Positions 1 to 64,000 of a DNA stretch of 64,000 nucleotides are shown here, piece after piece. The translations under genes were made by a program, and so were the position numbers. The DNA lies in assembly GCF_900098745.1 (NCBI RefSeq), contig NZ_FQTT01000011.1, positions 130,255 through 194,254 of the forward strand, written 5' to 3'. Every line of letters begins with the position of its first letter. The first letter of the stretch is position 1. This stretch comes from Actinomyces glycerinitolerans (GTDB lineage Bacteria; Actinomycetota; Actinomycetes; Actinomycetales; Actinomycetaceae). The notes under the pieces were generated by a model. That model was not told the origin of the DNA. It saw nothing but the letters and a program-made list of their open reading frames with translations, and did not search any database.

Positions 1-529
1 GGTCCACCACCCACACCAGCAGGTCCGCGAGCGGCACCAGCCGGTCCACCTGGAGGGCGTGCTCGGTGTTGACGGAGTCGTAGTCGGGCACGTCCAGCAG
101 CACCAGGCCAGCGAAGGCGTCCTGGTCGGTGGCGTCCAGCAGCGACTCGCGGCGGATGCGGCGCTCGTCGGCCACCTCCAGGAAGTCGAGCAGGGCCGCG
201 GCGTCGTCGCCCCAGGTGCAGGCGGTGGCATGGGCGGTGGTGGGGCGGCGGGCGCCGACGTCGGCGAACTGCAGGCTGGTCAGGGCGTTGAACAGGGAGG
301 ACTTGCCGGAGCCGGTGCCGCCGAACAGGGCCACCACCGTGTGATCCACGCCGAGGGCCAGACGTTCGGCGACCTCGTCCAGTTGATCCCGGGCGGGCAG
401 GGACAGGGAGGCGGGGATCTCTGTGGGGCAGTTGTCCAGGGCGGCGCGCAGGCCGTCCAGGCGGGCCTGGAGGTGGGCGGCGTCGAGCACGGTTTCCCCG
501 GCGGGGGCGACGGTCGGGTTTGCGGTCAT
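1..529 (-). CDS. Dynamin-like GTPase, N-terminal part (gene continues past window start)
   Basis: About 176 N-terminal residues are visible, starting at ATG 529-527. A P-loop GGTGSGKSS lies near residue 70, followed by a switch-like RPTTAHAT and a DVPDYDSVN segment in the place of the DxxG motif. This pattern is seen in bacterial dynamin-like and YfjP-type GTPases, which remodel membranes or act at division sites. The start overlaps the stop of the upstream GTPase gene in an ATGA junction, so the two are translationally coupled and probably act as a pair, like Streptomyces DynA/DynB (inference). The C-terminus is outside the window, so membrane segments cannot be judged. Confidence 0.8.
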   Translation of the reverse strand, partial: MTANPTVAPAGETVLDAAHLQARLDGLRAALDNCPTEIPASLSLPARDQLDEVAERLALGVDHTVVALFGGTGSGKSSLFNALTSLQFADVGARRPTTAHATACTWGDDAAALLDFLEVADERRIRRESLLDATDQDAFAGLVLLDVPDYDSVNTEHALQVDRLVPLADLLVWVVD

Positions 530-2121
530 GCGGTGGCTCCGGGACGAGTGAACGGTGCGAGTTCGCCGGCGCGCAGGCGCAGCGCGGCGGCCAGGGCGGG
601 ATCGGGGGCCAGCGCGCGGGCGGCGCCGGCGGGGACGGCGGCGGCGAGCACGTCGGTCAGGGTCTGCGCCAGGGAGGTCTTGGCGTCGGTCACGGCCTGC
701 CCGAGACCCAGGCGGTTGGCGGCGGCGCGGACGCCGTCGATGCCGGCGGCGGCGGAGATCAGCAGGTCACCGGCTCCCTGCGGGGTCAGGCCCTTGGGCG
801 GGGTGGTGATGCGGGCGGTCTGGTCTGCGGCCCAGGCGTCGACGACGGCGGTCGCGTCGGCGTCGGTGGGAAGCAACTCGCCGGCGCGGGCGGAGGCGCC
901 GGCCTCCCGCCAGGTACGGGCGGCGTCGTCGCGAACGGTTACGAGGGCCGCCTCCAGGCGGGAGGCGACGGACTCGCGGACGTCGGCGGCGAGCGCGGAC
1001 AGAGCGGCGGCGCGCGCCTTGCCGGTGCGGCCGAACCAGCCGGAGCGGAGTTTGCCGCCCTGCGCGAGCGGGGCCAGTGGGCCGCCGGAGGAGGCGAGGG
1101 TGATCCAGCGGGTGGTGGGGGCGCCCTGCGCGCAGGTGCCGCGCTCGACGTCGGCGCGCAGGTCCGCGCTGGGCGCCTCCAGGAGGCGCTGTGAGGCCTG
1201 TTCCAGGCGGGCGGCGGCGTCGTCCTGGGCGTCGACGCCGTCGGCGAGGGTGAGCAGATCGGCGCGCAGACCGGTCCACACGCCACGGCCGGTGCGGCGC
1301 ACGAGCCCGGCGGCGCGGTGGCGGCCGGCCAGCAGTTGCAGCCAGTCGCGCAGCTCGCTGACGGAGGCATCCGGCAGCATGCCCTCGTGGGGGCCGGCGT
1401 CGGGGACTACGAAGAAGGGGGATTCGGCCAGGCCGAGGGCGTCCAGCCGCTCGATCAGGTCGCGGCGGACCTCGGCCAGCACCTTCACGGGGACGCGGTT
1501 CAGGACGATGCCGATGGGCGTTTCCCGGCCGGCCGCCTCCTCCAGGGAGGCCCACGGGGTTTGATCGCCGTAGCGGGCGGCGGTGGTGACGAACAGCCAC
1601 AGGTCGGCGGCGTCGAGCAGCCGGGCGGCTAGGACACGGTTGGTCTCCTGCACGGAGTCCAGGTCGGAGGCGTCCACGAGGGCCAGGCCGGCGGGGACCG
1701 CGGCGGAGGTGACGGTGACGCAGACCTGGGCGATCGGGTGGTCGGCGAGTGATTCGCGGTCCTCGGGGTTGACCACCAGAACCGGGGTGCGCGTGGTGGG
1801 GCGCAGTACGCCGGCGTCGGAGACCTCCTGGCGGAGCACGGAGTTGACCAGGGTGGACTTGCCGGCGCCGGTGGAGCCGCCGACCACGACGATCGCCGGG
1901 ATGTCGGCGTCGGCGAGACGTGGGAGTACGTGGTCGCGGATCTGGGCGATGAGGCCGGCGCGCAGGCGGCGGGCGTCCTCGGCGCCGTCGGTGTTCAGGC
2001 TCAGGTCGAGGCTGGAAAGGTCCCCCACGGTGTCGGTGAGGACGTCGATGAGCTGTGCGCGGCTGAGCGCAGAGACGGGGACGTCTTCTCCGGCGGACAG
2101 CGGGGAAGCAGATGAAGCCAT
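526..2121 (-). CDS. Dynamin-like GTPase
   Basis: This 531-residue protein has a P-loop GGSTGAGKST at residues 81-90, then RPTTRTP as a likely switch I and VDASDLDSVQ in the switch II position. A long helical, alanine-rich C-terminal half carries no clear transmembrane segment. The family hydrolyses GTP and self-assembles on membranes. The closest context model is the paired actinobacterial dynamin-like proteins of cell division (inference). The gene ends in an ATGA overlap with a second, related GTPase. The start ATG at 2121 has only a weak AAGG-type ribosome site. Some databases name such proteins ABC transporters, but no ABC signature is present. Confidence 0.85.
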   Translation of the reverse strand: MASSASPLSAGEDVPVSALSRAQLIDVLTDTVGDLSSLDLSLNTDGAEDARRLRAGLIAQIRDHVLPRLADADIPAIVVVGGSTGAGKSTLVNSVLRQEVSDAGVLRPTTRTPVLVVNPEDRESLADHPIAQVCVTVTSAAVPAGLALVDASDLDSVQETNRVLAARLLDAADLWLFVTTAARYGDQTPWASLEEAAGRETPIGIVLNRVPVKVLAEVRRDLIERLDALGLAESPFFVVPDAGPHEGMLPDASVSELRDWLQLLAGRHRAAGLVRRTGRGVWTGLRADLLTLADGVDAQDDAAARLEQASQRLLEAPSADLRADVERGTCAQGAPTTRWITLASSGGPLAPLAQGGKLRSGWFGRTGKARAAALSALAADVRESVASRLEAALVTVRDDAARTWREAGASARAGELLPTDADATAVVDAWAADQTARITTPPKGLTPQGAGDLLISAAAGIDGVRAAANRLGLGQAVTDAKTSLAQTLTDVLAAAVPAGAARALAPDPALAAALRLRAGELAPFTRPGATA

Positions 2122-2392
2122 GGTCCAACCTTAGGCGGAAGCCGGGGCGAAGCCCGTATCGACCCGCCACTGTGGGGTTGGGGCGGGCTGAGCCGTCGGC
2201 GGCGGATGCGCGCACCGGCCGGGCGGGTGCGGCGCCGTCGGTGCGGGCGGGTACGACGCCACGGACGGGCGGAGGGTCGGCCAAGTGTTGCCCGCTCTGG
2301 CCAGGCGAGCCCGACACCAGCCGAGTTGGGACGGCGCCACGGGCGGGCCCGAACTGGGAACATGTGCCCGCGGTGACGTACGCTGAGCGCAC

Positions 2393-2465
2393 GCCTCCGT
2401 AGCTCAATGGATAGAGCATCGGCCTTCTAATCCGCAGGTTCCCGGTTCGAGTCCGGGCGGGGGCA
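2393..2465 (+). tRNA. tRNA-Arg (anticodon TCT)
   Basis: The cloverleaf is readable: 5' acceptor GCCTCCG pairs with CGGGGGC, the D arm is normal, the anticodon loop is CTTCTAA with anticodon TCT, and the T arm is CCCGG-TTCGAGT-CCGGG. The CCA end is encoded at 2466-2468. The anticodon stem is weak: only its three middle pairs (CGG/CCG) are canonical and both flanking pairs are mismatches. It is most likely still functional because every other arm is intact. Confidence 0.9.
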
Positions 2466-2517
2466 CCAATGCGGGCCCTGGCCACGCCTCACGCAGCCGG
2501 GTCTAGACTCGGCGACC

Positions 2518-3150
2518 GTGAGCCGACAGATAACTACCGCCGATCCCCTGGTGTGGATCGACTGCGAGATGACGGGCCTGAACCTGGAGACGGATGCGCT
2601 GATCGAGGTGGCCGTGATTGTCACCGACTACGAGCTCAAGCCGCTCGACAAGGGCATCGACGTCCTGATCAAGCCCCCCGCGGCCGCCCTGGAGCAGATG
2701 GGCGACTACGTGCGCGAGATGCACACCAGCTCCGGTCTGCTGGAGGAGCTCCAGGAGGGGCTGACGCTTCAGGAGGCCAACCGCACGGTCCTGGACTACG
2801 TCAAGTCGCTGGTGCCGGAGGCCCGCACCGCGCAGCTGGCCGGCAACTCGGTGGGCACCGACAAGACCTTCCTGGCCCGCGACATGCCCGAGCTCATCGA
2901 CTACCTGCACTACCGCATCGTCGACGTGTCCTCCATCAAGGAGGTCGCCAAGCGCTGGTTCCCGCGCACCTTCTTCCACGCGCCGGAGAAGCACGGCGGG
3001 CATCGCGCGCTGGCGGACATCCTGGAGTCGATCGACGAGCTGCGCTACTACCGCGCGGTGCTGTTCCCCAAGGATGAGGGTCCGACGAGCGAGGAGTGCC
3101 AGGCAGCCGCGGCCGAGATCGTCGCGCACCCGACGGCGGAGCTGCTCTGA
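2518..3150 (+). CDS. orn: Oligoribonuclease
   Basis: This is a 210-residue DEDDh exonuclease that removes the last 2-5-nt RNA oligomers (nanoRNA, pGpG) to mononucleotides in the cytoplasm. The ExoI motif WIDCEMTGL is at residues 13-21, the middle motif region includes GNSVGTDKTFLARDMP, and the C-terminal HRALADILES supplies the catalytic His and Asp. The length is normal for Orn (180-215). The start is GTG 2518, just after the tRNA-Arg gene. It is probably monocistronic, with tRNA-His following about 250 bp downstream. Confidence 0.96.
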   Translation: MSRQITTADPLVWIDCEMTGLNLETDALIEVAVIVTDYELKPLDKGIDVLIKPPAAALEQMGDYVREMHTSSGLLEELQEGLTLQEANRTVLDYVKSLVPEARTAQLAGNSVGTDKTFLARDMPELIDYLHYRIVDVSSIKEVAKRWFPRTFFHAPEKHGGHRALADILESIDELRYYRAVLFPKDEGPTSEECQAAAAEIVAHPTAELL

Positions 3151-3341
3151 CGCCAGCGGCTCCTCCGGCGTCCGTGCACCGGGCCGACGGCGAATCGCCG
3201 CCGGCCGGGCTCATCCAGCCGTCGGCGGCGGTTCCCCGTATCCGCGCCAGTTTCAGCCAGTCCGGCCGACGGCGGGGCGGCTGTCCCGCCGCATGCGCTC
3301 GCTCCCCTGCAGCGAAGGTGACGTAGTACACGGGGCTCGGA

Positions 3342-3370
3342 TTGGTGCCAGCACGGGCTAGCCGATAAAG
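3342..3370 (+). promoter_or_regulatory. Possible sigma-A-type promoter for tRNA-His
   Basis: TTGGTG at 3342-3347 and ATAAAG at 3365-3370 are separated by 17 bp, about 30 bp upstream of the tRNA. This is a fair match to the TTGACA/TATAAT consensus in otherwise GC-rich DNA. It was identified by eye only. Confidence 0.35.
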
Positions 3371-3400
3371 TACCGACTCGGTGCGACGACGTCGCCCCAT

Positions 3401-3474
3401 GGTGGCTGTAGCTCAGTCGGTAGAGCGCCTGGTTGTGGTCCAGGAGGTCGCGAGTTCAAGCCTCGTCAGCCACC
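3401..3474 (+). tRNA. tRNA-His (anticodon GTG)
   Basis: The acceptor GTGGCTG (3402 on) pairs with CAGCCAC. An extra 5' G at 3401 stands opposite discriminator C3474, which is the hallmark G-1 of tRNA-His. The anticodon loop TTGTGGT gives GTG. The CCA end is encoded at 3475-3477. Confidence 0.95.
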
Positions 3475-3599
3475 CCACTTCTTGCAGCCGCAGTGCTGTT
3501 GCAAAGCCCTGACCCTGGCGCCGCATTCCGAGCCGCCGTTTCCCGCAGCCGCACTACCGGGCCGTCGCTCACCCCCACTGCCCGCTCACGGCATCGGGC

Positions 3600-3760
3600 T
3601 GTCCAAATCCGGCATAAACAAGCCTGTAATGGCGATCGGCGTTCTCCCGACCGTTGGAATCATGCGGTTTGGTTGCTCGGCAGTCGATGTCTCGCCATCG
3701 TTTATGCCGGATTTGGACATTCGTTCCGGCGATCCAGCCCTGAAGAAGACAGGACCCGGG
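3600..3760. repeat. 160-bp inverted-repeat element, copy 1 (left flank of the CRISPR-Cas locus)
   Basis: Two perfectly complementary 20-nt arms lie at 3600-3619 and 3700-3719 (TGTCCAAATCCGGCATAAAC and its reverse complement), enclosing 80 nt. The arms and the next 41 bp align without any gap to 15360-15520, at about 60% identity by hand count (97 of 160). The best-conserved parts are the arms, an AATCATGCGG core (3659-3668) and the 3' tail. The element lies between tRNA-His and the distal end of the CRISPR array, and no gene is visible in 3478-3806. It could be a structured RNA, a terminator-like trailer or a MITE-like relic; nothing decides between these. Confidence 0.7.
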
Positions 3761-3806
3761 CGCAGCGCGAGTGCCGGCCCCGGTAGTCGGTGGAGACGGC
3801 GTGTTA

Positions 3807-6212
3807 CCCTCGACCGAGCCCGACCCGGAAGGCCGGGAAGACCGACGGCATCAAAGAGGATCTGCTTCCAGGCAGTGCCGCCTCAATGGAGCCCGGCCTT
3901 GAAGACCGGGAAGACCCACGGCACTGATCTTGGTCGACGTCGTGGTACTGCCTCAATGGAGCCCGGCCTTGAAGACCGGGAAGACCGTCAACAACCCGCA
4001 GGACGCAATCATGGGCCAGGCGCCTCAATGGAGCCCGGCCTTGAAGACCGGGAAGACGGCAAGCCCGTCGCGTACCGCACCTTCCAGGAGTTGCCTCAAT
4101 GGAGCCCGGCCTCGAAGACCGGGAAGACTACTGCCGACAAGGTGGATGTCAACTCGCTACAGGCACCTCAATGGAGCCCGGCCTTGAAGACCGGGAAGAC
4201 GTGGGGGCAGGTGCGCCGGCGCGCCCCCCGGTAGCGGCCTCAATGGAGCCCGGCCTTGAAGACCGGGAAGACCACCAGCGTTGAGCTTCTACCGCTAGCT
4301 GACGCCAAGCCTCAATGGAGCCCGGCCTTGAAGACCGGGAAGACCTCATGCACACGATCCAGACTGTGCGGCAGTACTAGCCTCAATGGAGCCCGGCCTT
4401 GAAGACCGGGAAGACGGTCTGGCCGGAGATGCCGATAACCATGACGGTGCTGCCTCAATGGAGCCCGGCCTTGAAGACCGGGAAGACGTCCGGGGGGAAT
4501 TACACAGTTCGCACCAGCATGGCGCCTCAATGGAGCCCGGCCTTGAAGACCGGGAAGACCGGTCGGTGGGGCTGTGATTGCGGTTACTGAGCCGTGCCTC
4601 AATGGAGCCCGGCCTTGAAGACCGGGAAGACGAGGGGGTGACTGCCCATGGCAGACGCCACCTCCGGCCTCAATGGAGCCCGGCCTTGAAGACCGGGAAG
4701 ACCTTCGTCATCAACACCGTCTACCGTGACGGAATCAAGCCTCAATGGAGCCCGGCCTTGAAGACCGGGAAGACGAGGGGGTGACTGCCCTCGTAACGAA
4801 GTCTACAGCCTCAATGGAGCCCGGCCTTGAAGACCGGGAAGACAATTACTGTGATGCCGTATAGGCCGTTTCTTGTGAGGCCTCAATGGAGCCCGGCCTT
4901 GAAGGCCGGGAAGACCCCGGAGGCGTTCGCAGCCGTCCGCGCCTGACCGTCGCCTCAATGGAGCCCGGCCCTGAAGGCCGGGAAGACCGAGGGAATCATC
5001 AACAGCGGGGACACGGTACCCGACGGCCTCAATGGAGCCCGGCCCTGAAGGCCGGGAAGACCGGGAGATGGTGTTCGCATGATCACCATCGTTGGGGGCC
5101 TCAATGGAGCCCGGCCCTGAAGGCCGGGAAGACTGCCAAAGTGTTCAGCCTGACCTTCGACCCCGACGCGCCTCAATGGAGCCCGGCCCTGAAGGCCGGG
5201 AAGACTGGGCAGCGCTCGGAGCGTGACTACGCGGGGAGTGTCAAGCCTCAATGGAGCCCGGCCCTGAAGGCCGGGAAGACCGGCGTCCTCCCCGAGGGGC
5301 TGACACTCGCCGTGCCTCAATGGAGCCCGGCCCTGAAGGCCGGGAAGACGCGGCTTCGCCTCCGCCTGGCCCGGGTTGGTCTTGGCGCCTCAATGGAGCC
5401 CGGCCCTGAAGGCCGGGAAGACGCGGCTTCGCCTCCGCCTGGCCCGGGTTGGTCTTGGCGCCTCAATGGAGCCCGGCCCTGAAGGCCGGGAAGACTGGCC
5501 GTGCAGTACTCCTGCGTCGTGCGCTTGGGCACGCCTCAATGGAGCCCGGCCCTGAAGGCCGGGAAGACTTGTCCGTGCTCAACTTACTGGCCATCCTCAT
5601 GCGGGCCTCAATGGAGCCCGGCCCTGAAGGCCGGGAAGACCGGACGCGAAGGCACAGGTCACCGTCCACTACGACGCCTCAATGGAGCCCGGCCCTGAAG
5701 GCCGGGAAGACCCAGCGTCCAGCACGCCAAGACCCTACCCGTCGAAGCCTCAATGGAGCCCGGCCCTGAAGGCCGGGAAGACCCGGCAGGCACTCCTCGC
5801 CGCCATCCGGGCCGCACGCCTCAATGGAGCCCGGCCCTGAAGGCCGGGAAGACATCAAGGCGCTCGAGCCGCCGTTAGTCGTGTGGGAGCCTCAATGGAG
5901 CCCGGCCCTGAAGGCCGGGAAGACACGCCGGTGTCCTTCACGGTCCAACCCACCTTCGTGGCCTCAATGGAGCCCGGCCCTGAAGGCCGGGAAGACTCTT
6001 CGAAAGCGGCCTGATTACAGGGGATGCCTTCGCCTCAATGGAGCCCGGCCCTGAAGGCCGGGAAGACCCGCTCTTGCGAGGAACGCCTGAACATCACCGT
6101 CCGGGCCTCAATGGAGCCCGGCCCTGAAGGCCGGGAAGACGCACGCCAGGGCACAAAAGCGTGTAGCTAGGGCCGCGCCTCAATGGAGCCCGGCCCTGAA
6201 GGCCGGGAAGAC
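3807..6212 (-). CRISPR. CRISPR array, subtype I-G (I-U), 33 repeats plus one degenerate terminal repeat
   Basis: The repeat unit is 36 nt and reads on the plus strand from GCCTCAATGGAG to CCGGGAAGAC. Full repeats start at 3880 and the last ends at 6212; the 32 spacers between them are 33-39 nt. A degraded repeat at 3807-3842 (30/36 matches) closes the left end. In minus orientation the repeat ends in ATTGAGGC, like the ATTGAAAC 3' handles of many type I repeats, so transcription is probably on the minus strand from the cas2 side. Repeats 1-14 carry CCTTGAAGACC in the middle, repeat 15 (4880) CCTTGAAGGCC, and repeats 16-33 CCCTGAAGGCC. Single variants occur at 4093 (CTCG) and 4165 (first base A). 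Spacers 5350-5386 and 5423-5459 are identical. Confidence 0.98.
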
Positions 6213-6381
6213 CAGCTCGCAGAATACGCCGCGGCACGTCAACGATTCAACGCGGTCTCGCGAGCGCTGGCTCAGAAACGCCAGATCCGATCGCGCCGCA
6301 TCGAGCGTCAACCACCAGAAAACCCCGCCATACCGCGAATTCGAGCGCTCCCCAGGAATCCGACCGGCACCCGAGCGCTCG
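6213..6381 (-). promoter_or_regulatory. Probable CRISPR leader
   Basis: This 169-bp gap separates cas2 from the first repeat in the transcribed orientation. The opposite end of the array has the degenerate repeat, so this end is the likely site of spacer acquisition. It holds three copies of the partly palindromic octamer CGAGCGCT at 6261, 6342 and 6372, and a related CGAGCG at 6302. These could be integration-host or Cas1-Cas2 recognition motifs (inference). No clear -10/-35 pair is visible. Confidence 0.6.
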
Positions 6382-6672
6382 CTAGACAACCTGCGCCTCC
6401 CGCGTAGGCAACCCCCGGCGACGCCCAACGAACGTGAAGCGATCCTCGCCGATCTCACCCAGATCCACAATCACCACCGAATCCTCATCAAGGTTCATGA
6501 TCCTCTCACCGTCGGCACGCAAGTGGACAAGCTCGCTGCGGGTCAGGTCGCAGATGAATACAGAGTACTGCAGCCGCTCACCGTTAGCCTCCATCAGTTT
6601 GCAGATGCGACGCAGCCGCCCCGGCTTGCGGATGTCGTAAGCAATGAGGTACCTGCGTCGGTTCGTCTTCAT
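6382..6672 (-). CDS. cas2: CRISPR-associated endonuclease Cas2
   Basis: This 96-residue ferredoxin-fold protein starts MKTNRRRYLIAYDIRKPGR, with the conserved Asp of the YDI strand at residue 13. It ends in a short charged tail, and the length is typical for Cas2. Cas2 is the structural partner of Cas1 in the spacer integrase. The gene overlaps the end of cas1 in an ATGA junction and is the last cas gene before the leader, the usual place for this subtype. Confidence 0.95.
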   Translation of the reverse strand: MKTNRRRYLIAYDIRKPGRLRRICKLMEANGERLQYSVFICDLTRSELVHLRADGERIMNLDEDSVVIVDLGEIGEDRFTFVGRRRGLPTREAQVV

Positions 6673-8072
6673 CGGGTCACCATCGCCGTGTACTCGTCCA
6701 ACTCCCCCAGCACGACGGCACCCAACACCCGAGCCTGGATGTCCATGACTCGGCGGTAGCTGGCCTTGTAGCCGAACTGCGGATGAGTGATCTCCTGGTC
6801 CAGTCGGCGTTCGTATGCTCTGAGTACAGCCTTGCGGCCGCTCGCCTCCAGCATGCAGCCGCCGGCACGACTGCGGAAGTCGCGTGGACCCACCTCACCA
6901 TTGTTCAGCACCTGCAATACGACGCTCTCGGCAATCAGCGGCCGGAATTCCTCCGCCAGGTCCAAGGCCAAGGCCGGACGACCGAACCGCGGCCTGTGGA
7001 ACATTCCGTAGTACGGGTCGAAGCCGATACCCGAGAGCGTCACCGTCAGGTCCTTCACGAGCAGTGTGTAGCAGAAGGACAGCAGCGCGTTGAGTGGGTC
7101 CTTAGGTGGTCGACGCGTGCGCCCGTTCCCCTGGAAATCGCTGACATCCACACGCGAGCCCTTCCCGACCATCGCCGGAAAACTCGCGAAGTACAGGCGG
7201 GCAGCCGTCCCCTCAATGCCGAGCAGTTGCTGCGGAGAGTCTGCCTGCCTTGCTTGGATGGCGAGTTCCTTGAGCTGGTCACCAACACGCCCCAGCTCAG
7301 CACGCGCGTTGCGACGCAGCATCGTGCGACTGTTGCGGATCTTCCCGGAGATCATCCGGCGCGCGATCTCAAGCTGCTGCTCCTCGGAGGCGCGGAACTG
7401 TGCGATCCGCAGGTCTACGTTCTTGCCCGGCAGCCCCTCGGCCATGCCGGAGAACCAGCCTCCATAGCTGAACCACAATACCGGAATATCGCGGGAAAGC
7501 AGCGCCCTGACACCTTGTGCCGATACCGTCACGTTCCCGAACACGCACACCTGACTGACATCTATCAGCCGATAGCTCGCCTGCAGCTCGCCGGAGGATC
7601 GGACTTCGAGGCGGTCGCTGCGTACCCCCACCGTGGCGCCTTGCAACGTCACGTACACCGGGCGCCCTTCCAGCACCGGCGCCATTAGACGCTTCAATGG
7701 ACGTCGCTGCCTTGGTGGCGTTTTTAGCGCCTCCAGCTCGTCGGGCAGGCAGATGCCCACCAGGGAGCAGCGGGCGCACTTCGGGCTGTCACGCAGCGGC
7801 GGAGGCGCGACCGGATCGGAGGCCACCCGCCATGCGCGCGCTACGGTATCCGTGATCTCCTGCATTGCCGCATCGTCCACGGCTATGTGCACTCGCTGTC
7901 GGGTCTCGGCGTACCAGATCTCGGCCCACTCGACGGCGTAGCCCTCCTCGCGAAGCAGCAGCGCTTGGACCAGGGACTGCATCCGGTCGCTGGGCCAGGC
8001 GCGACCATCTCGATTCGGATGTCCCTTCTTGTAGTCAACCGGAACGACGGTGCCGTCCCCGCCATCCTCCAC
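6669..8072 (-). CDS. cas1: Cas4-Cas1 fusion remnant: intact Cas1 domain with a 5'-truncated Cas4 domain
   Basis: In this frame the protein can begin at GTG 8072 and has 467 residues. Residues 1 to about 120 are the back half of Cas4: the RecB-like VDYKKG motif and the terminal iron-sulfur cysteines (KCARCSLVGIC). From about residue 122 a full Cas1 follows, with the H and D residues in GMFHRPRFGRPALALDLAEEF. The position usually holding the first catalytic Glu reads LLVKDLTV, with Asp, which may be normal in this branch. The Cas4 N-terminus (YCPR) lies just upstream in another frame behind a stop (8111-8215), and roughly 45 codons that should join the halves are absent. The integrase may survive, but Cas4 PAM trimming is probably lost. 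Overlaps cas2 by ATGA. Confidence 0.85.
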   Translation of the reverse strand: MEDGGDGTVVPVDYKKGHPNRDGRAWPSDRMQSLVQALLLREEGYAVEWAEIWYAETRQRVHIAVDDAAMQEITDTVARAWRVASDPVAPPPLRDSPKCARCSLVGICLPDELEALKTPPRQRRPLKRLMAPVLEGRPVYVTLQGATVGVRSDRLEVRSSGELQASYRLIDVSQVCVFGNVTVSAQGVRALLSRDIPVLWFSYGGWFSGMAEGLPGKNVDLRIAQFRASEEQQLEIARRMISGKIRNSRTMLRRNARAELGRVGDQLKELAIQARQADSPQQLLGIEGTAARLYFASFPAMVGKGSRVDVSDFQGNGRTRRPPKDPLNALLSFCYTLLVKDLTVTLSGIGFDPYYGMFHRPRFGRPALALDLAEEFRPLIAESVVLQVLNNGEVGPRDFRSRAGGCMLEASGRKAVLRAYERRLDQEITHPQFGYKASYRRVMDIQARVLGAVVLGELDEYTAMVTR

Positions 8073-8110
8073 CAGGTCCAGTCGGGTGGCCAGGCCGAGC
8101 CTCGGTGAGG

Positions 8111-8215
8111 TTAGAGGTGAAACAAGCGGGGGCAGTACACGAACTCATTCAGCATGCGCGCGGGGACTGTCTCCGGCAGGCCCGGCAGGTCCGGTCTGAT
8201 GACGTCGACGCTCAT
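8111..8215 (-). pseudogene. cas4: Orphaned N-terminal fragment of the cas4-cas1 fusion
   Basis: ATG 8215 overlaps the csb3-like stop (ATGA) and encodes 34 residues ending NEFVYCPRLFHL before TAA 8113-8111. The YCPR motif carries the first iron-sulfur cysteine of Cas4, so this is the real start of the fusion gene. The downstream frame resumes as LTSPRLGLATRLDLVE, which is the next recognisable Cas4 strand. What is missing is the segment with the RecB-motif His. A short direct repeat ACCTC sits on both sides of the junction (plus-strand GAGGT at 8105-8109 and 8114-8118), suggesting deletion between short homologies. Confidence 0.85.
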
Positions 8216-9180
8216 GACACCGGCACCAATACGCCCGCAGATTTGCCGCCGTCTGTCTGGCGGCGATGCGCATTGCACACATGGAAGATCCCGAGCAGGC
8301 GGAGAGCAGCGGCGTCCAGTGTCTTCGTCTCCCCTTTGCCTTCGAGAACCGGATGCTCAACAAGCGCCTTTATCGCCGCCGGACCAAGCGGTTCCTGCCA
8401 GAGCGGCAACCGCAGTTCCTGCCGACGACGGTCGGCAGTGTGCCAGCCACTTGTGCGGGGTTGCTTTCCAGCGGCCGTGGTGGTCCACAGCGGGTAGGAC
8501 ATGAGCGCAAGCCACGTCGCACCTGGAACACCGCGCATTTTCCCGTTCTGACCTCGAGGATCATCCGTTGCACTCCAGATCGCACGATGATCCAGGTACT
8601 CGCCGGTCACACCCTCGACCCTGCGCCACCCAGCAAGGGCTTGATACAGATACTCCGGGTGGGAACGCACACTTTCATGCGACTTTTCAAGCATCGTTGC
8701 TATGGTTTGTTGTCCAGCGCCCGCAATGAACTGGCTTACCATGCCGACCGGCGACTCACCTTTCTTTGCTGGCTTCCTAAACACGAGATCAGTTACGAGA
8801 CTCCCCATCCAAATCGCAACCGTGTCAACCTCTGATTCGCATGATCCTGCGGTTAGAGTCGCAAATAAATCCGCCATACCTCCGGGCAACGGCCGCATTG
8901 GATCTGACCCTTTTGTGCCTATCCTTTCCAGCGGAAACCCCGCTGGCCCTCCGGGCACGACCACATCGTCGGGCATCTCGGCGACGATCTCCGCCAGTTC
9001 CTCGGCGACGGCGTCGACCGATGGCAGTTTCGAATGCAGCACCGGTGCCCGATCCGCAGGATCCCAGGACAGCCGAGCGCCTTCATCGACGAAGTCATGG
9101 ATCAACCGGAGCGTGCCGATCGCGGCAAGAATGGCCAGCGGCGATTCACCGACCAGCGCGGGCAGTTTGACTTGGTTCAT
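8212..9180 (-). CDS. Subtype I-G effector protein in the Cas8 position (Csb3/Csx17-like)
   Basis: This 322-residue protein sits between cas3 and cas4-cas1, where I-U/I-G loci keep their large-subunit gene. The N-terminus (LVGESPLAILAAIGTLRLI) resembles the opening of Csb3/Csx17-type proteins. At 322 residues it is about half of a usual Csx17 and nearer the Csb3 variant (from memory). It probably contributes target recognition in Cascade. The start ATG 9180 overlaps the cas3 stop (ATGA), and the longer frame opening upstream lies inside cas3. The gene looks poorer in G+C than its chromosomal neighbours. The family assignment rests mainly on position. Confidence 0.65.
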   Translation of the reverse strand: MNQVKLPALVGESPLAILAAIGTLRLIHDFVDEGARLSWDPADRAPVLHSKLPSVDAVAEELAEIVAEMPDDVVVPGGPAGFPLERIGTKGSDPMRPLPGGMADLFATLTAGSCESEVDTVAIWMGSLVTDLVFRKPAKKGESPVGMVSQFIAGAGQQTIATMLEKSHESVRSHPEYLYQALAGWRRVEGVTGEYLDHRAIWSATDDPRGQNGKMRGVPGATWLALMSYPLWTTTAAGKQPRTSGWHTADRRRQELRLPLWQEPLGPAAIKALVEHPVLEGKGETKTLDAAALRLLGIFHVCNAHRRQTDGGKSAGVLVPVS

Positions 9181-12100
9181 GATCCCTCCGAGGAAATGGT
9201 CATGTCGGCGCAGCGCACCACTGCCTCCAGCAGTGCCAAGCCCCACCGGCCGTAACGGTCATTGAGCCGGGCGAATCGATCCGCGTCGGCCAGGTGCAGC
9301 CCAACCGGCAGGGGCACATCGACGGCGACCTCACCAATCGCCGCGCGTAGAACGCCATCTCCCCGGTCGTCAACGGGCGGCAGGAAGGGCCGGGCGTGAC
9401 CGTGGTGGCTGGCGATAAGGTGCTGGAGCAGCTCGGCGTCACCCGGATACGACTCCGCGAGCCCCTCCAGATGAGCCGCTACGATCGCCTCTGACCAGGC
9501 CTCGTGCCGGGCGCCGCGAGGCAGGCCGCTGAGGCGTCGGGCGCGTCGATGCCGGTCCCGGTCCCCGGGCGGCATACCGGACTTCGCCAGCGGCTCCCGG
9601 GCGAGTTCAGCGGCGATCCGGCTGCCGTCGAACAGCATGGCCTGGAAGCGCAGGTCCACCTTGCCCAGGTCGTGCCAGCGTGCCGCGTCAACGACGACGC
9701 GCCGCAGTTCATCCGGCAACCCCAGGTTGGTGGCGATCTGTCGGGCGCGCTCACCCACCGCCGTCAGATGTTCCGCAAGAGTCACGCGCTGGTTGAGGCT
9801 GGAGCTGTCCGCCACATCCGACTCATCGACTGCGCGCCAGGCGGGTGCAGTCGTAGTGTGGTCGGCATCCACGGCATTCGCACGGCCACCCCTGGTGCCA
9901 ACACCGCGCCAGTCGTCTGCGCGAACGACACCGCGAAGCACCGGGATCGGCTCCTCCTGCTCCTCCTGCCTGCGGTCGGAAGGCCGACGTTTTCTGTTCT
10001 TACGTCTTTGATCGACGTTGGAGGAGACAAATGCATCGTCGCTCAACAGCGCCTTTTTCAAGTACGCCATATCGTCCGGCGTCCATGGCTCTTCCGGATC
10101 GCTTTCTTGGGATTCCAGCCACGTACGCGCCGCCCCATGAAGACGATCCTGATAGGTCTGGCGATCCTCCGGATCCACCGCATTGCGCCAGTCGGCCACC
10201 AGGCCGCTCAGCCCCTCCATGGGCTGCAGCCCCAGTCGGCTCCCCGGGTCGGAATCCAGACGCAACATTGGTTGCCCACGTCTAAGGGAGGCCAGTTCGG
10301 AAACGTCCTTGACGGTCTCCTTGCTGGAGGGGTTCCAGCCGAAGCGGTCCAGGCCGCCGTACTCGCACGGGGCGATAATCGTGTCTCCCGGCCGCAGGTC
10401 AGGAGCCGATACTGGCTCCCACCAACCGTCGGCCCGGCGACGCAGCACCTGCCGGTCGCTGTCGTCGTCTCTGAAGGGGACGTCATCGAAGTCGTCGTAG
10501 TCATCGACGTCGGCCAGATCCTCCGACTTGCCCTCCTGCAGCCAGGCACGTACCGCCATGAACGACACCTCCACGCACTCCTCGCTCCGTAGCGGGATGG
10601 CATCCGCGACAGACCCGGCGTACGACAGCAGTTCCAACGTGTCCTCGCCGTCCGCCCCCTCGTTGCGCCGCACCAGCCCGGCCCGCCAGGCGATGGTGAC
10701 AGGAGGGGTGGACTTGTCGATTCCGTGCAGGTAGGGGTCGACCGGCGGATCATTGGTCGGCGCCGGGTTTGTCCTCGCCCACGCATCCAGATGAGCGGGC
10801 AGCAGCAGCGGCAGCAGGGGCCGTGGTGCGCTCAGCCCATCGGGCACCTCCAGGTGGCGCAGCGCCAACGGTGACACATCCAGCCCATCCTGCGCGACCT
10901 CGCGAAGGAAGTCGGCCGTGGCCACCTTGGCGGGACCGTATACGGGGGGCTTCTTGGCACCGTCCTCCAGCACCGTGATGGAGACCGACTCGCGGTCACC
11001 CCGCCGGTTGACCCGGCCGAAGCGCTGTACCAGGGCGTCCCAAGAGGCGGTCTCGGTGACCATATCCGTGGCATCGAGGTCGATGCCGACCTCAATGGTC
11101 TGGGTGGCCACCAGAACCGCCTTGTGCGTACCCGGTTTCCGGTCGGCGCCGAACAGCTCGGTGACCCGCGCGGCGATACCCTCGCGATCCAGCGGACGCG
11201 AGCGCCCCATGAGCAGCAGTACCTCGACGCCATCCAGCCTCGTCCTTCCGGTGGTCAGCGCCTCATACACTTCCCGGGCGCGAGCCACCGTATTGCACAC
11301 CACCAGCACCCGGTCACCCTCGGACTCATTGGGGGATTCATCGGGTTTTTCGGGCTCTTTGAGGAGGTCCCGTACCCGGGCAGCCATCTCCTTGACGATC
11401 TTCTTCTCCGTGGAGTCGACGAGCGTAAGGCGCTTATACGCGGTCAGCCTCTGTTTGGCGGTCTCATTCCGCAGATGCGCGTCCTCATCGAATGAGGCCT
11501 CCCAGGCATCGGAATTCTTCTCGGGCCTCTCCGCGCTGGTTGCGCTCAGGTGGATGACCGAGCTCTCCGGCAGTCCCAACTGGTGGGTCGCGTCCGCCTC
11601 ATGTGCGGAGGCCAGCGAGGTGGTGAAGGCCTGGGCCAGGTGGGCCTCGTCGATCATAATGACCGAGTCGGTGCCCACCAGTGCGGCGTCGATGGGACGC
11701 CGACCGTTGCTGACCCCGTAGCCGCGGAAGAACAGGCGACTGCCCACCTGATCGACCGTGCCGGTAATAATGGCGGGCAAGTCGGGACGCGGCAGCCAGG
11801 CGGCATCCCACGTCGCTCCGCCGCGCATCTTCACCACCCGCAGTGCGTGGTCCTCGTCCGCATCTCCCGCGAGGCCGTGTAGTCTCCGAGCCACCTCGAA
11901 GCGGACCTCGCCCTCAGTAGCCTTTTCCAGGGCGTCCGCAACGTGCCGCCCATGAGCCTCGGCCTGGTCGACCACGATGCGGCGGTCCACCACCAGGAAG
12001 ATGCGACGCCGCCCCAGGCCTGCGGGAGCGTCGCCTCCGGCGCTCAGCGCCAGGAGGAACACGGCCACATCCAGCATGGAGGTCTTGCCCAGCCCGGTGG

Positions 12101-12224
12101 GCACATCCACGACCGCGGGCCAAGTGCCCTGTTCCACAGCCTGCTCGACCACGGCGGACTGCCAGGGGAACGGGTCATGCCCATGCACTTCCCGCATGAA
12201 CTTCGCGAAATCGGTGGCCTTCAT
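9177..12224 (-). CDS. cas3: CRISPR-associated helicase/nuclease Cas3 (I-G type, C-terminal HD)
   Basis: This 1015-residue protein is an SF2 helicase. The Walker A motif DVPTGLGKTS is near residues 40-49, a DEAH box lies in MIDEAHLAQAF, and motif VI is QRFGRVNRRGDRE. The HD nuclease domain is at the C-terminus: DAARWHDLGKVD, then AIVAAHLEG and ASHHGHARPF supply the metal ligands. The helicase-then-HD order is a feature of subtype I-U/I-G Cas3, the reverse of I-E. Cas3 is recruited to the R-loop made by Cascade and degrades target DNA. It is coupled by ATGA overlaps to csb2 upstream and the csb3-like gene downstream. All motifs look intact. Confidence 0.96.
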   Translation of the reverse strand: MKATDFAKFMREVHGHDPFPWQSAVVEQAVEQGTWPAVVDVPTGLGKTSMLDVAVFLLALSAGGDAPAGLGRRRIFLVVDRRIVVDQAEAHGRHVADALEKATEGEVRFEVARRLHGLAGDADEDHALRVVKMRGGATWDAAWLPRPDLPAIITGTVDQVGSRLFFRGYGVSNGRRPIDAALVGTDSVIMIDEAHLAQAFTTSLASAHEADATHQLGLPESSVIHLSATSAERPEKNSDAWEASFDEDAHLRNETAKQRLTAYKRLTLVDSTEKKIVKEMAARVRDLLKEPEKPDESPNESEGDRVLVVCNTVARAREVYEALTTGRTRLDGVEVLLLMGRSRPLDREGIAARVTELFGADRKPGTHKAVLVATQTIEVGIDLDATDMVTETASWDALVQRFGRVNRRGDRESVSITVLEDGAKKPPVYGPAKVATADFLREVAQDGLDVSPLALRHLEVPDGLSAPRPLLPLLLPAHLDAWARTNPAPTNDPPVDPYLHGIDKSTPPVTIAWRAGLVRRNEGADGEDTLELLSYAGSVADAIPLRSEECVEVSFMAVRAWLQEGKSEDLADVDDYDDFDDVPFRDDDSDRQVLRRRADGWWEPVSAPDLRPGDTIIAPCEYGGLDRFGWNPSSKETVKDVSELASLRRGQPMLRLDSDPGSRLGLQPMEGLSGLVADWRNAVDPEDRQTYQDRLHGAARTWLESQESDPEEPWTPDDMAYLKKALLSDDAFVSSNVDQRRKNRKRRPSDRRQEEQEEPIPVLRGVVRADDWRGVGTRGGRANAVDADHTTTAPAWRAVDESDVADSSSLNQRVTLAEHLTAVGERARQIATNLGLPDELRRVVVDAARWHDLGKVDLRFQAMLFDGSRIAAELAREPLAKSGMPPGDRDRHRRARRLSGLPRGARHEAWSEAIVAAHLEGLAESYPGDAELLQHLIASHHGHARPFLPPVDDRGDGVLRAAIGEVAVDVPLPVGLHLADADRFARLNDRYGRWGLALLEAVVRCADMTISSEGS

Positions 12225-13645
12225 CGCCGCTCCTCCTCATACTCGGGAGCGAACAGCCCGACGCCGAAGTAGCGTCCCGCACCGGCCAGGACCGGCCCGC
12301 GCACGGGACGGTCGAAGGTCACGCGCGCATGCGTGTACAGGCGCCCCTGACACCGCTTGGGCAACTCCTGCGGTCTCAGCCGCACGGCCCCGTCCATCAG
12401 CGGTTCCTTGCTCACCTCAACTCCACGCGGTTCCGGCAGGCCGGCGTTGACGAAGGACTCGGCCACCACCGCGGCAAGGTCGCCGTCCTTCGGGTAGCGA
12501 TCCAGCACCAGGGGCGTGGCCGTCGCCCACGTCCGCGCGGGGTCCGTCCAGCGCTCGACGGTGGAAGTGAAGGGCCGCGTCTCATCCGGCGCGTACCGGA
12601 GCCGAAAACTCTGTTTGAATCCGTTTACGCGCAGCAGGACGTCCCGTTCGGGGTCATTCCCGAGAATGCCCCGCAGGATGCGCAGGCGTTCATCATGCTC
12701 CAGCCCGGGGATCGCCACAGCCAGGGCCATGAGCTGCCCGTCGGCGTGCTCGTTGCCCACGAAGGGTAGCCCCAGGTACGCCACATGCGGCAGTCCGGGG
12801 GTGCCGTGTCCGTGCAGTGCGGGAGGCAGTGGGTCCTGCGTCTGCCCCATGACCTTGCGTCGTAGGGCCTCGGTGAAAATGGAAACCAAGTTGCCGGAGG
12901 GTCGCAGTTCCTCGAATCTGAGAATGACCAGGTCCGGGTAGGGGGAATTGAATACGTCCATGGCAGAGATCTCCTCACTGATCTCATCACTGGTCTGAAC
13001 TGCCCCGGCCTCACGGTAGAAGCGGCGCGAACGCGGACCGGCGGCCTGCCATGCGGGTTGATCCTCCCGATACAGGGCGTTGAGTTCATCGAGGTAGCCG
13101 GGGTAGGGCACGCGGATGTTCAGAGGGCCGCGTCCCGCCGTCGGCTCGTAGGTGGTCAGGCCTGGCAGCGGTGTTGGATCGTCTACCCGGCTGAAGGCGA
13201 GTGTTGCCGACGACGTCGAGCGACCGAGGTACGGCACCCGCCGGGCTAGGTGGTCGAGTTCGGCCACGACGTCATCGGACAGCGAGCTGTCATCCACCCA
13301 GTCGAATTGGACGCGCGCATCCTCGGGGAGGCTACTGGTGCGCTGCCGGAATCCGGCGGTGCGCGCGGGGTGGGTCTGATGCCCGCCCTTATTGGCGCGT
13401 ACGTTTGTTACGACGTATCCCCGGGTGCGCCGCTCACCCACCGAGGTGGTGGGGGACGCATGGATCAGCGGCGGCGCCAGGCACTCCAGTTCGGCGAGCG
13501 GTTCCAGTTCCTCCTCGCCGGCGACGGACCGCAGGGCTGCAAAGACCCGGGCCGGGTGGGGAGGCCATTCCGCCAGTCGCGGGTCCTCCCCTCCACCGGC
13601 GTCGTAGCGCTCGCTCAGGAGCGAAATGTCCAAGCGGAGGGGCAT
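12221..13645 (-). CDS. csb2: Csb2, Cas5-Cas6-type subunit of subtype I-G Cascade
   Basis: The 474-residue product matches the GSU0054 (Csb2) family in the N-terminal RAMP-like start MPLRLDISLLSERYDAGG, the segment VFAALRSVAG and its place between csb1 and cas3. Family knowledge treats Csb2 as a fusion of Cas5 and Cas6 roles: it binds the crRNA handle and probably processes pre-crRNA. The start ATG 13645 lies one base after the csb1 stop, and the stop overlaps the cas3 start (ATGA). Confidence 0.88.
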   Translation of the reverse strand: MPLRLDISLLSERYDAGGGEDPRLAEWPPHPARVFAALRSVAGEEELEPLAELECLAPPLIHASPTTSVGERRTRGYVVTNVRANKGGHQTHPARTAGFRQRTSSLPEDARVQFDWVDDSSLSDDVVAELDHLARRVPYLGRSTSSATLAFSRVDDPTPLPGLTTYEPTAGRGPLNIRVPYPGYLDELNALYREDQPAWQAAGPRSRRFYREAGAVQTSDEISEEISAMDVFNSPYPDLVILRFEELRPSGNLVSIFTEALRRKVMGQTQDPLPPALHGHGTPGLPHVAYLGLPFVGNEHADGQLMALAVAIPGLEHDERLRILRGILGNDPERDVLLRVNGFKQSFRLRYAPDETRPFTSTVERWTDPARTWATATPLVLDRYPKDGDLAAVVAESFVNAGLPEPRGVEVSKEPLMDGAVRLRPQELPKRCQGRLYTHARVTFDRPVRGPVLAGAGRYFGVGLFAPEYEEERR

Positions 13646-13646
13646 G

Positions 13647-14801
13647 TCACTCTCCCGTGGACTCGGCCTTGGTCAGGCTGAAGTCGATTGCCTTAGCCAG
13701 GGACTCGTTGGGCTTCAGCTCCACGGTCTCCAGGTGCAGCGGCACTCCGGCGTCCAGGGCCGCCTGCATTGCGTCCTCGTACAACTGGACCGCCGCGCTC
13801 GGGGACAGCGTGAATGACTCCGCCACGCCGCCGCGGCCGACCCACTCCAACTGCTCGGTCTGCATGACCAGGTCGCAGCCGCTGCGCAGCCACAGGCCGG
13901 CATCGCCGAAGGCGAGACGGTCGCCCAGGAGCCCGAATGCGACGAGCAGGGCCCGGGCGGCCTGGACGGCCGCAGGCTCCAGGGAGCCGAAGCCGAGGCG
14001 CCGGGTGGCGGTAAGGCTGAGGACGGCGGTGCGAGTCGCCTCGGAGATGGTGACGCCGCCGTGGATGGGTTTCTTCGGGGCAATATTGCCGTGCCCAATC
14101 TCGCTGAGCTTGGTGTCCTTCTTCTTGTCGCTCGCTGGCGAGTAGGTCCAGTTATCGCCGTCACCGCTGCGCGATCCGGTCAGGTTCACGGGGTCCATGC
14201 GCCCGGCCTTGCGCACCCCCGCCACAGGGTCCCAGCCGATGATCTCGCTGGCGTACAGGCGCGGGAACTTCGCCTGCCGCCCCTTGCGATGAGAGTTCCA
14301 GCCTCCATAGACGAGCGTGGCGGGATCGTATTCCAGCAACGCGGTCGCATCCACCAAGGAGGCCGCCAGGATCGCCTTGCCGATCTCGGTCCGGTCGAAC
14401 TTGACGCCGTCGAGCTCGCAGTCGCGCCAGTAGGCGTCGAAGGCGCGGTGCGGGGCCTCCAGACCTATGAGCTCGAGGCTCGCCGCGCCTTCGTGCCACA
14501 TCCGCAACATGGGCATGCGGACCGTCCCCTGGCGCCAGGCCCTCGCCTCGGCCTCCTCACAGCGGTTGGCCTGCGCCGACACCTGATCGAGAACCTCCAC
14601 CCTGCGCTTCTCACCGTCACGCCAACGATCTTCTGACAGATACGGGGACTCCTTGTCTCCCTCAGTTGGGAAGGTTGGCGGATACACGCGCGTGCCCGGC
14701 CCGCCGCTGGGCTGGTAGCTGGCCTCCACGCGGATCGCGGCCCACTCCGGGTCTGCGAGCTTGCTCCGCAGGGCGTCCAGCGTAAGTTCAGTAGTCATCA
14801 T
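13647..14801 (-). CDS. csb1: Csb1, Cas7-type backbone subunit of subtype I-G Cascade
   Basis: The 384-residue product belongs to the GSU0053 (Csb1) family: RVEASYQPSGGPGTRVYPPT near residues 23-42, VDATALLEYDPATLVYGGWN in the middle, and the C-terminal glycine-rich RLGFGSLEP. Csb1 is the repeated Cas7-like subunit that coats the crRNA spacer. It is the first gene of the cas operon. AGGAG lies 4-7 bases before two adjacent ATGs (14801 and 14798); the second has the better spacing. An operator-like palindrome lies upstream (14853-14880). Confidence 0.9.
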   Translation of the reverse strand: MMTTELTLDALRSKLADPEWAAIRVEASYQPSGGPGTRVYPPTFPTEGDKESPYLSEDRWRDGEKRRVEVLDQVSAQANRCEEAEARAWRQGTVRMPMLRMWHEGAASLELIGLEAPHRAFDAYWRDCELDGVKFDRTEIGKAILAASLVDATALLEYDPATLVYGGWNSHRKGRQAKFPRLYASEIIGWDPVAGVRKAGRMDPVNLTGSRSGDGDNWTYSPASDKKKDTKLSEIGHGNIAPKKPIHGGVTISEATRTAVLSLTATRRLGFGSLEPAAVQAARALLVAFGLLGDRLAFGDAGLWLRSGCDLVMQTEQLEWVGRGGVAESFTLSPSAAVQLYEDAMQAALDAGVPLHLETVELKPNESLAKAIDFSLTKAESTGE

Positions 14802-14852
14802 TGTCTCCTAAACGGTTGTGTTGACTGTGGCTGTGATCAGGGGCGAGCTGTC

Positions 14853-14880
14853 GCGGTCTACGATCGTGAGCGTAGACCGC
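14853..14880. promoter_or_regulatory. Operator-like inverted repeat upstream of csb1
   Basis: GCGGTCTACG (14853-14862) and its exact reverse complement CGTAGACCGC (14871-14880) flank an 8-base spacer, 52-79 bp upstream of the csb1 start. The size and spacing fit a dimeric repressor site controlling the cas operon. It could also be a hairpin in the leader RNA. No regulator gene is present in the locus. Confidence 0.5.
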
Positions 14881-15359
14881 CCTTAGGCAAGGGAAGCGAC
14901 CCTCGAGCGACGGTGTTGGCCGCCATGTGCGCCGACCGGCGGCACCGGCCCGCACACGTATCGCCCACAGTCCCTTGAGGATCTCCCCGGAGCTCTTCCT
15001 GTTCACGAGCATCATGCTGTCAGGCGCCTCCGACACGAATCTGGCGGCCTTAGCGTTATCGGGGTGAGCATGCTGCTTAAAATCAGGGCTTTAGTTGGCG
15101 TGGTGCGGGAAAGTCGAGGCGTTCACGGTCCGGCTGGTCAATCCAGCGGCTGCGCTCGCCATCCGCGGAGTGGAAGAGCCGGCCGAGGACTGAGCTCACG
15201 GCTCCGTGAGCACGGCTCTGCCCGATGTGTCAGCCCCCCGCCACGCGGCCCGGCGGCCAGGCCACGCCCCAGGCGCGGCGGAAAACACACGCCGCACGGC
15301 GGAACGCCGCACTCACGCCGATAACCCGGCCCGCCGCGATCGCCCCTCCGGCGGGAAAG
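14881..15359. other. Gene-free stretch upstream of the cas operon
   Basis: No convincing gene is seen. A minus frame across 14788-15036 has no ribosome site and a composition unlike protein. A palindrome GCTCACGG-CT-CCGTGAGC at 15194-15211 could form a short hairpin. The stretch lies between the cas promoter region and the second copy of the inverted-repeat element. Confidence 0.5.
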
Positions 15360-15520
15360 TGTCCAAAATCGGCACGAACGAGCTCGGGGCGCGCGGGCAC
15401 GCCCGAAGGAACCTTGAAATCATGCGGATCTGCAACCGACCCGACAGAGCGTCGGCGTCGTTACTGCCGAATCCGGACATTCGCGCCGACGATCCGGGCC
15501 TGAAGGAGGCGAAACCTGGG
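15360..15520. repeat. 160-bp inverted-repeat element, copy 2 (right flank of the CRISPR-Cas locus)
   Basis: The arms at 15360-15379 and 15460-15479 keep 15 of 20 pairs, with the same 120-nt overall span as copy 1. One pair has changed from C-G in copy 1 to T-A here. Two of the five mismatches (A opposite C) would be G-U pairs in a minus-strand RNA, hinting at a transcribed structure in that sense. The element abuts the 3' end of a minus-strand tRNA-Ala and has the same orientation as copy 1, so the pair forms direct repeats around the whole CRISPR-Cas locus. Confidence 0.65.
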
Positions 15521-15593
15521 TGGAGCTAGGGGGATTCGAACCCCCGACCTCTTCCATGCCATGGAAGCGCGCTACCAACTGCGCCATAGCCCC
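15521..15593 (-). tRNA. tRNA-Ala (anticodon GGC)
   Basis: GGGGCTA pairs with TAGCTCC, with one G-T pair. The anticodon stem CTTCC/GGAAG encloses ATGGCAT, giving GGC. No CCA is encoded. The sequence is identical to the second copy at 15631-15703. Confidence 0.95.
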
Positions 15594-15630
15594 GAAAGGG
15601 TGATCGGCCCGCCACTGGCGGCGGTGATCG

Positions 15631-15703
15631 TGGAGCTAGGGGGATTCGAACCCCCGACCTCTTCCATGCCATGGAAGCGCGCTACCAACTGCGCCATAGC
15701 CCC
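15631..15703 (-). tRNA. tRNA-Ala (anticodon GGC), second identical copy
   Basis: This is base-for-base the same 73-nt gene as the one at 15521-15593, separated from it by 37 bp. It is transcribed first on the minus strand. It looks like a recent tandem duplication or a copy kept identical by conversion. Confidence 0.95.
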
Positions 15704-15871
15704 TTACGGGTCTCGCCCTCGCGGGCGACGCCCAAACTCTACGGAGTCAGACGGTCCTCGAGCAAATCAAAAACGCGTGCCGTGCCTCACCCGCCAGTGC
15801 ACGCCGGCATCACTCACCGGCCGACAGCGACTCGCCGGTGGGCGCACCCCGCCCGTGCGCACCCGCACCGC

Positions 15872-16486
15872 TCACTGCACGTTCCACTCGGCGAGCGTCC
15901 ACCCGGGCACTCGCTCCCCCGGTACAACGACCCCGTGGCGGCAGTTGTCCAGGCCGCGCAGCCCGAACCAGGCGGAGGGGTCGAGCCCCAACAGGTGGGT
16001 GATGCCCAGCGTGATCGCCGAGCCGTGGGAGACGACCACCACGGTCTGGTCGTCGTCGGCCCGCGGAGTCTCCTCCAGGATGCGTTCCAGGGTGCCCCCC
16101 ACGCGCAGCGACACCGCCTGTCGGGTCTCCACCCCGACGTCGGCCGGGTCCTCGCCCCGCTTCCAGGCGGCATAGGCCTCGGGCCACTGGCTCTCCATCT
16201 CGACGCGTGAGAGTCCCTCCCAGCGGCCGAAGGAGCGCTCCAGCAGGCCCTCATCCAGTTCGATATCGATGCCGGCCAGGTCGGCCAGCGCACGCGCCGT
16301 CTCCTGGGCACGAGACAGCGGGGAGGAGACGATCCGCACCGGCTCCAGCGCGGCGAGTCCAGAGGCGGCGGAGCGCGCCTGCTCGCGGCCGATCGTGTTC
16401 AAGGGAATGTCGACGCGCCCCTGCACGCGCGCATGGGCGTTGTAGTCGGTCTGGCCGTGCCGCCACAGGATGAGTCTGGTAGTCAT
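15872..16486 (-). CDS. Histidine phosphatase (GpgP-like phosphoglycerate mutase family)
   Basis: This 204-residue protein starts MTTRLILWRHGQTDYN, with the RHG phospho-acceptor motif at residues 9-11. LLERSFGRWEG holds the conserved acidic residue and VVSHGSAI the second catalytic His. The next gene upstream is rsfS, then nadD. In mycobacteria the same position holds the glucosyl-3-phosphoglycerate phosphatase GpgP (Rv2419c), so that function is plausible by synteny. A general sugar-phosphate phosphatase remains possible. ATG 16486 is one base after the rsfS stop. Confidence 0.85.
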   Translation of the reverse strand: MTTRLILWRHGQTDYNAHARVQGRVDIPLNTIGREQARSAASGLAALEPVRIVSSPLSRAQETARALADLAGIDIELDEGLLERSFGRWEGLSRVEMESQWPEAYAAWKRGEDPADVGVETRQAVSLRVGGTLERILEETPRADDDQTVVVVSHGSAITLGITHLLGLDPSAWFGLRGLDNCRHGVVVPGERVPGWTLAEWNVQ

Positions 16487-16487
16487 C

Positions 16488-16868
16488 TCAGGCCTGGGCC
16501 GGTTCCGAGGCGAGTTCGGGCAGAGGCACCAGCGGGCAGTCCTTCCACAGGCGCTCGAGCCCGTAGTACTCACGGTCCTCGGCCTGCAGCACGTGCACGA
16601 CGACGTCGGCGTAGTCCAGGAGCACCCAGCGGGCCTCCTCGAGCCCCTCCCGCGATCGCGCCTTGGCGCCCGCCTTGAACATGGCCTCCTCGACGGCGTC
16701 GACGATGGCGCGCGCCTGGCGCTCGTTGGCGGCGGACACGATCAGGAAGATGTCGGCGAAAGGCAGACGCTCGGATACGTCAATGGCGACGGCGCTGTCC
16801 GCCTTCTTCTCGGTGGCGGCGCGGGCCGCGACGGCGGCCAGCTCGACGGCGTGTTCAGTAGCGGGCAC
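16488..16868 (-). CDS. rsfS: Ribosomal silencing factor RsfS
   Basis: The 126-residue product is of the Iojap/RsfS family: KKADSAVAIDVSERLPFADIF, then WVLLDYADVVVHV and the terminal REYYGLERLW. RsfS binds L14 on the 50S subunit and blocks subunit joining in starvation. The start is taken as GTG 16868, 5 bases after GAAGGAG, giving the usual RsfS length. The nadD-[hypothetical]-rsfS-phosphatase order is common in actinobacteria. Confidence 0.93.
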   Translation of the reverse strand: MPATEHAVELAAVAARAATEKKADSAVAIDVSERLPFADIFLIVSAANERQARAIVDAVEEAMFKAGAKARSREGLEEARWVLLDYADVVVHVLQAEDREYYGLERLWKDCPLVPLPELASEPAQA

Positions 16869-17009
16869 GGGGCTCCTTCTCCGGCTGAGACATCGGTGTT
16901 GGCCCACCACTCTACGGGCCGACTCGCGGCATGAAGCACGCAGGCGGCCTAGTGTGGCCAAGCCGACGTCCGCAGCGGAGCGTGGTACCGGCGAGTTGGT
17001 TGCGCCGGG

Positions 17010-18587
17010 CTAGACGAGCAGATGCGTCCAAATATCGAGCACCTGCGGCAGCGAGCCGATGATGCCGTTGTGGCGCAGGAACCACACCACGGCGAGCACA
17101 ACCAGCGCGATCACCACGGCCAGCAGCACGATCAGCAGCGTGCGTCCCGCACGCGAACCGCCCTCGGCCTGGGCGTACGTCGGCGCCGAGCTCGCCTCGG
17201 CCGGTGCCTGCACCGCTTGGCGCCGCGTCGACTCCGCCTCGGCCAGCGCCGGGGCCGTGGTCGCGGCGGTTTCGGTCCTGGCCTGGTCCGCGGCCTCGGA
17301 GCCGGCCGCGTCCGCGTCGGTCAGCGAGCGCCACTGCGGGTTGTCGATGCCACCATAAACCTCGACGTCCTCGGCTTCGTCCTCGCGGTCCTCGCCCGCG
17401 GCGTCCTGGGAGACCTGCAGCGCCGCGTCCGGCTGAATCACCGGCTGGACGGTGCTGAGCTCCCCGGTGTCGGTGTCCACCGTGCGCACACCCTGGGCGG
17501 CGGCGGGAATGCGGACGATCGGGCGGCGGGTCGGCACCTTCGGCTCTTCGTCCTCCACGGCGGGCTTTTCGTCCTCCGCGACGGGCTCGGCGGCTTGGTC
17601 GTCGGCGGACTGGTCGTCTGCGGTCTGGTCGGACTCTTCCGCGACGTGCCGGTGCCGCAGGGAGCGGCGCGTGGGGATGGGGGCCGCCGTATCCGGCTGC
17701 ACGTCCACGATCGGGGCGTCAACCGCCTCGAGGACCCCGGTCGGCAGGCTGGCGATCTCTTCCTTCTGCGCGTCGGTCAGGGCGGTGTCGGCCGCCTGCG
17801 GGGAGGGAGCGCCGGGCACACCCGTCACCGGCCAGGCGCCCGCGGATGCAGCCGTTCCTTCGACGGCCGGAGCCTCCACGGCTGCGGGCTCCTCAGCGGG
17901 GGTCTGCGCCGGGGTCGGGGCCGACGGCGACGCGGCCTGGCCGAACGACTCGGCCTGCGCGGGGGACGCGGCTTTGGATTCCGCCGGTACCTCAGCCTTG
18001 CGGGCAACCTCAGAATCTGCCTCGTAGCCGGCGTCGGCGCCGGCTTCCTTCACCTCCGGCGCGCCGACCTTCGACTCGGCCGCCTCCGGCACCCCGGCCT
18101 GCTCCGGCGCGCTGACCTCCGGCTCAGCAGAGGCAGGCTCCGACTCGGCGGCCACCTCGGCTTCCGCCTCCGTAGCCTCCCCGGACGCGGCCTCCTCAGG
18201 CTCCGCCGACTCGGCCGGGCTCTCGGCGGTGGCGGGAGTCGGCATCGTCGCCTGCTCGGCAGGAACGGCGTCGGCGGGCGTCGCGGCGACGGCGTGCTGC
18301 CCGGTGGCCTCGTGCGCAGGCACACTGATGACGGGCTGGTCGGCCAACGGATCCTGGAGGGCGCGGGCCTGCTCGGGAGTGATCTCCCCGGCTTCAAGCG
18401 CCTGCTGCAGCGCCTCCGCCTCCTCACGCAGGCGCCGCATCTCCCGGCGAGTGAGCAGCGGCTGCTGCCCGGTCAGCATCGCCTCACGCTCGGCGGCGCG
18501 CTCCGCCTCCCGGATGGCACGACGGCTGCGACGCGGGGCAGCCCCCGAGCCGGACTCGGACTGGTTGACGTCGGTGTTCTCACTCAC
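17010..18587 (-). CDS. Ala/Glu/Pro-rich disordered protein with one C-terminal membrane anchor
   Basis: The function is not recognised. The 525-residue product opens with a charged helix-prone stretch (residues 15-90, many R and E), followed by about 380 residues dominated by A, E, P, S and T, which should be disordered. A single hydrophobic segment [20 protein letters not shown] (about residues 483-502) is followed by about 20 residues. This fits a tail-anchored protein with a cytoplasmic N-terminus. It overlaps the end of nadD by 8 bases, with GTG 18587 as start, so it is in the nadD-rsfS operon. Proteins of this layout sit here in related genomes, but no role is known to me. Confidence 0.8.
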
Positions 18588-19260
18588 CTTCGCTCTCCTT
18601 CCTCAGGGACTGCTCGCGCGCTACGTGGGCGGTCATCGACGTCGTCGACGCCGACCGCTCGGCCACGCGGTAAAGACCATATTTGCGGATGTACTGGACG
18701 ACGCCGTCGGGCACCAAATACCAAACGGGACCGCCGTGGCTGACCCGCTCGCGGCAGTCGGTGGAGGAAATAGCCATTGCAGGCACCTCCACCAGAGAGA
18801 TCTTGTCCGCGGGCAGACCCGTGTCCGTGAGCACGTGACCGGGTCGCGTCACCCCCACCATGTGCGCCAGGGAGAGGATCTCCTCGTTGTCCTTCCAGGT
18901 CAGGATCTGGGCGAGGGCGTCGGCACCGGTGATGAAGTACAACTCGGCGCCCGGGTACTCCGCCATGATGTCGTGAAGCGTGTCGATGGTGTAGGTGGTG
19001 CCACCCCGGTCAATGTCCACCCGAGAGACCGTGAAGCGCGGGTTCGATGCGGTCGCGATTACCGTCATCAGATAGCGGTGCTCGGCCGGAGAGACGCGCC
19101 GGTCCTTTTTAAACGGCTGCGCCCAAGTGGGCACGAAGATGACCTCGTCCAGTTTGAAGACGTCCTGTACCTCAGAGGCCGCCACGAGGTGGCCGTGGTG
19201 GATCGGGTCGAAGGTGCCGCCCATAATGCCGATGCGCAGGGGACGCGCGCTGCCGCTCAC
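18580..19260 (-). CDS. nadD: Nicotinate-nucleotide adenylyltransferase
   Basis: The 226-residue NadD makes deamido-NAD from nicotinate mononucleotide and ATP. Nucleotidyltransferase motifs are [12 protein letters not shown] near residues 14-25 and the C-terminal [11 protein letters not shown] (ISSTxxR). GTG 19260, with GAGG just upstream, is chosen because longer frames only add a low-complexity N-terminus. It heads the block nadD-hypothetical-rsfS-phosphatase. Confidence 0.93.
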
Positions 19261-19619
19261 AGGCACCTCACTAAGGTGTCGGTCTCCACGCACACTCCTC
19301 CGGTTCGTTCCGCACGCCGAATGCGCGCGGGCGCCTACATACTGCCACGTTGGGACCAGCATGGCCGATTCTCACACGCGGAGCGCCACTGTTATCAGGC
19401 CAACGACAACCAAAAGCTGACACATCCGAGCACTCAAAACTCGCACACGGCAAACCGAGTATGGCTACGATCACATCAGGCTGTCGTCATCCTCCTACCG
19501 CTTCTCCCAACGACACCTGACTGAGTCCCTGCCAGGCCAGCACCGGTGAAGACAACGCAGGCGTTGCGCGGAAAGCCGGCCGACGGCAGCTCTGGCCCCC
19601 ACCCCGAAAGGAGACCACG
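19261..19619. other. Divergent intergenic region between nadD and the Dcu carrier
   Basis: This is 359 bp with no convincing gene. It must hold the nadD operon promoter (minus) and the carrier promoter (plus). It is less GC-rich in 19380-19490. GAAAGGAG (19607-19614) is the ribosome site of the carrier. No palindromic operator of note was seen. Confidence 0.5.
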
Positions 19620-20930
19620 ATGATCTGGTTCCATCTGGCCGTCGTCTTACTGTTCATAATCATCGGTGCCCGCATGGGCGGTGTCGGCATCGGTCTGGCC
19701 GGCGGCGCCGGCATCCTGGTGCTGGTACTGACCGGCGTGCACACCTCCACCGATGACGCCCCCTGGGAGGTCATCGGCATCATCATGTCGGTGATCTGCA
19801 CGGTTGCGGCGCTGCAACTCGCCGGAGCCATGGACCACCTGGTCCACCTCACCGAGGTGCTACTGCGCAAGCACCCCAAGCAGATCGTCTTCCTCGCGCC
19901 AATCGTCACCTACCTGATGTCGCTGCTGTGCGGCACCGGACACACCGCCTACTCCGTCATCCCCGTCATTGTGGACGTGGCCAAGGGGCACGGCATCCGC
20001 CCCTCACGGCCACTGTCCATCGCCGTGGTCGCCTCCCAGGTGGGCGTGGCCGCCTCCCCCATCTCCGCGGCCATGGTGGCCCTGGTCGTCGCCCTGGAGC
20101 CGATCAACATCGGCTACCTGCAGTGCCTGGCCATCGTCATCCCCACCACCTTCATCGGCTGCATGGTCGGCGCCGTCGTCGCCTACTTCCAGGGCAGCGA
20201 GCTGGAGGACGACCCGGTCTACATCGAGCGGAAGGCCAAGGGCCTGGTCAAGCCCTCCACCGCCGCGGCCTCCGACTACCAGGCCGCCCCCAGCGCGGTG
20301 CCCAGCCTGTTCATCTTCTTGGGTGCCCTCATCGCGGTGGTCGCCTACGCCACCATCTCCTCCCCCGAACTAAACATCATGTCCGACCCGCCGATGGGCT
20401 CCACCCCGGCGATCATGACCATCATGCTGGCCACCGCCGCGATCATCTGCACCGCCGCGAAGAAGCCGACCACCCAGATCGCCTCCCAGGACACGTTCCG
20501 CGCCGGCATGACCGCCGCCGTGTGCATCCTCGGTCTGGCCTGGCTGGGCAACGCCTTCGTCAACCAGTATGAGGAGACCATCTCCAACGCCCTGTCCGGC
20601 CCGTTCCAGGCGGCCCCCTGGCTGGTGGCGGTGTTCTTCTACTTCGCCGCGCCGCTGATGTTCTCCCACGCCGCCACCACCCGCGCGTTCATGCCGCTCA
20701 TGGTGGCGCTCGGCCTGCCCGGGACGGCGCTGGTGGCCTCCTACCCGGCGGTGGCGAACTACTACCTGCTGCCCAACTACCCGACGACGGTCGCCGCCAT
20801 GGAGATGGACGACACCGGCTCCACGCGCGTCGGCAAGATGGTGCTCAACCACCCCTTCGTGCTGCCGGGCACCGCATCCATCATCGTGTGCGTGGCCCTG
20901 GGCTTCCTCATCGCCCCGTTCATCCTCTGA
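19620..20930 (+). CDS. Anaerobic C4-dicarboxylate carrier, Dcu family
   Basis: This 436-residue membrane protein has ten or more hydrophobic segments and Dcu family signatures: IGARMGGVGIGLAGGAGIL near the N-terminus, KHPKQIVFLAPIVTYLMSLL, GTGHTAYSVIPVI and VASQVGVAASPISAAM. DcuA/DcuB proteins exchange fumarate, malate or aspartate for succinate under anaerobic conditions. Here it would supply fumarate respiration fed by menaquinone. It stands alone, convergent with the histidine kinase gene 30 bp away. DcuA or DcuB type cannot be decided by eye. Confidence 0.92.
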   Translation: MIWFHLAVVLLFIIIGARMGGVGIGLAGGAGILVLVLTGVHTSTDDAPWEVIGIIMSVICTVAALQLAGAMDHLVHLTEVLLRKHPKQIVFLAPIVTYLMSLLCGTGHTAYSVIPVIVDVAKGHGIRPSRPLSIAVVASQVGVAASPISAAMVALVVALEPINIGYLQCLAIVIPTTFIGCMVGAVVAYFQGSELEDDPVYIERKAKGLVKPSTAAASDYQAAPSAVPSLFIFLGALIAVVAYATISSPELNIMSDPPMGSTPAIMTIMLATAAIICTAAKKPTTQIASQDTFRAGMTAAVCILGLAWLGNAFVNQYEETISNALSGPFQAAPWLVAVFFYFAAPLMFSHAATTRAFMPLMVALGLPGTALVASYPAVANYYLLPNYPTTVAAMEMDDTGSTRVGKMVLNHPFVLPGTASIIVCVALGFLIAPFIL

Positions 20931-20960
20931 CCACGCCGCCCGGGGCGCGTAGGAATGGGC

Positions 20961-22055
20961 TCAGAGTCGCCGCCTACGGCCCACACTCACCAGCGCGCCC
21001 CGGGGCAGCACATTGTTGGGGTCCAGGGACTTGGGCACGGCGTTGAGCAGGATCGAGAAGACGGCGGGCTTGCGTTGAGACAGTTCGATGCGCCCGCCGT
21101 CGGCCTCCACCAGATCCTTGGCCAGCGCCAGCCCCACGCCGGTGGAGCCGTGCCCGGAGACGTTGCGTTCGAACACATTCGGGGCAATGTCCTCGGCCAC
21201 GCCCTCACCCTCGTCGGCGACGTCGATGAAGACGCCGTGCCCACCGTTGGCGCTGCGCACGTTCACACTGGTGGTGCCGTCGCCGTAGCGCAGCGAGTTC
21301 TCAATGACGGTGGCCAGCACCTGTGCCAGCGACCCGGGCGTGGCCAGCACCGGCATGCCGACCTCGTCGGTGAAGGTGATCTCGCGTCCCGCCTCGTGGA
21401 ATGCCGGCTCCCACTCCTCGCGCTGCTGGTCGAACAGGTCCTTCAGGTGCAGCGCCTCGGTGGTGCCGCCGCCGGTGCGCCGGGAAATGCGCAGCAGATC
21501 CTCCACCACGCCGGCGAGCCGGTCCACCTGCTCAATGCAGGCGCGGGCCTCCTCGCGCACCTCCTCCTGCGTGGACAGCAGCTCAATCTCCTCCAGACGC
21601 AGGCTCAGTGACGTCAGGGGCGTGCGCAGCTGGTGGGAGGCGTCGGAGGCGAACTGGCGTTCGGCGGCGATACGACCGGCCACGCGCTCGGCACTGCGCA
21701 CCAGCTCGGCCTGCACCAGGTCGATCTCCTCGATGCCGGACGAACGCAGCCGCGGGCGCACCTGCCCGGATCCGAGCTGCTCGGCCTCGGCCGCCAGGTA
21801 GATCAGAGGGGCGCTGATGCGCCGCGACGCCCTGGCCGCGACGATGTAGGCGGCCACCAGCGCCACCGCTGCCAGACCGACCGTGGTCAGTACCACGACC
21901 ATGATGACCCGCAGGTGGTCTTCACCGTCGGAGGAGGCTCGGGGGGCGACGGTGATCCATGCTCCGCCCAACGGCACCCCCAGGAGGAGGACGGCGACGG
22001 AGACCGCCGCCATGGTCATCTGCATCGCTCGGCGTTGCATTGTCCCTGCCTTCAC
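20961..22055 (-). CDS. Sensor histidine kinase
   Basis: The protein has 364 residues. Two membrane segments (about 13-33 and 50-73) enclose only a short outside loop, so there is no large sensor domain. A HAMP-like stretch follows, then the H box ASDASHQLRTPLTSL, the N box VIENSLRYGD, and G boxes DEGEGV and GSTGVGLALAKDL. It pairs with the response regulator 45 bp upstream in the same operon. The signal may be sensed in the membrane itself. No target is evident. Confidence 0.93.
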   Translation of the reverse strand: MKAGTMQRRAMQMTMAAVSVAVLLLGVPLGGAWITVAPRASSDGEDHLRVIMVVVLTTVGLAAVALVAAYIVAARASRRISAPLIYLAAEAEQLGSGQVRPRLRSSGIEEIDLVQAELVRSAERVAGRIAAERQFASDASHQLRTPLTSLSLRLEEIELLSTQEEVREEARACIEQVDRLAGVVEDLLRISRRTGGGTTEALHLKDLFDQQREEWEPAFHEAGREITFTDEVGMPVLATPGSLAQVLATVIENSLRYGDGTTSVNVRSANGGHGVFIDVADEGEGVAEDIAPNVFERNVSGHGSTGVGLALAKDLVEADGGRIELSQRKPAVFSILLNAVPKSLDPNNVLPRGALVSVGRRRRL

Positions 22056-22100
22056 AGACGGTCGCTTTGAGTTGTGGTCGGTTCCGGATCCGGCGTTCGG

Positions 22101-22769
22101 TCAGACCGCCAAACGGTATCCGGCACCGTCGGCCACGAGCAGTGCCGGGGCATCGGCGTCGTCACCCAGCTTGCGGCGCAGCCAGGTGATGTGCATGGCC
22201 AGCGTGTGCTCGGTGCCGGTCGGGTCCTCGCCCCAGACCTCCTTGAGGATGTCCTCGGTGGGCAGCACCTGGCCGCCGCCGCGCACCAGCACGCGCAGCA
22301 GCTCGAACTCCCGCGTGGTCAACTGGAGCTCATCCCCGCCGACGAATGCGCGGTGGGCGGCGATGTCCACACGGATGTTCCCGGCGACCAGCTCCTCCTC
22401 GATCGCCTCCCCGGAGGCACGCCGCACCTGGGCTCGCACGCGGGCGAGCAGCTCGGCCAGGCGGAAGGGCTTGGTCACATAGTCGTCCGCGCCGGCGTCG
22501 AGGCCAACCACCAGGTCGGTGTCCTCGCTGCGGGCGGTGAGCATGAGGATGGGGATGGTCAGTCCCTGGGCGCGAACCTGCCGGGCCACGTCCAGGCCGT
22601 CGATGTCGGGCAGGCCGAGGTCGAGGACGATGATGTCCGCCCCGTCCAGGTCTTCGAGGGCGCCCTTGCCGGTGCCGTGAGCGTGGACCTCATAGCCCTC
22701 ACGGCCGAAAGCGCGGGCGAGCGGCTCGGAGATGGCGGGGTCGTCCTCAACGAGAAGCACAGTCGTCAT
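22101..22769 (-). CDS. Response regulator, OmpR/PhoB family
   Basis: This 222-residue protein has a receiver domain with the acidic pair EDD at residues 8-10, phospho-acceptor Asp in IIVLDLGLPD (about residue 50) and Lys in YVTKPF. The C-terminal winged helix includes LTTREFELLRVLVRGGGQV and AMHITWLRRKLGDD. It is the cognate partner of the downstream kinase. The regulon is unknown. Confidence 0.95.
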   Translation of the reverse strand: MTTVLLVEDDPAISEPLARAFGREGYEVHAHGTGKGALEDLDGADIIVLDLGLPDIDGLDVARQVRAQGLTIPILMLTARSEDTDLVVGLDAGADDYVTKPFRLAELLARVRAQVRRASGEAIEEELVAGNIRVDIAAHRAFVGGDELQLTTREFELLRVLVRGGGQVLPTEDILKEVWGEDPTGTEHTLAMHITWLRRKLGDDADAPALLVADGAGYRLAV

Positions 22770-22866
22770 GCGCAGGATCGTATGCGACCAAGGCGGCAGG
22801 CGTCATCCTCCCCGCGCAGGAGGTGTCCCGCCTCAGGACGGGGCGAATACCCGGGATCGGTGGGCC

Positions 22867-24012
22867 TCAGGCCAGGGCGAGCGCCCACGGGGTGACGTTG
22901 CCCAATCCCTTGGCAACCACCTCGTGGCAGGGGTGAACCGTGTACTTGTGGGCGTCCGGGCCGTTGAGAATGTCCATGGCGGTGGCCTCATCCATGCGGA
23001 TGCCACCGGGCTCGGCGGTGTCCACCAGCCGGGAGGCGAGGTTCACAGGCGGACCGAAGACGTCCCCGGAGCGGGAGACGACCCGTCCCTGCACCAGGCT
23101 GGCGCGCACCCGCATCATCTCCGGGCCCGACTGGAGCTCATCGACGAGCGCGGTGACGACGTCGGCCGCCGTGGTCAGATCGTCGGCGATGTACATGACC
23201 GCATCCCCGATGGTCTTAACCACACGGGCGCCGCGGGAAGTGACCACGTCGCGGGCGGTGGACTCGAAGTCGTCGAGCATCTCCGAGAGCTCCAGCCTGC
23301 CCATGGTCTGGGCGCGCTGGGTGAAGGAGACGATGTCCACAAAGCCCAGGGAGCGGATCAGCGGGTAGAAGTCGGGTCCGGCGTCCTCCCGGCCCCGGCG
23401 GGAGACCTCCGAGTCGGTGCGGTCCAGCAGCGACGCCAGGTGCCGGCGCCACACGTAGATCAACTGCTGGGACAGGGAGTCGATCATCTCGTCAATGTGG
23501 TCCAGGGCCACCAGCCGCGCGGCAGTGTCGTCCAGGTGCAGGCGCTGGGAGATGTCGGCGACGAGGGTTTCCAATTGCCAGAGCACCAGCCGGTCCATGG
23601 TGAAGGACTGAGCGCGCAACAGTTCCAGGACGCTACTGGCGGCGAGCCCGCCCCCGGGCGCGTGCGCGGACGGCAGGCCGTCGTCGGTCTCGTCGATCAG
23701 GTCTGCGATGGTGCGCAGGGCTACGGCGTCCTGATCGGTGAAGCAGATTTCGTCGGGGTCGACGTCGGCGAAGCCCATGGCGCGCCAGAAGCGGCGGGCC
23801 AGATCCATCCCGGTGCCGGCGCGGTCGGCGATCTGCCGCAGGCTCAGGCTGGGGGTCCCCTGCAGTAGCCGCTGCTCGTGACCGCGAACCGTGGCCCAGG
23901 CGTCGTCGGCCGGGGCGCCCGCTATGGATGCGGCCTCGCCGGGATCGGAGTCCCCGGCGGGGGTGCTCGGGCCGGGCGTCTGCTGATGGGTCACCGCGCA
24001 AGAGTAGCGCAC
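22867..24012 (-). CDS. Class III adenylate cyclase with N-terminal regulatory domain
   Basis: The 381-residue protein has a cyclase domain over about residues 205-381. Metal Asp residues lie in GFVDIVSFT and IGDAVMYI, the adenine-contact Lys in VVKTIG, and the transition-state Asn/Arg pair in PPVNLASRLV. All catalytic positions are present in a single chain, so it should work as a homodimer making cAMP. The N-terminal 200 residues are helical and resemble the autoinhibitory part of mycobacterial Rv1264-type cyclases (inference). No membrane segment is seen. The start is uncertain: GTG 24012 or GTG 23994; neither has a strong ribosome site. Confidence 0.88.
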   Translation of the reverse strand: MRYSCAVTHQQTPGPSTPAGDSDPGEAASIAGAPADDAWATVRGHEQRLLQGTPSLSLRQIADRAGTGMDLARRFWRAMGFADVDPDEICFTDQDAVALRTIADLIDETDDGLPSAHAPGGGLAASSVLELLRAQSFTMDRLVLWQLETLVADISQRLHLDDTAARLVALDHIDEMIDSLSQQLIYVWRRHLASLLDRTDSEVSRRGREDAGPDFYPLIRSLGFVDIVSFTQRAQTMGRLELSEMLDDFESTARDVVTSRGARVVKTIGDAVMYIADDLTTAADVVTALVDELQSGPEMMRVRASLVQGRVVSRSGDVFGPPVNLASRLVDTAEPGGIRMDEATAMDILNGPDAHKYTVHPCHEVVAKGLGNVTPWALALA

Positions 24013-24065
24013 ATCACACGCACGCGATCAATCGTTAGAGCAAACAGAAGGATTCGAAACTCCGG

Positions 24066-25010
24066 TCAGGCACCGCCGGCTCGGCCGGCCTCGCCGTCGC
24101 TCACATCCGCCGCACGCACGCCCGTCACCTCCCCCGCGGTGACGACGACGCGGCGCGCACCGGTGCCGTCGCCCACCTGCAGGACCAGGCCGGGGGCGAG
24201 GTCGACGGCGGTGCCGGTGATGGTCTCCGCGGGGCCGGTGACGCGCACGCTCTGTCCGAGGGTGGCGCAGGCGCCGCGCAATTGCGTCCCCAGCGCGCCC
24301 GCGCCGGCGTCCGGGTCGCCGTTGCTCGCCTCCCAGTCGGCGAGCAGCTCCGCCAGGTGGCGTCCGCAGTCCTCCAAGACCGCCGCGGCCGCGGGTGCGG
24401 GGGCGCCGAGTGAGGCCAGGGAGGCGGCCCAGGGCACCGGCAGCTGCGCGGCGGGCTGGGCGAGGTTGATGCCGATGCCGACGACGACGGCGGGTGCCTC
24501 GCCCCGGCGGGCCGGGGCGGCGGAGTCGGAGGCCTCGCTGCCACCGGGCGCGCCGATCAATTCCGTGAGGATGCCGGCGACCTTGCGGCTGGTCCCCCAC
24601 CCCGGCACCTCCGCGGGCGCCAACGCCGCAGGGGTGGGCACGGCGACGACGTCGTTGGGCCACTTGGTGGCCACGCTCCAGCCGGTCGATTCCAGGCGGG
24701 GGGCGAGGGCGCGGGCGACGGCGAGGCCGGCCAGCAGCGGAAGCCAGGCCAGGCTGGCGGCGGGCACTAGCGGCCGCACCACGATCGAGGCGGTCAGTGC
24801 ACCGGTGGGCGGCGTGGTCCAGGTGTGGTCGGCGCGGCCACGGCCGGCGGTCTGGGCGACGGCCCGCAGGGCGGACAGGTGGGGCCAGGCGGCGGACGCG
24901 GCGGGGTCGAGGGCGCCGTCGGGGCCGGTCAGCGCCAGCCGCAGGTCGGTGTTGGTCGAGCCGGTGCGCTCCACCACCACGAGCCGGCTGAACGGGGAGC
25001 AGGCGGTCAT
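24066..25010 (-). CDS. birA: Biotin-[acetyl-CoA-carboxylase] ligase
   Basis: The 314-residue product has RTGSTNTDLR at residues 15-24, the biotinyl-AMP loop AQTAGRGRADHTW, TKWPNDVV with the catalytic Lys, KVAGILTEL and VVVGIGINL. It lacks the N-terminal DNA-binding helix-turn-helix of E. coli BirA, so it should attach biotin to carboxylase carrier domains without acting as a repressor. An Ala/Gly-rich insert (about residues 160-195) makes it longer than most such ligases. Confidence 0.93.
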   Translation of the reverse strand: MTACSPFSRLVVVERTGSTNTDLRLALTGPDGALDPAASAAWPHLSALRAVAQTAGRGRADHTWTTPPTGALTASIVVRPLVPAASLAWLPLLAGLAVARALAPRLESTGWSVATKWPNDVVAVPTPAALAPAEVPGWGTSRKVAGILTELIGAPGGSEASDSAAPARRGEAPAVVVGIGINLAQPAAQLPVPWAASLASLGAPAPAAAAVLEDCGRHLAELLADWEASNGDPDAGAGALGTQLRGACATLGQSVRVTGPAETITGTAVDLAPGLVLQVGDGTGARRVVVTAGEVTGVRAADVSDGEAGRAGGA

Positions 25011-25252
25011 GCCACCAGCCTATGCGAGCACCGAGGTCGGTTGAAGGTACGGCCGAGGTGGTGGTGTCAGGGGGTGTTTGAGCGCCGGTGTTGGGGCCGG
25101 TCGTCGGTGTGATTGGTGCGCCCACTCGGCGGCCGGGGCGCCTGGCCCAGTGGTGTTGTTCGAGTCCCTGTGGTGAGTCTGCACACTCCAGAAGTGAGCG
25201 CCGCGACAGAATCCGCGGAATTGTGCGGATTTGACCTGCGGCCCTGGTGTCA

Positions 25253-25305
25253 TGACAGTGCTCCAGTGTGCAACGAGGGCCTCGTTGCACACTGGAGCGA
25301 TGTCA
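25253..25305. repeat. Long inverted repeat (18-bp perfect stem, 3-base loop)
   Basis: GCTCCAGTGTGCAACGAG at 25260-25277 and its exact reverse complement at 25281-25298 are separated by GGC. Beyond these the arms extend through TGACA/TGTCA (25253-25257 and 25301-25305) with two unpaired positions. There is no T-tract, so it is not a standard intrinsic terminator. A cruciform, a protein-binding palindrome or a dispersed repeat unit are the options. Confidence 0.8.
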
Positions 25306-25540
25306 CCGGATTCGGGCCGCGAAACCACTTCCGCGTATTTCCAGGGGAAAACGGCGGTCAGCCGAGTCTGCTCGGATCACCCTTGCGTGCAGACCGGCGC
25401 TAGTTCGTGTTGCGTTAGTCGGGGTGGTGTTGGCGTGGTGGTGTTGTCGTGGTGTGTGGGATGGAGTGAGGCTTTCGGGGTATCACGGGTGGCGTGAAAA
25501 TGCCACGGGGCTTGCCCCTGTGGGCCTGGCACCGCTCCGG

Positions 25541-25679
25541 TTGGACCGCCCACGCCCCCTTGGACCGCCCACGCCCCCTTGGACCGCCAACGCCCCGTTG
25601 GACCGCTGTAACCGGCGGCTACGGCGGTCCAACGGGGGAACAGGGGTCCAACGGGGGGAACAGGGGTCCAACGGGCGGG
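25541..25679. repeat. Phased array of TTGGACCGC motifs, direct then inverted (19-20 bp period)
   Basis: TTGGACCGC starts at 25541, 25560, 25579 and 25598 (19-bp steps). After a 19-base gap the reverse motif GGTCCAA starts at 25626, 25645 and 25665 (19 and 20 bp). The innermost pair forms a perfect 14-bp stem (25593-25606 with 25624-25637). Confidence 0.8.
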
Positions 25680-25782
25680 TCGACAGCCGCGCACGCAGAC
25701 ACCGGGGCTTGCCCCGACGCTCCCGTACTACGCCCTACGGTCACGAACCACACCCCTGACTTACTCATCTAGGCTTGAGCCC

Positions 25783-26439
25783 GTGCTTGTTCTGGCATCT
25801 CAGTCCACCGGTCGGCTGGCGACCCTGCGCGCAGCCGGTGTCGATCCGCAAGTGCTGGTATCGGACGTCGACGAATCCCGCGTCCTGGCCGACCTCGCCG
25901 ACGCCCACGCGGCCGCCGATGCTCCCGCCCCCACGCCCACCGAGCAGGTGCAGGCGCTGGCGCGGGCAAAGGCGCTGGATGTGGCCGGTGGCCTCCCGCC
26001 CGCCGCGGTGGAGGCGGACCCGGACCTGGTGGTGGTCGGCTGTGACTCCATGCTGGAGATCGATGGCGCGGTGGTGGGCAAGCCCGGCACGGCGCAGCGG
26101 GCCCGCGAGCGCTGGCTGACGATGCGCGGCCGCAGCGGCACCCTGCACACCGGTCACAGTCTGGTGCGCGCACGCGATGCGGCCACCGCCGAGGGCGTGT
26201 CCTCCACGATCGTGCACTTCGGCTCCCCCAGCGACACCGAGATCGACACCTACATCGCCTCCGGGGAGCCTCTGTGGTGTGCGGGCGCCTTCACCATCGA
26301 CGGCCTGGGCGGCGCCTTCATCGACGGCGTCGAGGGGGATCCGCACGGTGTGGTGGGCATCTCTCTGCCGCTGCTGCGGCGCCTGCTGGCCCGCCTGGGC
26401 ATCACCTGGACCGATCTGTGGTCCGCGCCGGCGCGCTGA
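25783..26439 (+). CDS. maf: Maf-like nucleoside triphosphate pyrophosphatase
   Basis: The 218-residue product starts at GTG 25783 with VLVLASQSTGRLATLRAAGV, the Maf substrate-binding start (S-T-R). DESRVLADLA, CDSMLEIDG (catalytic Asp) and the C-terminal IDGVEGDPHGVVGISLPLL complete the fold. Maf proteins hydrolyse dTTP/UTP or modified nucleotides to monophosphates and can affect septation. The stop codon lies inside the palindrome shared with the convergent MaoC gene. Confidence 0.93.
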   Translation: MLVLASQSTGRLATLRAAGVDPQVLVSDVDESRVLADLADAHAAADAPAPTPTEQVQALARAKALDVAGGLPPAAVEADPDLVVVGCDSMLEIDGAVVGKPGTAQRARERWLTMRGRSGTLHTGHSLVRARDAATAEGVSSTIVHFGSPSDTEIDTYIASGEPLWCAGAFTIDGLGGAFIDGVEGDPHGVVGISLPLLRRLLARLGITWTDLWSAPAR

Positions 26440-26452
26440 GCCCGCTCAGCGC
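26433..26452. terminator. Shared bidirectional hairpin containing both stop codons
   Basis: GCGCTGAG (26433-26440) and CTCAGCGC (26445-26452) form a perfect 8-bp stem around CCCG. The maf stop TGA (26437-26439) and the convergent MaoC stop (26448-26446) sit at mirrored positions in the stem. There is no T-run on either side, so termination strength is uncertain. Confidence 0.6.
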
Positions 26453-27381
26453 CGCACCAGCACGGTGCGCCCGGCGATGGTGAGGCCGCCGGCGGGGAGG
26501 ACGCCGAGTCGGGCCGCCCCGCCGCCCGGCAGTGCGGCGGGGCCGGGGAAGCGCAGGTCGACGACGCCGGTCGTGGGAGTGAGGGCGAGGCTGAGTGCGC
26601 CCAACAGCAAGCCGTGGGCGACGAGTTCCTGCTCCCCCACGGCCAGCCCGGCTCGGTGGGCGGCACCGGGGTGGAGGTGGATGGGGTTGTGATCGCCGGT
26701 GGCGTCGGCCCAGGCGCGCACGTCCGCAGCCGTGATGGTGAGGGTCCCGGGCGTATCGACGTCGCGGAGCGCCGAATCGGTGTCGGCACCCGGCGGGTGC
26801 GGACCGGTGGGGACGGGAGGGGCGGTCGGCGGTGTGCGGCGGGCCAGGTCGTGGGTCACGCGGGCGCCAGCGGGCCAGGCGGGTCCGGCGTCGCGGACGA
26901 CGACCGCCCCCTGCAGCAGTTCCCAGCCGCCGCGAGCAGTTCGACGAAGGCCGACCTCGGCGCCTCCGGCACCCGGCTCCTGGGGGCGATCGTCGGGAGC
27001 CTGGGCGCCGACCGGGGCGATCCGACAGCGGCGGTGGATGAGGCCGGCCGCGCCCGTCTCCATGGGGCGCTCAGGCGGCCGTTGCCCGGCGCTGTCCGAT
27101 TCGAAGGCGCCGTCGCTGACCAGGTGCTCGGTCAGCCGCCCCAGTGCCAGGACTGCGGGCAGAAGCTGCTGCGCCGCGCCGGTTGCACGGGACCACGGCG
27201 CGGACCGGGCGGTGGCGACCGTCTCGCGCCCAGGGGTCGGCGCTGTGTGCATGAGTACGCGCGCTATGACGGCGGCCATGTCCGCGGCCGTCGCGGCACC
27301 CGGAGTCGCCGTCGTGGAGGTACAGCAAGGCCCCGACGACCTGGAGTCGTCGGGGCCTGTGCGCGCGGAGGGCGCCGCCAT
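26446..27381 (-). CDS. MaoC-like hot-dog dehydratase (tandem hot-dog protein)
   Basis: The protein has 311 residues. The C-terminal part is a MaoC domain: ITAADVRAWADATGDHNPIHLHP has the catalytic Asp/His pair, followed by VAHGLLLGALSLAL. Residues about 125-190 look like a divergent first hot-dog domain without catalytic residues, as in HadA/HadB-type (3R)-hydroxyacyl dehydratases. Its place directly after rpmG mirrors the hadABC position of mycobacteria. ATG 27381 follows the rpmG stop by two bases (TGATCATG), which implies coupling without its own ribosome site. The N-terminal 90 residues are low in recognisable structure. Confidence 0.75.
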   Translation of the reverse strand: MAAPSARTGPDDSRSSGPCCTSTTATPGAATAADMAAVIARVLMHTAPTPGRETVATARSAPWSRATGAAQQLLPAVLALGRLTEHLVSDGAFESDSAGQRPPERPMETGAAGLIHRRCRIAPVGAQAPDDRPQEPGAGGAEVGLRRTARGGWELLQGAVVVRDAGPAWPAGARVTHDLARRTPPTAPPVPTGPHPPGADTDSALRDVDTPGTLTITAADVRAWADATGDHNPIHLHPGAAHRAGLAVGEQELVAHGLLLGALSLALTPTTGVVDLRFPGPAALPGGGAARLGVLPAGGLTIAGRTVLVRR

Positions 27382-27383
27382 GA

Positions 27384-27551
27384 TCAGCGGGTCTCGCGGT
27401 GCTCCGTGTGCTTGCCGCAGCGCGGGCAGAACTTCGACAGAGACAGCCGGTCCGGGGTGTTCCGGCGGTTCTTCTTGGTGATGTAGTTGCGCTCCTTGCA
27501 CTCCGAGCACGCCAGAGTGATCTTGGGGCGAACGTCGCTGGACTTAGCCAC
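27384..27551 (-). CDS. rpmG: 50S ribosomal protein L33
   Basis: The 55-residue product starts at GTG 27551. It has [20 protein letters not shown], then [20 protein letters not shown] at the C-terminus. Four cysteines in two CxxC pairs make this a zinc-binding (C+) L33. The tRNA-Thr/tRNA-Met genes upstream and the MaoC gene downstream are the usual actinobacterial context. Confidence 0.96.
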
Positions 27552-27609
27552 GTAACTCTCCTCTCAGTGATCCTCGAGCGGCCCTTGGGGTGCCATGCTC
27601 GAACTTGCG

Positions 27610-27683
27610 TAGCGGGGGAGGGACTCGAACCCTCGACCTCACGATTATGAGTCGTGCGCTCTAACCAGCTGAGCTACCTCGCC
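27610..27683 (-). tRNA. tRNA-Met (anticodon CAT), elongator type
   Basis: GGCGAGG at the 5' end, D arm GCTCAGCTGGTTAGAGC, anticodon loop CTCATAA giving CAT, and T loop TTCGAGT. The acceptor has one A-C mismatch at the fifth pair. The G1-T72 wobble and lack of the initiator GGG/CCC stem pattern suggest elongator Met. Confidence 0.9.
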
Positions 27684-27723
27684 AGATGACACGTCAGGGG
27701 CCCGTAGGCCCCCGCAGTATCAG

Positions 27724-27796
27724 AGCCCCGAAAGGGATTCGAACCCTTGACCTTCTCCTTACCATGGAGACGCTCTACCGACTGAGCTATCGGGGC
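27724..27796 (-). tRNA. tRNA-Thr (anticodon GGT)
   Basis: The acceptor GCCCCGA/TCGGGGC is perfect, the anticodon stem TCTCC/GGAGA encloses ATGGTAA, and the anticodon is GGT. It lies 40 bp upstream of tRNA-Met on the same strand. Confidence 0.95.
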
Positions 27797-27918
27797 AACG
27801 AGCGGAACTTTAGGCAGATCGGATTCGCACACGCAACTCCGTTCGCCGTGGCTTCGCTCACCGCGGCCCCGCCTTGCGGGCGGGTCTGACTGCGTGCGCG
27901 CAAACGCCGCAACCATGG

Positions 27919-28000
27919 TGGCGGGTGAGGGATTCGAACCCCCGTAGCATACTGCGGCTGATTTACAGTCAGCTCCCATTGGCCGCTCGGGCAACCCGCC
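27919..28000 (-). tRNA. tRNA-Tyr (anticodon GTA)
   Basis: This is an 82-nt class II tRNA with a long variable arm. The acceptor is GGCGGGT/ACCCGCC, the anticodon loop is in CTGACTGTAAATCAG giving GTA, and CCA is encoded (27916-27918). Confidence 0.95.
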
Positions 28001-28174
28001 GGGCTCCGGGCTCGTCGTAGGCCGTTCTCACGACCTCACGTCCTCGCTCGGTGCCGTGGAAGGATAGCAAGCCGACGGCGGCGCACGCCAATCGCCGCCA
28101 TAGGACCCTGCTCACAGCGACGCCGGTGCCACGTCCAGCCCCATCTTGACGCGATGCGTTCTAGAGTCGTTGCC

Positions 28175-28921
28175 ATGTCGCAACCTCAGTCCCCCTACGG
28201 CCCCAACCAGCAGCCCGCTCCCCAGTCCCAGTACGGACAGGCCCCGTACGGTCAGCAGCAACCCGGGATGTCGACGCCGACACCCGGCGCTCCCATGCAG
28301 CAGCCCCAACAGCCCACGCGCCAGAAACGCCGGATCCCCACGATTGTGATCGCAGTGCCGTTGATCATCATCATCGGCGTCATCATCGGCGTGACTTCGC
28401 TCAATCGTCCCACCCCCGCCACCAAGGCCGCCACCGGGGAGTGCATCCAGGAACCGGAGGGCAAAAAGAGCAGCGAGGTCCACGTCACGGACTGTGACGC
28501 CGACGACGCCGCCTACAAGGTCACCGCGGCCGCCGGAGCCGACTGCACCACCGTGGCAGGTACAACCACCGTCTATGAAGACCTGTGCCTGATCGGCGTG
28601 AACGAGGACCCGAGTATCTCGTTGGCCGGCGTACAGGAGGGCGACTGCCTGCACATCAACGAGTCCACCCGGGAGGCCACGGCGCAGGACTGCACTACCG
28701 GGAGTCGTGAGGTCTTGAAGGTACTCACCGACGTCAAGGACTCCGAAATGGAGACATGGCCTGACGCCTGCTACAACGCCGGCGTCGATGATGACGCATA
28801 CGACTATTGGTACGTGTGGAACTTCGACTTCTACAGCTCCAGCACCGAACCCAACCTGGGAAGCCTGACCGGAGACGACACCAACGACATCGTGTTCTGT
28901 CTGGGCACCGAGCAGCCCTGA
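28175..28921 (+). CDS. LppU-like secreted-domain membrane protein
   Basis: The 248-residue product starts at ATG 28175. Residues 1-50 are Gln/Pro/Gly-rich with YGQ and PYG repeats. A single membrane segment (about residues 54-76) anchors an outside domain. That domain repeats a GxC-(x)n-V-x-DC pattern twice (GECIQ...VTDCDADDAAYKV and GDCLH...QDCTTGSREVLKV), as in LppU/SCO3897-type proteins, and the cysteines probably form disulfides. The function is unknown. It is convergent with htpX. Confidence 0.75.
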   Translation: MSQPQSPYGPNQQPAPQSQYGQAPYGQQQPGMSTPTPGAPMQQPQQPTRQKRRIPTIVIAVPLIIIIGVIIGVTSLNRPTPATKAATGECIQEPEGKKSSEVHVTDCDADDAAYKVTAAAGADCTTVAGTTTVYEDLCLIGVNEDPSISLAGVQEGDCLHINESTREATAQDCTTGSREVLKVLTDVKDSEMETWPDACYNAGVDDDAYDYWYVWNFDFYSSSTEPNLGSLTGDDTNDIVFCLGTEQP

Positions 28922-28963
28922 TCCCCCCCGGCCTAGGCACCGCGGCCGCGCCACGCCGCCGAA

Positions 28964-29827
28964 TCAGTAGCCGGCCATCTGCTCCAGACGGGCGATGCGC
29001 TGGGCCATCGGCGGGTGGGTGGCGAACAGGCTCTTCACCCGACCGAAGGGGTTGGCGATCATCATGGCGCTGACCGGCTCCAGGCGCGGGTCCTGCGGCA
29101 TGGGCGCGGCGGCCACGCCCGTCTCCAGCTTGTGCAGCGCACTGGCCAGGGCCAGCGGGTCGTTGGTCAGGACCGCGCCGTCGTGATCGGCGTCGTACTC
29201 GCGGGTGCGGGAGACTGCGAACTGGGTCAGGCTGGCCGCCAGCGGAGCCAGCAGCGCCAGCAGGAGCAGGACGAGCGCGTTGGAGTCGCGGCGGTCGCGA
29301 CCCCCGCCGAACCACATGATGCCGGTGGCGATCGAGGAGATCACCCCGGCGATGCCGGCGGCGATCGAGCCGGTCAGGATGTCCCGGTTGTACACATGGG
29401 AGAGCTCGTGGCCGAGCACTCCCCGCAACTCCCGCTCATTGAGCAGCTGCAAAATGCCCTGGGTGCAGCAAACGGCGGCGTGCTGCGGGTCACGGCCGGT
29501 GGCGAAGGCGTTCGGGCTCACGGTCGGCGCCACGTACAGGCGGGGCATGGGCTGCCCCGCCGCCGTGGACAGCTCGCGCACGACGGCGTACATGACCGGC
29601 TGCTGCGCCTCGCTGACCTCGACGGCGCCCATGGAGCGCACCGCAAGCTTGTCGGAGTTCCAGTAGGAGTATGCCGTCTGCGCCACCCCGATCGCGGGCA
29701 TGAGCAGCAGCCAGACGCTCGAGCCGGTGCCGCGCGCCAGCAGCCAGCCGATCAGGAGCAGCAACCCCCACAGTCCCCCCATGAGGACCGCCGTTTTAAG
29801 TCCGTTGTGGTGGTTCGTGCTGGTCAT
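28964..29827 (-). CDS. htpX: Membrane metalloprotease HtpX (M48)
   Basis: The 287-residue product has two N-terminal membrane segments (about 12-31 and 36-53), the zinc motif HELSH at residues 140-144, further hydrophobic segments at about 160-205, and the third ligand Glu in SRTREYDADHDGA. HtpX degrades misfolded membrane proteins, with its active site facing the cytoplasm. The length is typical. Confidence 0.96.
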   Translation of the reverse strand: MTSTNHHNGLKTAVLMGGLWGLLLLIGWLLARGTGSSVWLLLMPAIGVAQTAYSYWNSDKLAVRSMGAVEVSEAQQPVMYAVVRELSTAAGQPMPRLYVAPTVSPNAFATGRDPQHAAVCCTQGILQLLNERELRGVLGHELSHVYNRDILTGSIAAGIAGVISSIATGIMWFGGGRDRRDSNALVLLLLALLAPLAASLTQFAVSRTREYDADHDGAVLTNDPLALASALHKLETGVAAAPMPQDPRLEPVSAMMIANPFGRVKSLFATHPPMAQRIARLEQMAGY

Positions 29828-29878
29828 GTCGACGAGTGTATGAACACTCGCTGTGGCCTTGCTGGGAATGGGCCGTCT

Positions 29879-30994
29879 TCAGGCCAGCAGAGTGACCACG
29901 TCGGCGACGTCGAGGTCCAGGGCCTGACCGACGCCGTCCGTGTACAGGGCGCCGGCGTGGGTGGCCAGGCCGCGGGCGAGGTCGGACCGCTGCCGACACG
30001 CGTCGCGCCAGCCGTTGTCGGCCAGGGCGACGGCGTAGGGCAGGGTCGCGTTGGTCAGTGCGTAGGTCGAGGTGTAGGACACGGCCCCGGGCATGTTGCC
30101 GACGGCGTAGAAGATCTTGCCGTCCACCTCGTAGGTGGGCTCGGAGTGGGTGGTGACGTGGGAGTCCTCGAAGCATCCGCCCTGATCGATGGCGATGTCC
30201 ACGAGCACCGAGCCCGGGCGCATCGCCTGGACCATCGCGTGAGTAATCAGTCTGGGGGTGCGAGAACCGGGGACGAGCACGGCCCCGATGACGAGATCGG
30301 CGTCGGCCACCGCGCCGGCCACATCCAGCGGGGTGGAGAAGCGCGTGCGGACCGTCCCGCCGGTCAGTTCGTCGATCTGGCGCATGCGGACCGGGTTGAC
30401 GTCCATGACGGTGACGTCCGCACCCATGCCGGCCGCCACGCGGGCGGCGGCCAGGCCGGCGGTGCCACCGCCGAGGACGACGACGTTGCCGCGGCGCACA
30501 CCCGCGGCTCCGCCCAGCAGCACACCGGAGCCGCCGCCCGGGGCGAGCAGGGCGTCTGCACCAACCTGCGCCCCGAGCCGCCCCGCGATCTCCGACATGG
30601 GGGCGAGCAGCGGCAGACCGCCGTCGTCGGTGGCGACCGTCTCATAGGCGACGGCGGTGACCCGCTTCGCCAGCAGGGCCTCGGTGAGCGCGCGGTCGGC
30701 GGCCAGGTGCAGATAGGTGAACAGCAACAGGCCCTCGCGCAGGTAGCCGAACTCGGCCGGAACCGGCTCCTTGACCTTGAGGATCATTTCGGCGTCGCCC
30801 CAGACGGAGGCCGCCTCGGCGGCGATGTCCGCGCCGGCGTCGAGGTAATCCGCATCGGTGATGCCGGCGCCCAGCCCGGCGCCGGCCTGTACGGTCACCT
30901 CATGCCCGTGGCGAACCAGCGTGTCCACGCCTGCCGGCGTGAGCGCCACGCGGTACTCGTGATCCTTGACCTCGGTGGGGACGCCGATGCGCAT
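29879..30994 (-). CDS. ald: Alanine dehydrogenase
   Basis: The 371-residue product starts MRIGVPTEVKDHEYRVALTP (ATG 30994). It has the substrate-site KVKEP, the catalytic His in YLHLAAD, the NAD-binding VVVLGGGTAGLAAARVAAGMGA and DIAIDQGGCFE. It interconverts L-alanine and pyruvate plus ammonia with NAD, which helps redox balance under low oxygen. A longer frame to 31045 adds an unlikely N-terminus. Confidence 0.95.
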   Translation of the reverse strand: MRIGVPTEVKDHEYRVALTPAGVDTLVRHGHEVTVQAGAGLGAGITDADYLDAGADIAAEAASVWGDAEMILKVKEPVPAEFGYLREGLLLFTYLHLAADRALTEALLAKRVTAVAYETVATDDGGLPLLAPMSEIAGRLGAQVGADALLAPGGGSGVLLGGAAGVRRGNVVVLGGGTAGLAAARVAAGMGADVTVMDVNPVRMRQIDELTGGTVRTRFSTPLDVAGAVADADLVIGAVLVPGSRTPRLITHAMVQAMRPGSVLVDIAIDQGGCFEDSHVTTHSEPTYEVDGKIFYAVGNMPGAVSYTSTYALTNATLPYAVALADNGWRDACRQRSDLARGLATHAGALYTDGVGQALDLDVADVVTLLA

Positions 30995-31067
30995 GGGAGG
31001 CTGCCTTTCTCTGGTTGGCGCCTGGTCAACAGGCCGGGGCGGCACAGCCTACCGCCCCGGCGGCGGG

Positions 31068-32555
31068 TCAGTCCCGCAGTCGGTGTGCGACCCGCTCGGG
31101 CACGCGGTCGGGGTCCGGCTGGCCGATGAGGTCGTCGGGAACCTCGGTGCTGCGGGAGATGGCGGTCATGGCATCCCGGGCGACGACCTTGACGCGCTCG
31201 CGCGGCTTGGACTCGCCCCCAGTGACGGTGACCTCGCCGTACTCCTCCCCCAGGTGGCGTTCGTAGGCGTCCAGCAGCTCCCAACCCTCCCAGGTGGTGT
31301 AGGGCACGTCGCGGGAGTCGAGCAGCGCCAGCAGGGCGTCGTGGCCGACCTGGGACTCGTCCTCCGTGGTGGCGTGCAGCAGGCCGGCGTTGGCGTCGGC
31401 GACCAGGTTCGTGATCGTCTCCTGGGCGTCGGACTTGGTGGAGCCGATCAGGCCGACCGGGCCGCGGCGGATCCAGCCGGTGGCGTAGATGCCGGTGAGC
31501 GGTTCACCGTCATCGCCGAGCACGCGGCCGCCGGCGTTGGGGATCACGTGCCGGTCGGCGTCGAAGGGCAGGCCCTCGATCGGGCTGCCGGCGTAGCCGA
31601 CGGCGCGGTAGACGGCCTGCACCGGCCAGTCCCGGAACTCGCCGGTGCCGGAGACGGTGCCGTCGCCGTTGAGGCGGGTGCGTTCGGTGCGCAGGGCGCG
31701 CACATGCCCGGCGTCGTCGGTGAGGATGGCGGCCGGCGCCTGGAACAGGTGGATGTGGATGGTGCGGGAGGCGGTCAGTTCCTCGGGTTCCTGCATGGCG
31801 TAGTTCTCCAGGGCCTTGACCACCTGCCGCTGCTGGTTGGAGGCGGCCAGGGCCTCGCGGGAGCCCTCGTCGTACTCGAAGTCCTCCTCGTCGACGGTGA
31901 CGTCCACGTCGGGCTGCTTGCCGAGTTCGCGCAGCTCCAGGGGGGTGAACTTCACCTGGGCGGGGCCGCGGCGACCGAATACGTGCACGTCGGTGACCGG
32001 GGACTTCGCCAGGGTCTCGGCCACATTCGCCGGGATCTCCGTGGTCATCAGGTCCTCCACGTGCTTGGCCAGGATGCGGGAGATGTCCAGGGCGACGTTG
32101 CCGACGCCGATGACGGCGACCTGCCGGGCCTCCAGCGGCCAGGTGCGCGGGTGGTCGGGGTGACCGTCGTACCAGGAGACGAAGTCGGCGCCGCCGTATG
32201 CCTCGTGCGCGTCAATCCCGGGGATGTCCAGGGGGGCGTCGGTGTCGGCGCCGGTGGAGAAGATCAAGGCGTCGTAGTGCTCGTGCAGCTCTGCGACGGA
32301 GATGTCGCGGCCGACCTCCACGTTGCCGATCAGCCGGATGTCGCCGCGCTGGAGGATCTTGTAAAGGGCCACGATGATCTGCTTGATGCGCGGGTGGTCC
32401 GGGGCGACGCCGTAGCGCACCAGCCCGTAGGGGGCCGGGAGGCGCTCAAACAGGTCGATATTCACGTCCAAACCCGATTTCGACAGGATGTCCGAAGCGT
32501 AGATACCGGCGGGGCCTGCTCCGATGACGGCAACATTGAGGGGACGTGCGTTCAC
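31068..32555 (-). CDS. fprA: Ferredoxin/adrenodoxin-type NADPH reductase (FprA family)
   Basis: The 495-residue product has the FAD-binding VAVIGAGPAGIYASDIL near the N-terminus, LPAPYGLVRYGVAPDHPRIK, the NADP-binding VAVIGVGNVALDISRIL and the C-terminal ATGWIRRGPVGLIGSTKSDA, all hallmarks of mycobacterial FprA. It moves electrons between NADPH and ferredoxin. GTG 32555 is preferred because longer frames lack a ribosome site. About 25-40 residues follow the family core at the C-terminus. Confidence 0.93.
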   Translation of the reverse strand: MNARPLNVAVIGAGPAGIYASDILSKSGLDVNIDLFERLPAPYGLVRYGVAPDHPRIKQIIVALYKILQRGDIRLIGNVEVGRDISVAELHEHYDALIFSTGADTDAPLDIPGIDAHEAYGGADFVSWYDGHPDHPRTWPLEARQVAVIGVGNVALDISRILAKHVEDLMTTEIPANVAETLAKSPVTDVHVFGRRGPAQVKFTPLELRELGKQPDVDVTVDEEDFEYDEGSREALAASNQQRQVVKALENYAMQEPEELTASRTIHIHLFQAPAAILTDDAGHVRALRTERTRLNGDGTVSGTGEFRDWPVQAVYRAVGYAGSPIEGLPFDADRHVIPNAGGRVLGDDGEPLTGIYATGWIRRGPVGLIGSTKSDAQETITNLVADANAGLLHATTEDESQVGHDALLALLDSRDVPYTTWEGWELLDAYERHLGEEYGEVTVTGGESKPRERVKVVARDAMTAISRSTEVPDDLIGQPDPDRVPERVAHRLRD

Positions 32556-32934
32556 TGCTCTTCGTTCCTGGTGACTACGGGTGGGCGGCCCCACGCGCAC
32601 CGGGCGGTGCGCCGCTCAGGCCGGCCCAAGTGTATGCGGGTGTTCGCCGGTCGCGGTGTGGCGTGCGTCCCGCTCGCCCGACCAGCCTCCGCCGCTCCGC
32701 TCGCCGAAGTCGACACGAGTGGCGCACCGCGACCGATGCAGGCGGCGCATCACAGTCAAGGCCGAGCGTTTCCGGCTCTTCGTGTTTGTGGGTGTGGTGG
32801 GTGGGGTGTCTGGGTGGTGGTTTGTGTGTGTGCTTCGGCGGGTGCGATGAGCGGGGATGGGATAGTTCACCGCGAATCTCGGTGAATCTCGGTGAATCTC
32901 GGTGGATCACGGCGGACAGCGGCGGATCGTGCGT

Positions 32935-33148
32935 GACGGTTCGGGTGCTTGCGTGAGAGTTCGCGCCTTCGCCTGACGGTTCGTACGCTCGGGTCGACGG
33001 TTCGGCACATCCAGCGACGGTTCGTACGCTCTGGTCGACGGTTCGGCACATCCGGCGACGGTTCGTGGGATAGGGGTACGAACCGTCGCCGTTCATGCCG
33101 AACCGTTGCTGCTACCTGACGAACCGTCACCGGAACACACGAACCGTC
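32935..33148. repeat. Phased array of GACGGTTCG motifs, seven direct then four inverted (20-21 bp period)
   Basis: GACGGTTCG starts at 32935, 32975, 32996, 33016, 33037 and 33057, with a degenerate GAGAGTTCG at 32955. The inverse CGAACCGTC starts at 33079, 33120 and 33140, with CGAACCGTT at 33099. Steps are 20, 20, 21, 20, 21, 20 and then 20, 21, 20. Within it, 32975-33015 and 33016-33056 are 41-bp tandem units matching at 39 positions. Confidence 0.85.
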
Positions 33149-33387
33149 CACCCCGCTACGCCACCCCCATGACGCCGACCAATGACGGCCCGCAAGTCAG
33201 AACACTCTGCCGCTGCACTCGGCAGTCCACCTGACCCGCGCCCGGCGGTGCGGGCCAGCGCCCGGCTGAGTGGCTCGTCGGCGTGGGCCTGGGCTTCAGG
33301 GACGGGGACCCGACCCCCGTGGCCCGGGGTTGGCGGGGCCCGTGTTCCCCGGCCGGCTGTGCTCCCGTGAGACGACCGCCATGTCGA

Positions 33388-33447
33388 TTTACGACCTTGG
33401 GGTGCGAATCACGACCACCCCGGAGTCGTAAACCACACCCCAAGGTC
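33388..33447. repeat. Nested inverted repeats
   Basis: GACCTTGGGGTG (33393-33404) pairs exactly with CACCCCAAGGTC (33436-33447). TTTACGAC (33388-33395) pairs with GTCGTAAA (33425-33432). ACGACC also recurs at 33391 and 33411, and AAACCA at 33430 and 33450, again 20 bp apart. Confidence 0.75.
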
Positions 33448-33517
33448 AGAAACCAGCACTGACCAGCGCTTCGCACTCGAGGGTGCGACCGCACGGAACC
33501 ACCACGCGGCAGGCCCC

Positions 33518-33628
33518 CTCGGACGCGGCACGCCATCCACGGGCCCGGCAGGCCGCCCTCGGGCACGGGAGATGGCCTTCGGGCACGTGAGGCTGCGCGC
33601 GGGCGCGGGAGAGGTCGTCCTCGGCAGA
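33518..33628. repeat. Degenerate 20-bp phased array around CGGGCACG
   Basis: Related decamers start at 33518, 33538, 33558, 33578, 33598 and 33619 (CTCGGACGCG, CACGGGCCCG, CTCGGGCACG, TTCGGGCACG, CGCGGGCGCG, CCTCGGCAGA). The steps are 20, 20, 20, 20 and 21. The outer copies are weak. Confidence 0.55.
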
Positions 33629-33720
33629 ACTCGTTCTCAGGCCAACCAGAACACACCACCAGCCACACCCCCAAACACGAAGAGCCGCGTTTCCGCGGCA
33701 GGGACACACCAACACCGCCC

Positions 33721-33763
33721 GATATAGAATTGAAATAATTCTTTCGTTTGGATTGAGGAGTCT
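33721..33763 (+). promoter_or_regulatory. AT-rich promoter/operator patch before the lipoprotein cluster
   Basis: The patch is strikingly AT-rich for this genome. It contains TATAGAAT (33723-33730) as a possible -10 and an inverted repeat AGAATT-GAAAT-AATTCT (33726-33742). The ribosome site GAGGAG is at 33755-33760, just before ATG 33765. Confidence 0.5.
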
Positions 33764-33764
33764 C

Positions 33765-35120
33765 ATGAAGCGCCGTCATCTTCTCGGCGGAATGCTGGCA
33801 GCTGCCGCATTCCCCCTGACTAGCGCATGCCGCCCGCGGACGCCGTCGAGCGGGCCCACCGCTCGTACGCCCACTGCCGGAGCGAGCGCAGCACCCTCTG
33901 CAGCGTCCACCCCGCGTATTCCGACCGCCTTCGACGACGCCGGGAGTCTGCCGGGATCAGACTTCCGACCCGAGTCGTTCACCTGGCTCCGTGGCGGCTA
34001 CCTCGTGGGCAGCAGCGGCAACACCTGGTGGTACGGGGATCCATCCGCCATGAACTACTGGTACTTCACAGCCGACGGCACCGACGCCGACTCCATGGAA
34101 CTGGTAGCCATGGGCTCCGCCGAAGAGCTTCAGAACCTCGCACCGCAGGTCGGACCGGCTCAGATTCTCACCGACGAAATCATGGTCGTCGACGCCGCTG
34201 CCCACTTCGGCTATGTCGTCGTAACGGCGGTACGCACCGGGGTGACCCAGGAATCCGCCTGGCAGGCCCATCTGCTCAAGGTGGATCTGGAGGCTGCGGC
34301 TGTCGTGGCAGTGCTGCCGCTAGACGTCGACGCCGCAGTCGACACCACGATCGGCAACTGGGCGATGGCGCTAGACACCGACGGCATCAACCTGGGCGTC
34401 GGTACCGGGAGAATCCGTGGCGACACCCGCGTTTGGGCCATCAACACCGAGTCGATGGAGATTGCCCTTAAGGATCCGCATCAAGTTGGTTATGACACCT
34501 TCCATCAGGTCAACGGCGACGCCCTACTGACAGGCACGGCGAGCTCCCCCTACTCCGAGGGCGCCTACCCGCCCTACATCGTCTACTCGCTCGAGTCCGG
34601 CAACCTGGTCACCCAGGAGAACAACACCGACACCTACCTGCTCGGCCGCTGGCTGTATTGGCTGGAGACGGCCTTCGACGCCTGGCGCGTCATGGACGTG
34701 ACCACCGGCGAGGAGGTGACCATGGCCGATCAGCCTCCCGTAGGCGCGCCGGACGCGCGCCCGACGGTGTGGGAGACGGGCGGTTATTCGGTCGTGCGCA
34801 CCGACTCGGCGCTGGATGTGCGCCCCCTCGGTTCACCGACGGCGACACTATCCCTGTCTGCGGACGCCGGCGACACCATCCCCGCAGCGCTTGCCGTCCA
34901 CCGCGGTGTGGTTTATGCAGCCTATCCCTCCGCCGCGCATGAGCTGCACCTGATCGATCTCGCCACCGGCGAAGAGCTGGCCACCGCCAGGCTCGGAACC
35001 GAGGAGGACGGAATCGATCGTGAGCCGCAGGCGCTAGCCGTCTCCGAGGTCGGTGCCGGCTACTTCTACAGCCGAGGCGGGGCCTGTACCTTCCACGCAG
35101 CCACCGACTGGCTGCACTGA
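33765..35120 (+). CDS. Lipoprotein, probable beta-propeller (cluster member 1)
   Basis: The 451-residue product starts MKRRHLLGGM, with a twin-arginine-like RR, a hydrophobic stretch and the lipobox LTSAC (Cys22), so it should be a membrane-anchored extracellular lipoprotein. After a Pro/Ser/Thr linker (about 23-55) come repeated strand-turn units such as LIDLATGEELATARLG and VMDVTTGEEVTM, typical of PQQ-like beta-propellers. The ligand is unknown. It is the most divergent of three tandem related genes. ATG 33765 follows GAGGAG. Confidence 0.8.
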   Translation: MKRRHLLGGMLAAAAFPLTSACRPRTPSSGPTARTPTAGASAAPSAASTPRIPTAFDDAGSLPGSDFRPESFTWLRGGYLVGSSGNTWWYGDPSAMNYWYFTADGTDADSMELVAMGSAEELQNLAPQVGPAQILTDEIMVVDAAAHFGYVVVTAVRTGVTQESAWQAHLLKVDLEAAAVVAVLPLDVDAAVDTTIGNWAMALDTDGINLGVGTGRIRGDTRVWAINTESMEIALKDPHQVGYDTFHQVNGDALLTGTASSPYSEGAYPPYIVYSLESGNLVTQENNTDTYLLGRWLYWLETAFDAWRVMDVTTGEEVTMADQPPVGAPDARPTVWETGGYSVVRTDSALDVRPLGSPTATLSLSADAGDTIPAALAVHRGVVYAAYPSAAHELHLIDLATGEELATARLGTEEDGIDREPQALAVSEVGAGYFYSRGGACTFHAATDWLH

Positions 35121-35286
35121 CCGGCAGCTCCCGGTACACAACGTCCTACCAGCCCGGGGGTGTCATTGGTGCCGGTCTTAGCAACAGGGCGGCGGGCAGC
35201 CCTGCCCATGGGCATATCGGGAGCACCCCGGGACACTGGGACCGTCTCCATCCCCGTCCCCGGGTGCAGGCCCGGTAGGAGTCTCG

Positions 35287-36762
35287 ATGCGTCGACGCAC
35301 TGTTCTAACCGCCGCCGCCTTGGGTGCCGTCGGGTCGCTCATCGGCTTGCCCGCCTGCTCCGTCTTCAACTCCCCCAGTGCGGCGCCGACGCCGTCACCG
35401 GCCATGCCGCCCGGCCCGGACGCCGTCCCGGATGCTCTGAGCGACCAGCACCTGTGGCCGGGTGGCTCTCACGTGCGCTCCACTGTCACCGCGGTGCGCG
35501 AACACTTCCTTACCGGGGCCGTTCAGGCCACCGAGGCCACGGCCTACGTCCAGGGGATGTGCCCGGTGGTGGTGGACCTGAACGGTCCCACCACATGGGG
35601 CGTCCTCCTCGACGACGACGGACGGTGGACCACTAGGCAGGTAGTGCCGGACAGCAAGGCCGGGCCGGGCGAGCGCGACCCGGACGACAACCAGCCCACG
35701 ACCATGCTCGTCGCCGGTCCGGCGGTGATTGATGACACGCACGCCTACACCGTCGTGGCCGCTTTGGCCGGCGTGCCGTACAACCAGGAGTACTACTCCC
35801 AGCCCGACGACGCCTGCCCCGTCAGCCTGCTTAAGGTCGACCTGGCCGACGGGTCCCTGGATGCCGTAACCACCGTAAGCGAGAGCTGGCCGGCCAGCGC
35901 GATACGCCATCTCTGCCTGTCCTTCACACAGGACCGCGCCGGTCTCCTACTCACCGGCGCTCCCGACACCGACGAGGGATCCTTCCGTAAGGAGACATAC
36001 GCCCACATCGGGCTGCGTCTGTCTACCGAAGATCTCTCCGTGGAGCTGGACAGCCACGACCTTCTGCGCGGCCGAGGCTACGACATGGTCTCCCCCTGTG
36101 GCCAGGCCGTGGTGGGCAAAACCGAATTCGGCCGAGAATGGCTGCTGGTCTGCCTCGAGGACGGCACGCTTATCAGGCCGTCTGAGGACGCCTACCCCCA
36201 CCTGGTGCGGGATGGCTGGTTCTATTACCAGCAAGAGCGTTCCCTTCGTGCCCAGGAGCTCGGTTCGAAAGAAGCCATCACCGTGACGGACATGGACATT
36301 CAGACATCGAATGGGAGCTACTGGCCGGAGATCTACTCCGATCAACCGGAGATCATCCAGATCGGCAGGAGCTCGGCCTCGGGGATAGAAGCTCTCCGTG
36401 TGTTACGCCCCGGCCAGACCACCCCGATCGTGTCCTGGAATGGCGAGGACAAGGTGCCTGATGGCGCCTGCGTATGCGGGGATGTCCTCTATGCCTGGTA
36501 CCAAGAGGACGCTAGTGGCCACTTGCGCGTGGAGATGATCTCGCTGAGTGAGGGGGAGGAGGGCGACGCCCTGGGCACGTGTGAGACCGGGGAGATGACG
36601 GTGACAGTGGATGACTCCCCTGTGGTAACCGCCTGGGGAGTTGCCGTAGGCGACCGCTTCTACGCGGCCACACAGTGGCTCGACGGCGTCCCCCAGCAGC
36701 CCACGGGGACAGCCAGTCCCGGCCCCGCATCACCCCAGGCCTCCTCCAGCCCGACCGGATAG
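35287..36762 (+). CDS. Lipoprotein, probable beta-propeller (cluster member 2)
   Basis: The 491-residue product starts MRRRTVLTAA, a Tat-like RR signal, with the lipobox LPAC (Cys24). It shares with member 3 the blocks PVVVDLNGPTTWGVLLDDDG, AGPAVIDDTHAYTVVAAL and LRLSTEDLSVELD, so the two are clear paralogues. The C-terminus is a Pro/Ser/Gly tail. The function is not recognised; a surface sensor or binding propeller is the best guess. AGGAG lies five bases before ATG 35287. Confidence 0.8.
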   Translation: MRRRTVLTAAALGAVGSLIGLPACSVFNSPSAAPTPSPAMPPGPDAVPDALSDQHLWPGGSHVRSTVTAVREHFLTGAVQATEATAYVQGMCPVVVDLNGPTTWGVLLDDDGRWTTRQVVPDSKAGPGERDPDDNQPTTMLVAGPAVIDDTHAYTVVAALAGVPYNQEYYSQPDDACPVSLLKVDLADGSLDAVTTVSESWPASAIRHLCLSFTQDRAGLLLTGAPDTDEGSFRKETYAHIGLRLSTEDLSVELDSHDLLRGRGYDMVSPCGQAVVGKTEFGREWLLVCLEDGTLIRPSEDAYPHLVRDGWFYYQQERSLRAQELGSKEAITVTDMDIQTSNGSYWPEIYSDQPEIIQIGRSSASGIEALRVLRPGQTTPIVSWNGEDKVPDGACVCGDVLYAWYQEDASGHLRVEMISLSEGEEGDALGTCETGEMTVTVDDSPVVTAWGVAVGDRFYAATQWLDGVPQQPTGTASPGPASPQASSSPTG

Positions 36763-36851
36763 CGGCACCTTCGCCGTCGTCCCCGGTGCCCATCCCACAT
36801 CAGCAACCCACCGCTCGCCCAACACTCGCCATCAGGCATTTAGGAACAGCC

Positions 36852-38333
36852 ATGCGTCGTCGTACCGTCCTAGCCACTGCCCTTGCCGCAACCCTTGGCT
36901 CCGGAGCTCTCGCCGGCCTCACCGCCTGTTCATCCTCCGGCAAAAGCAACGTCATAGCGCCCACCCCCTCGCCCGTTCCGGCTGCGACCATCAAGCAGCC
37001 GCCTGTGCCCGCGCCGCCGTCCTCCACCTCCTGCCCCTCAGGCTTCTCCTCCCGGGTACTGTGGCCCACTGCCAATGTGCCCTCCGCCATCACCGCTGTC
37101 CACGAGCATTACCTGGCAGGTACTGCTGAGATTAACGACGACCTACTCCCCGAAACCAACGGCCTGCGTCCCGTGGTGGTGGATCTCAATGGTCCCACCA
37201 CCTGGGCGGTACTCCTGGACGAGGACGGGGAACTGATCACCAAGGAGGTCGAGCTCAAAGATTCTCCCGCAACGTCCCGCCTCGATCCCTTCGGCACCTC
37301 CGACGACTCCGCCTCTCCCACCCCCGGCCTTCCCTATACGGCGCTGAGCGCTGGCCCCGCCGTCATTGATGGCACCCACGCATACCTCGTGGTAGCCGCC
37401 GTTGACTATGCCTACCCCGGCGAAACCATCCGCGGTTCCATGAACTTCCCGGTCAGCCTGGTTAAGGTCAACCTGACTAACGGTGCTCTGGAGGCGTCTA
37501 CAACGATCAGCGAAGGGCTGCCCATCAAGGACGTCATCGTGCCGACCAGCTCGCGCCGCCCGGGAGGCGGGCTTCGCAGCGGACTGTACCTGTCCCTGTC
37601 GCCGGACCGCACCGGCCTGCTGCTATCCGCCGATCCGTCCAGCGACTCCTACGACGCCCAGCCCTTGGGGCTGCGTCTGTCCACCGAGGATCTCTCCGTC
37701 GAGCTCGATGTCCTGGCCGACGTACCCATCCTTGGGCCGTTCGACCTTTACGGCGAGGCTGTGAGGATCAACAGCAGCGCAACCTCCGTCATCTCGCTGG
37801 CAGATGGACAGGAAGTATCCATAGAGGCCGCTGAACCGTTCTTCGCCTGGAACGGTTGGCTCTACTACTACGGCGCTCCCACACGCTCCGTCAACAACAG
37901 CTGCTACGCCCGCGAAATGGCAACAGGACAGACCATTGCCCTCGACGTCACGGACTCCTATTTCAACGGCTCAACCGTGTCCTATGCCATCGGCAGCTCG
38001 TATCACGTGCCAGGCATATTCAGCGACCAGCGCCAACTTCTTTTCACCGACGGCCCCTTTTACTACTTCGACCCACCGAGCTCGACCACCGGAGCTCCCG
38101 GCTGGGACAAGAGTCGGCCGGCACCGCAGGCCGCCTGCGTTTTCGGCGACGTGCTGTACACGGTTCCCGCGGCCGGGGCGGACACAACCGCCGACGTCGA
38201 GCTGACCTCGGTCACCACCGGCGAGCCACTGGGCGAGGTCGCCGGGGTGGGGATTGACTGGCCGATCGCGGCCACGGCTTGGGGCCTGGCATGCGGCGGC
38301 AGCTTCTACCCCGCCACCGCATGGCTGAACTGA
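36852..38333 (+). CDS. Lipoprotein, probable beta-propeller (cluster member 3)
   Basis: The 493-residue product starts MRRRTVLATA with the lipobox LTAC (Cys26) and a Ser/Pro/Ala linker. It has the same conserved blocks as member 2 (PVVVDLNGPTTWAVLLDEDG, LRLSTEDLSVELDVLADV). The open frame extends upstream to 36675 into the end of member 2, but AGGAA before ATG 36852 and the signal sequence fix the start. It ends in ATAWGLACGGSFYPATAWLN, the same terminal pattern as the other two members (TxWL), which suggests the last blade closes the fold. Confidence 0.8.
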   Translation: MRRRTVLATALAATLGSGALAGLTACSSSGKSNVIAPTPSPVPAATIKQPPVPAPPSSTSCPSGFSSRVLWPTANVPSAITAVHEHYLAGTAEINDDLLPETNGLRPVVVDLNGPTTWAVLLDEDGELITKEVELKDSPATSRLDPFGTSDDSASPTPGLPYTALSAGPAVIDGTHAYLVVAAVDYAYPGETIRGSMNFPVSLVKVNLTNGALEASTTISEGLPIKDVIVPTSSRRPGGGLRSGLYLSLSPDRTGLLLSADPSSDSYDAQPLGLRLSTEDLSVELDVLADVPILGPFDLYGEAVRINSSATSVISLADGQEVSIEAAEPFFAWNGWLYYYGAPTRSVNNSCYAREMATGQTIALDVTDSYFNGSTVSYAIGSSYHVPGIFSDQRQLLFTDGPFYYFDPPSSTTGAPGWDKSRPAPQAACVFGDVLYTVPAAGADTTADVELTSVTTGEPLGEVAGVGIDWPIAATAWGLACGGSFYPATAWLN

Positions 38334-38401
38334 TCCCTGTCGCCATGTCATTTCTGCCGGTTCGGGTGCGCTACTTGTGCCGGTCTCGGCGCGGCTGACG
38401 G

Positions 38402-39508
38402 TCAGGCGGCGCGGTCCACCAGCAGATGGGCGAACTGCACCATGCCGTCGTGCACCAGCGCCGCCCGCTCCCGCGCGTCGGCCAGGGCGGCCTCGCGCGC
38501 AGATCCGGTCACGCCCGCGGCATCCAGACGATCCTTGGTACCGGCCAGCACAGTCTCTTCCAGTCCGTTCAGCACCGCGATCGCCTGGTCCGCCCAACGC
38601 GTCGCCATTTCCCGGGTGCGGCTCAACACCGGATGCACCCGAAGCTGGGCGACGAGACCGGCCAGGACCGCGTCGTCGGACAGGTCGGCGCTAGACAGGG
38701 TCGCCAGGATCGACTGCCCGGCGGCGTCCAGCTCGCCGGCGGCAAGCGCCTGACGCAGCAGCAGCACCGGCATGGTGTCCACGCCCTCCCGCAGGTCTGT
38801 GCCCGGCGTCTTGCCGGTGGTGGCGGCGTCGCTGGTCAGATCTATGCAGTCGTCGGCCAGTTGGAAGGCCACGCCGATCTTCTCCCCGAAGGCCTCCACG
38901 ATCGCCTCGGTAGCCTCCCCCGCTCGGGTGAGCATGGCACCGTAACGGGCCGAGACCGCGATCAGTGAACCGGTCTTGTCCGCCAGCACCTGCAGGTAGT
39001 GCGCCACCGGATCGGTGCCCGCGGGGCGCGGCAGGGTCTCGTGCAGCTGCCCCATGCACAGCCGCTCAAAGGTCTTGGAGTGGGCCAGCACCGCCTGCGG
39101 TCCCAGCGCCGCCACCAGCTGGGAGGCGCGGGCCACCAGCACGTCGCCGGCGAGGATGGCGGCGGAGTTGCCCCAAACGGTCTGTGCGCTCGGGGCGCCG
39201 CGCCGCAGCGGGGCCTCGTCCATGACGTCGTCGTGGTAGAGGGTGGCGATGTGGGTCAGCTCGACCGCGACGCCGGCGTCTCGCACCAGCTCGCCCGTCG
39301 CCAACTCCGGGTCGCCCAGTTGGGCGGTCAGCAGCGTCAGCACCGGGCGCAGCCGCTTCCCACCGGCCGCCGCCAGGTGGGAGGTCGGCGGGTTGATCGT
39401 CGCGTCAGCGCTGCTGACGACCTCGAGCAGGCGCGTCTCGACGGTCTCGAGCTCCGGAACAATCCGTTCTTCGAGCTGCGGCAGGCTGAGTGGCAGCGTT
39501 CCAATCAC
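38402..39508 (-). CDS. Polyprenyl diphosphate synthase (menaquinone side chain)
   Basis: This 368-residue trans-prenyltransferase has GGKRLRPVL near residue 49, the first aspartate-rich motif YHDDVMDEAPLRRG and the second QLADDCIDLTSD. Both are intact. The residues before the first motif are small, fitting a long-chain (C35-C45) product. It is coupled to nuoN through a GTGA overlap (GTG 39508) and lies in a cluster with menJ, menG and menF, so it almost certainly supplies the menaquinone tail, like mycobacterial GrcC1. Chain length cannot be read from the sequence. Confidence 0.9.
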   Translation of the reverse strand: MIGTLPLSLPQLEERIVPELETVETRLLEVVSSADATINPPTSHLAAAGGKRLRPVLTLLTAQLGDPELATGELVRDAGVAVELTHIATLYHDDVMDEAPLRRGAPSAQTVWGNSAAILAGDVLVARASQLVAALGPQAVLAHSKTFERLCMGQLHETLPRPAGTDPVAHYLQVLADKTGSLIAVSARYGAMLTRAGEATEAIVEAFGEKIGVAFQLADDCIDLTSDAATTGKTPGTDLREGVDTMPVLLLRQALAAGELDAAGQSILATLSSADLSDDAVLAGLVAQLRVHPVLSRTREMATRWADQAIAVLNGLEETVLAGTKDRLDAAGVTGSAREAALADARERAALVHDGMVQFAHLLVDRAA

Positions 39509-41070
39509 GGCAGGAGCATAGCGGCGTCTGCCAGCGAGCCGAGCACGGCCTGCGGCAGCACGCCGATCAGGACGGTGGCGGCGGCCGCCAGACCGATCGT
39601 CAACGCGGCCGGGCCCATCGAGCCGACCACGACCACGCGGTCGCCGTCGGGCTCCCGGAAGAACATGAGCACGATCAACCGCATGTAGAAGAAGGCCGTG
39701 GCCACGGAACTGACGATGGCGACGATCACCAGCCAGGTGGCCCCACCGGCGATGCCGGCGATGAACACCTCGAACTTGGCCATGAATCCGGCGGTCAGCG
39801 GGATCCCGGCGAAGGACAGCAGAAACACGGTCATGGCGCCGGCCAGCCAGGGGCTGCGGCGGCCCAGGCCGGTGAAGGCCTCCAGGTCATTGGCTTCGGC
39901 ACCGGGGGCACCGTCGTGGCTGGTGCGCACCAGGCCGATGATGCCGAAAGCGCCAACGGTCGCGATGCCATAGGTGAGCGCGTACAGCAGCAGGCCGCTC
40001 ACGCCCATCCCGTTCCAGGCGATGATGCCGATGAGCATGTAGCCGGCGTGGGCGATGGCCGAGTAGGCGAGCATGCGCTTGACGTCCTTCTGGATGACGC
40101 CGACGACGGTGCCCACGGCCATGGTCAGGATGGCGACGGTCCACAGGAAGGGGGCCAGGTCCCAGCCGAGGGTCCCGCCGAGCACGTAGTAGAAGCGCAC
40201 CAGGGCGAGGAAGGCGGTGGCCTTGACCCCCGCGGCCATGAAGCCGGTCACGGGGGTCGGCGCCCCCTGGTAGACGTCGGGGCTCCAGGCGTGGAAGGGG
40301 GCGGCAGCGGTCTTGAACAGCAGCCCGACGGTGACCAGGGCGACCCCGGCCAGCGCCAGCCAGTCCATGCCGGCCACTCCCCCACCGCCGATGGCCATGG
40401 CAATGACGCTGTAGGCCACCGAGTCGGACACGCCGTATAGGAAGGCGGCGCCCATGAGCAGGAAGGCGGAGGAGAAGGCGCCCAGCACGAAGTACTTCAG
40501 GGCGGCCTCCTGACTGAGCAGGCGGCGGTGGCGGGCCATGGCCGCCATGATGTACAGCGGCAGCGACACCAGCTCCAGGGCGACGAACAGGGTGATCATG
40601 CCGTTTGCCAGCGGGAACAGCATCATGCCGCCCAGCGAGAACAGGGTCAGGGGGAACATCTCGGTGGCGACCCAGCCGGCGTGGATGGATTCCTCCTCCT
40701 CGGCGCTGCCGGGCCGGTCGGCGGCCTGTGCGGCGAAGGCGCCGTCGTCGGCGGTGGTGCGGTCGGCCATGACCAGGACGGCCAGCAGGCCGATGGCCAG
40801 CAGAATGCCCTGGGCGGCCACCCCGAAGGGGTCTTCGGCGATGCCGGTGGTCAGCTCCCGGCCGCTGCCGACGGCCACGACAACACTCCAGCGTCCCGAC
40901 AGGGCGACGGCGGAGGCGAGGATGGCCAGCAGGCTCAAGAGGGCCTGGACGGCCGGGCGGACGCTACGGGGCACGAAGGCCTCCACGAGGACGCCGACGA
41001 CGCCCGCGCCCAGAATGATCAGTACCGGGGTGAGGCCGGCCCATTCAATGACCGGGGCGGTGAAGCTCAC
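39505..41070 (-). CDS. nuoN: NADH-quinone oxidoreductase subunit N
   Basis: This 521-residue antiporter-like membrane subunit has about 14 hydrophobic segments. YFVLGAFSSAFLLMGAAFLYG and KTAAAPFHAWSPDVYQGAPT include the conserved proton-channel Lys/His positions, and IQKDVKRMLAYSAIAHAGYM is also present. The start GTG 41070 overlaps the nuoM stop (GTGA). Confidence 0.97.
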   Translation of the reverse strand: MSFTAPVIEWAGLTPVLIILGAGVVGVLVEAFVPRSVRPAVQALLSLLAILASAVALSGRWSVVVAVGSGRELTTGIAEDPFGVAAQGILLAIGLLAVLVMADRTTADDGAFAAQAADRPGSAEEEESIHAGWVATEMFPLTLFSLGGMMLFPLANGMITLFVALELVSLPLYIMAAMARHRRLLSQEAALKYFVLGAFSSAFLLMGAAFLYGVSDSVAYSVIAMAIGGGGVAGMDWLALAGVALVTVGLLFKTAAAPFHAWSPDVYQGAPTPVTGFMAAGVKATAFLALVRFYYVLGGTLGWDLAPFLWTVAILTMAVGTVVGVIQKDVKRMLAYSAIAHAGYMLIGIIAWNGMGVSGLLLYALTYGIATVGAFGIIGLVRTSHDGAPGAEANDLEAFTGLGRRSPWLAGAMTVFLLSFAGIPLTAGFMAKFEVFIAGIAGGATWLVIVAIVSSVATAFFYMRLIVLMFFREPDGDRVVVVGSMGPAALTIGLAAAATVLIGVLPQAVLGSLADAAMLLP

Positions 41071-42638
41071 TTGGTGTTCCCTTCTGCGATCACGACGGCG
41101 ACAGCGGGGTCGGCCGGGGCGGTGGGCACGGTGGCCAGAGCGGCGGTCTCGCCGGGGGCCTCCACGGCGGCGGCGACCTGGCCGGCGACGTCCTCGAAGG
41201 CGTCTGTCAGCGGTGCGGGTGCCAACCCGACGGCGAGCATGGCGGCGATCACCGGAACCAGGACCAGCTTCTCGCGTCCGTCCAGGTCGGCGCTGCCCAC
41301 CCGCTCACGGGCGGGGGCGCCGGTGAACACCCGCTGGTAGGGCAGCAGCACGTACACGGCGGCGATGATGACGCCGAGCACGGCGACGACGCCGAGCGGC
41401 ACCGACTTCGAGAAGGTGCCGGTCAGCACCATCCACTCCGGCACGAAGCCGCTCAGGCCCGGCAGGGCGATGGAGGCCAAGCCGGAGATGAGGAAGGTGC
41501 CGGCGATCAGCGGCATGACTCGCTGCATGCCGCCGAGTTCACTGATGGCCACGGTGCCCGTGCGGCGGGCGAGGAAGCCGGTGACCAGGTACAGCCCGGC
41601 GATCGACAGCCCGTGGGCGACCATGTAGACCATGGCGCCGGTGGCGGCGATCTGGCTGCCGACGAACAGGCCCAGCACCATGAAGCCGAAGTGGCTGATG
41701 GAGGTGTAGGAGATCAGCCGGTAGAGGTTGTCCTGCGCGACGGCGGCCAGGCCGCCGTAGATGATGCCGACCACGGCCAGCACCAGGATCACCGGGGCGG
41801 CCCAGGCGGATTCACGCGGGAACAGGGGCAGTACCAGGGCGGCCATGCCGTAGGTGCCGATCTTGTCCAGCACGCCGATCAGCAGCACGGAGGTGCCCGG
41901 AGTGGCCTGCTCGGCGGTGTCCGGCAACCAGGTGTGCACCGGCACCATCGGCGCCTTGATGGCGAAGGCGATGAAGAAGGACGCGAAGATCCAGCGGCCG
42001 GCCGTGGTGGAGGCGGTGATCTGGCCGACCAGGTTCTCAACCAGGTAGGCGCCCTCGCCGCGCGGCCCGTACACGTACAGGGCCACCACACCGACCAGCA
42101 TGATCAGTCCGCCGGCCAGGGAGTACAGCAGGAACTTCAGAGCGGCGCGGCGGCGGCGCTCACCGCCGAAGCGGCCGATCAGGAAGTACACCGGCACCAG
42201 CATGGCCTCGAAGCAGATGTAGAACAGGAAGACGTCGCGGGCGGCGAAGATGACCACCACGAAGGCCTCCAGCACCAGCACCAGGCCGCTGAACAGGCCC
42301 TGCTGGTCGGCGGGGATCTCACCCCAGCTGGCCAATAGCACCAGCGGCACCAGGAAGGCGGTCAGCAGCAGCATGGCCAGGCCGAGGCCGTTGACGCCCA
42401 GCGCCCAGGACACGCCCAGCATCGGAATCCAGGAGTGGGTCTCGGTCAGCTGGATGGCGCCGGCCTGGGAGGCGTCGAAGACGGCGAGCGTCCAGATTCC
42501 CACGCCGAGGGTGGCCAGGGCGAACAGCAGGCCGATGACCCGACCCTGGCGGCGCAGCGGCGGCACGAGCCACAGCAGCAGTGCCCCGGCCAGCGGGACG
42601 ATGGCCATGGTGGTCAGTACGGGGAACGTTGCATTCAT
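41067..42638 (-). CDS. nuoM: NADH-quinone oxidoreductase subunit M
   Basis: This 523-residue antiporter-like subunit carries FEAMLVPVYFLIGRFGGERR, IKAPMVPVHTWLPDTAEQAT and LISYTSISHFGFMVLG, with the channel Glu and Lys residues in place. The C-terminal 60 residues are an Ala/Pro/Val-rich tail beyond the usual end. Confidence 0.97.
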   Translation of the reverse strand: MNATFPVLTTMAIVPLAGALLLWLVPPLRRQGRVIGLLFALATLGVGIWTLAVFDASQAGAIQLTETHSWIPMLGVSWALGVNGLGLAMLLLTAFLVPLVLLASWGEIPADQQGLFSGLVLVLEAFVVVIFAARDVFLFYICFEAMLVPVYFLIGRFGGERRRRAALKFLLYSLAGGLIMLVGVVALYVYGPRGEGAYLVENLVGQITASTTAGRWIFASFFIAFAIKAPMVPVHTWLPDTAEQATPGTSVLLIGVLDKIGTYGMAALVLPLFPRESAWAAPVILVLAVVGIIYGGLAAVAQDNLYRLISYTSISHFGFMVLGLFVGSQIAATGAMVYMVAHGLSIAGLYLVTGFLARRTGTVAISELGGMQRVMPLIAGTFLISGLASIALPGLSGFVPEWMVLTGTFSKSVPLGVVAVLGVIIAAVYVLLPYQRVFTGAPARERVGSADLDGREKLVLVPVIAAMLAVGLAPAPLTDAFEDVAGQVAAAVEAPGETAALATVPTAPADPAVAVVIAEGNTK

Positions 42639-42655
42639 GGGCTTGTCGTGTCCTC

Positions 42656-44680
42656 TCAGAACCTGCCGGCCAGGACGGCGATGAGTACGAGCACCGTTCC
42701 GCCGAGCATGTAGCCGGCGTAGGAGCGGACGCTGCCGGACTCGGTGCGGGCGGTGAGCCGGCCCAGCGCCGCGGTGCCCTTGGCGAGCCCCTCGACGGCG
42801 CCGTCGACGACGTAGTGGTCCGTGGCCCCGGCCGCCAGGACGAGTCCCTGGCCGGGCCGCATGGCGACAGCCTCGTTGATGGTGTCCTGGTACATGTCGT
42901 GGCGGGCGGCCTCCACCATCACGTTGGAGCGCTGCACCACCGTGGGCACCGCGCGGCGGACGTACATGACCCAGGCGACGACGGCGCCGACGATCACCAG
43001 GGCGAGGGTGGCGACCATGATGACGGTGGCCGGGAGGACCGGCTCGCCGTGCGCGCCCGCCTGCCCGGTGACGGGCTCCAGCCAGGTGACGAAGGTGTCG
43101 CCGATGCTCAGCGCCCAGCCCAGGCCGACGGAGAAGACCGACAGGACGATCAGCGGCAGGGTCATCAGCCAGCCGGACTCGTGCGGGTGGACCTCGCCCT
43201 CAATGTCCTTGGCCGTGGTCCAGCGGGGAGTGCCGTGGAAGATCATGAAGAACAGCCGCGACATGTAGAAGGCTGTGAGTCCCGCCCCCAGCAGGGCGAT
43301 GGTGCCCAGGATCCAGGGACGGGCGCCGTCGCCGACGAAGGCCGCCTCGATGATCTTGTCCTTGGACCAGAAGCCGGAGAAGGGCGGAATGCCCATGATG
43401 GCGAGCCAGCCGATGCCCATGGTGATCCAGGTGAGCTTCATGGCGCGGCGCAACCCGCCGAAGCGGCGCATGTTCACCTGGTCGCTCATGGCGTGCATGA
43501 CACTGCCGGCGCCGAGGAACAGCTGTGCCTTGAAGAAGCCGTGGGTGAGCAGGTGGAAGATGGCGAAGGCGTAGCCGACCGGGCCGAGACCGGCCCCCAG
43601 CATCATGTAGCCGATCTGGCTCATGGTGGAGGCGGCCAGCACCTTCTTCATGTCGTCCTTGGCGCAGCCGATGACGGCTCCCAGGGCCAGGGTGATGGCG
43701 CCGACGACGGCGACGGCCAGTTGGGCGTCGGGGGCGCCCTCGAAGACGGCACCGGAGCGGACGATCAGGTAGACGCCGGCGGTGACCATGGTGGCGGCGT
43801 GAATCAGCGCGGACACCGGGGTGGGGCCGGCCATGGCGTCGCCCAGCCAGGCCTGTAGCGGGAACTGGGCGGACTTACCGCAGGCGGCCAGCAGCAGGAA
43901 GAAGCCGATGGCGGTCAGCCAGCCGGTGGAGATGGTCCCCTCCTGGGCGGCGGGCAGCACCGCGTCGTAGGCGACCGAGCCGACCTGGGCGATGCAGGCC
44001 ATCATGGCCAGCAGCAGGCCCACATCGCCGATGCGGTTCATGACGAAGGCCTTCTTGGCGGCGGCCGCGTTCTCCCGGCTGGTGAACTGCTCCGCCTGGG
44101 GGGCGTCGGCATCGGCGGTGTTCCAGAAGCCGATGAGCAGATAGGAGGCCAGACCCACGCCCTCCCAGCCGATGAACAGGGCGATGTAGGAGTCGCCGAG
44201 CACCAGGGTGAGCATGGCGGCGATGAAGAAGTTCAGGTAGGCGAAGAAGCGGCGGCGGTCCCGGTCGTGGGCCATGTAGGCCACCGAGTAGACGTGGATG
44301 AGAAAGCCGACGCAGGTCACCAGTGCCACGAAGGTCAGTGACAGCGGGTCCAGGCGCAGGCCCAGTTGCACGTTCAGGTCGCCGGCGCCGAACCAGCGCC
44401 ACAGTGGTATGCCCAGGACCCGGTCGGCGGCGTCCAGGCCGAGCACCTGCGCGAGGATGATCAGGCCCAGGACGGCGCTGAAGAGCGATGCGGCCACGCC
44501 CAGCCAGTGGCCCCAGGCGTCGGCGGCCCGACCCGCCAGCAGCAGGATGGCGGCCGAGGCCGCGGGCACGGCGATCAGCAGCCAGGCCAGTGCGGCGGCG
44601 CCGGTGGCCGGGGCGGCGGCCCCGACGACGGACTCGGCGGCCAGCAGGCCGGTGGAGAGCACGAGAGGGGATGCGGTCAT
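42656..44680 (-). CDS. nuoL: NADH-quinone oxidoreductase subunit L
   Basis: The 674-residue product has FIGWEGVGLASYLLIGFWNT, AACGKSAQFPLQAWLGDAM and KKVLAASTMSQIGYMMLGAG; the long C-terminal lateral helix region follows. ATG 44680 (MTASPLVLS) is chosen; the open frame upstream has no homology. It pumps protons as the distal antiporter subunit of complex I. Confidence 0.97.
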   Translation of the reverse strand: MTASPLVLSTGLLAAESVVGAAAPATGAAALAWLLIAVPAASAAILLLAGRAADAWGHWLGVAASLFSAVLGLIILAQVLGLDAADRVLGIPLWRWFGAGDLNVQLGLRLDPLSLTFVALVTCVGFLIHVYSVAYMAHDRDRRRFFAYLNFFIAAMLTLVLGDSYIALFIGWEGVGLASYLLIGFWNTADADAPQAEQFTSRENAAAAKKAFVMNRIGDVGLLLAMMACIAQVGSVAYDAVLPAAQEGTISTGWLTAIGFFLLLAACGKSAQFPLQAWLGDAMAGPTPVSALIHAATMVTAGVYLIVRSGAVFEGAPDAQLAVAVVGAITLALGAVIGCAKDDMKKVLAASTMSQIGYMMLGAGLGPVGYAFAIFHLLTHGFFKAQLFLGAGSVMHAMSDQVNMRRFGGLRRAMKLTWITMGIGWLAIMGIPPFSGFWSKDKIIEAAFVGDGARPWILGTIALLGAGLTAFYMSRLFFMIFHGTPRWTTAKDIEGEVHPHESGWLMTLPLIVLSVFSVGLGWALSIGDTFVTWLEPVTGQAGAHGEPVLPATVIMVATLALVIVGAVVAWVMYVRRAVPTVVQRSNVMVEAARHDMYQDTINEAVAMRPGQGLVLAAGATDHYVVDGAVEGLAKGTAALGRLTARTESGSVRSYAGYMLGGTVLVLIAVLAGRF

Positions 44681-44694
44681 GGTCTCGGGCTCCT

Positions 44695-45000
44695 TCAGTG
44701 CTTGAGCAGGTTCAAGTCGTCGACGGACGTGGACCTGCGGGTGCGGAAGATGGACACGATGATGCTCAGCCCGACCACGACCTCGGCGGCGGCCACCACC
44801 ATGACGAAGAAGGCGAACACCTGCCCGGTCAGGTCCCCGTACAGGCGGGAGAAGGTGACCAGGACCAGGTTGACGGCGTTGAGCATGAGCTCCACGCCCA
44901 TCAGCTCGATGATGGCGTTGCGTCGCAGCAGCACGGTCAGGGCGCCGAGGGTGAACAGCACCCCGGCCAGCACGACGTAGGCGGTGATGGGGACGCTCAC
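44695..45000 (-). CDS. nuoK: NADH-quinone oxidoreductase subunit K
   Basis: This 101-residue, three-helix subunit has the conserved Glu residues in [17 protein letters not shown] and [13 protein letters not shown]. The start GTG 45000 overlaps the nuoJ stop (GTGA). It was found by reading within a longer open frame of the same phase. Confidence 0.97.
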
Positions 45001-45980
45001 TTGTGCTCCTCCTTCTGGGCCGGGGCGGCCGGGTCTGCCGGTTCGTCGGCGACGTCCGCCGGCGCCTCGGCCGGGGCCAGGGGTTGGACGACGTCCGGGG
45101 CGGGCGCGCCGGGCATCGCCGGCATGCCGGAGCGGCCCACGCTCGCGTCCTCGCGGCTGGTGATCCGGCCGGCACGCTGGGCCGCGCCCATCTCCGGGGA
45201 GACGTCGGACAGTTCCAGGTCCTGCCCGCGCACGCGCAGCACCCGGGGAATGGACTCCTCCAGGGCCTCGCCGGAGGCGGCCAGGGCGGGGGCGGCGGCG
45301 GTGTTGGTGGCGGCATAGACGCCGGGCATGGGCTTCTGGCCGGGGTGCGCGCCGGTTTCGGCGTAGGCGCGCATCTTGGCTTCCACCCGGTCGCGCTGGG
45401 TCGGGCGGGGGCGCACGCGCTGCCGGTGGGTCAGGGTCAGCGCCCCGACGGCGGCGATGATCAGCAGGAGGCCGGTCAGCTCCATGGTGACGACGTGGTC
45501 GCCGAACAGCACGGCGGCCAGCGTCTGGGGGGTGGCGGCGTCGCCGTCGGCCAGGCCGGTGGCGGCCGGGAAGACGGTGCGCCACACGACAGCGGAGAGC
45601 ACCACGATCAGGCCGGCGCCGAAGAGGGCGGCCAGGCCCTTCGTGGCGGTGGAGTGGGCGGCGATGGGCTCGTCCCCGCCCACGCCGACCAGCATGATGA
45701 CGAACAGCACCAGGGTCATGACGGCGCCGGTGTAGACGACCACCTGGGTGATGCCCAGGAAGGGCGCCTCGCCGGCGATGTACAGCACCGCCAGGCCGAG
45801 CATGATCATGATCATGCTCACGGCGGCGATCACGGCCCGCCTGGCGGTCAACAGGCCGATGCCGCAGCCGACGGTGAGCAGGGCGACGACGGCGAACAGG
45901 ATCGCCTCGCCGCCCGAGACGGTGCCGGAGGCGGTGAGCGTGGCGGGCAGGGCGGATGCGGCCGCAATGGCGGGCGTCAT
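44997..45980 (-). CDS. nuoJ: NADH-quinone oxidoreductase subunit J with long C-terminal tail
   Basis: The 327-residue product has five membrane helices in residues 20-190 (including [20 protein letters not shown] and MLVGVGGDE). An unusually long, Pro/Ala/Glu-rich cytoplasmic tail of about 125 residues follows. E. coli NuoJ has 184 residues. The tail looks disordered. The start is ATG 45980, overlapping the nuoI stop (ATGA). Confidence 0.95.
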
Positions 45981-46672
45981 GAGTGCACCGCCTCCTTCCG
46001 GGGCGCGGGGACCGGGCGGGCGGTGGCGAGCGTCGGATCGTCGGGGCGGTGTGCGCGCACCCAGTCGACCTGGCCCTGGGTGGGGCCGGTGATGGCGCCG
46101 CGGTAGTAGTCGGCGTCCTCGGTGCCCTCGACCATGGGGTGGGGGGCGGCCAGGGCACCGTCGGGGACGGGCGCCAGCAGGTCCTGCTTCTCGTAGATCA
46201 GGCCGGTGCGGTTGGGGCCGACCAGTTCGTCGATCTCGTGGGTCATGGTCAGCGCGCGGGTGGGGCAGGCCTCGATGCACATGCCGCAGAAGATGCAGCG
46301 CAGGTAGTTGATCTGGTAGACGCGCCCGTAGCGCTCGCCGGGCGAGTACTGCGCCTCGGGGGTGTTGCTGGCGGCCTCCACGTAGATGGCGTCGGCGGGG
46401 CAGGCCCAGGCGCACAGCTCGCAGCCGACGCACTTCTCCAGGCCGTCGTCGTACCGGTTGAGCTGGTGCCGCCCGTGGTAGCGGGGCATGAGCACCGGCT
46501 TCTCGAAGGGGTACAGCTCGGTGACCGTGGGCTTGAAGATGGAGGAGAGCGTCACCCCGTAGCCGGCGACGGGGGCGAACACGCGTCCCAGGGCGCTGGG
46601 CTCGTCGCGCAGCCACTGGTCGTGGTCGGTGCCCTCCCGACCCCGGGGGGCCTGGGGTGTGGGGTCAGTCAT
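45977..46672 (-). CDS. nuoI: NADH-quinone oxidoreductase subunit I
   Basis: The 231-residue product has two 4Fe-4S motifs, [12 protein letters not shown] and [12 protein letters not shown], that hold clusters N6a and N6b, and [16 protein letters not shown] before them. A C-terminal extension of about 60 residues follows. ATG 46672 is chosen over longer frames. It overlaps nuoH by 8 bases. Confidence 0.97.
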
Positions 46673-48098
46673 CGGTTTCCTCCTGAACGGTGACGTCGGA
46701 GTCGGTGGTCGTGGCGCCCGCAATCGCCAGGTCACTGGCGGCGTCGCGCACGGGGGCGGCCGTCTGCGCGGCACGGCGGGAACGCGGCGAGGGCGGCAGC
46801 TGCTGGCCGGGCAGCGGCGGGACGGGGAAGCCGCCGGCGAAGGCGTCCAGTTCTTCACCCGGCACGGTGATGTCCACGCCGGCCGCGGCGGTGGTTGCCT
46901 CTTCCTCTTCCTCCCCCTCGGGCAGGACCAGCAGGATGATCATGGCCACCAGGAAGATGGCGGCCAGCACGAGCAGCAGCCCCTGAGTGGAGCCGCCGGA
47001 GAAGGCCCGGTAGCCCTGGACGATTGCGACCAGTACGAACCACACCAGGGAGACGGGGATGAGGAACTTCCAGCCGAGCTTCATGAAGTGGTCGTAGCGG
47101 ATGCGCACCAGTGTGCCGCGGGTCCAGATGAGCAGGAACATCACGCACCACACCTTGGCCAGGAACCACAGCATCGGCCACCAGCCGGAGTTGGCGCCGT
47201 CCCAGAAGCTGGCCAGGATGAAGGAGCGCCACCCGCCCAGGAACAGGGTGGTGCACACGGCCGAGACGTTGAGCATGTTCAGGTACTCGCCCAGGTAATA
47301 CCAGGCGAACTTCATCGAGGAGTACTCCACCATGTGCCCGGCGACGAGCTCGCCCTCGCCCTCGGGCAGGTCGAAGGGCAGCCGGTTGAGCTCTCCGACC
47401 ATGGAGACCAGATAGATCAGCAGGCTGGGGATCATGGCCAGTCCCCACCACAGGCGCTCCTGGGCGGCGACGATCCCGGAGGTGGACATGGTGCCCGAGG
47501 CCAGGAAGACCGTCAGGATCGACAGGCTCATGCTCAGCTCGTAGGAGATGACCTGGGCGGCCGAGCGGACGGCGCCGAACAGCGGGTAGGTGGAGTGCGT
47601 GGACCAGCCGCCGAGGATGATGCCGTACACGCCGAAGCCGGTGATGGCCAGCACGTACAGGATGGCGACGGGGAAGTCCGTCAGCTGCAGCGGGGTGGAG
47701 TGGCCGAACATGCTCACCTGCGGCCCGAAGGGGATGACCGCGTAGATCATGAAGGCGGTGAAGGCGGCGATGACCGGCCCCAGGACGTAGATGAACTTCT
47801 CGGCGCCCTTGAGCCAGAAGTCCTCCTTCATGATCAGCTTGGCGGCGTCGGCGATCAGCTGCGGCAGGCCGAGCGGACCGTTGACGTTCGGGCCGGGGCG
47901 GGTCTGGATGCGCCCCAGGATGCGGCGCTCGGCCCAGATCGCGACGATCACGCTGAGGATCAGGAAGACGATGATGAAGACGGCCTTGATGAGGGTCAGC
48001 CACCAGGTCTCGTCGGAGAAGTCGGCCACCACACCCCCCTGGGCGGCGAGTGCCGCCGGCAGGGCGGCGGGGATAGCGGAAACACTGAGCGGATTCAC
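46665..48098 (-). CDS. nuoH: NADH-quinone oxidoreductase subunit H
   Basis: The 477-residue product has eight membrane helices with quinone-site motifs [15 protein letters not shown] and [18 protein letters not shown]. The C-terminal 100 or so residues are a charged Glu/Ala-rich tail beyond the usual end. The start GTG 48098 overlaps the nuoG stop (GTGA), and GGAGG lies upstream. Confidence 0.97.
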
Positions 48099-50812
48099 TG
48101 GGCCACCTCCGGGCTGTCCACAGTGGTGAGCGAGAGGGAGACGCCGGCGCCGTGGCCGACGCCGAGGCTCTGGCGGACCGTGGAGCCGGGCGAGCACTCC
48201 GGCAGCCAGACGGTTCCGTCGGGGACGTTGCCGATGGCGGCAGGCAGCGTGATGGTGCCGGCCGGGCCGGTCACGGCGACGCTTTCGCCGCCGGTCAGGT
48301 GCAGGCGGGCGGCCAGGTCGACGCCCACGCGGGCGACGGGGCGAAGGGCGGTGGCGGCCAGGAAGGGCTCACCGTCCTGCAGGCGGCCGGAGTCGAGCAT
48401 CGGCTTGTGGGTGGCCAGGACGGCGTCCAGGCCGGAGACCGTGGAGCGGCCCGGCTGGTCCGCCGCCTCCGTCGCGGCCGGGGCGGGCTGCGCCTGCGGG
48501 CTGAAGGTGACGCTTGGACGCGCTCCGGCCCATAGGCCCAGCGCGGCCACCTGCGCGTGCACGTCCTCCAGCGTGTCCACCCCCAGGTCGGTGCCCATCT
48601 CGGCGGCAAGTGCGGCCAGCACCTGCCGGTCGGTGCGGGCGCGGGAGACGTGGGCCTGCCCGAAGGGGCGCACGCGCCCCTCCCAGTTGACGAAGGTGCC
48701 GTTCTTCTCCACGGGCGGCGCCACCGGCAGCACCACGTCGGCGTGCTCGCTGACTTCGCTGCGGCGCACCTCCAACTGCACGGTGAAGCCGGAGGCGGCC
48801 AGGGCGGTGCGGGCCAGGCCCGGGTCGGGGAAGTCGCGCAGGTCGACGCCGCCGATCACGACGCCGCCGAGCTCGCCGTCGGCGAGGGCGTCCAGGATGG
48901 CGGTGGCGTCACGGCCCGGCTGCGCGGGCAGCGGGTCGGGGGCGTTCAGGCCGCCGCCGGGCGCCCACAGCTGCTGGACCTCGGCGCGGGCGGCGGGGTC
49001 GGCGACGGGGCGGCCACCGGGCAGCAGGTGCGGCAGCAGGCCGGCCTCGATGCCGCCGCGCTCACCGGCGCGGCGCGGCACCCAGGCCAGGCGGGCGCCG
49101 GTGGCTTTGGCGAGCGTGTCCACCACGGACAGCAGGCCGGGTACGGCGGCGGCCCGCTCCCCCACCAGGATGGTGGCGCCGTCCTCCCCCAGGGCCCGGG
49201 TCAGCTCCGGGTGGGTCTGGGACAGCAGGGCGACGGCGCGGGCCTCGGTGCCGGGGGCGGCGAGGATGACGTCGGCGTCGAGCTTGCGCGAGCCGGCCGA
49301 GGCGAGGTTCGCGACGGTGGCGACCTTGACGCCCCCGGCGCGCACCCCCTTGCGCAGCCGCAGGAACAGCGAGCCGCATTCGTCCTCGGGCTCCAGGGCG
49401 ATCAGCAGCACCTGGCCGGCGCTCTCCAGCGACCGGTAGGTGACCGCGCCCAGGCCGGTGCCGGCCACGCGGGCGGCGAGGAAGGAGTCCTCCTCGGGGG
49501 AATGGTCGCGCACGCGCTGATCGATGTCGTTGGTGCCCAGCACGGTGCGGGCGAACCGGGACCAGGCCCAGCCGTCCTCCAGGGTCAGGCGGGCGCCCGG
49601 CAGGAGCCCCACCCCGCCGTCGGCGCGGGCGGCGGTCAGGCCGCGGGCGGCCACGTCCAGGGCGTCGGACCAGGAGGTGGGCACCAGCTCACCGGTGTTC
49701 TCGTCGCGCACGAGCGGCACGTCCAGCCGGTCCTCCAGGGTGGACCAGGGGAAGGCGAAGCGGTCCTTGTCGGTGATCCACTCCTCGTTGACCTCCGGGT
49801 CGTTGCCGGCAAGACGGCGCAACACCACGCCGCGGCGCATGTCCACGCGCAGGGCGGAGCCGGAGGCATCATGCTCGGTGACAGTGTCGGTGGACACCAG
49901 GTCGTCGGGGCGGGCCCGGAACCGGTAGCGGGCGCTGGTCAGGGCGCCCACCGGGCAGATCTGGATGATGTTGCCGGAGAAGTAGGAGGCGAAGGGGCGC
50001 CCGGAGACGTCCAGCTCCTCGGCCCCGCCGAGCGTGCCGGGCCCGTAGACGGTGCCGTCGACGACGCCGGGCTGCCCGCCCGGGCCGGTGAGGTCGTCCT
50101 CGGTCACCAGGTGCTCGCCGCCGCGCACGGTCTGGGTGGGCGCGGTGGCTTCGGGGTTGTGGAAGTCGAGCACGCCGGCGTCGAAGCGCCCGATCTGCTC
50201 GGAGTAGAGCCCGCCGGTGATCTCGCCGCCCGCGTGGCCGGCGCCGCGCCCCTGCAGGGTGATGAAGCGGTCGCCGGCGATCTGGTCGGCGAAGCGCACG
50301 CAGCGCTGGCACAGGATGCAGCGGTCGCGGTCCAGCAGAATGTTGCTGGTCAGGCGCAGCGGCTTGGGGAAGGTGCGCTTGACGTCGGTGAAACGGGTGA
50401 CCGCCTGGGCGCCGGTCGCCATGAGTTCCAGCGCCTGGTTCTGCAGGGGGCACTCGCCGCCCTTGTCGCACACCGGGCAGTCCAGCGGGTGGTTGATCAG
50501 GAGGAACTCCATGTTGCCGGCCTGCGCCTTGGCGGCCATCGGGCTGGTGGCCTGGGTGGAGACCTCCATGCCGTCGGAGACGGCGGTGGCGCAGGCGGGC
50601 TGGGGCTTGGGCATGGGGCGGACCACGCCGTCGCGGCCGGGCGCGGCCACCTCCACCAGGCACTGGCGGCAGTTCGCCGACGGCGACAGCAGCGGGTGGT
50701 CGCAGAAGCGCGGGATGCGCACGCCGGCCCGCTCGGCGGCACGGATGATCGGCGTGCCCTTCTCAACCTCGAGGTGCGTGCCGTCGATCGTGATGTTGAC
50801 CGTGTCAGTCAT
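48095..50812 (-). CDS. nuoG: NADH-quinone oxidoreductase subunit G
   Basis: The 905-residue product has an N-terminal 2Fe-2S domain (CDHPLLSPSANCRQC), the HPLDCPVCDKGGECPLQ segment with the His-ligated N5 cluster, CILCQRCVRF, and a molybdopterin-oxidoreductase-like domain to the C-terminus. Cys ligands of the N-terminal clusters are all visible. It passes electrons from NuoF/E towards NuoI. Confidence 0.97.
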   Translation of the reverse strand: MTDTVNITIDGTHLEVEKGTPIIRAAERAGVRIPRFCDHPLLSPSANCRQCLVEVAAPGRDGVVRPMPKPQPACATAVSDGMEVSTQATSPMAAKAQAGNMEFLLINHPLDCPVCDKGGECPLQNQALELMATGAQAVTRFTDVKRTFPKPLRLTSNILLDRDRCILCQRCVRFADQIAGDRFITLQGRGAGHAGGEITGGLYSEQIGRFDAGVLDFHNPEATAPTQTVRGGEHLVTEDDLTGPGGQPGVVDGTVYGPGTLGGAEELDVSGRPFASYFSGNIIQICPVGALTSARYRFRARPDDLVSTDTVTEHDASGSALRVDMRRGVVLRRLAGNDPEVNEEWITDKDRFAFPWSTLEDRLDVPLVRDENTGELVPTSWSDALDVAARGLTAARADGGVGLLPGARLTLEDGWAWSRFARTVLGTNDIDQRVRDHSPEEDSFLAARVAGTGLGAVTYRSLESAGQVLLIALEPEDECGSLFLRLRKGVRAGGVKVATVANLASAGSRKLDADVILAAPGTEARAVALLSQTHPELTRALGEDGATILVGERAAAVPGLLSVVDTLAKATGARLAWVPRRAGERGGIEAGLLPHLLPGGRPVADPAARAEVQQLWAPGGGLNAPDPLPAQPGRDATAILDALADGELGGVVIGGVDLRDFPDPGLARTALAASGFTVQLEVRRSEVSEHADVVLPVAPPVEKNGTFVNWEGRVRPFGQAHVSRARTDRQVLAALAAEMGTDLGVDTLEDVHAQVAALGLWAGARPSVTFSPQAQPAPAATEAADQPGRSTVSGLDAVLATHKPMLDSGRLQDGEPFLAATALRPVARVGVDLAARLHLTGGESVAVTGPAGTITLPAAIGNVPDGTVWLPECSPGSTVRQSLGVGHGAGVSLSLTTVDSPEVAQ

Positions 50813-50816
50813 CTGG

Positions 50817-52174
<1,358 letters not shown>

Positions 52175-52178
<4 letters not shown>

Positions 52179-52942
52179 TTGTCCTCCTCCTGAGTGGGTG
52201 CGTCGGTGTGGGCCGCCTCGGCGGCGGGCTGCTCGCGGGGAGCGGTCCAGTCGTGCTCACGAGCCAGGCGCAGACCGCGCAGGCTGGACTCGCCGGCGGC
52301 AATGCCCTCGTCGGCGCGGCCGTCGTCGAAGCCGGCCAGCAGCCGCTCGTTCTCCCGGAAGGTGGGCACGGTCTCCGGGCCGCGGGTGGGGGTGATGTCC
52401 TCGCCGCGTTCGAGCCGCTCAACCAGGTCCACGGCGGAGGCGGGGGTCTGGTTGTCGAAGAACTCCCAGTTGACCATCACCACGGGGGCGTAGTCGCAGG
52501 CGGCGTTGCACTCCACCCGCTCCAGGCTGATGCGGCCGTCCGCGCTGGTCTCGTCGCTGCCCAGGCCGGTGTGCTCGCTGACGGCCTGCCAGACGTCGTC
52601 GCCGCCCATGACGGCGCACAGCGCGTTGGTGCACACGCCCACGTGGTACTCGCCGGCGGGATGCCGGCGGAACTGGCTGTAGAAGGTGGCGACGGCGGAC
52701 ACCTCGGAGCGGGTCAGCCCCAGCTTCTGGGCGACCAGGGCGATGCCGGCCGGGGACACGTAGCCGTCCACGCTCTGCATCAGGTGCAGCATGGGGATGA
52801 TGGCGCTGCGCTCATGCCCGGCCGGGTAGCGGGACATGATCTCGGCGATGTCGGCGTCCAGGCGGGCGGCCACGTCGGGGGCGTAACCGAGGGCGATGCC
52901 GGCGGCGTCGGCCGGGGCGGGGGTGTTCTCAAGGGTGCTCAT
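52175..52942 (-). CDS. nuoE: NADH-quinone oxidoreductase subunit E
   Basis: This 255-residue thioredoxin-fold subunit has 2Fe-2S ligands in CTNALC and CNAACDYAP. An N-terminal helical part and a C-terminal extension of about 70 residues frame the core. ATG 52942 overlaps the nuoD stop by one base (TAATG). Confidence 0.96.
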
Positions 52943-54321
52943 TAGCGGTCCACGCCTCCCAGGACGGGGTCGATCGAGGACAGTGAGGCGACGACGTCGG
53001 CGATCATGCCGCCCTCGCACATCATGGCCAGCGATTGCAGGTTGGAGTAGGAGGGGTCGCGGAAGTGGACCCGGTAGGGGCGGGTGCCGCCGTCGGAGAC
53101 GGCCTGGATGCCGAGGACGCCCTTGGCGTGCTCAACGGTCTGGTACACCTGCCCGGCCGGTACCCGGAACCCCTGGGTGACGAGCTTGAAGTGGTGGATC
53201 AGGGACTCCATGGAGGTGCCCATGATCTCCTTGACGTGCTCCAGGGACTGGCCCTGCCCGTCGGTGGCGATGGCCATGCGGGCTGGCCAGGCGATGGTCG
53301 GGTCCGCGACCATGACGGTGTTGGACGGATCGTCGCCGCGGGCGGCGATCTCGTCGAGCCGGTCCAGCGCCTGGGAGACGATCTTGAGCGACTGGTAGCA
53401 CTCGTCGAAGCGGACCCGCAGCCGGTTGTAGCAGTCGGAGTTGTCGTAGACGGGGACCTCGAAGTCGTAGGTCTCATACCCGCAGTAGGGGCGCAGCTTG
53501 CGCATGTCCAGCGGATAGCCGGCCGCCTTCACGCACGGGCCGGTCAGTCCCATGGCCATGGCGGCGGCGAGGCTCATCTCGCCGATGCCCACGAACCGGG
53601 ACTTCAGAATCGGGTTGGCCATGAGCAGGGATTCCAGCTCGCCCAGGTCGTTCTTGATGTTGGGCATGACCGAGCGGACGAAGTCGGTGAATCCCTCCGG
53701 CAGGTCCTGGGCCAGGCCGCCGGGGCGCACGTAGGCGTGGTTCATGCGCAGCCCGGTGGCCATTTCGAAGGCGCGCAGGATGTTCTCGCGGCAGCGGAAG
53801 GAGATGGTCATCAGCGTGGTGCCGCCCATCTCGTTGCCGGCCGAGCCGATGGCCACCACGTGGCTGGCGATCCGGTTGAGTTCCATGAGCACCACGCGGG
53901 CGACGGTCGCCTTCTCGGGGACGTCGTCGGTGATGCCCAGGAGCTTCTCCACCGCCAGGGCGTAGCCGACCTCCTGGAAGAAGGGGGCCACGTAGTCCAT
54001 GCGGGTTACGAAGGTCTCCCCCTGCACCCAGGTGCGGTACTCCATGTTCTTCTCGATGCCGGTGTGCAGGAAGCCGGTGCCGGCGCGCAGCTCGGTGACG
54101 GTTTCCCCGTCCGTCTCCAGCAGCAGGCGCAGCACCCCGTGGGTGGAGGGGTGGATCGGGCCCATGTTGACCACGACGCGGTCGTGCTGGAGGCGGTCCT
54201 CCTCATCACGGGCGGCGATCTGGGCGGCGATGTCGTCCCAGTCGCCGCCGTTGGCGGTGAACTGGGGGGCGCCGTCGGCGAGGGAGTCGGTGGCGGGGCC
54301 GGTGGCGTGCATGTTGCTCAT
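52942..54321 (-). CDS. nuoD: NADH-quinone oxidoreductase subunit D
   Basis: The 459-residue product has the quinone-site motif [20 protein letters not shown] and [16 protein letters not shown]; the protein ends in [11 protein letters not shown], the typical NuoD terminus. It forms the quinone pocket with NuoB. Confidence 0.98.
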
Positions 54322-55091
54322 CAGCGGTACGACCTCCGGGTGTCGGCGGTGGCGGTTGAGGCGCCCTTGTACTCGACGGGGATGCCGCCGAGGGGGTAGT
54401 CCTTGCGCTGGGGGTGCCCGACCCAGTCGTCGGGCATGGCCGAGCGCGTCAGGTTGGGGTGGCCGTCGAAGACGATGCCCATCAGGTCCCAGGCCTCGCG
54501 CTCGTGCCAGTCATTGCCCGGGTACACCGGCACGAGCGAGGGCACGTGCGGGTCGGAGGCGGGGCAGGTGACCTCCAGGCGCAGGGCGCGGGCGCCGTGG
54601 GTCAGGGAGATCAGCTCGTAGCAGGCGTGCAGCTCGCGGCCGGCGTCGCCCGGGTAGTGCACGCCTGTGACGCCCAGGCACAGCTCGAAGCGCAGGTCCT
54701 GGTCGTCACGCAGGGGGCGGGCCACGTCCAGCAGGTGCTCGCGAGTGACGAACACGGTCAGCTCGTCGTGCTCGACGACGACCTTCTCGATGGCGGCGGC
54801 CGGCTCGACCCCCGCCTCGGTGAGGTCCTCGATCAGGGCGTCGACGACGTCGTCGAACCACCCCCCGTAGGGGCGGGTGGCGGCGGGCGCGAGGGCGACC
54901 ACGCTGGTGGTGTCGCCGTAGCCGGTGGTGTCGCCGGCGTCGGCGGCGCCGAACTGGCCGGTGTGGGCACCGATGACCTCCAGGCGCAGTTCCTCGCGCA
55001 CCGGCTGGCCGGCGATCTCCGGGACGGCGGGGGCGGTCTCGGCGACGGCGTCGGGCTCGGCTGTGGGGTTCGCGGCGTTGTCGGTGCTCAT
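54321..55091 (-). CDS. nuoC: NADH-quinone oxidoreductase subunit C
   Basis: The 256-residue product has [50 protein letters not shown] and the terminal [14 protein letters not shown]. The N-terminal 35 residues are an extra acidic segment. ATG 55091 overlaps the nuoB stop (ATGA). Confidence 0.97.
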
Positions 55092-55708
55092 GCGAGCAGC
55101 CCCTTCATCTCGGCGGTGGGGGTGGCCTTGAGGGCGGCGGCCTCGACGGCGCGGGCGATCTCCTCGCGGTGGGCGAAGATCGGCTTGCGCTCGATCTGGC
55201 GGGTGAGCTCGAGCATGGCGTTCAGGAGCATCTCGGGGCGGGGCGGGCAGCCGGGCAGGTAGATGTCCACCGGCACGATGTGGTCGGCGCCCTGGACCAC
55301 GGCGTAGTTGTTGAACACGCCGCCGGAGGAGGCGCAGGCCCCCATGGAGATGACCCACTTGGGCTCGGGCATGGAGTCGTAGACGTTGCGCACCACCGGT
55401 GCCATCTTGTGGGAGACGCGGCCGGAGACGATCATGACGTCGGAGTGGCGCGGGGAGGCGCGGAAGACCTCCCAGCCGAAGCGGGCCATGTCGAAGCGGG
55501 GCGTGCCGGTGGCCATCATCTCGATGGCGCAGCAGGCCAGGCCCATGGTCACCGGCCACAGCGAGCGCGCCTGCGCCAGGTCGGCGAGCTTCTCCACCGT
55601 GGTGAGCATGAAGCCGGGGCCCTCGACGCTTTCCAGCGCCTGGGCGTACGGGTCATCCCGCTTGGAGGGGATGTGGAGCATCTTCTCCCGGTACTCGTGC
55701 ATGTCCAT
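55088..55708 (-). CDS. nuoB: NADH-quinone oxidoreductase subunit B
   Basis: The 206-residue product has N2 cluster ligands in [10 protein letters not shown] (adjacent Cys pair), MGACASSGG and [13 protein letters not shown] 55708 lies nine bases after AAGGAG, which also follows the nuoA stop. Confidence 0.98.
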
Positions 55709-55721
55709 GAGGGGTTACTCC

Positions 55722-56081
55722 TTACTCCCAGTCCAGGCCGCCACGGCGCCACTCGAGGACGTAGGGCACCGTGATCAGGGCGATGAAGACGAGGGCGGCG
55801 CTCAACCCGAAGAAGCCCAGTTGCGCGAAGGCGGTGGCCCAGGGGTAGAGGAAGACGACCTCGACGTCGAAGATGATGAAGGTCATGCCGACCAGGTAGA
55901 AGGCCACCGGGAAGCGCCCGTGGTCGGTGTTGGTCGGGGTGGGGTCGATGCCGCACTCGTAGTTGGCGACCTTGACCCGGTTGCGCCGGTTGGGGCTCAC
56001 GATGGCGGACAGCACCAGGCCACCGATGGCGATGACCATGGCGACCGCCGCCATGATGAGCAGAGAGACGTAGGGGTTCAT
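55722..56081 (-). CDS. nuoA: NADH-quinone oxidoreductase subunit A
   Basis: The 119-residue product has three membrane helices with YECGIDPTPTN and MTFIIFDVEVVFLYPWA, the conserved NuoA loop and Glu/Asp residues. ATG 56081 overlaps the menJ stop (ATGA), so the nuo genes are co-transcribed with menJ. Confidence 0.97.
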   Translation of the reverse strand: MNPYVSLLIMAAVAMVIAIGGLVLSAIVSPNRRNRVKVANYECGIDPTPTNTDHGRFPVAFYLVGMTFIIFDVEVVFLYPWATAFAQLGFFGLSAALVFIALITVPYVLEWRRGGLDWE

Positions 56082-57370
56082 GCTGCCGGCACCATCCTTG
56101 TCAGAAGTTGGATGAAGTGGTCGATTCCGTCGCCGCCGCGGCGCTCCCAGCCGTCGGACAGGAGCTTGGCGACGAGCCGCATGAGGCGCTTGCGGGGCAG
56201 CCCGTAGCGGGTGCACACGCGCATCACCTCGGGATGCTCGATCAGGGCCACGAAAATGCGGCCCAGCGTGTAGTAGCCGCCCATCTGCGCCTCCAGGGCG
56301 GCGGGGTACTGGGACAGGGCGAGCTCACGGCCCGACGCCGTGGGACGCGCCGCCGCCTGGGCCGCCGCCTCGGCCGCCAGGCGCCCGGATGCGAGCGCCT
56401 GGGCGATGCCCTCCCCGTTGAAGGGCGAGACCATGCCGCCGGCGTCGCCCAGCAGCATGAGCCCGTCGGCGTAGTGGGGCTTGCGGTTGAAGGCCATGGG
56501 CAGGGCGGCCGAGGCGATGCGGCCGACCTGGTTCTCGGGGGTGAAGCCCCAGGATGCGGGCACGTGCGCGAGCCAGCGCTTGAACACGGCGCGGTAGTCG
56601 ATGCCACGGGTGGAGGCGGCCGCCGGCGTCGAGCTCACCGACCCCAGGCCCACGTTGACCAGACCGTCGCCCACGCTCCAGATCCAGCCGTAACCGGGCA
56701 GCAGGTCGGAGTGGCCGGCGGGTCCGTCCCACAGTTCCAGGCGGGACTCCATCCAGTCGTCGTCGGCGCGCGGGGAGCGGAAGTAGGCGCGCACGGCCAC
56801 TCCCAGCGGTCGACGCTCGTCGCGGGTGCGGCCGACGGCGGTGGCCAGGCGGGCGGAGACCCCGCCGGCGTCCATGATCAGCGGGGCGGTGATGGTGGTG
56901 GGCGCCTCGACGCCGGGCTCGGGGTGGCGCGGGGTGGGGCGGACCTGCACGCCGGTGACGCGCCCCGAGGGGCCGGTGACGGGGGCGGTGGCGGTGACGC
57001 CGGTGAGCAGACGGGCGCCGGCGACGACGGCGTGGGTGGCCAGGTCCCGATCCAGCTGGCTGCGGCGTCGCGCCAGCGCATAGGCGGGCAGGCTGGCCTG
57101 CTCGGGCCAGGGAATATGCAGCTGATGCCCGCCGCCGATGACGCGCAGCCCCCGGTTGCGCCGCCAGGTGGAGGTGTCCACACCCATGTTGACCAATTCA
57201 CGCACGGCGGAGGGGGTGAGCCCGTCCCCACAGACCTTGTCGCGGCCGAGTTCGTGGCGCTCGAGCAGCAGCACGTCCAAACCGAGCTTGGCGAGGTGGT
57301 AGGCGGCGGAGGATCCGGCGGGACCGGCCCCCACGACTACGACATCGGCGCTCAGCTGCTCGGTCGTCAC
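56078..57370 (-). CDS. menJ: Geranylgeranyl-reductase-family FAD protein, probable menaquinone reductase MenJ
   Basis: The 430-residue product has the FAD-binding VVVVGAGPAGSSAAYHLAKL near the N-terminus, VCGDGLTPSAVREL, GDAGGMVSPFNGEGIAQAL and a C-terminal helical region. Family members reduce isoprenoid double bonds; mycobacterial MenJ saturates one bond of the menaquinone tail. Its place at the head of the nuo operon, beside menG, supports that role over chlorophyll or archaeal-lipid reduction. The start is ATG at 57370. Confidence 0.88.
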   Translation of the reverse strand: MTTEQLSADVVVVGAGPAGSSAAYHLAKLGLDVLLLERHELGRDKVCGDGLTPSAVRELVNMGVDTSTWRRNRGLRVIGGGHQLHIPWPEQASLPAYALARRRSQLDRDLATHAVVAGARLLTGVTATAPVTGPSGRVTGVQVRPTPRHPEPGVEAPTTITAPLIMDAGGVSARLATAVGRTRDERRPLGVAVRAYFRSPRADDDWMESRLELWDGPAGHSDLLPGYGWIWSVGDGLVNVGLGSVSSTPAAASTRGIDYRAVFKRWLAHVPASWGFTPENQVGRIASAALPMAFNRKPHYADGLMLLGDAGGMVSPFNGEGIAQALASGRLAAEAAAQAAARPTASGRELALSQYPAALEAQMGGYYTLGRIFVALIEHPEVMRVCTRYGLPRKRLMRLVAKLLSDGWERRGGDGIDHFIQLLTRMVPAA

Positions 57371-57712
57371 TGCGCGCCTCCTTCGTTTGCGCTCGTACGG
57401 GTGGGGATGCTGGCCGCCGGACGGCCACGGCCCTGCAGGCAGACGGGACCGCCGAAGACATTACCGACTGTTCCCGGCGCCGCAGGCAGGGGGCGGCGGC
57501 TCGGCGCGGGCCGAGCGGTTTTCCCCCGGAATTCCCAGAACTTCGTGTTCCCGACGCGCTCGGGGGCGGCCCCGGGAGGGCAACACGGGTCACCTATTTA
57601 GACATACCTTGCCTTGCGAATTAGTCCCCGTTGACGCGGCGGCGCCGGCACTCCCCCGACGCGGGCGGCCCGGCGTGTCGGAGGCGGCCGCGGAATCTGC
57701 GAGGATCGGCCC
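57371..57712. other. Divergent promoter region between menJ-nuo and menG-menF
   Basis: This is 342 bp with no gene. It must carry outward promoters for both respiratory operons. An AT-richer patch around 57593-57625 (TATTTAGACATACC) is the likeliest promoter core for menG. No clear regulator site is defined. Confidence 0.5.
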
Positions 57713-58456
57713 ATGAGTCGAGCCTCTCTCGCCAAGGACCCGCGCGAGGTCGCGGGCATGTTCGACGCCGTCGCGCGCCGCTATGACCTGACTAATGACG
57801 TCATGAGCCTGTGGCAGGTGCGCATGTGGCGCGCGGTCACGCGCGCGACCGTCGCGGCCCGCCCCGGCATGCGGGTGCTAGACCTGGCCGCCGGCACCGG
57901 CACCTCCAGCGTCGATTACGCGGCCGACGGCGCACAGGTGGTGGCCTGCGACCTCTCCGCCGGCATGGTGGCCGAGGGACGCCGCCGCCACCCCGAGATC
58001 GAGTTCGTGGTCGGCGACGCCGCCGCCCTGCCCTTCCCCGACGCCGACTTCGACGTGGTCACCGTCTCCTACGGACTGCGCAATGTGCAGGACACGGCGG
58101 CGGCGCTGGCGGAGATGGCGCGGGTGACTCGGCCCGGTGGGCGGCTGGTGATCGCCGAGTTCTCCACCCCCGTGCATGCGGCGTTCCGGCGCCTGTACTG
58201 CTTCTACCTGGGCACTGCCCTGCCGGCGGCCGGGAGGCTGGTGTCCTCCAATGCCGACGCCTACGGCTACCTGGGCGAGTCGATCCTGGCCTGGCCCGAC
58301 CAGGAGGCCCTGGCCGCACTGATCCAGGACGCCGGCTGGCGGGGCGTGGGTTACAAGAACCTGTCCGGCGGGATCGTGGCCATCCACCGCGCCACCAAGC
58401 CGGGGATCCCCGCGGACGACGCCGCCGACGCCGCGCCGACGGCCCCGGAGGCCTGA
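57713..58456 (+). CDS. menG: Demethylmenaquinone methyltransferase
   Basis: This 247-residue SAM methyltransferase of the UbiE/MenG family has [20 protein letters not shown], the SAM motif [39 protein letters not shown] and [14 protein letters not shown]. It performs the last ring methylation of menaquinone. The C-terminal 15 residues are Ala/Asp-rich. The start is ATG at 57713. Confidence 0.96.
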
Positions 58457-58457
58457 G

Positions 58458-59870
58458 GTGGGTGCTCCCGGGCCCGCCCCGGACTCCTCGGCCCACCCCG
58501 CGCCCGCCGCATCGACCTCGTCCGCGTGGCGAGCCACCACCGCCCCGACACGCCTGTCCTTCCGCACCGTTGCCCTGCCCGCCGGCGTCATCACCCCGGA
58601 GGGCGGCGACGGCGGCACGGGACTGCTCGACCTCCTGGCGGGGCGGGAGGATGTCGTCAGCTGGGTGCGGCACGGGCGCGGCCTGGTCGGTTGGGGGCAG
58701 GCGCTGCGGCTGGAGGCGCAGGGGCCGGACCGGATTGAGGCGCTGCGGAGCGCCTGGCGGGCCACCGTGTACGCCTCCTGGTGGCGCGACGCGCTGGTGC
58801 GGCCCGGCACCGGCCCGGTGGCCCTGGGCACCATCGCCTTCTCCCCCGCCTCCGCCGCCGTCTCCGTGCTGACGGTGCCGCGCGTGCTCGTGGGCCTGGA
58901 TGACTCCGGGGCGTGGCTGACCACCGCCGTGGCCGATGGCGAGGCGCACCCGGAGTTGGCGGAGGTACTGGCCCGGCTGCGCCCGCCGGCGTCCGCCCAG
59001 ACGGATGTCCCCTCCCCCGACGCCCCCGTGGTCTCGGCCGGGGCACTGCTCGAGGCCGACTACCTGGCCGCCGTCGCGGAGGTGCGTCGGCGCATAGCCG
59101 CCGGCGAGGCGCGCAAGGTGGTGCTGGCGCGGGATCTGCTGGTGAGGCCGGCAGCGCCCCTGGCGACCGGTGATCTGCTGCGGCGCCTGGGGGCGAACTA
59201 CCCGTCGTGCTGGACCTTCGCCGTGGATTCCACGGTGGGAGCCACCCCGGAGCTGCTGGTGCGGCTGGAGAATCGGCGCCTCGCCAGCCGGGTGCTGGCA
59301 GGCACCGCGCGCCGTCGCCCGGGTGACGCGGCGACCCGCGAGCGCGAGGCGGAGCGACTTGCGCAGTGGCTGGCGGCGTCGGCGAAGAACCGGGCCGAGC
59401 ACGAGTTCGCGCGCGCCTCGGCGCTTTCATCCCTGGAGCCCTTGTGCTCGGTCGTGGAGGCCGCCGCGCCACGGGTGCTGACACTACCGAACGTACTGCA
59501 CCTGGCCACCGACATCACCGGCGTGGTCGCCGGGGACACGGGGGCGCTGTCCCTGGTGGGCGCGCTGCACCCCACCGCCGCCGTTTGTGGCACCCCCACT
59601 GCCGCGGCCGCCCGCGTCATCGCCGAGGTCGAGGGCATGGACCGCGGCCGGTACGCCGGTCCGGTCGGCTGGGTGGACTGGCACGGCGAGGGCGAGTGGT
59701 GCATCGCGCTGCGCAGTGCCGCGCTGCCGCCCGGCGGGGTGGGACCGGAGGCGCCGGCGCGGGTGTTCGGCGGTGGCGGGATCATGCCCGAGTCGGTGCC
59801 CGCCGACGAACTGGCTGAAACCACGGCGAAGATGCGCCCCATGCTCACCGCCCTGGGCGCGGACGTCTAG
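58458..59870 (+). CDS. menF: Isochorismate synthase
   Basis: This 470-residue chorismate-utilising enzyme has a C-terminal domain with RRIAAGEARKVVLARDLLV, ASRVLAGTARRR, KNRAEHEF, LHPTAAVCGTP and the Mg-binding RYAGPVGWVDWHGEGEW. It makes isochorismate for menaquinone. An entC-like siderophore role is unlikely beside menG. The start GTG 58458 is one base after the menG stop, so the genes are coupled. The N-terminal half is Ala/Pro-rich and variable. Confidence 0.93.
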   Translation: MGAPGPAPDSSAHPAPAASTSSAWRATTAPTRLSFRTVALPAGVITPEGGDGGTGLLDLLAGREDVVSWVRHGRGLVGWGQALRLEAQGPDRIEALRSAWRATVYASWWRDALVRPGTGPVALGTIAFSPASAAVSVLTVPRVLVGLDDSGAWLTTAVADGEAHPELAEVLARLRPPASAQTDVPSPDAPVVSAGALLEADYLAAVAEVRRRIAAGEARKVVLARDLLVRPAAPLATGDLLRRLGANYPSCWTFAVDSTVGATPELLVRLENRRLASRVLAGTARRRPGDAATREREAERLAQWLAASAKNRAEHEFARASALSSLEPLCSVVEAAAPRVLTLPNVLHLATDITGVVAGDTGALSLVGALHPTAAVCGTPTAAAARVIAEVEGMDRGRYAGPVGWVDWHGEGEWCIALRSAALPPGGVGPEAPARVFGGGGIMPESVPADELAETTAKMRPMLTALGADV

Positions 59871-59934
59871 CCGTCGAGCGGATCCATGCTGATTGGACCC
59901 GTCAGACACCACGCCCTCGAACTGGCTAGCCCGC

Positions 59935-61086
59935 CTATAGCCGCCGGCGCAGGGCCCACGCCCCAAGCCCAACTCCCACCGCGGCGGCCACGGCGCAGCC
60001 GGTCAGCGCCGGCATCGCCGATGGTGGCGCGGTCATCCACGCCTGGGCCTGCATGGTCTCGAACACGTAGGCCGGTGGCCAGAAGCGGTCGAATGTCTGC
60101 ACCGCACGGGGCAGGGTGGCGAGCGACGAGAAGCCGCCCGAGGCGAAGAACGATCCCGCAAAGGTGATCATGAGCAGTGGCTGCACGGTGCGATAGTCCC
60201 GCAGCCAGGCACCGATCGCGACGCCGAACCCGGCACACGCCAATGAGGTCAATGCGGCCAGGGCCGCCAGCGCCGGTAAGCGCCCCATGGGAATGCGTAC
60301 CCCGAAGACGGCCGCCGCGACCGCCAGCGTGACCAGGGTGCTGATGCCTCCGGCGATGACGGCGGCGACCAGTGTTCCGGCGGTGACATCGCCCAGGGGC
60401 CGGGGCGCGAGCCGCACCTCCTTGACGGTGCGGTGCTCCCATTCGCGCGCAACCATGATCGCAGCGTTGAGGGCGGAGCCGACCATGACTGCGAGGATGA
60501 CGGCGCTGTGTCCGATGAAGGTGCGCCGCCATACGTCGTCTGAGCGGGTAGTCGTCTGGATGACGGTGACCGGCGCGGCGCCGGGCGCCTGCGCGGCGGC
60601 GTAGTCCTGTATTGCGCGACTCAGCCGCAGGCGGGCGTTCTTCATCATGTCGGTGTTGATGTTGTAGGTCCTGGTGTGCAGTACCGGGGTCTGCCCCGCC
60701 TCGACGCGTTCATCGAAGTCGGCTGGGATGGTGACCACCAGGTGCAGGCGGCCGGCGGCCACCAACTGCTCGGCCCGCTCGGCGTCGGTGGTCACCACGC
60801 GGAAGTAGGGGCTGATGTTGCTGCGCAGGCCGCGAACCTCCGCCTCGAAGGCGGCCGCGTGCGGCCCCTCCCCCTCATTGACCAGTCCGATGTTCCACTC
60901 GTCTCCACCGAAGCCGAACAGGATGCCGCACAGGAACATCAGCACCAGCGGGATGAGCATGGGGCCGGCCAGGGCCTGTCGGTCGCGGGCCCACTGACGC
61001 AGATCCTTGCGGGCGACGGCACCCACGCGGTCCAAGTGCCCCGAGATTCGGCGTGTCTGGCTGCTCTGCATCATGGTCTGTTTCAC
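59935..61086 (-). CDS. ABC-2 type permease (second of a pair)
   Basis: The 383-residue product has one N-terminal membrane helix (about residues 35-56), a large outside domain of about 130 residues, and five or six C-terminal helices with ALNAAIMVAREWEHRTVKEV, the ABC-2 coupling helix. The GTG 61086 start overlaps the upstream permease stop (GTGA) with GGAGG before it. ATG 61074 is an alternative. It forms a heterodimer with the upstream permease (inference). Confidence 0.88.
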   Translation of the reverse strand: MKQTMMQSSQTRRISGHLDRVGAVARKDLRQWARDRQALAGPMLIPLVLMFLCGILFGFGGDEWNIGLVNEGEGPHAAAFEAEVRGLRSNISPYFRVVTTDAERAEQLVAAGRLHLVVTIPADFDERVEAGQTPVLHTRTYNINTDMMKNARLRLSRAIQDYAAAQAPGAAPVTVIQTTTRSDDVWRRTFIGHSAVILAVMVGSALNAAIMVAREWEHRTVKEVRLAPRPLGDVTAGTLVAAVIAGGISTLVTLAVAAAVFGVRIPMGRLPALAALAALTSLACAGFGVAIGAWLRDYRTVQPLLMITFAGSFFASGGFSSLATLPRAVQTFDRFWPPAYVFETMQAQAWMTAPPSAMPALTGCAVAAAVGVGLGAWALRRRL

Positions 61087-62213
61087 TGTCCTCCGGTCAG
61101 GTGGGTGTAGGCGCGGCGCAGCAGCCATCCGGCCAGGCCCAGAATCGCCGCCGTTGAAATCAGCACGATGGCGAGGTTGCGGGCCAGATCCGAGGTGTCG
61201 CCGGTGAGGAAGATGGAGCGGGCACTCATGAAGGCGTAGGTGGTGGGCAGTGTCCGGGACAGCTGCCACAGCGCGGTGATCGGCTGTCCCCAGGCGAGCC
61301 CGCGCATGGACTCCTCGTTCCCTGACACCAGGAAGAGGGCCACCGCCGCAGTGATCAGGCCCGACGCCGTCGCCAGGGTCTTCTTCGAAGCGACTCCGAC
61401 CACCATGCCGATGCCTGCTCCCATGAGCAGCACCACCCCGACGATGCCCGCCATGGCCAGCAGGCTGCCGCTGGGTTGGAAGTCGAAGCCGACCACGAGC
61501 ACCAGGAGCACCAGAGCCACCGATGCCAGCGACTGCCCCAGCCCCGCAATCACCTTGCCCGCCACGAGCGCGCCACGTCCGAGCGGCGCCAGCAGCAGGT
61601 GCTTGACGGTGCGGTCGTTCCACTCCGCGGCGATCTGCAGGCCGGTGTTGACCATGGCGGCGTACAGGCAGCCGAACAGGAGCAGGCTGGTGGAGATGTA
61701 GCCGAGCATGGTGGGGTCGGTGGGCAGCCAGCGGGTCTCCTCCACCTCCACCACCGGGCCGGCCAGTTCCTCATTGAGCGCGCCCACCGCCGCGTCCAGG
61801 CGCAGACGCAGGTTCTTGGAGTAGTCGGAGTTGATGTTGTTCAGCCGCAGCTCCACCCGGGCGTCCCCGGCGGCGACGGCCTGGGAGAACCCGTCCGGAA
61901 TGATGACGACGGCGAGCGCCTCTGTGTCATCGAAGGCCTTCAGCGCGGTTTCGGGGTCGGTTGTGCGCACGTCGTAGTAGGGGCCCTCGTCGGACTGGAT
62001 GGTGCGCATGACCTCGCTCAGGCGCTCTGCGACGGGACCGCCGTCCAGGTCGGCGATCATGATCGGGTTGTTGTTGGATACGGGGATTACCAGGGAGTAG
62101 AAGAAGATGAACACCAGCGGGATGACCACGCTGATGACCATGAGGAAGGGTTGACGCACAAACCTGGTCCAGTCCTTAACCGCGATGGCAACGGCGGCCC
62201 GGGCGCCGGTCAT
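61083..62213 (-). CDS. ABC-2 type permease (first of a pair)
   Basis: The 376-residue product has the same layout as its downstream neighbour: a first helix in FLMVISVVIPLVFIFFYSLV, an outside domain, then AEWNDRTVKHLLLAPLGRGA and further helices. It is of the YhgE/DrrB-like export class. ATG 62213 overlaps the ATPase stop (ATGA). The substrate is unknown; hydrophobic drugs or lipids are typical for this layout. Confidence 0.9.
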   Translation of the reverse strand: MTGARAAVAIAVKDWTRFVRQPFLMVISVVIPLVFIFFYSLVIPVSNNNPIMIADLDGGPVAERLSEVMRTIQSDEGPYYDVRTTDPETALKAFDDTEALAVVIIPDGFSQAVAAGDARVELRLNNINSDYSKNLRLRLDAAVGALNEELAGPVVEVEETRWLPTDPTMLGYISTSLLLFGCLYAAMVNTGLQIAAEWNDRTVKHLLLAPLGRGALVAGKVIAGLGQSLASVALVLLVLVVGFDFQPSGSLLAMAGIVGVVLLMGAGIGMVVGVASKKTLATASGLITAAVALFLVSGNEESMRGLAWGQPITALWQLSRTLPTTYAFMSARSIFLTGDTSDLARNLAIVLISTAAILGLAGWLLRRAYTHLTGGQ

Positions 62214-63196
62214 GACTCTCCCCCGTCGCGCAGTGCCTTGCCGGTCAGGTCCAGGAACACGTCGTTGAGGTCGGGGCGGCGCACCCCCACCAGGGCGGAC
62301 CCGGGATCGTGCTCGGCGAACCAGTCGAGGATGGCGCGGGTGGTGGCGGGTGAGCCGTCCGCGGCCACCGCGGCGACGCCGTCGCGCCAGGAGACTCCCG
62401 TGACGCCGGCCAGATGCTCGAGTCCGGGATCGGGGCGGCTGCAGCGCACGTCGATGAAGGTCTTGCCGAGGCGTCCGCGCAGTTGGTCCGGGGTGCCGGT
62501 GGCGATCAGCGCACCGTGGTCGAGGATGGCGAGGTTGTCCGCCAGCGCCTGTGCCTCCTCCATGTAGTTCGTGGTCAGCAGTACGGTGCCGCCTTCGGAG
62601 GCGATGCGTCGCACTCGTTCCCACAGGGCGGCGCGGGACTGTACGTCCACCCCCAGCGTGGGCTCGTCAAGGACGACGACGCTCGGCTGGGTCAGCAGTG
62701 CCCGAGCCAGGGCGAGCCGGCGTTGCATACCCCCGGAGTAGGTGCCCACGCGGTCACCGCGACGCTCCTCCAGCCCGACAAGCTCGAGTACCTCGTTGAT
62801 GCGGGTGCGGCGCTGCGCGCGGGCGACGCCGTACAGGCGCGCGTGGAAGGAAAGATTCTCATCGGCGCTCAGGTCGTTGTACAGGGCGGTTTCCTGAGGG
62901 ACAACGCCCAGACGCGCCCGCACCGCGGTGACGTCGTCGCGCACGTCGATGCCCTCCACCAGTACCGTGCCGCCGGTGGGCCGTAGCAGTCCGCATAGCA
63001 GATTCACCGAGGTGGTCTTCCCGGAGCCGTTGGGCCCCAGCAGGCCGAAGACCTGGCCGGGGGCCACGTCGAGGGTGAGCGAGTCGAGCGCAACCAGGGG
63101 CCGGGATCGGCGGCGTCGGAACTCCATGCGCAGTTCGCGGAAGCTGATGGCGGGGGCTTCCGAGGGGCTGATGGCGAGGGCTTCCGAAGGGCTCAT
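62210..63196 (-). CDS. ABC transporter ATPase (ABC-2 exporter)
   Basis: The 328-residue product has the Walker A GLLGPNGSGKTTSVN, the Q-loop VPQETALYNDL, the signature TYSGGMQRRLALARAL, the Walker B VVVLDEPTLGVD and the H-loop TTNYMEE. A C-terminal DrrA-like extension follows. The N-terminus repeats an eight-residue unit (SPSEALAI then SPSEAPAI), so the true start could be the inner one. It drives the two permeases downstream. Confidence 0.95.
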   Translation of the reverse strand: MSPSEALAISPSEAPAISFRELRMEFRRRRSRPLVALDSLTLDVAPGQVFGLLGPNGSGKTTSVNLLCGLLRPTGGTVLVEGIDVRDDVTAVRARLGVVPQETALYNDLSADENLSFHARLYGVARAQRRTRINEVLELVGLEERRGDRVGTYSGGMQRRLALARALLTQPSVVVLDEPTLGVDVQSRAALWERVRRIASEGGTVLLTTNYMEEAQALADNLAILDHGALIATGTPDQLRGRLGKTFIDVRCSRPDPGLEHLAGVTGVSWRDGVAAVAADGSPATTRAILDWFAEHDPGSALVGVRRPDLNDVFLDLTGKALRDGGES

Positions 63197-63223
63197 GCTT
63201 GCCAGGAAACGCCTGCGCCCACC

Positions 63224-63856
63224 ATGATTTCTACTGTGGTGAATAAACGGCGTGGCCGCCCCTCTGGTCCCTCGAACACCCGCGAACGAATCCTGGCCGC
63301 CGCTCGGAAGCGTTTCGAACAGGACGGCTACGCCGGCACGTCGCTGCGATCAATTGCGGCGCAGGCCGACGTGGACCACTCCCTGATCACCTACTACTTC
63401 GGTTCCAAGGAGGGACTTTTCCGCGCGGTCGCGGAGCTGGCGCTGAGCCCGGCGCGGGGCTTCGACATCGTCTCCGCCAAGGTCGCGCCGGAACACCTGG
63501 CGCCGGCGCTGCTGCGCTCGGCGCTGTCCGCATGGGACCGCCCCGGCTACCGCGATGGGCTCGCCCGCCTGTTCGCCGATGCCCTCACCTCCGAGGCCGC
63601 GCTGCGGGTGCTACGGGAATATCTGCACACGGAGATGGTCGGGCGCCTGACCGAGCACATCGGCGGCTCGGACGCCGAACGGCGAGCGGCCACGGCGGCA
63701 ACGATCTTCTCCGGCCTGTTCCTGACCCGCTACCTGCTGCGGCTCGAACCGGTCGCCTCGCTGTCGGCCGACGACGTCGTGGCGCAGCTGGCACCCGCGC
63801 TGCGCTCGGCGTTGACGCCGCACAGCCCCGGGGCTACCAGGGCCAGTCGGAGGTGA
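63224..63856 (+). CDS. TetR-family regulator
   Basis: The 210-residue product has an N-terminal helix-turn-helix: TRERILAAARKRFEQDGYAG, TSLRSIAAQADVDHSLITYY and FGSKEGLFRAV. The C-terminal ligand domain resembles the AcrR/TetR_C class. It is divergent from the ABC exporter with only 27 bp between starts, so it probably represses that operon and itself in response to an exported compound. GTG codons at 63236 or 63239 are alternative starts that would widen the promoter. Confidence 0.92.
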   Translation: MISTVVNKRRGRPSGPSNTRERILAAARKRFEQDGYAGTSLRSIAAQADVDHSLITYYFGSKEGLFRAVAELALSPARGFDIVSAKVAPEHLAPALLRSALSAWDRPGYRDGLARLFADALTSEAALRVLREYLHTEMVGRLTEHIGGSDAERRAATAATIFSGLFLTRYLLRLEPVASLSADDVVAQLAPALRSALTPHSPGATRASRR

Positions 63857-64000
63857 GGTAGGCCTCGATGGCGCGATGGCGGAAGCTGTAGGGCCTGGTG
63901 CGGCGGATAATGCGTCGGGTGAGGTCCAAGCGCTGCGCCGTAGGTCCGGCGTCGGTCCCCTTCGCATAGCCGGCGGCCCGGGCGATATTGGTCAGGGTGC
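63834..64000 (-). CDS. Unrecognised protein, C-terminal 54 residues only
   Basis: A minus-strand frame enters from the right edge and ends at TAG 63836-63834, with ...RRIIRRTRPYSFRHRAIEAY and then LTSDWPW as its terminus. It overlaps the end of the TetR gene by 23 bases, tail to tail. The basic, aromatic-rich end gives no family. The gene body lies outside the window. Confidence 0.5.
   Translation of the reverse strand, partial: TLTNIARAAGYAKGTDAGPTAQRLDLTRRIIRRTRPYSFRHRAIEAYLTSDWPW

What the first reader, a model, noticed from the sequence alone, without database searches (positions are those of the whole stretch)
32935..33148. Helically phased motif array: seven GACGGTTCG then four inverted copies
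Eleven copies of a 9-mer (two slightly degenerate) step by 20 or 21 bp, i.e. two helical turns, so all copies face one side of the DNA. The array flips orientation once, near 33066-33078, giving a large palindromic plan. Such phasing is typical of iterons, centromere-like sites or multi-dimer operators, and no gene explains it. The next gene (a lipoprotein cluster) starts 617 bp downstream and fprA reads away on the other side.
Basis: seen in the sequence. Interest (0 to 1): 0.68.

Follow-up and report, generated by a model that had tools for sequence, protein, structure and literature searches.

The report
Nuclease-like gene's phased repeat, transposon-borne
A ladder of evenly phased DNA sites in a rumen bacterium turns out to be one of dozens of copies of a repeat that also brackets a nuclease-like gene on both sides, and many related genes in other actinobacteria are bracketed by repeats of their own of the same build, which points to an unrecognised pairing of a protein family with dispersed DNA repeats.

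Summary
In detail: 7 forward and 4 inverted 9-mers at 20/21-bp steps. The site-specific reading (iteron, centromere, local operator) is not.

Shown: (1) The array is cargo of a 913-bp ISL3-type miniature element (32774-33686) with TIRs, a perfect 8-bp target duplication and a precise empty site in a relative. (2) The array recurs at 26 fetched places of this genome; 7 of 49 Actinomyces genomes (own included) have it, with a near-invariant grammar (20-21-20 | 22 | 20-21-20). (3) In 6 of these 7 genomes it stands on both sides of one gene for a DUF559/AbiEi-like, nuclease-like protein. (4) This is general: 36 of 49 such loci in Actinomyces and 16 of 26 in other genera of the order are flanked by direct copies of a repeat, nearly always palindromic and mostly with a 19-21-bp internal period (random segments: 24 of 450). 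The repeat changes with the protein lineage; the window element carries repeats of two lineages.

Inferred: the DUF559-like protein binds its array as a same-face oligomer, and the pair works like REP/RAYT "REPtrons" with an unrelated enzyme. Binding, mobilisation and role are untested.

The parts
32766..32773 (.). target-site duplication, left copy (GCGTTTCC)
   Evidence: identical 8 bp on both sides of the element; single copy GCGATTCC at the empty site in G029
32774..33686 (.). 913-bp ISL3-type non-autonomous (MITE-like) element without a transposase gene
   Evidence: TIRs (32 of 37 identical), 8-bp TSD, empty site; ISL3 transposase family PF01610 has no match in this genome
32774..32810 (+). 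left terminal inverted repeat
   Evidence: same TIR type with 8-bp duplications at transposase-bearing elements L080, L081, L087, L088
32935..33065 (+). forward arm: seven 9-mer sites (one with 2 mismatches) at 20/21-bp steps
33066..33078 (.). 13-bp centre of the palindromic plan
33079..33148 (-). reverse arm: four inverted 9-mer sites (one with 1 mismatch)
33385..33456 (.). second phased palindrome (ACGACC at 33391 and 33411, inverted counterparts near 33425 and 33444): related to the repeat that brackets another DUF559-like paralog
   Evidence: 33391-33447 matches the repeat of L266 (79%, E 2e-8) and, over 38 bp, that of this genome's own paralog at C6:69663 (L257, 82%, E 2e-4); I6
33650..33686 (-). 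right terminal inverted repeat
33687..33694 (.). target-site duplication, right copy (GCGTTTCC)

Best explanation
The array is a cognate repeat of a DUF559/AbiEi-like protein lineage, carried to this site by an ISL3-type miniature transposon. Shown: the insertion, the dispersed family with its strict grammar, its place on both sides of one DUF559-like gene in six species, and the same arrangement with other motifs at most other DUF559-like loci tested. Inferred: the DUF559-like protein (nuclease-like C-terminal part) recognises the 9-mer half-sites; spacing by two helical turns puts all subunits on one face of the DNA so that they can form a cooperative, possibly DNA-bending, oligomer on each arm, meeting head to head at the 13-bp centre. 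The flanking direct copies bracket and perhaps regulate the gene; the dispersed solo copies are non-autonomous derivatives, as REPs are of RAYT genes. In the rumen Actinomyces clade they spread further by riding in ISL3-type elements.
For: Insertion: TIRs, TSD and empty site. Family: 26 fetched places in G000, 7 of 49 genus genomes. Grammar. Constraint: orthologous locus A in five species, inner six sites 14/540 pairwise differences in motif positions against 59/460 in linkers; folD-side array 25/540 against 55/460. Gene link: DUF559-like ortholog (72% identity or more) in 6 of the 7 array-bearing genomes and in none of the other 42 (next best 44%), bracketed by arrays in all six. Generality: 36 of 49 DUF559-like loci in Actinomyces with flank-to-flank direct repeats, against 2 of 23 folD loci, 8 of 150 mismatched flank pairs and 24 of 450 random segments; 34 of 36 repeats more palindromic than the best of 40 shuffles; self-period peaks at 19-21 and 40-42; 16 of 26 loci in other genera of the order. 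Repeats alike in 33 of 35 protein pairs of 70% identity or more and 0 of 595 below, including 0 of 18 pairs within one genome.
Against: No binding or cleavage was tested. 13 of 49 Actinomyces loci and 10 of 26 others lack the flanking repeat. G064 keeps dispersed arrays but has no close DUF559 ortholog; its folD-xthA gap holds one solo array. The array can therefore persist without that gene. The protein/repeat correlation is confounded by descent, since pairs of 70% identity or more are mainly orthologs of near relatives, and many of the 49 loci are orthologs, so counts are not independent. The query protein scores below the Pfam cut-offs of DUF559 and REase_MTES_1575, and no DNA-binding domain was detected in its N-terminal part. 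ISL3 elements with transposase carry no 9-mer, so the array is not needed for transposition. One of three DUF559-like loci from the plasmid collection (Nonomuraea) shows no such repeat.
Confidence: 0.58

Rival explanations
1. A host chromosome-organising or regulatory protein, not the DUF559-like protein, binds the arrays; they act as insulators or topological boundaries between genes, and DUF559-like genes merely often lie between two such sites.
For: 0 of 82 core arrays overlap a predicted gene; array-bearing gaps are 19 convergent, 34 tandem, 7 divergent against 4, 35, 19 for other gaps of 100 bp or more in the fetched loci and window; arrays persist without the DUF559 gene in G064.
Against: A host protein would be expected to keep one motif, whereas the repeat changes with the DUF559-like lineage and paralogs in one genome have different repeats (0 of 18 pairs alike). 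The convergent bias could simply be selection against insertion into promoters, and the gap counts include orthologous loci.
Confidence: 0.2
2. The repeats are AbiEi-type autoregulatory operators; copies elsewhere are by-products or decoys.
For: AbiEi-family antitoxins bind inverted repeats in their own promoters, in one case two sets of them (PMC7319586, abstract seen); PADLOC AbiEi models match P0001 at E about 1e-5.
Against: The second copy lies downstream of the gene; at the folD locus there is room for only one gene between the arrays and the neighbours are folD and xthA, so no toxin partner is seen; dozens of copies lie at unrelated loci.
Confidence: 0.11
3. The array works as a structured RNA or DNA hairpin (terminator, REP-like stem).
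For: Quasi-palindromic; compact versions in other lineages have almost perfect arms (for example L142, L152, L145).
Against: In the GACGGTTCG family, linkers pair with their own mirror arm no better (42%) than with arms of other arrays (45%), and 9-mer substitutions are mostly on one arm only (509 single-arm, 88 both-arm, 39 of these complementary). Fixed 20/21-bp spacing is not needed for a hairpin. Rfam hits near the array (two strands of MIR6136, E 0.002-0.004) are far below the gathering score.
Confidence: 0.07
4. Subterminal sites for the ISL3 transposase, or neutral duplication without function.
For: 29 of 54 arrays with resolved gene context have a TIR on both sides and 10 on one; tandem unit gains occur in some arrays.
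Against: None of the 12 fetched ISL3 transposase loci has an exact 9-mer, including four with TIRs and perfect 8-bp duplications; 15 of 54 arrays have no recognisable TIR; motif positions are conserved between orthologous arrays; other DUF559 lineages have the same build with other motifs.
Confidence: 0.04

Closest known systems
REP sequences / REPINs with RAYT genes (REPtrons)
   Same: Dispersed, mostly intergenic palindromic repeats; a single-copy-like gene with copies of its cognate repeat beside it; repeat-specific genes where a genome has several families; few copies between divergent genes (PMC3116915 and PMC3733652, passages seen).
   Different: The gene is a DUF559/AbiEi-like protein with PD-(D/E)XK-like residues instead of a tyrosine transposase; repeats are multi-site arrays of 60-250 bp phased at 19-21 bp; arms of the family studied do not covary. 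No mobilising activity is known.
ISL3-family insertion sequences and their miniature derivatives
   Same: TIR beginning GGCTCTTC, 8-bp target duplication, elements with ISL3 transposase in other species of the genus.
   Different: The window element has no transposase gene and carries two phased palindromic arrays that the transposase-bearing elements lack.
AbiEi-family antitoxins with promoter inverted repeats
   Same: Weak sequence match to AbiEi models; repeat next to the gene.
   Different: Repeat on both sides and dispersed; extra nuclease-like C-terminal part; no toxin gene seen between the arrays at the folD locus.
Iterons and plasmid centromeres (recalled)
   Same: Helically phased direct repeats.
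   Different: Many chromosomal places and inverted arms; no replication or partition gene recognised next to the window copy.

Membership tests
ISL3-family MITE | terminal inverted repeats like those of ISL3 elements | tested here: met
   32 of 37 identical between ends; same TIR start at ISL3 transposase-bearing elements
ISL3-family MITE | 8-bp target-site duplication (recalled as typical of ISL3; also seen here at transposase-bearing elements) | tested here: met
   GCGTTTCC on both sides; in 24 array elements 5 have 8/8 and 4 have 7/8 identical flanks, 15 have 6 or fewer; four transposase-bearing elements have 8/8
ISL3-family MITE | no transposase of its own, mobilised in trans | tested here: inconclusive
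   no PF01610 match in G000; present in 32 of 49 genus genomes; mobilisation not testable
REP/REPIN with RAYT | 20-40-bp palindrome tagged GTAG or CGTC | tested here: not met
   arrays of 60-250 bp; the 9-mer begins GACG (CGTC on the other strand), but other lineages' motifs do not share this tag
REP/REPIN with RAYT | adjacent RAYT (Y1 tyrosine) transposase | tested here: not met
   the bracketed gene is DUF559/AbiEi-like; presence of a RAYT elsewhere in the genome was not searched
REP/REPIN with RAYT | repeat copies beside a cognate gene plus dispersed copies | tested here: met
   (functional analogy, not homology)
AbiE type IV toxin-antitoxin | bicistronic operon with a DUF1814 toxin | tested here: not met
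   folD locus: a single gene between the two arrays, then folD and xthA; other loci not inspected
AbiE type IV toxin-antitoxin | N-terminal DNA-binding domain | tested here: inconclusive
   AbiEi models match only residues about 123-174 of P0001; nothing N-terminal in Pfam at E 0.01
plasmid iteron or centromere | single locus next to a replication or partition gene | tested here: not met
   26 chromosomal places; window neighbours are other genes; no match in the plasmid collection
DUF559 / REase_MTES_1575 protein family | score above the Pfam gathering cut-off | tested here: not met
   P0001: 19.8 bits against 20.6 and 22.3 against 38.2; 17 of 20 aligned relatives match PF18741 and 9 match PF04480 at E 0.01, hence 'DUF559-like'

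The most novel reading that the evidence does not exclude
DUF559/AbiEi-like genes across Actinomycetota are the protein half of an unrecognised repeat-nuclease system: each lineage encodes a nuclease-like protein that recognises its own helically phased palindromic array, is bracketed by two copies of it, and generates, spreads or patrols solo copies in the genome, a REPtron analogue built on a PD-(D/E)XK instead of an HUH enzyme.
Probability: 0.35. Interest if true: 0.9.

Novelty: new variant of a known kind. Interest (0 to 1): 0.8.

Why it matters
DUF559-like genes are common in actinobacteria (114 of 149 genomes of the order had a match at E 1e-10), but Pfam still lists DUF559 as of unknown function. 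If each lineage has its own DNA target written on both sides of the gene, the target of many members can be read from the genome and tested directly. It would also give a second, unrelated solution to the REP/RAYT puzzle of how a single-copy gene and a population of dispersed palindromes stay together, and explain a class of intergenic repeats near which contigs of such genomes break.

Tried and rejected
Viral origin: 12 IMG/VR stretches have one exact 9-mer pair; none shows the inverted arm at the 22-bp centre and two (L225, L235) are a different, low-GC repeat array. The pattern in genome contigs (32 stretches) fell in three named Actinomyces species only (A. succiniciruminis, A. ruminis, A. 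ruminicola). No match to the 1-kb region in plasmids.

Rfam: only sub-threshold matches. RNA hairpin: no covariation.

My first idea that arrays without TIRs are mainly at convergent sites weakened on recount: among 54 loci, no-TIR arrays are 6 convergent, 8 tandem, 1 divergent; one search counts some loci twice (82 cores include overlapping registers of the same array).

Locus B (L032/L111) and the xthA-side array give weaker motif/linker contrasts (13/54 against 18/46; 69/540 against 85/460) because G000 has small indels that shift the register and G066 has Ns there. In one search the G012 row was read on the wrong strand; one search replaces it.

Dispersal outside the genus is weak: one marginal place (E 6e-4) in a 400-kb sample of G091; three solo places plus the two at the gene in 400 kb of G007.

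DUF559 relatives in IMG/VR: one weak, partial relative. PDB profile search: best hit 3r3p, 'Mobile intron protein', E 0.096, not significant. P0001 has no match in the plasmid collection; a relative from G074 gave three records.

Rows dropped before counts: L151 and L287 (their two 'flanks' overlap because the stretch is short). L276 and L286 are Actinomyces and left out of the 26 outside the genus. Of the 16 repeats outside the genus, L280 is only marginally palindromic and L299 has no 19-21 period. In the self-period sum seven orthologous elements (L133-L137, L260, L266) were left out, leaving 29. Palindrome exceptions: L150, L261. Control hits: folD loci L175 and L178.

Full report
Observation. 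The window holds seven forward and four inverted copies of GACGGTTCG (two of the eleven degenerate) at steps of 20 or 21 bp with a 13-bp centre. All nine exact copies in 64 kb lie in these 214 bp, so the clustering is real, although the number of one-mismatch matches in the window is at chance level.

Organism. The genome has 3,695,248 bases in 19 contigs. Relatives with the array in a named collection are rumen Actinomyces species. The published draft of A. glycerinitolerans G10T is 3.69 Mbp in 19 scaffolds (PMC5313611, whole text), so the window is probably from it; this is an inference.

A transposon carries it here. Inverted repeats of 37 bp bracket the array. The ends begin GGCTCTTC and enclose 913 bp, 32774-33686, flanked by the 8-bp duplication GCGTTTCC. 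In G029 the left flank matches up to the end of the duplication and the right flank starts with it, overlapping by exactly 8 bp: a precise empty site, reading GCGATTCC there. In G063 the two flanks are 9 bp apart, also without the element; the other four genomes searched were not resolved at this site. Transposase-bearing ISL3 elements in related species have the same TIR start, and four of twelve fetched loci show TIRs with perfect 8-bp duplications; none of the twelve contains an exact 9-mer. ISL3 transposase is absent from this genome and found in 32 of 49 genus genomes. The complete genome G029 has 214 TIR-like ends (control 0) and 45 palindromic 9-mer centres with up to three mismatches, some of them chance or register hits (control 1), so only a minority of TIR elements carry arrays.

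The array family. An exact phased pair occurs 55 times in this genome (reversed-pattern control 0), grouped into 26 fetched places with 27 arrays. Seven of 49 genus genomes, own included, have it. From the centre outwards the grammar is 20-21-20 on both arms with 22 across the centre. To avoid counting the search seed, I took only neighbouring sites of which at least one is inexact: 66 of 68, 58 of 59 and 32 of 32 spacings are 20 or 21 bp in G000, G029 and G005; the centre is 22 bp in 20 of 20, 10 of 18 and 13 of 13 (the eight others in G029 are other distances among one-mismatch hits). The mean step of about 20.5 bp is two turns of about 10.25 bp. The second site from the centre is regularly weaker (exact in 12-15% against 60-73% for the others).

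Constraint. Across 82 core arrays motif positions differ less (0.176) than linkers (0.485), but arrays were chosen by motif. Orthologous arrays are a fairer test: at locus A, in five species, the inner six sites differ at 14/540 motif against 59/460 linker comparisons, and on the folD side 25/540 against 55/460; two further loci with small indels or Ns show weaker contrasts. Linkers do not pair with their own mirror arm better than with other arrays (42% against 45%), which speaks against a hairpin.

Position. None of 82 core arrays overlaps a predicted gene (own codon-based gene finder). Array-bearing gaps are 34 tandem, 19 convergent, 7 divergent; other gaps of 100 bp or more in the same loci and the window are 35, 4, 19 (convergent against divergent, Fisher p 1.5e-4). 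Orthologous loci are counted more than once, and avoidance of promoters would suffice.

The gene between two arrays. In G000, G029 and G005 two arrays lie about 1.37 kb apart between folD and xthA and enclose one gene of about 355 codons. Its close orthologs (72% identity or more) occur in six of 49 genomes, all array-bearing; the next best is 44%. All six have folD-array-gene-array-xthA. The seventh array-bearing genome, G064, has a single array between folD and xthA and no such gene; G024 and G009, outside the clade, have folD and xthA facing each other without a 9-mer. In G005 the two arrays are nearly identical to each other and flipped relative to the other species, a sign of concerted evolution. 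The protein matches REase_MTES_1575 and DUF559 below Pfam's cut-offs, while 17 of 20 aligned relatives match the former and 9 the latter at E 0.01; AbiEi models match residues about 123-174 at E about 1e-5. D273, E284, D286 and K290 are invariant in 20 relatives, which I read as a PD-(D/E)XK-type site.

A general rule. For 49 DUF559-like loci of Actinomyces I compared the two flanks with each other: 36 have a direct repeat at E 1e-5 or better, against 2 of 23 folD loci outside the clade and 8 of 150 mismatched flank pairs, and 24 of 450 random 1-kb segments; Fisher p 9e-27 against the 300 segments of G007 and the window, with the caveat that many loci are orthologs. Thirty-four of these 36 repeats are more palindromic than the best of 40 shuffles; in 29 non-redundant ones the internal period peaks at 19 (16 elements, control 0), 20 (18, control 4), 21 (5, control 2) and 40-42 bp. 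In other genera of the order 16 of 26 loci show the same, mostly compact repeats of about 70 bp with two sites per arm at 19-20 bp. Outside the order, in the plasmid collection, flanking repeats at E 1e-16 or better occur in Tsukamurella and Collinsella, not in Nonomuraea; their palindrome scores are borderline and a 19-21 period was not seen there.

Specificity. Repeats are alike in 33 of 35 protein pairs with 70% identity or more and in 0 of 595 below; within one genome 0 of 18 paralog pairs share a repeat. Descent alone could produce the first number, not the last. The second palindrome of the window element, 33385-33456, is related to the repeat of another DUF559-like paralog (79% to its G064 relative's repeat L266, E 2e-8; 82% over 38 bp to this genome's own, L257), so the element carries repeats of two lineages. 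Solo copies are not limited to the GACGGTTCG family: repeats of L256, L257 and L259 recur in other fetched loci, and 400 kb of G007 hold three solo copies of its repeat (reversed control 0), while 400 kb of G091 hold one marginal one.

Mechanism. Most likely the DUF559-like protein binds the half-sites cooperatively on one DNA face; this is inferred from the bracketing, the lineage specificity and the phasing, and not shown. What binding does (autoregulation, cutting, mobilisation, patrol of copies) is open. The closest working analogy is the REPtron: palindromic repeats beside a RAYT gene and dispersed mainly between tandem and convergent genes (PMC3116915 and PMC3733652, passages). It is not a member of that family: no RAYT at the bracketed gene, no constant GTAG or CGTC tag, different size. 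AbiEi antitoxins binding promoter inverted repeats (PMC7319586, abstract) are the nearest precedent for the protein side.

Literature. Searches for DUF559 with palindromic repeats (two unrelated papers listed), DUF559 with mobile element, repeats and actinobacteria (none), AbiEi with inverted repeats, flanking, genome-wide and palindromic (one, on Tn7-like cargo, listing only), ISL3 with MITE and Actinomyces (none) and phased sites in MITEs (none) found no description; the library holds open-licence papers only.

Noticed in passing
window 32864-32925: A stretch with a roughly 10-bp repeat (GGTGAATCTC and variants) inside the element, just left of the array; helically phased at one turn.
   Followed up: no
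L029 2852-2889 (G000:C3): A near-perfect hairpin (GTCGTAGCCGACGCGCC...) next to the conserved array of locus A, conserved in four species; it looks like a terminator or another repeat family.
   Followed up: no
G000 C6:334, C11 end, C12 end, C14:647: Several contig ends of the assembly lie within about 0.4-0.7 kb of an array; the repeats probably broke the assembly.
   Followed up: no
L348 (Tsukamurella tyrosinosolvens plasmid record) and L347 (Collinsella aerofaciens): DUF559-like genes with flanking repeats outside the order: 55 bp at 89% around the gene between purine-synthesis genes, and tandem units of TGTCTC...GAGACA type.
   Followed up: partly
G005 L125/L132 (folD locus): Both arrays flanking the gene have been homogenised and flipped compared with the other species.
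   Followed up: partly
L225, L235 (viral contigs): A different repeat array in low-GC viral contigs contains exact GACGGTTCG pairs without an inverted arm.
   Followed up: no
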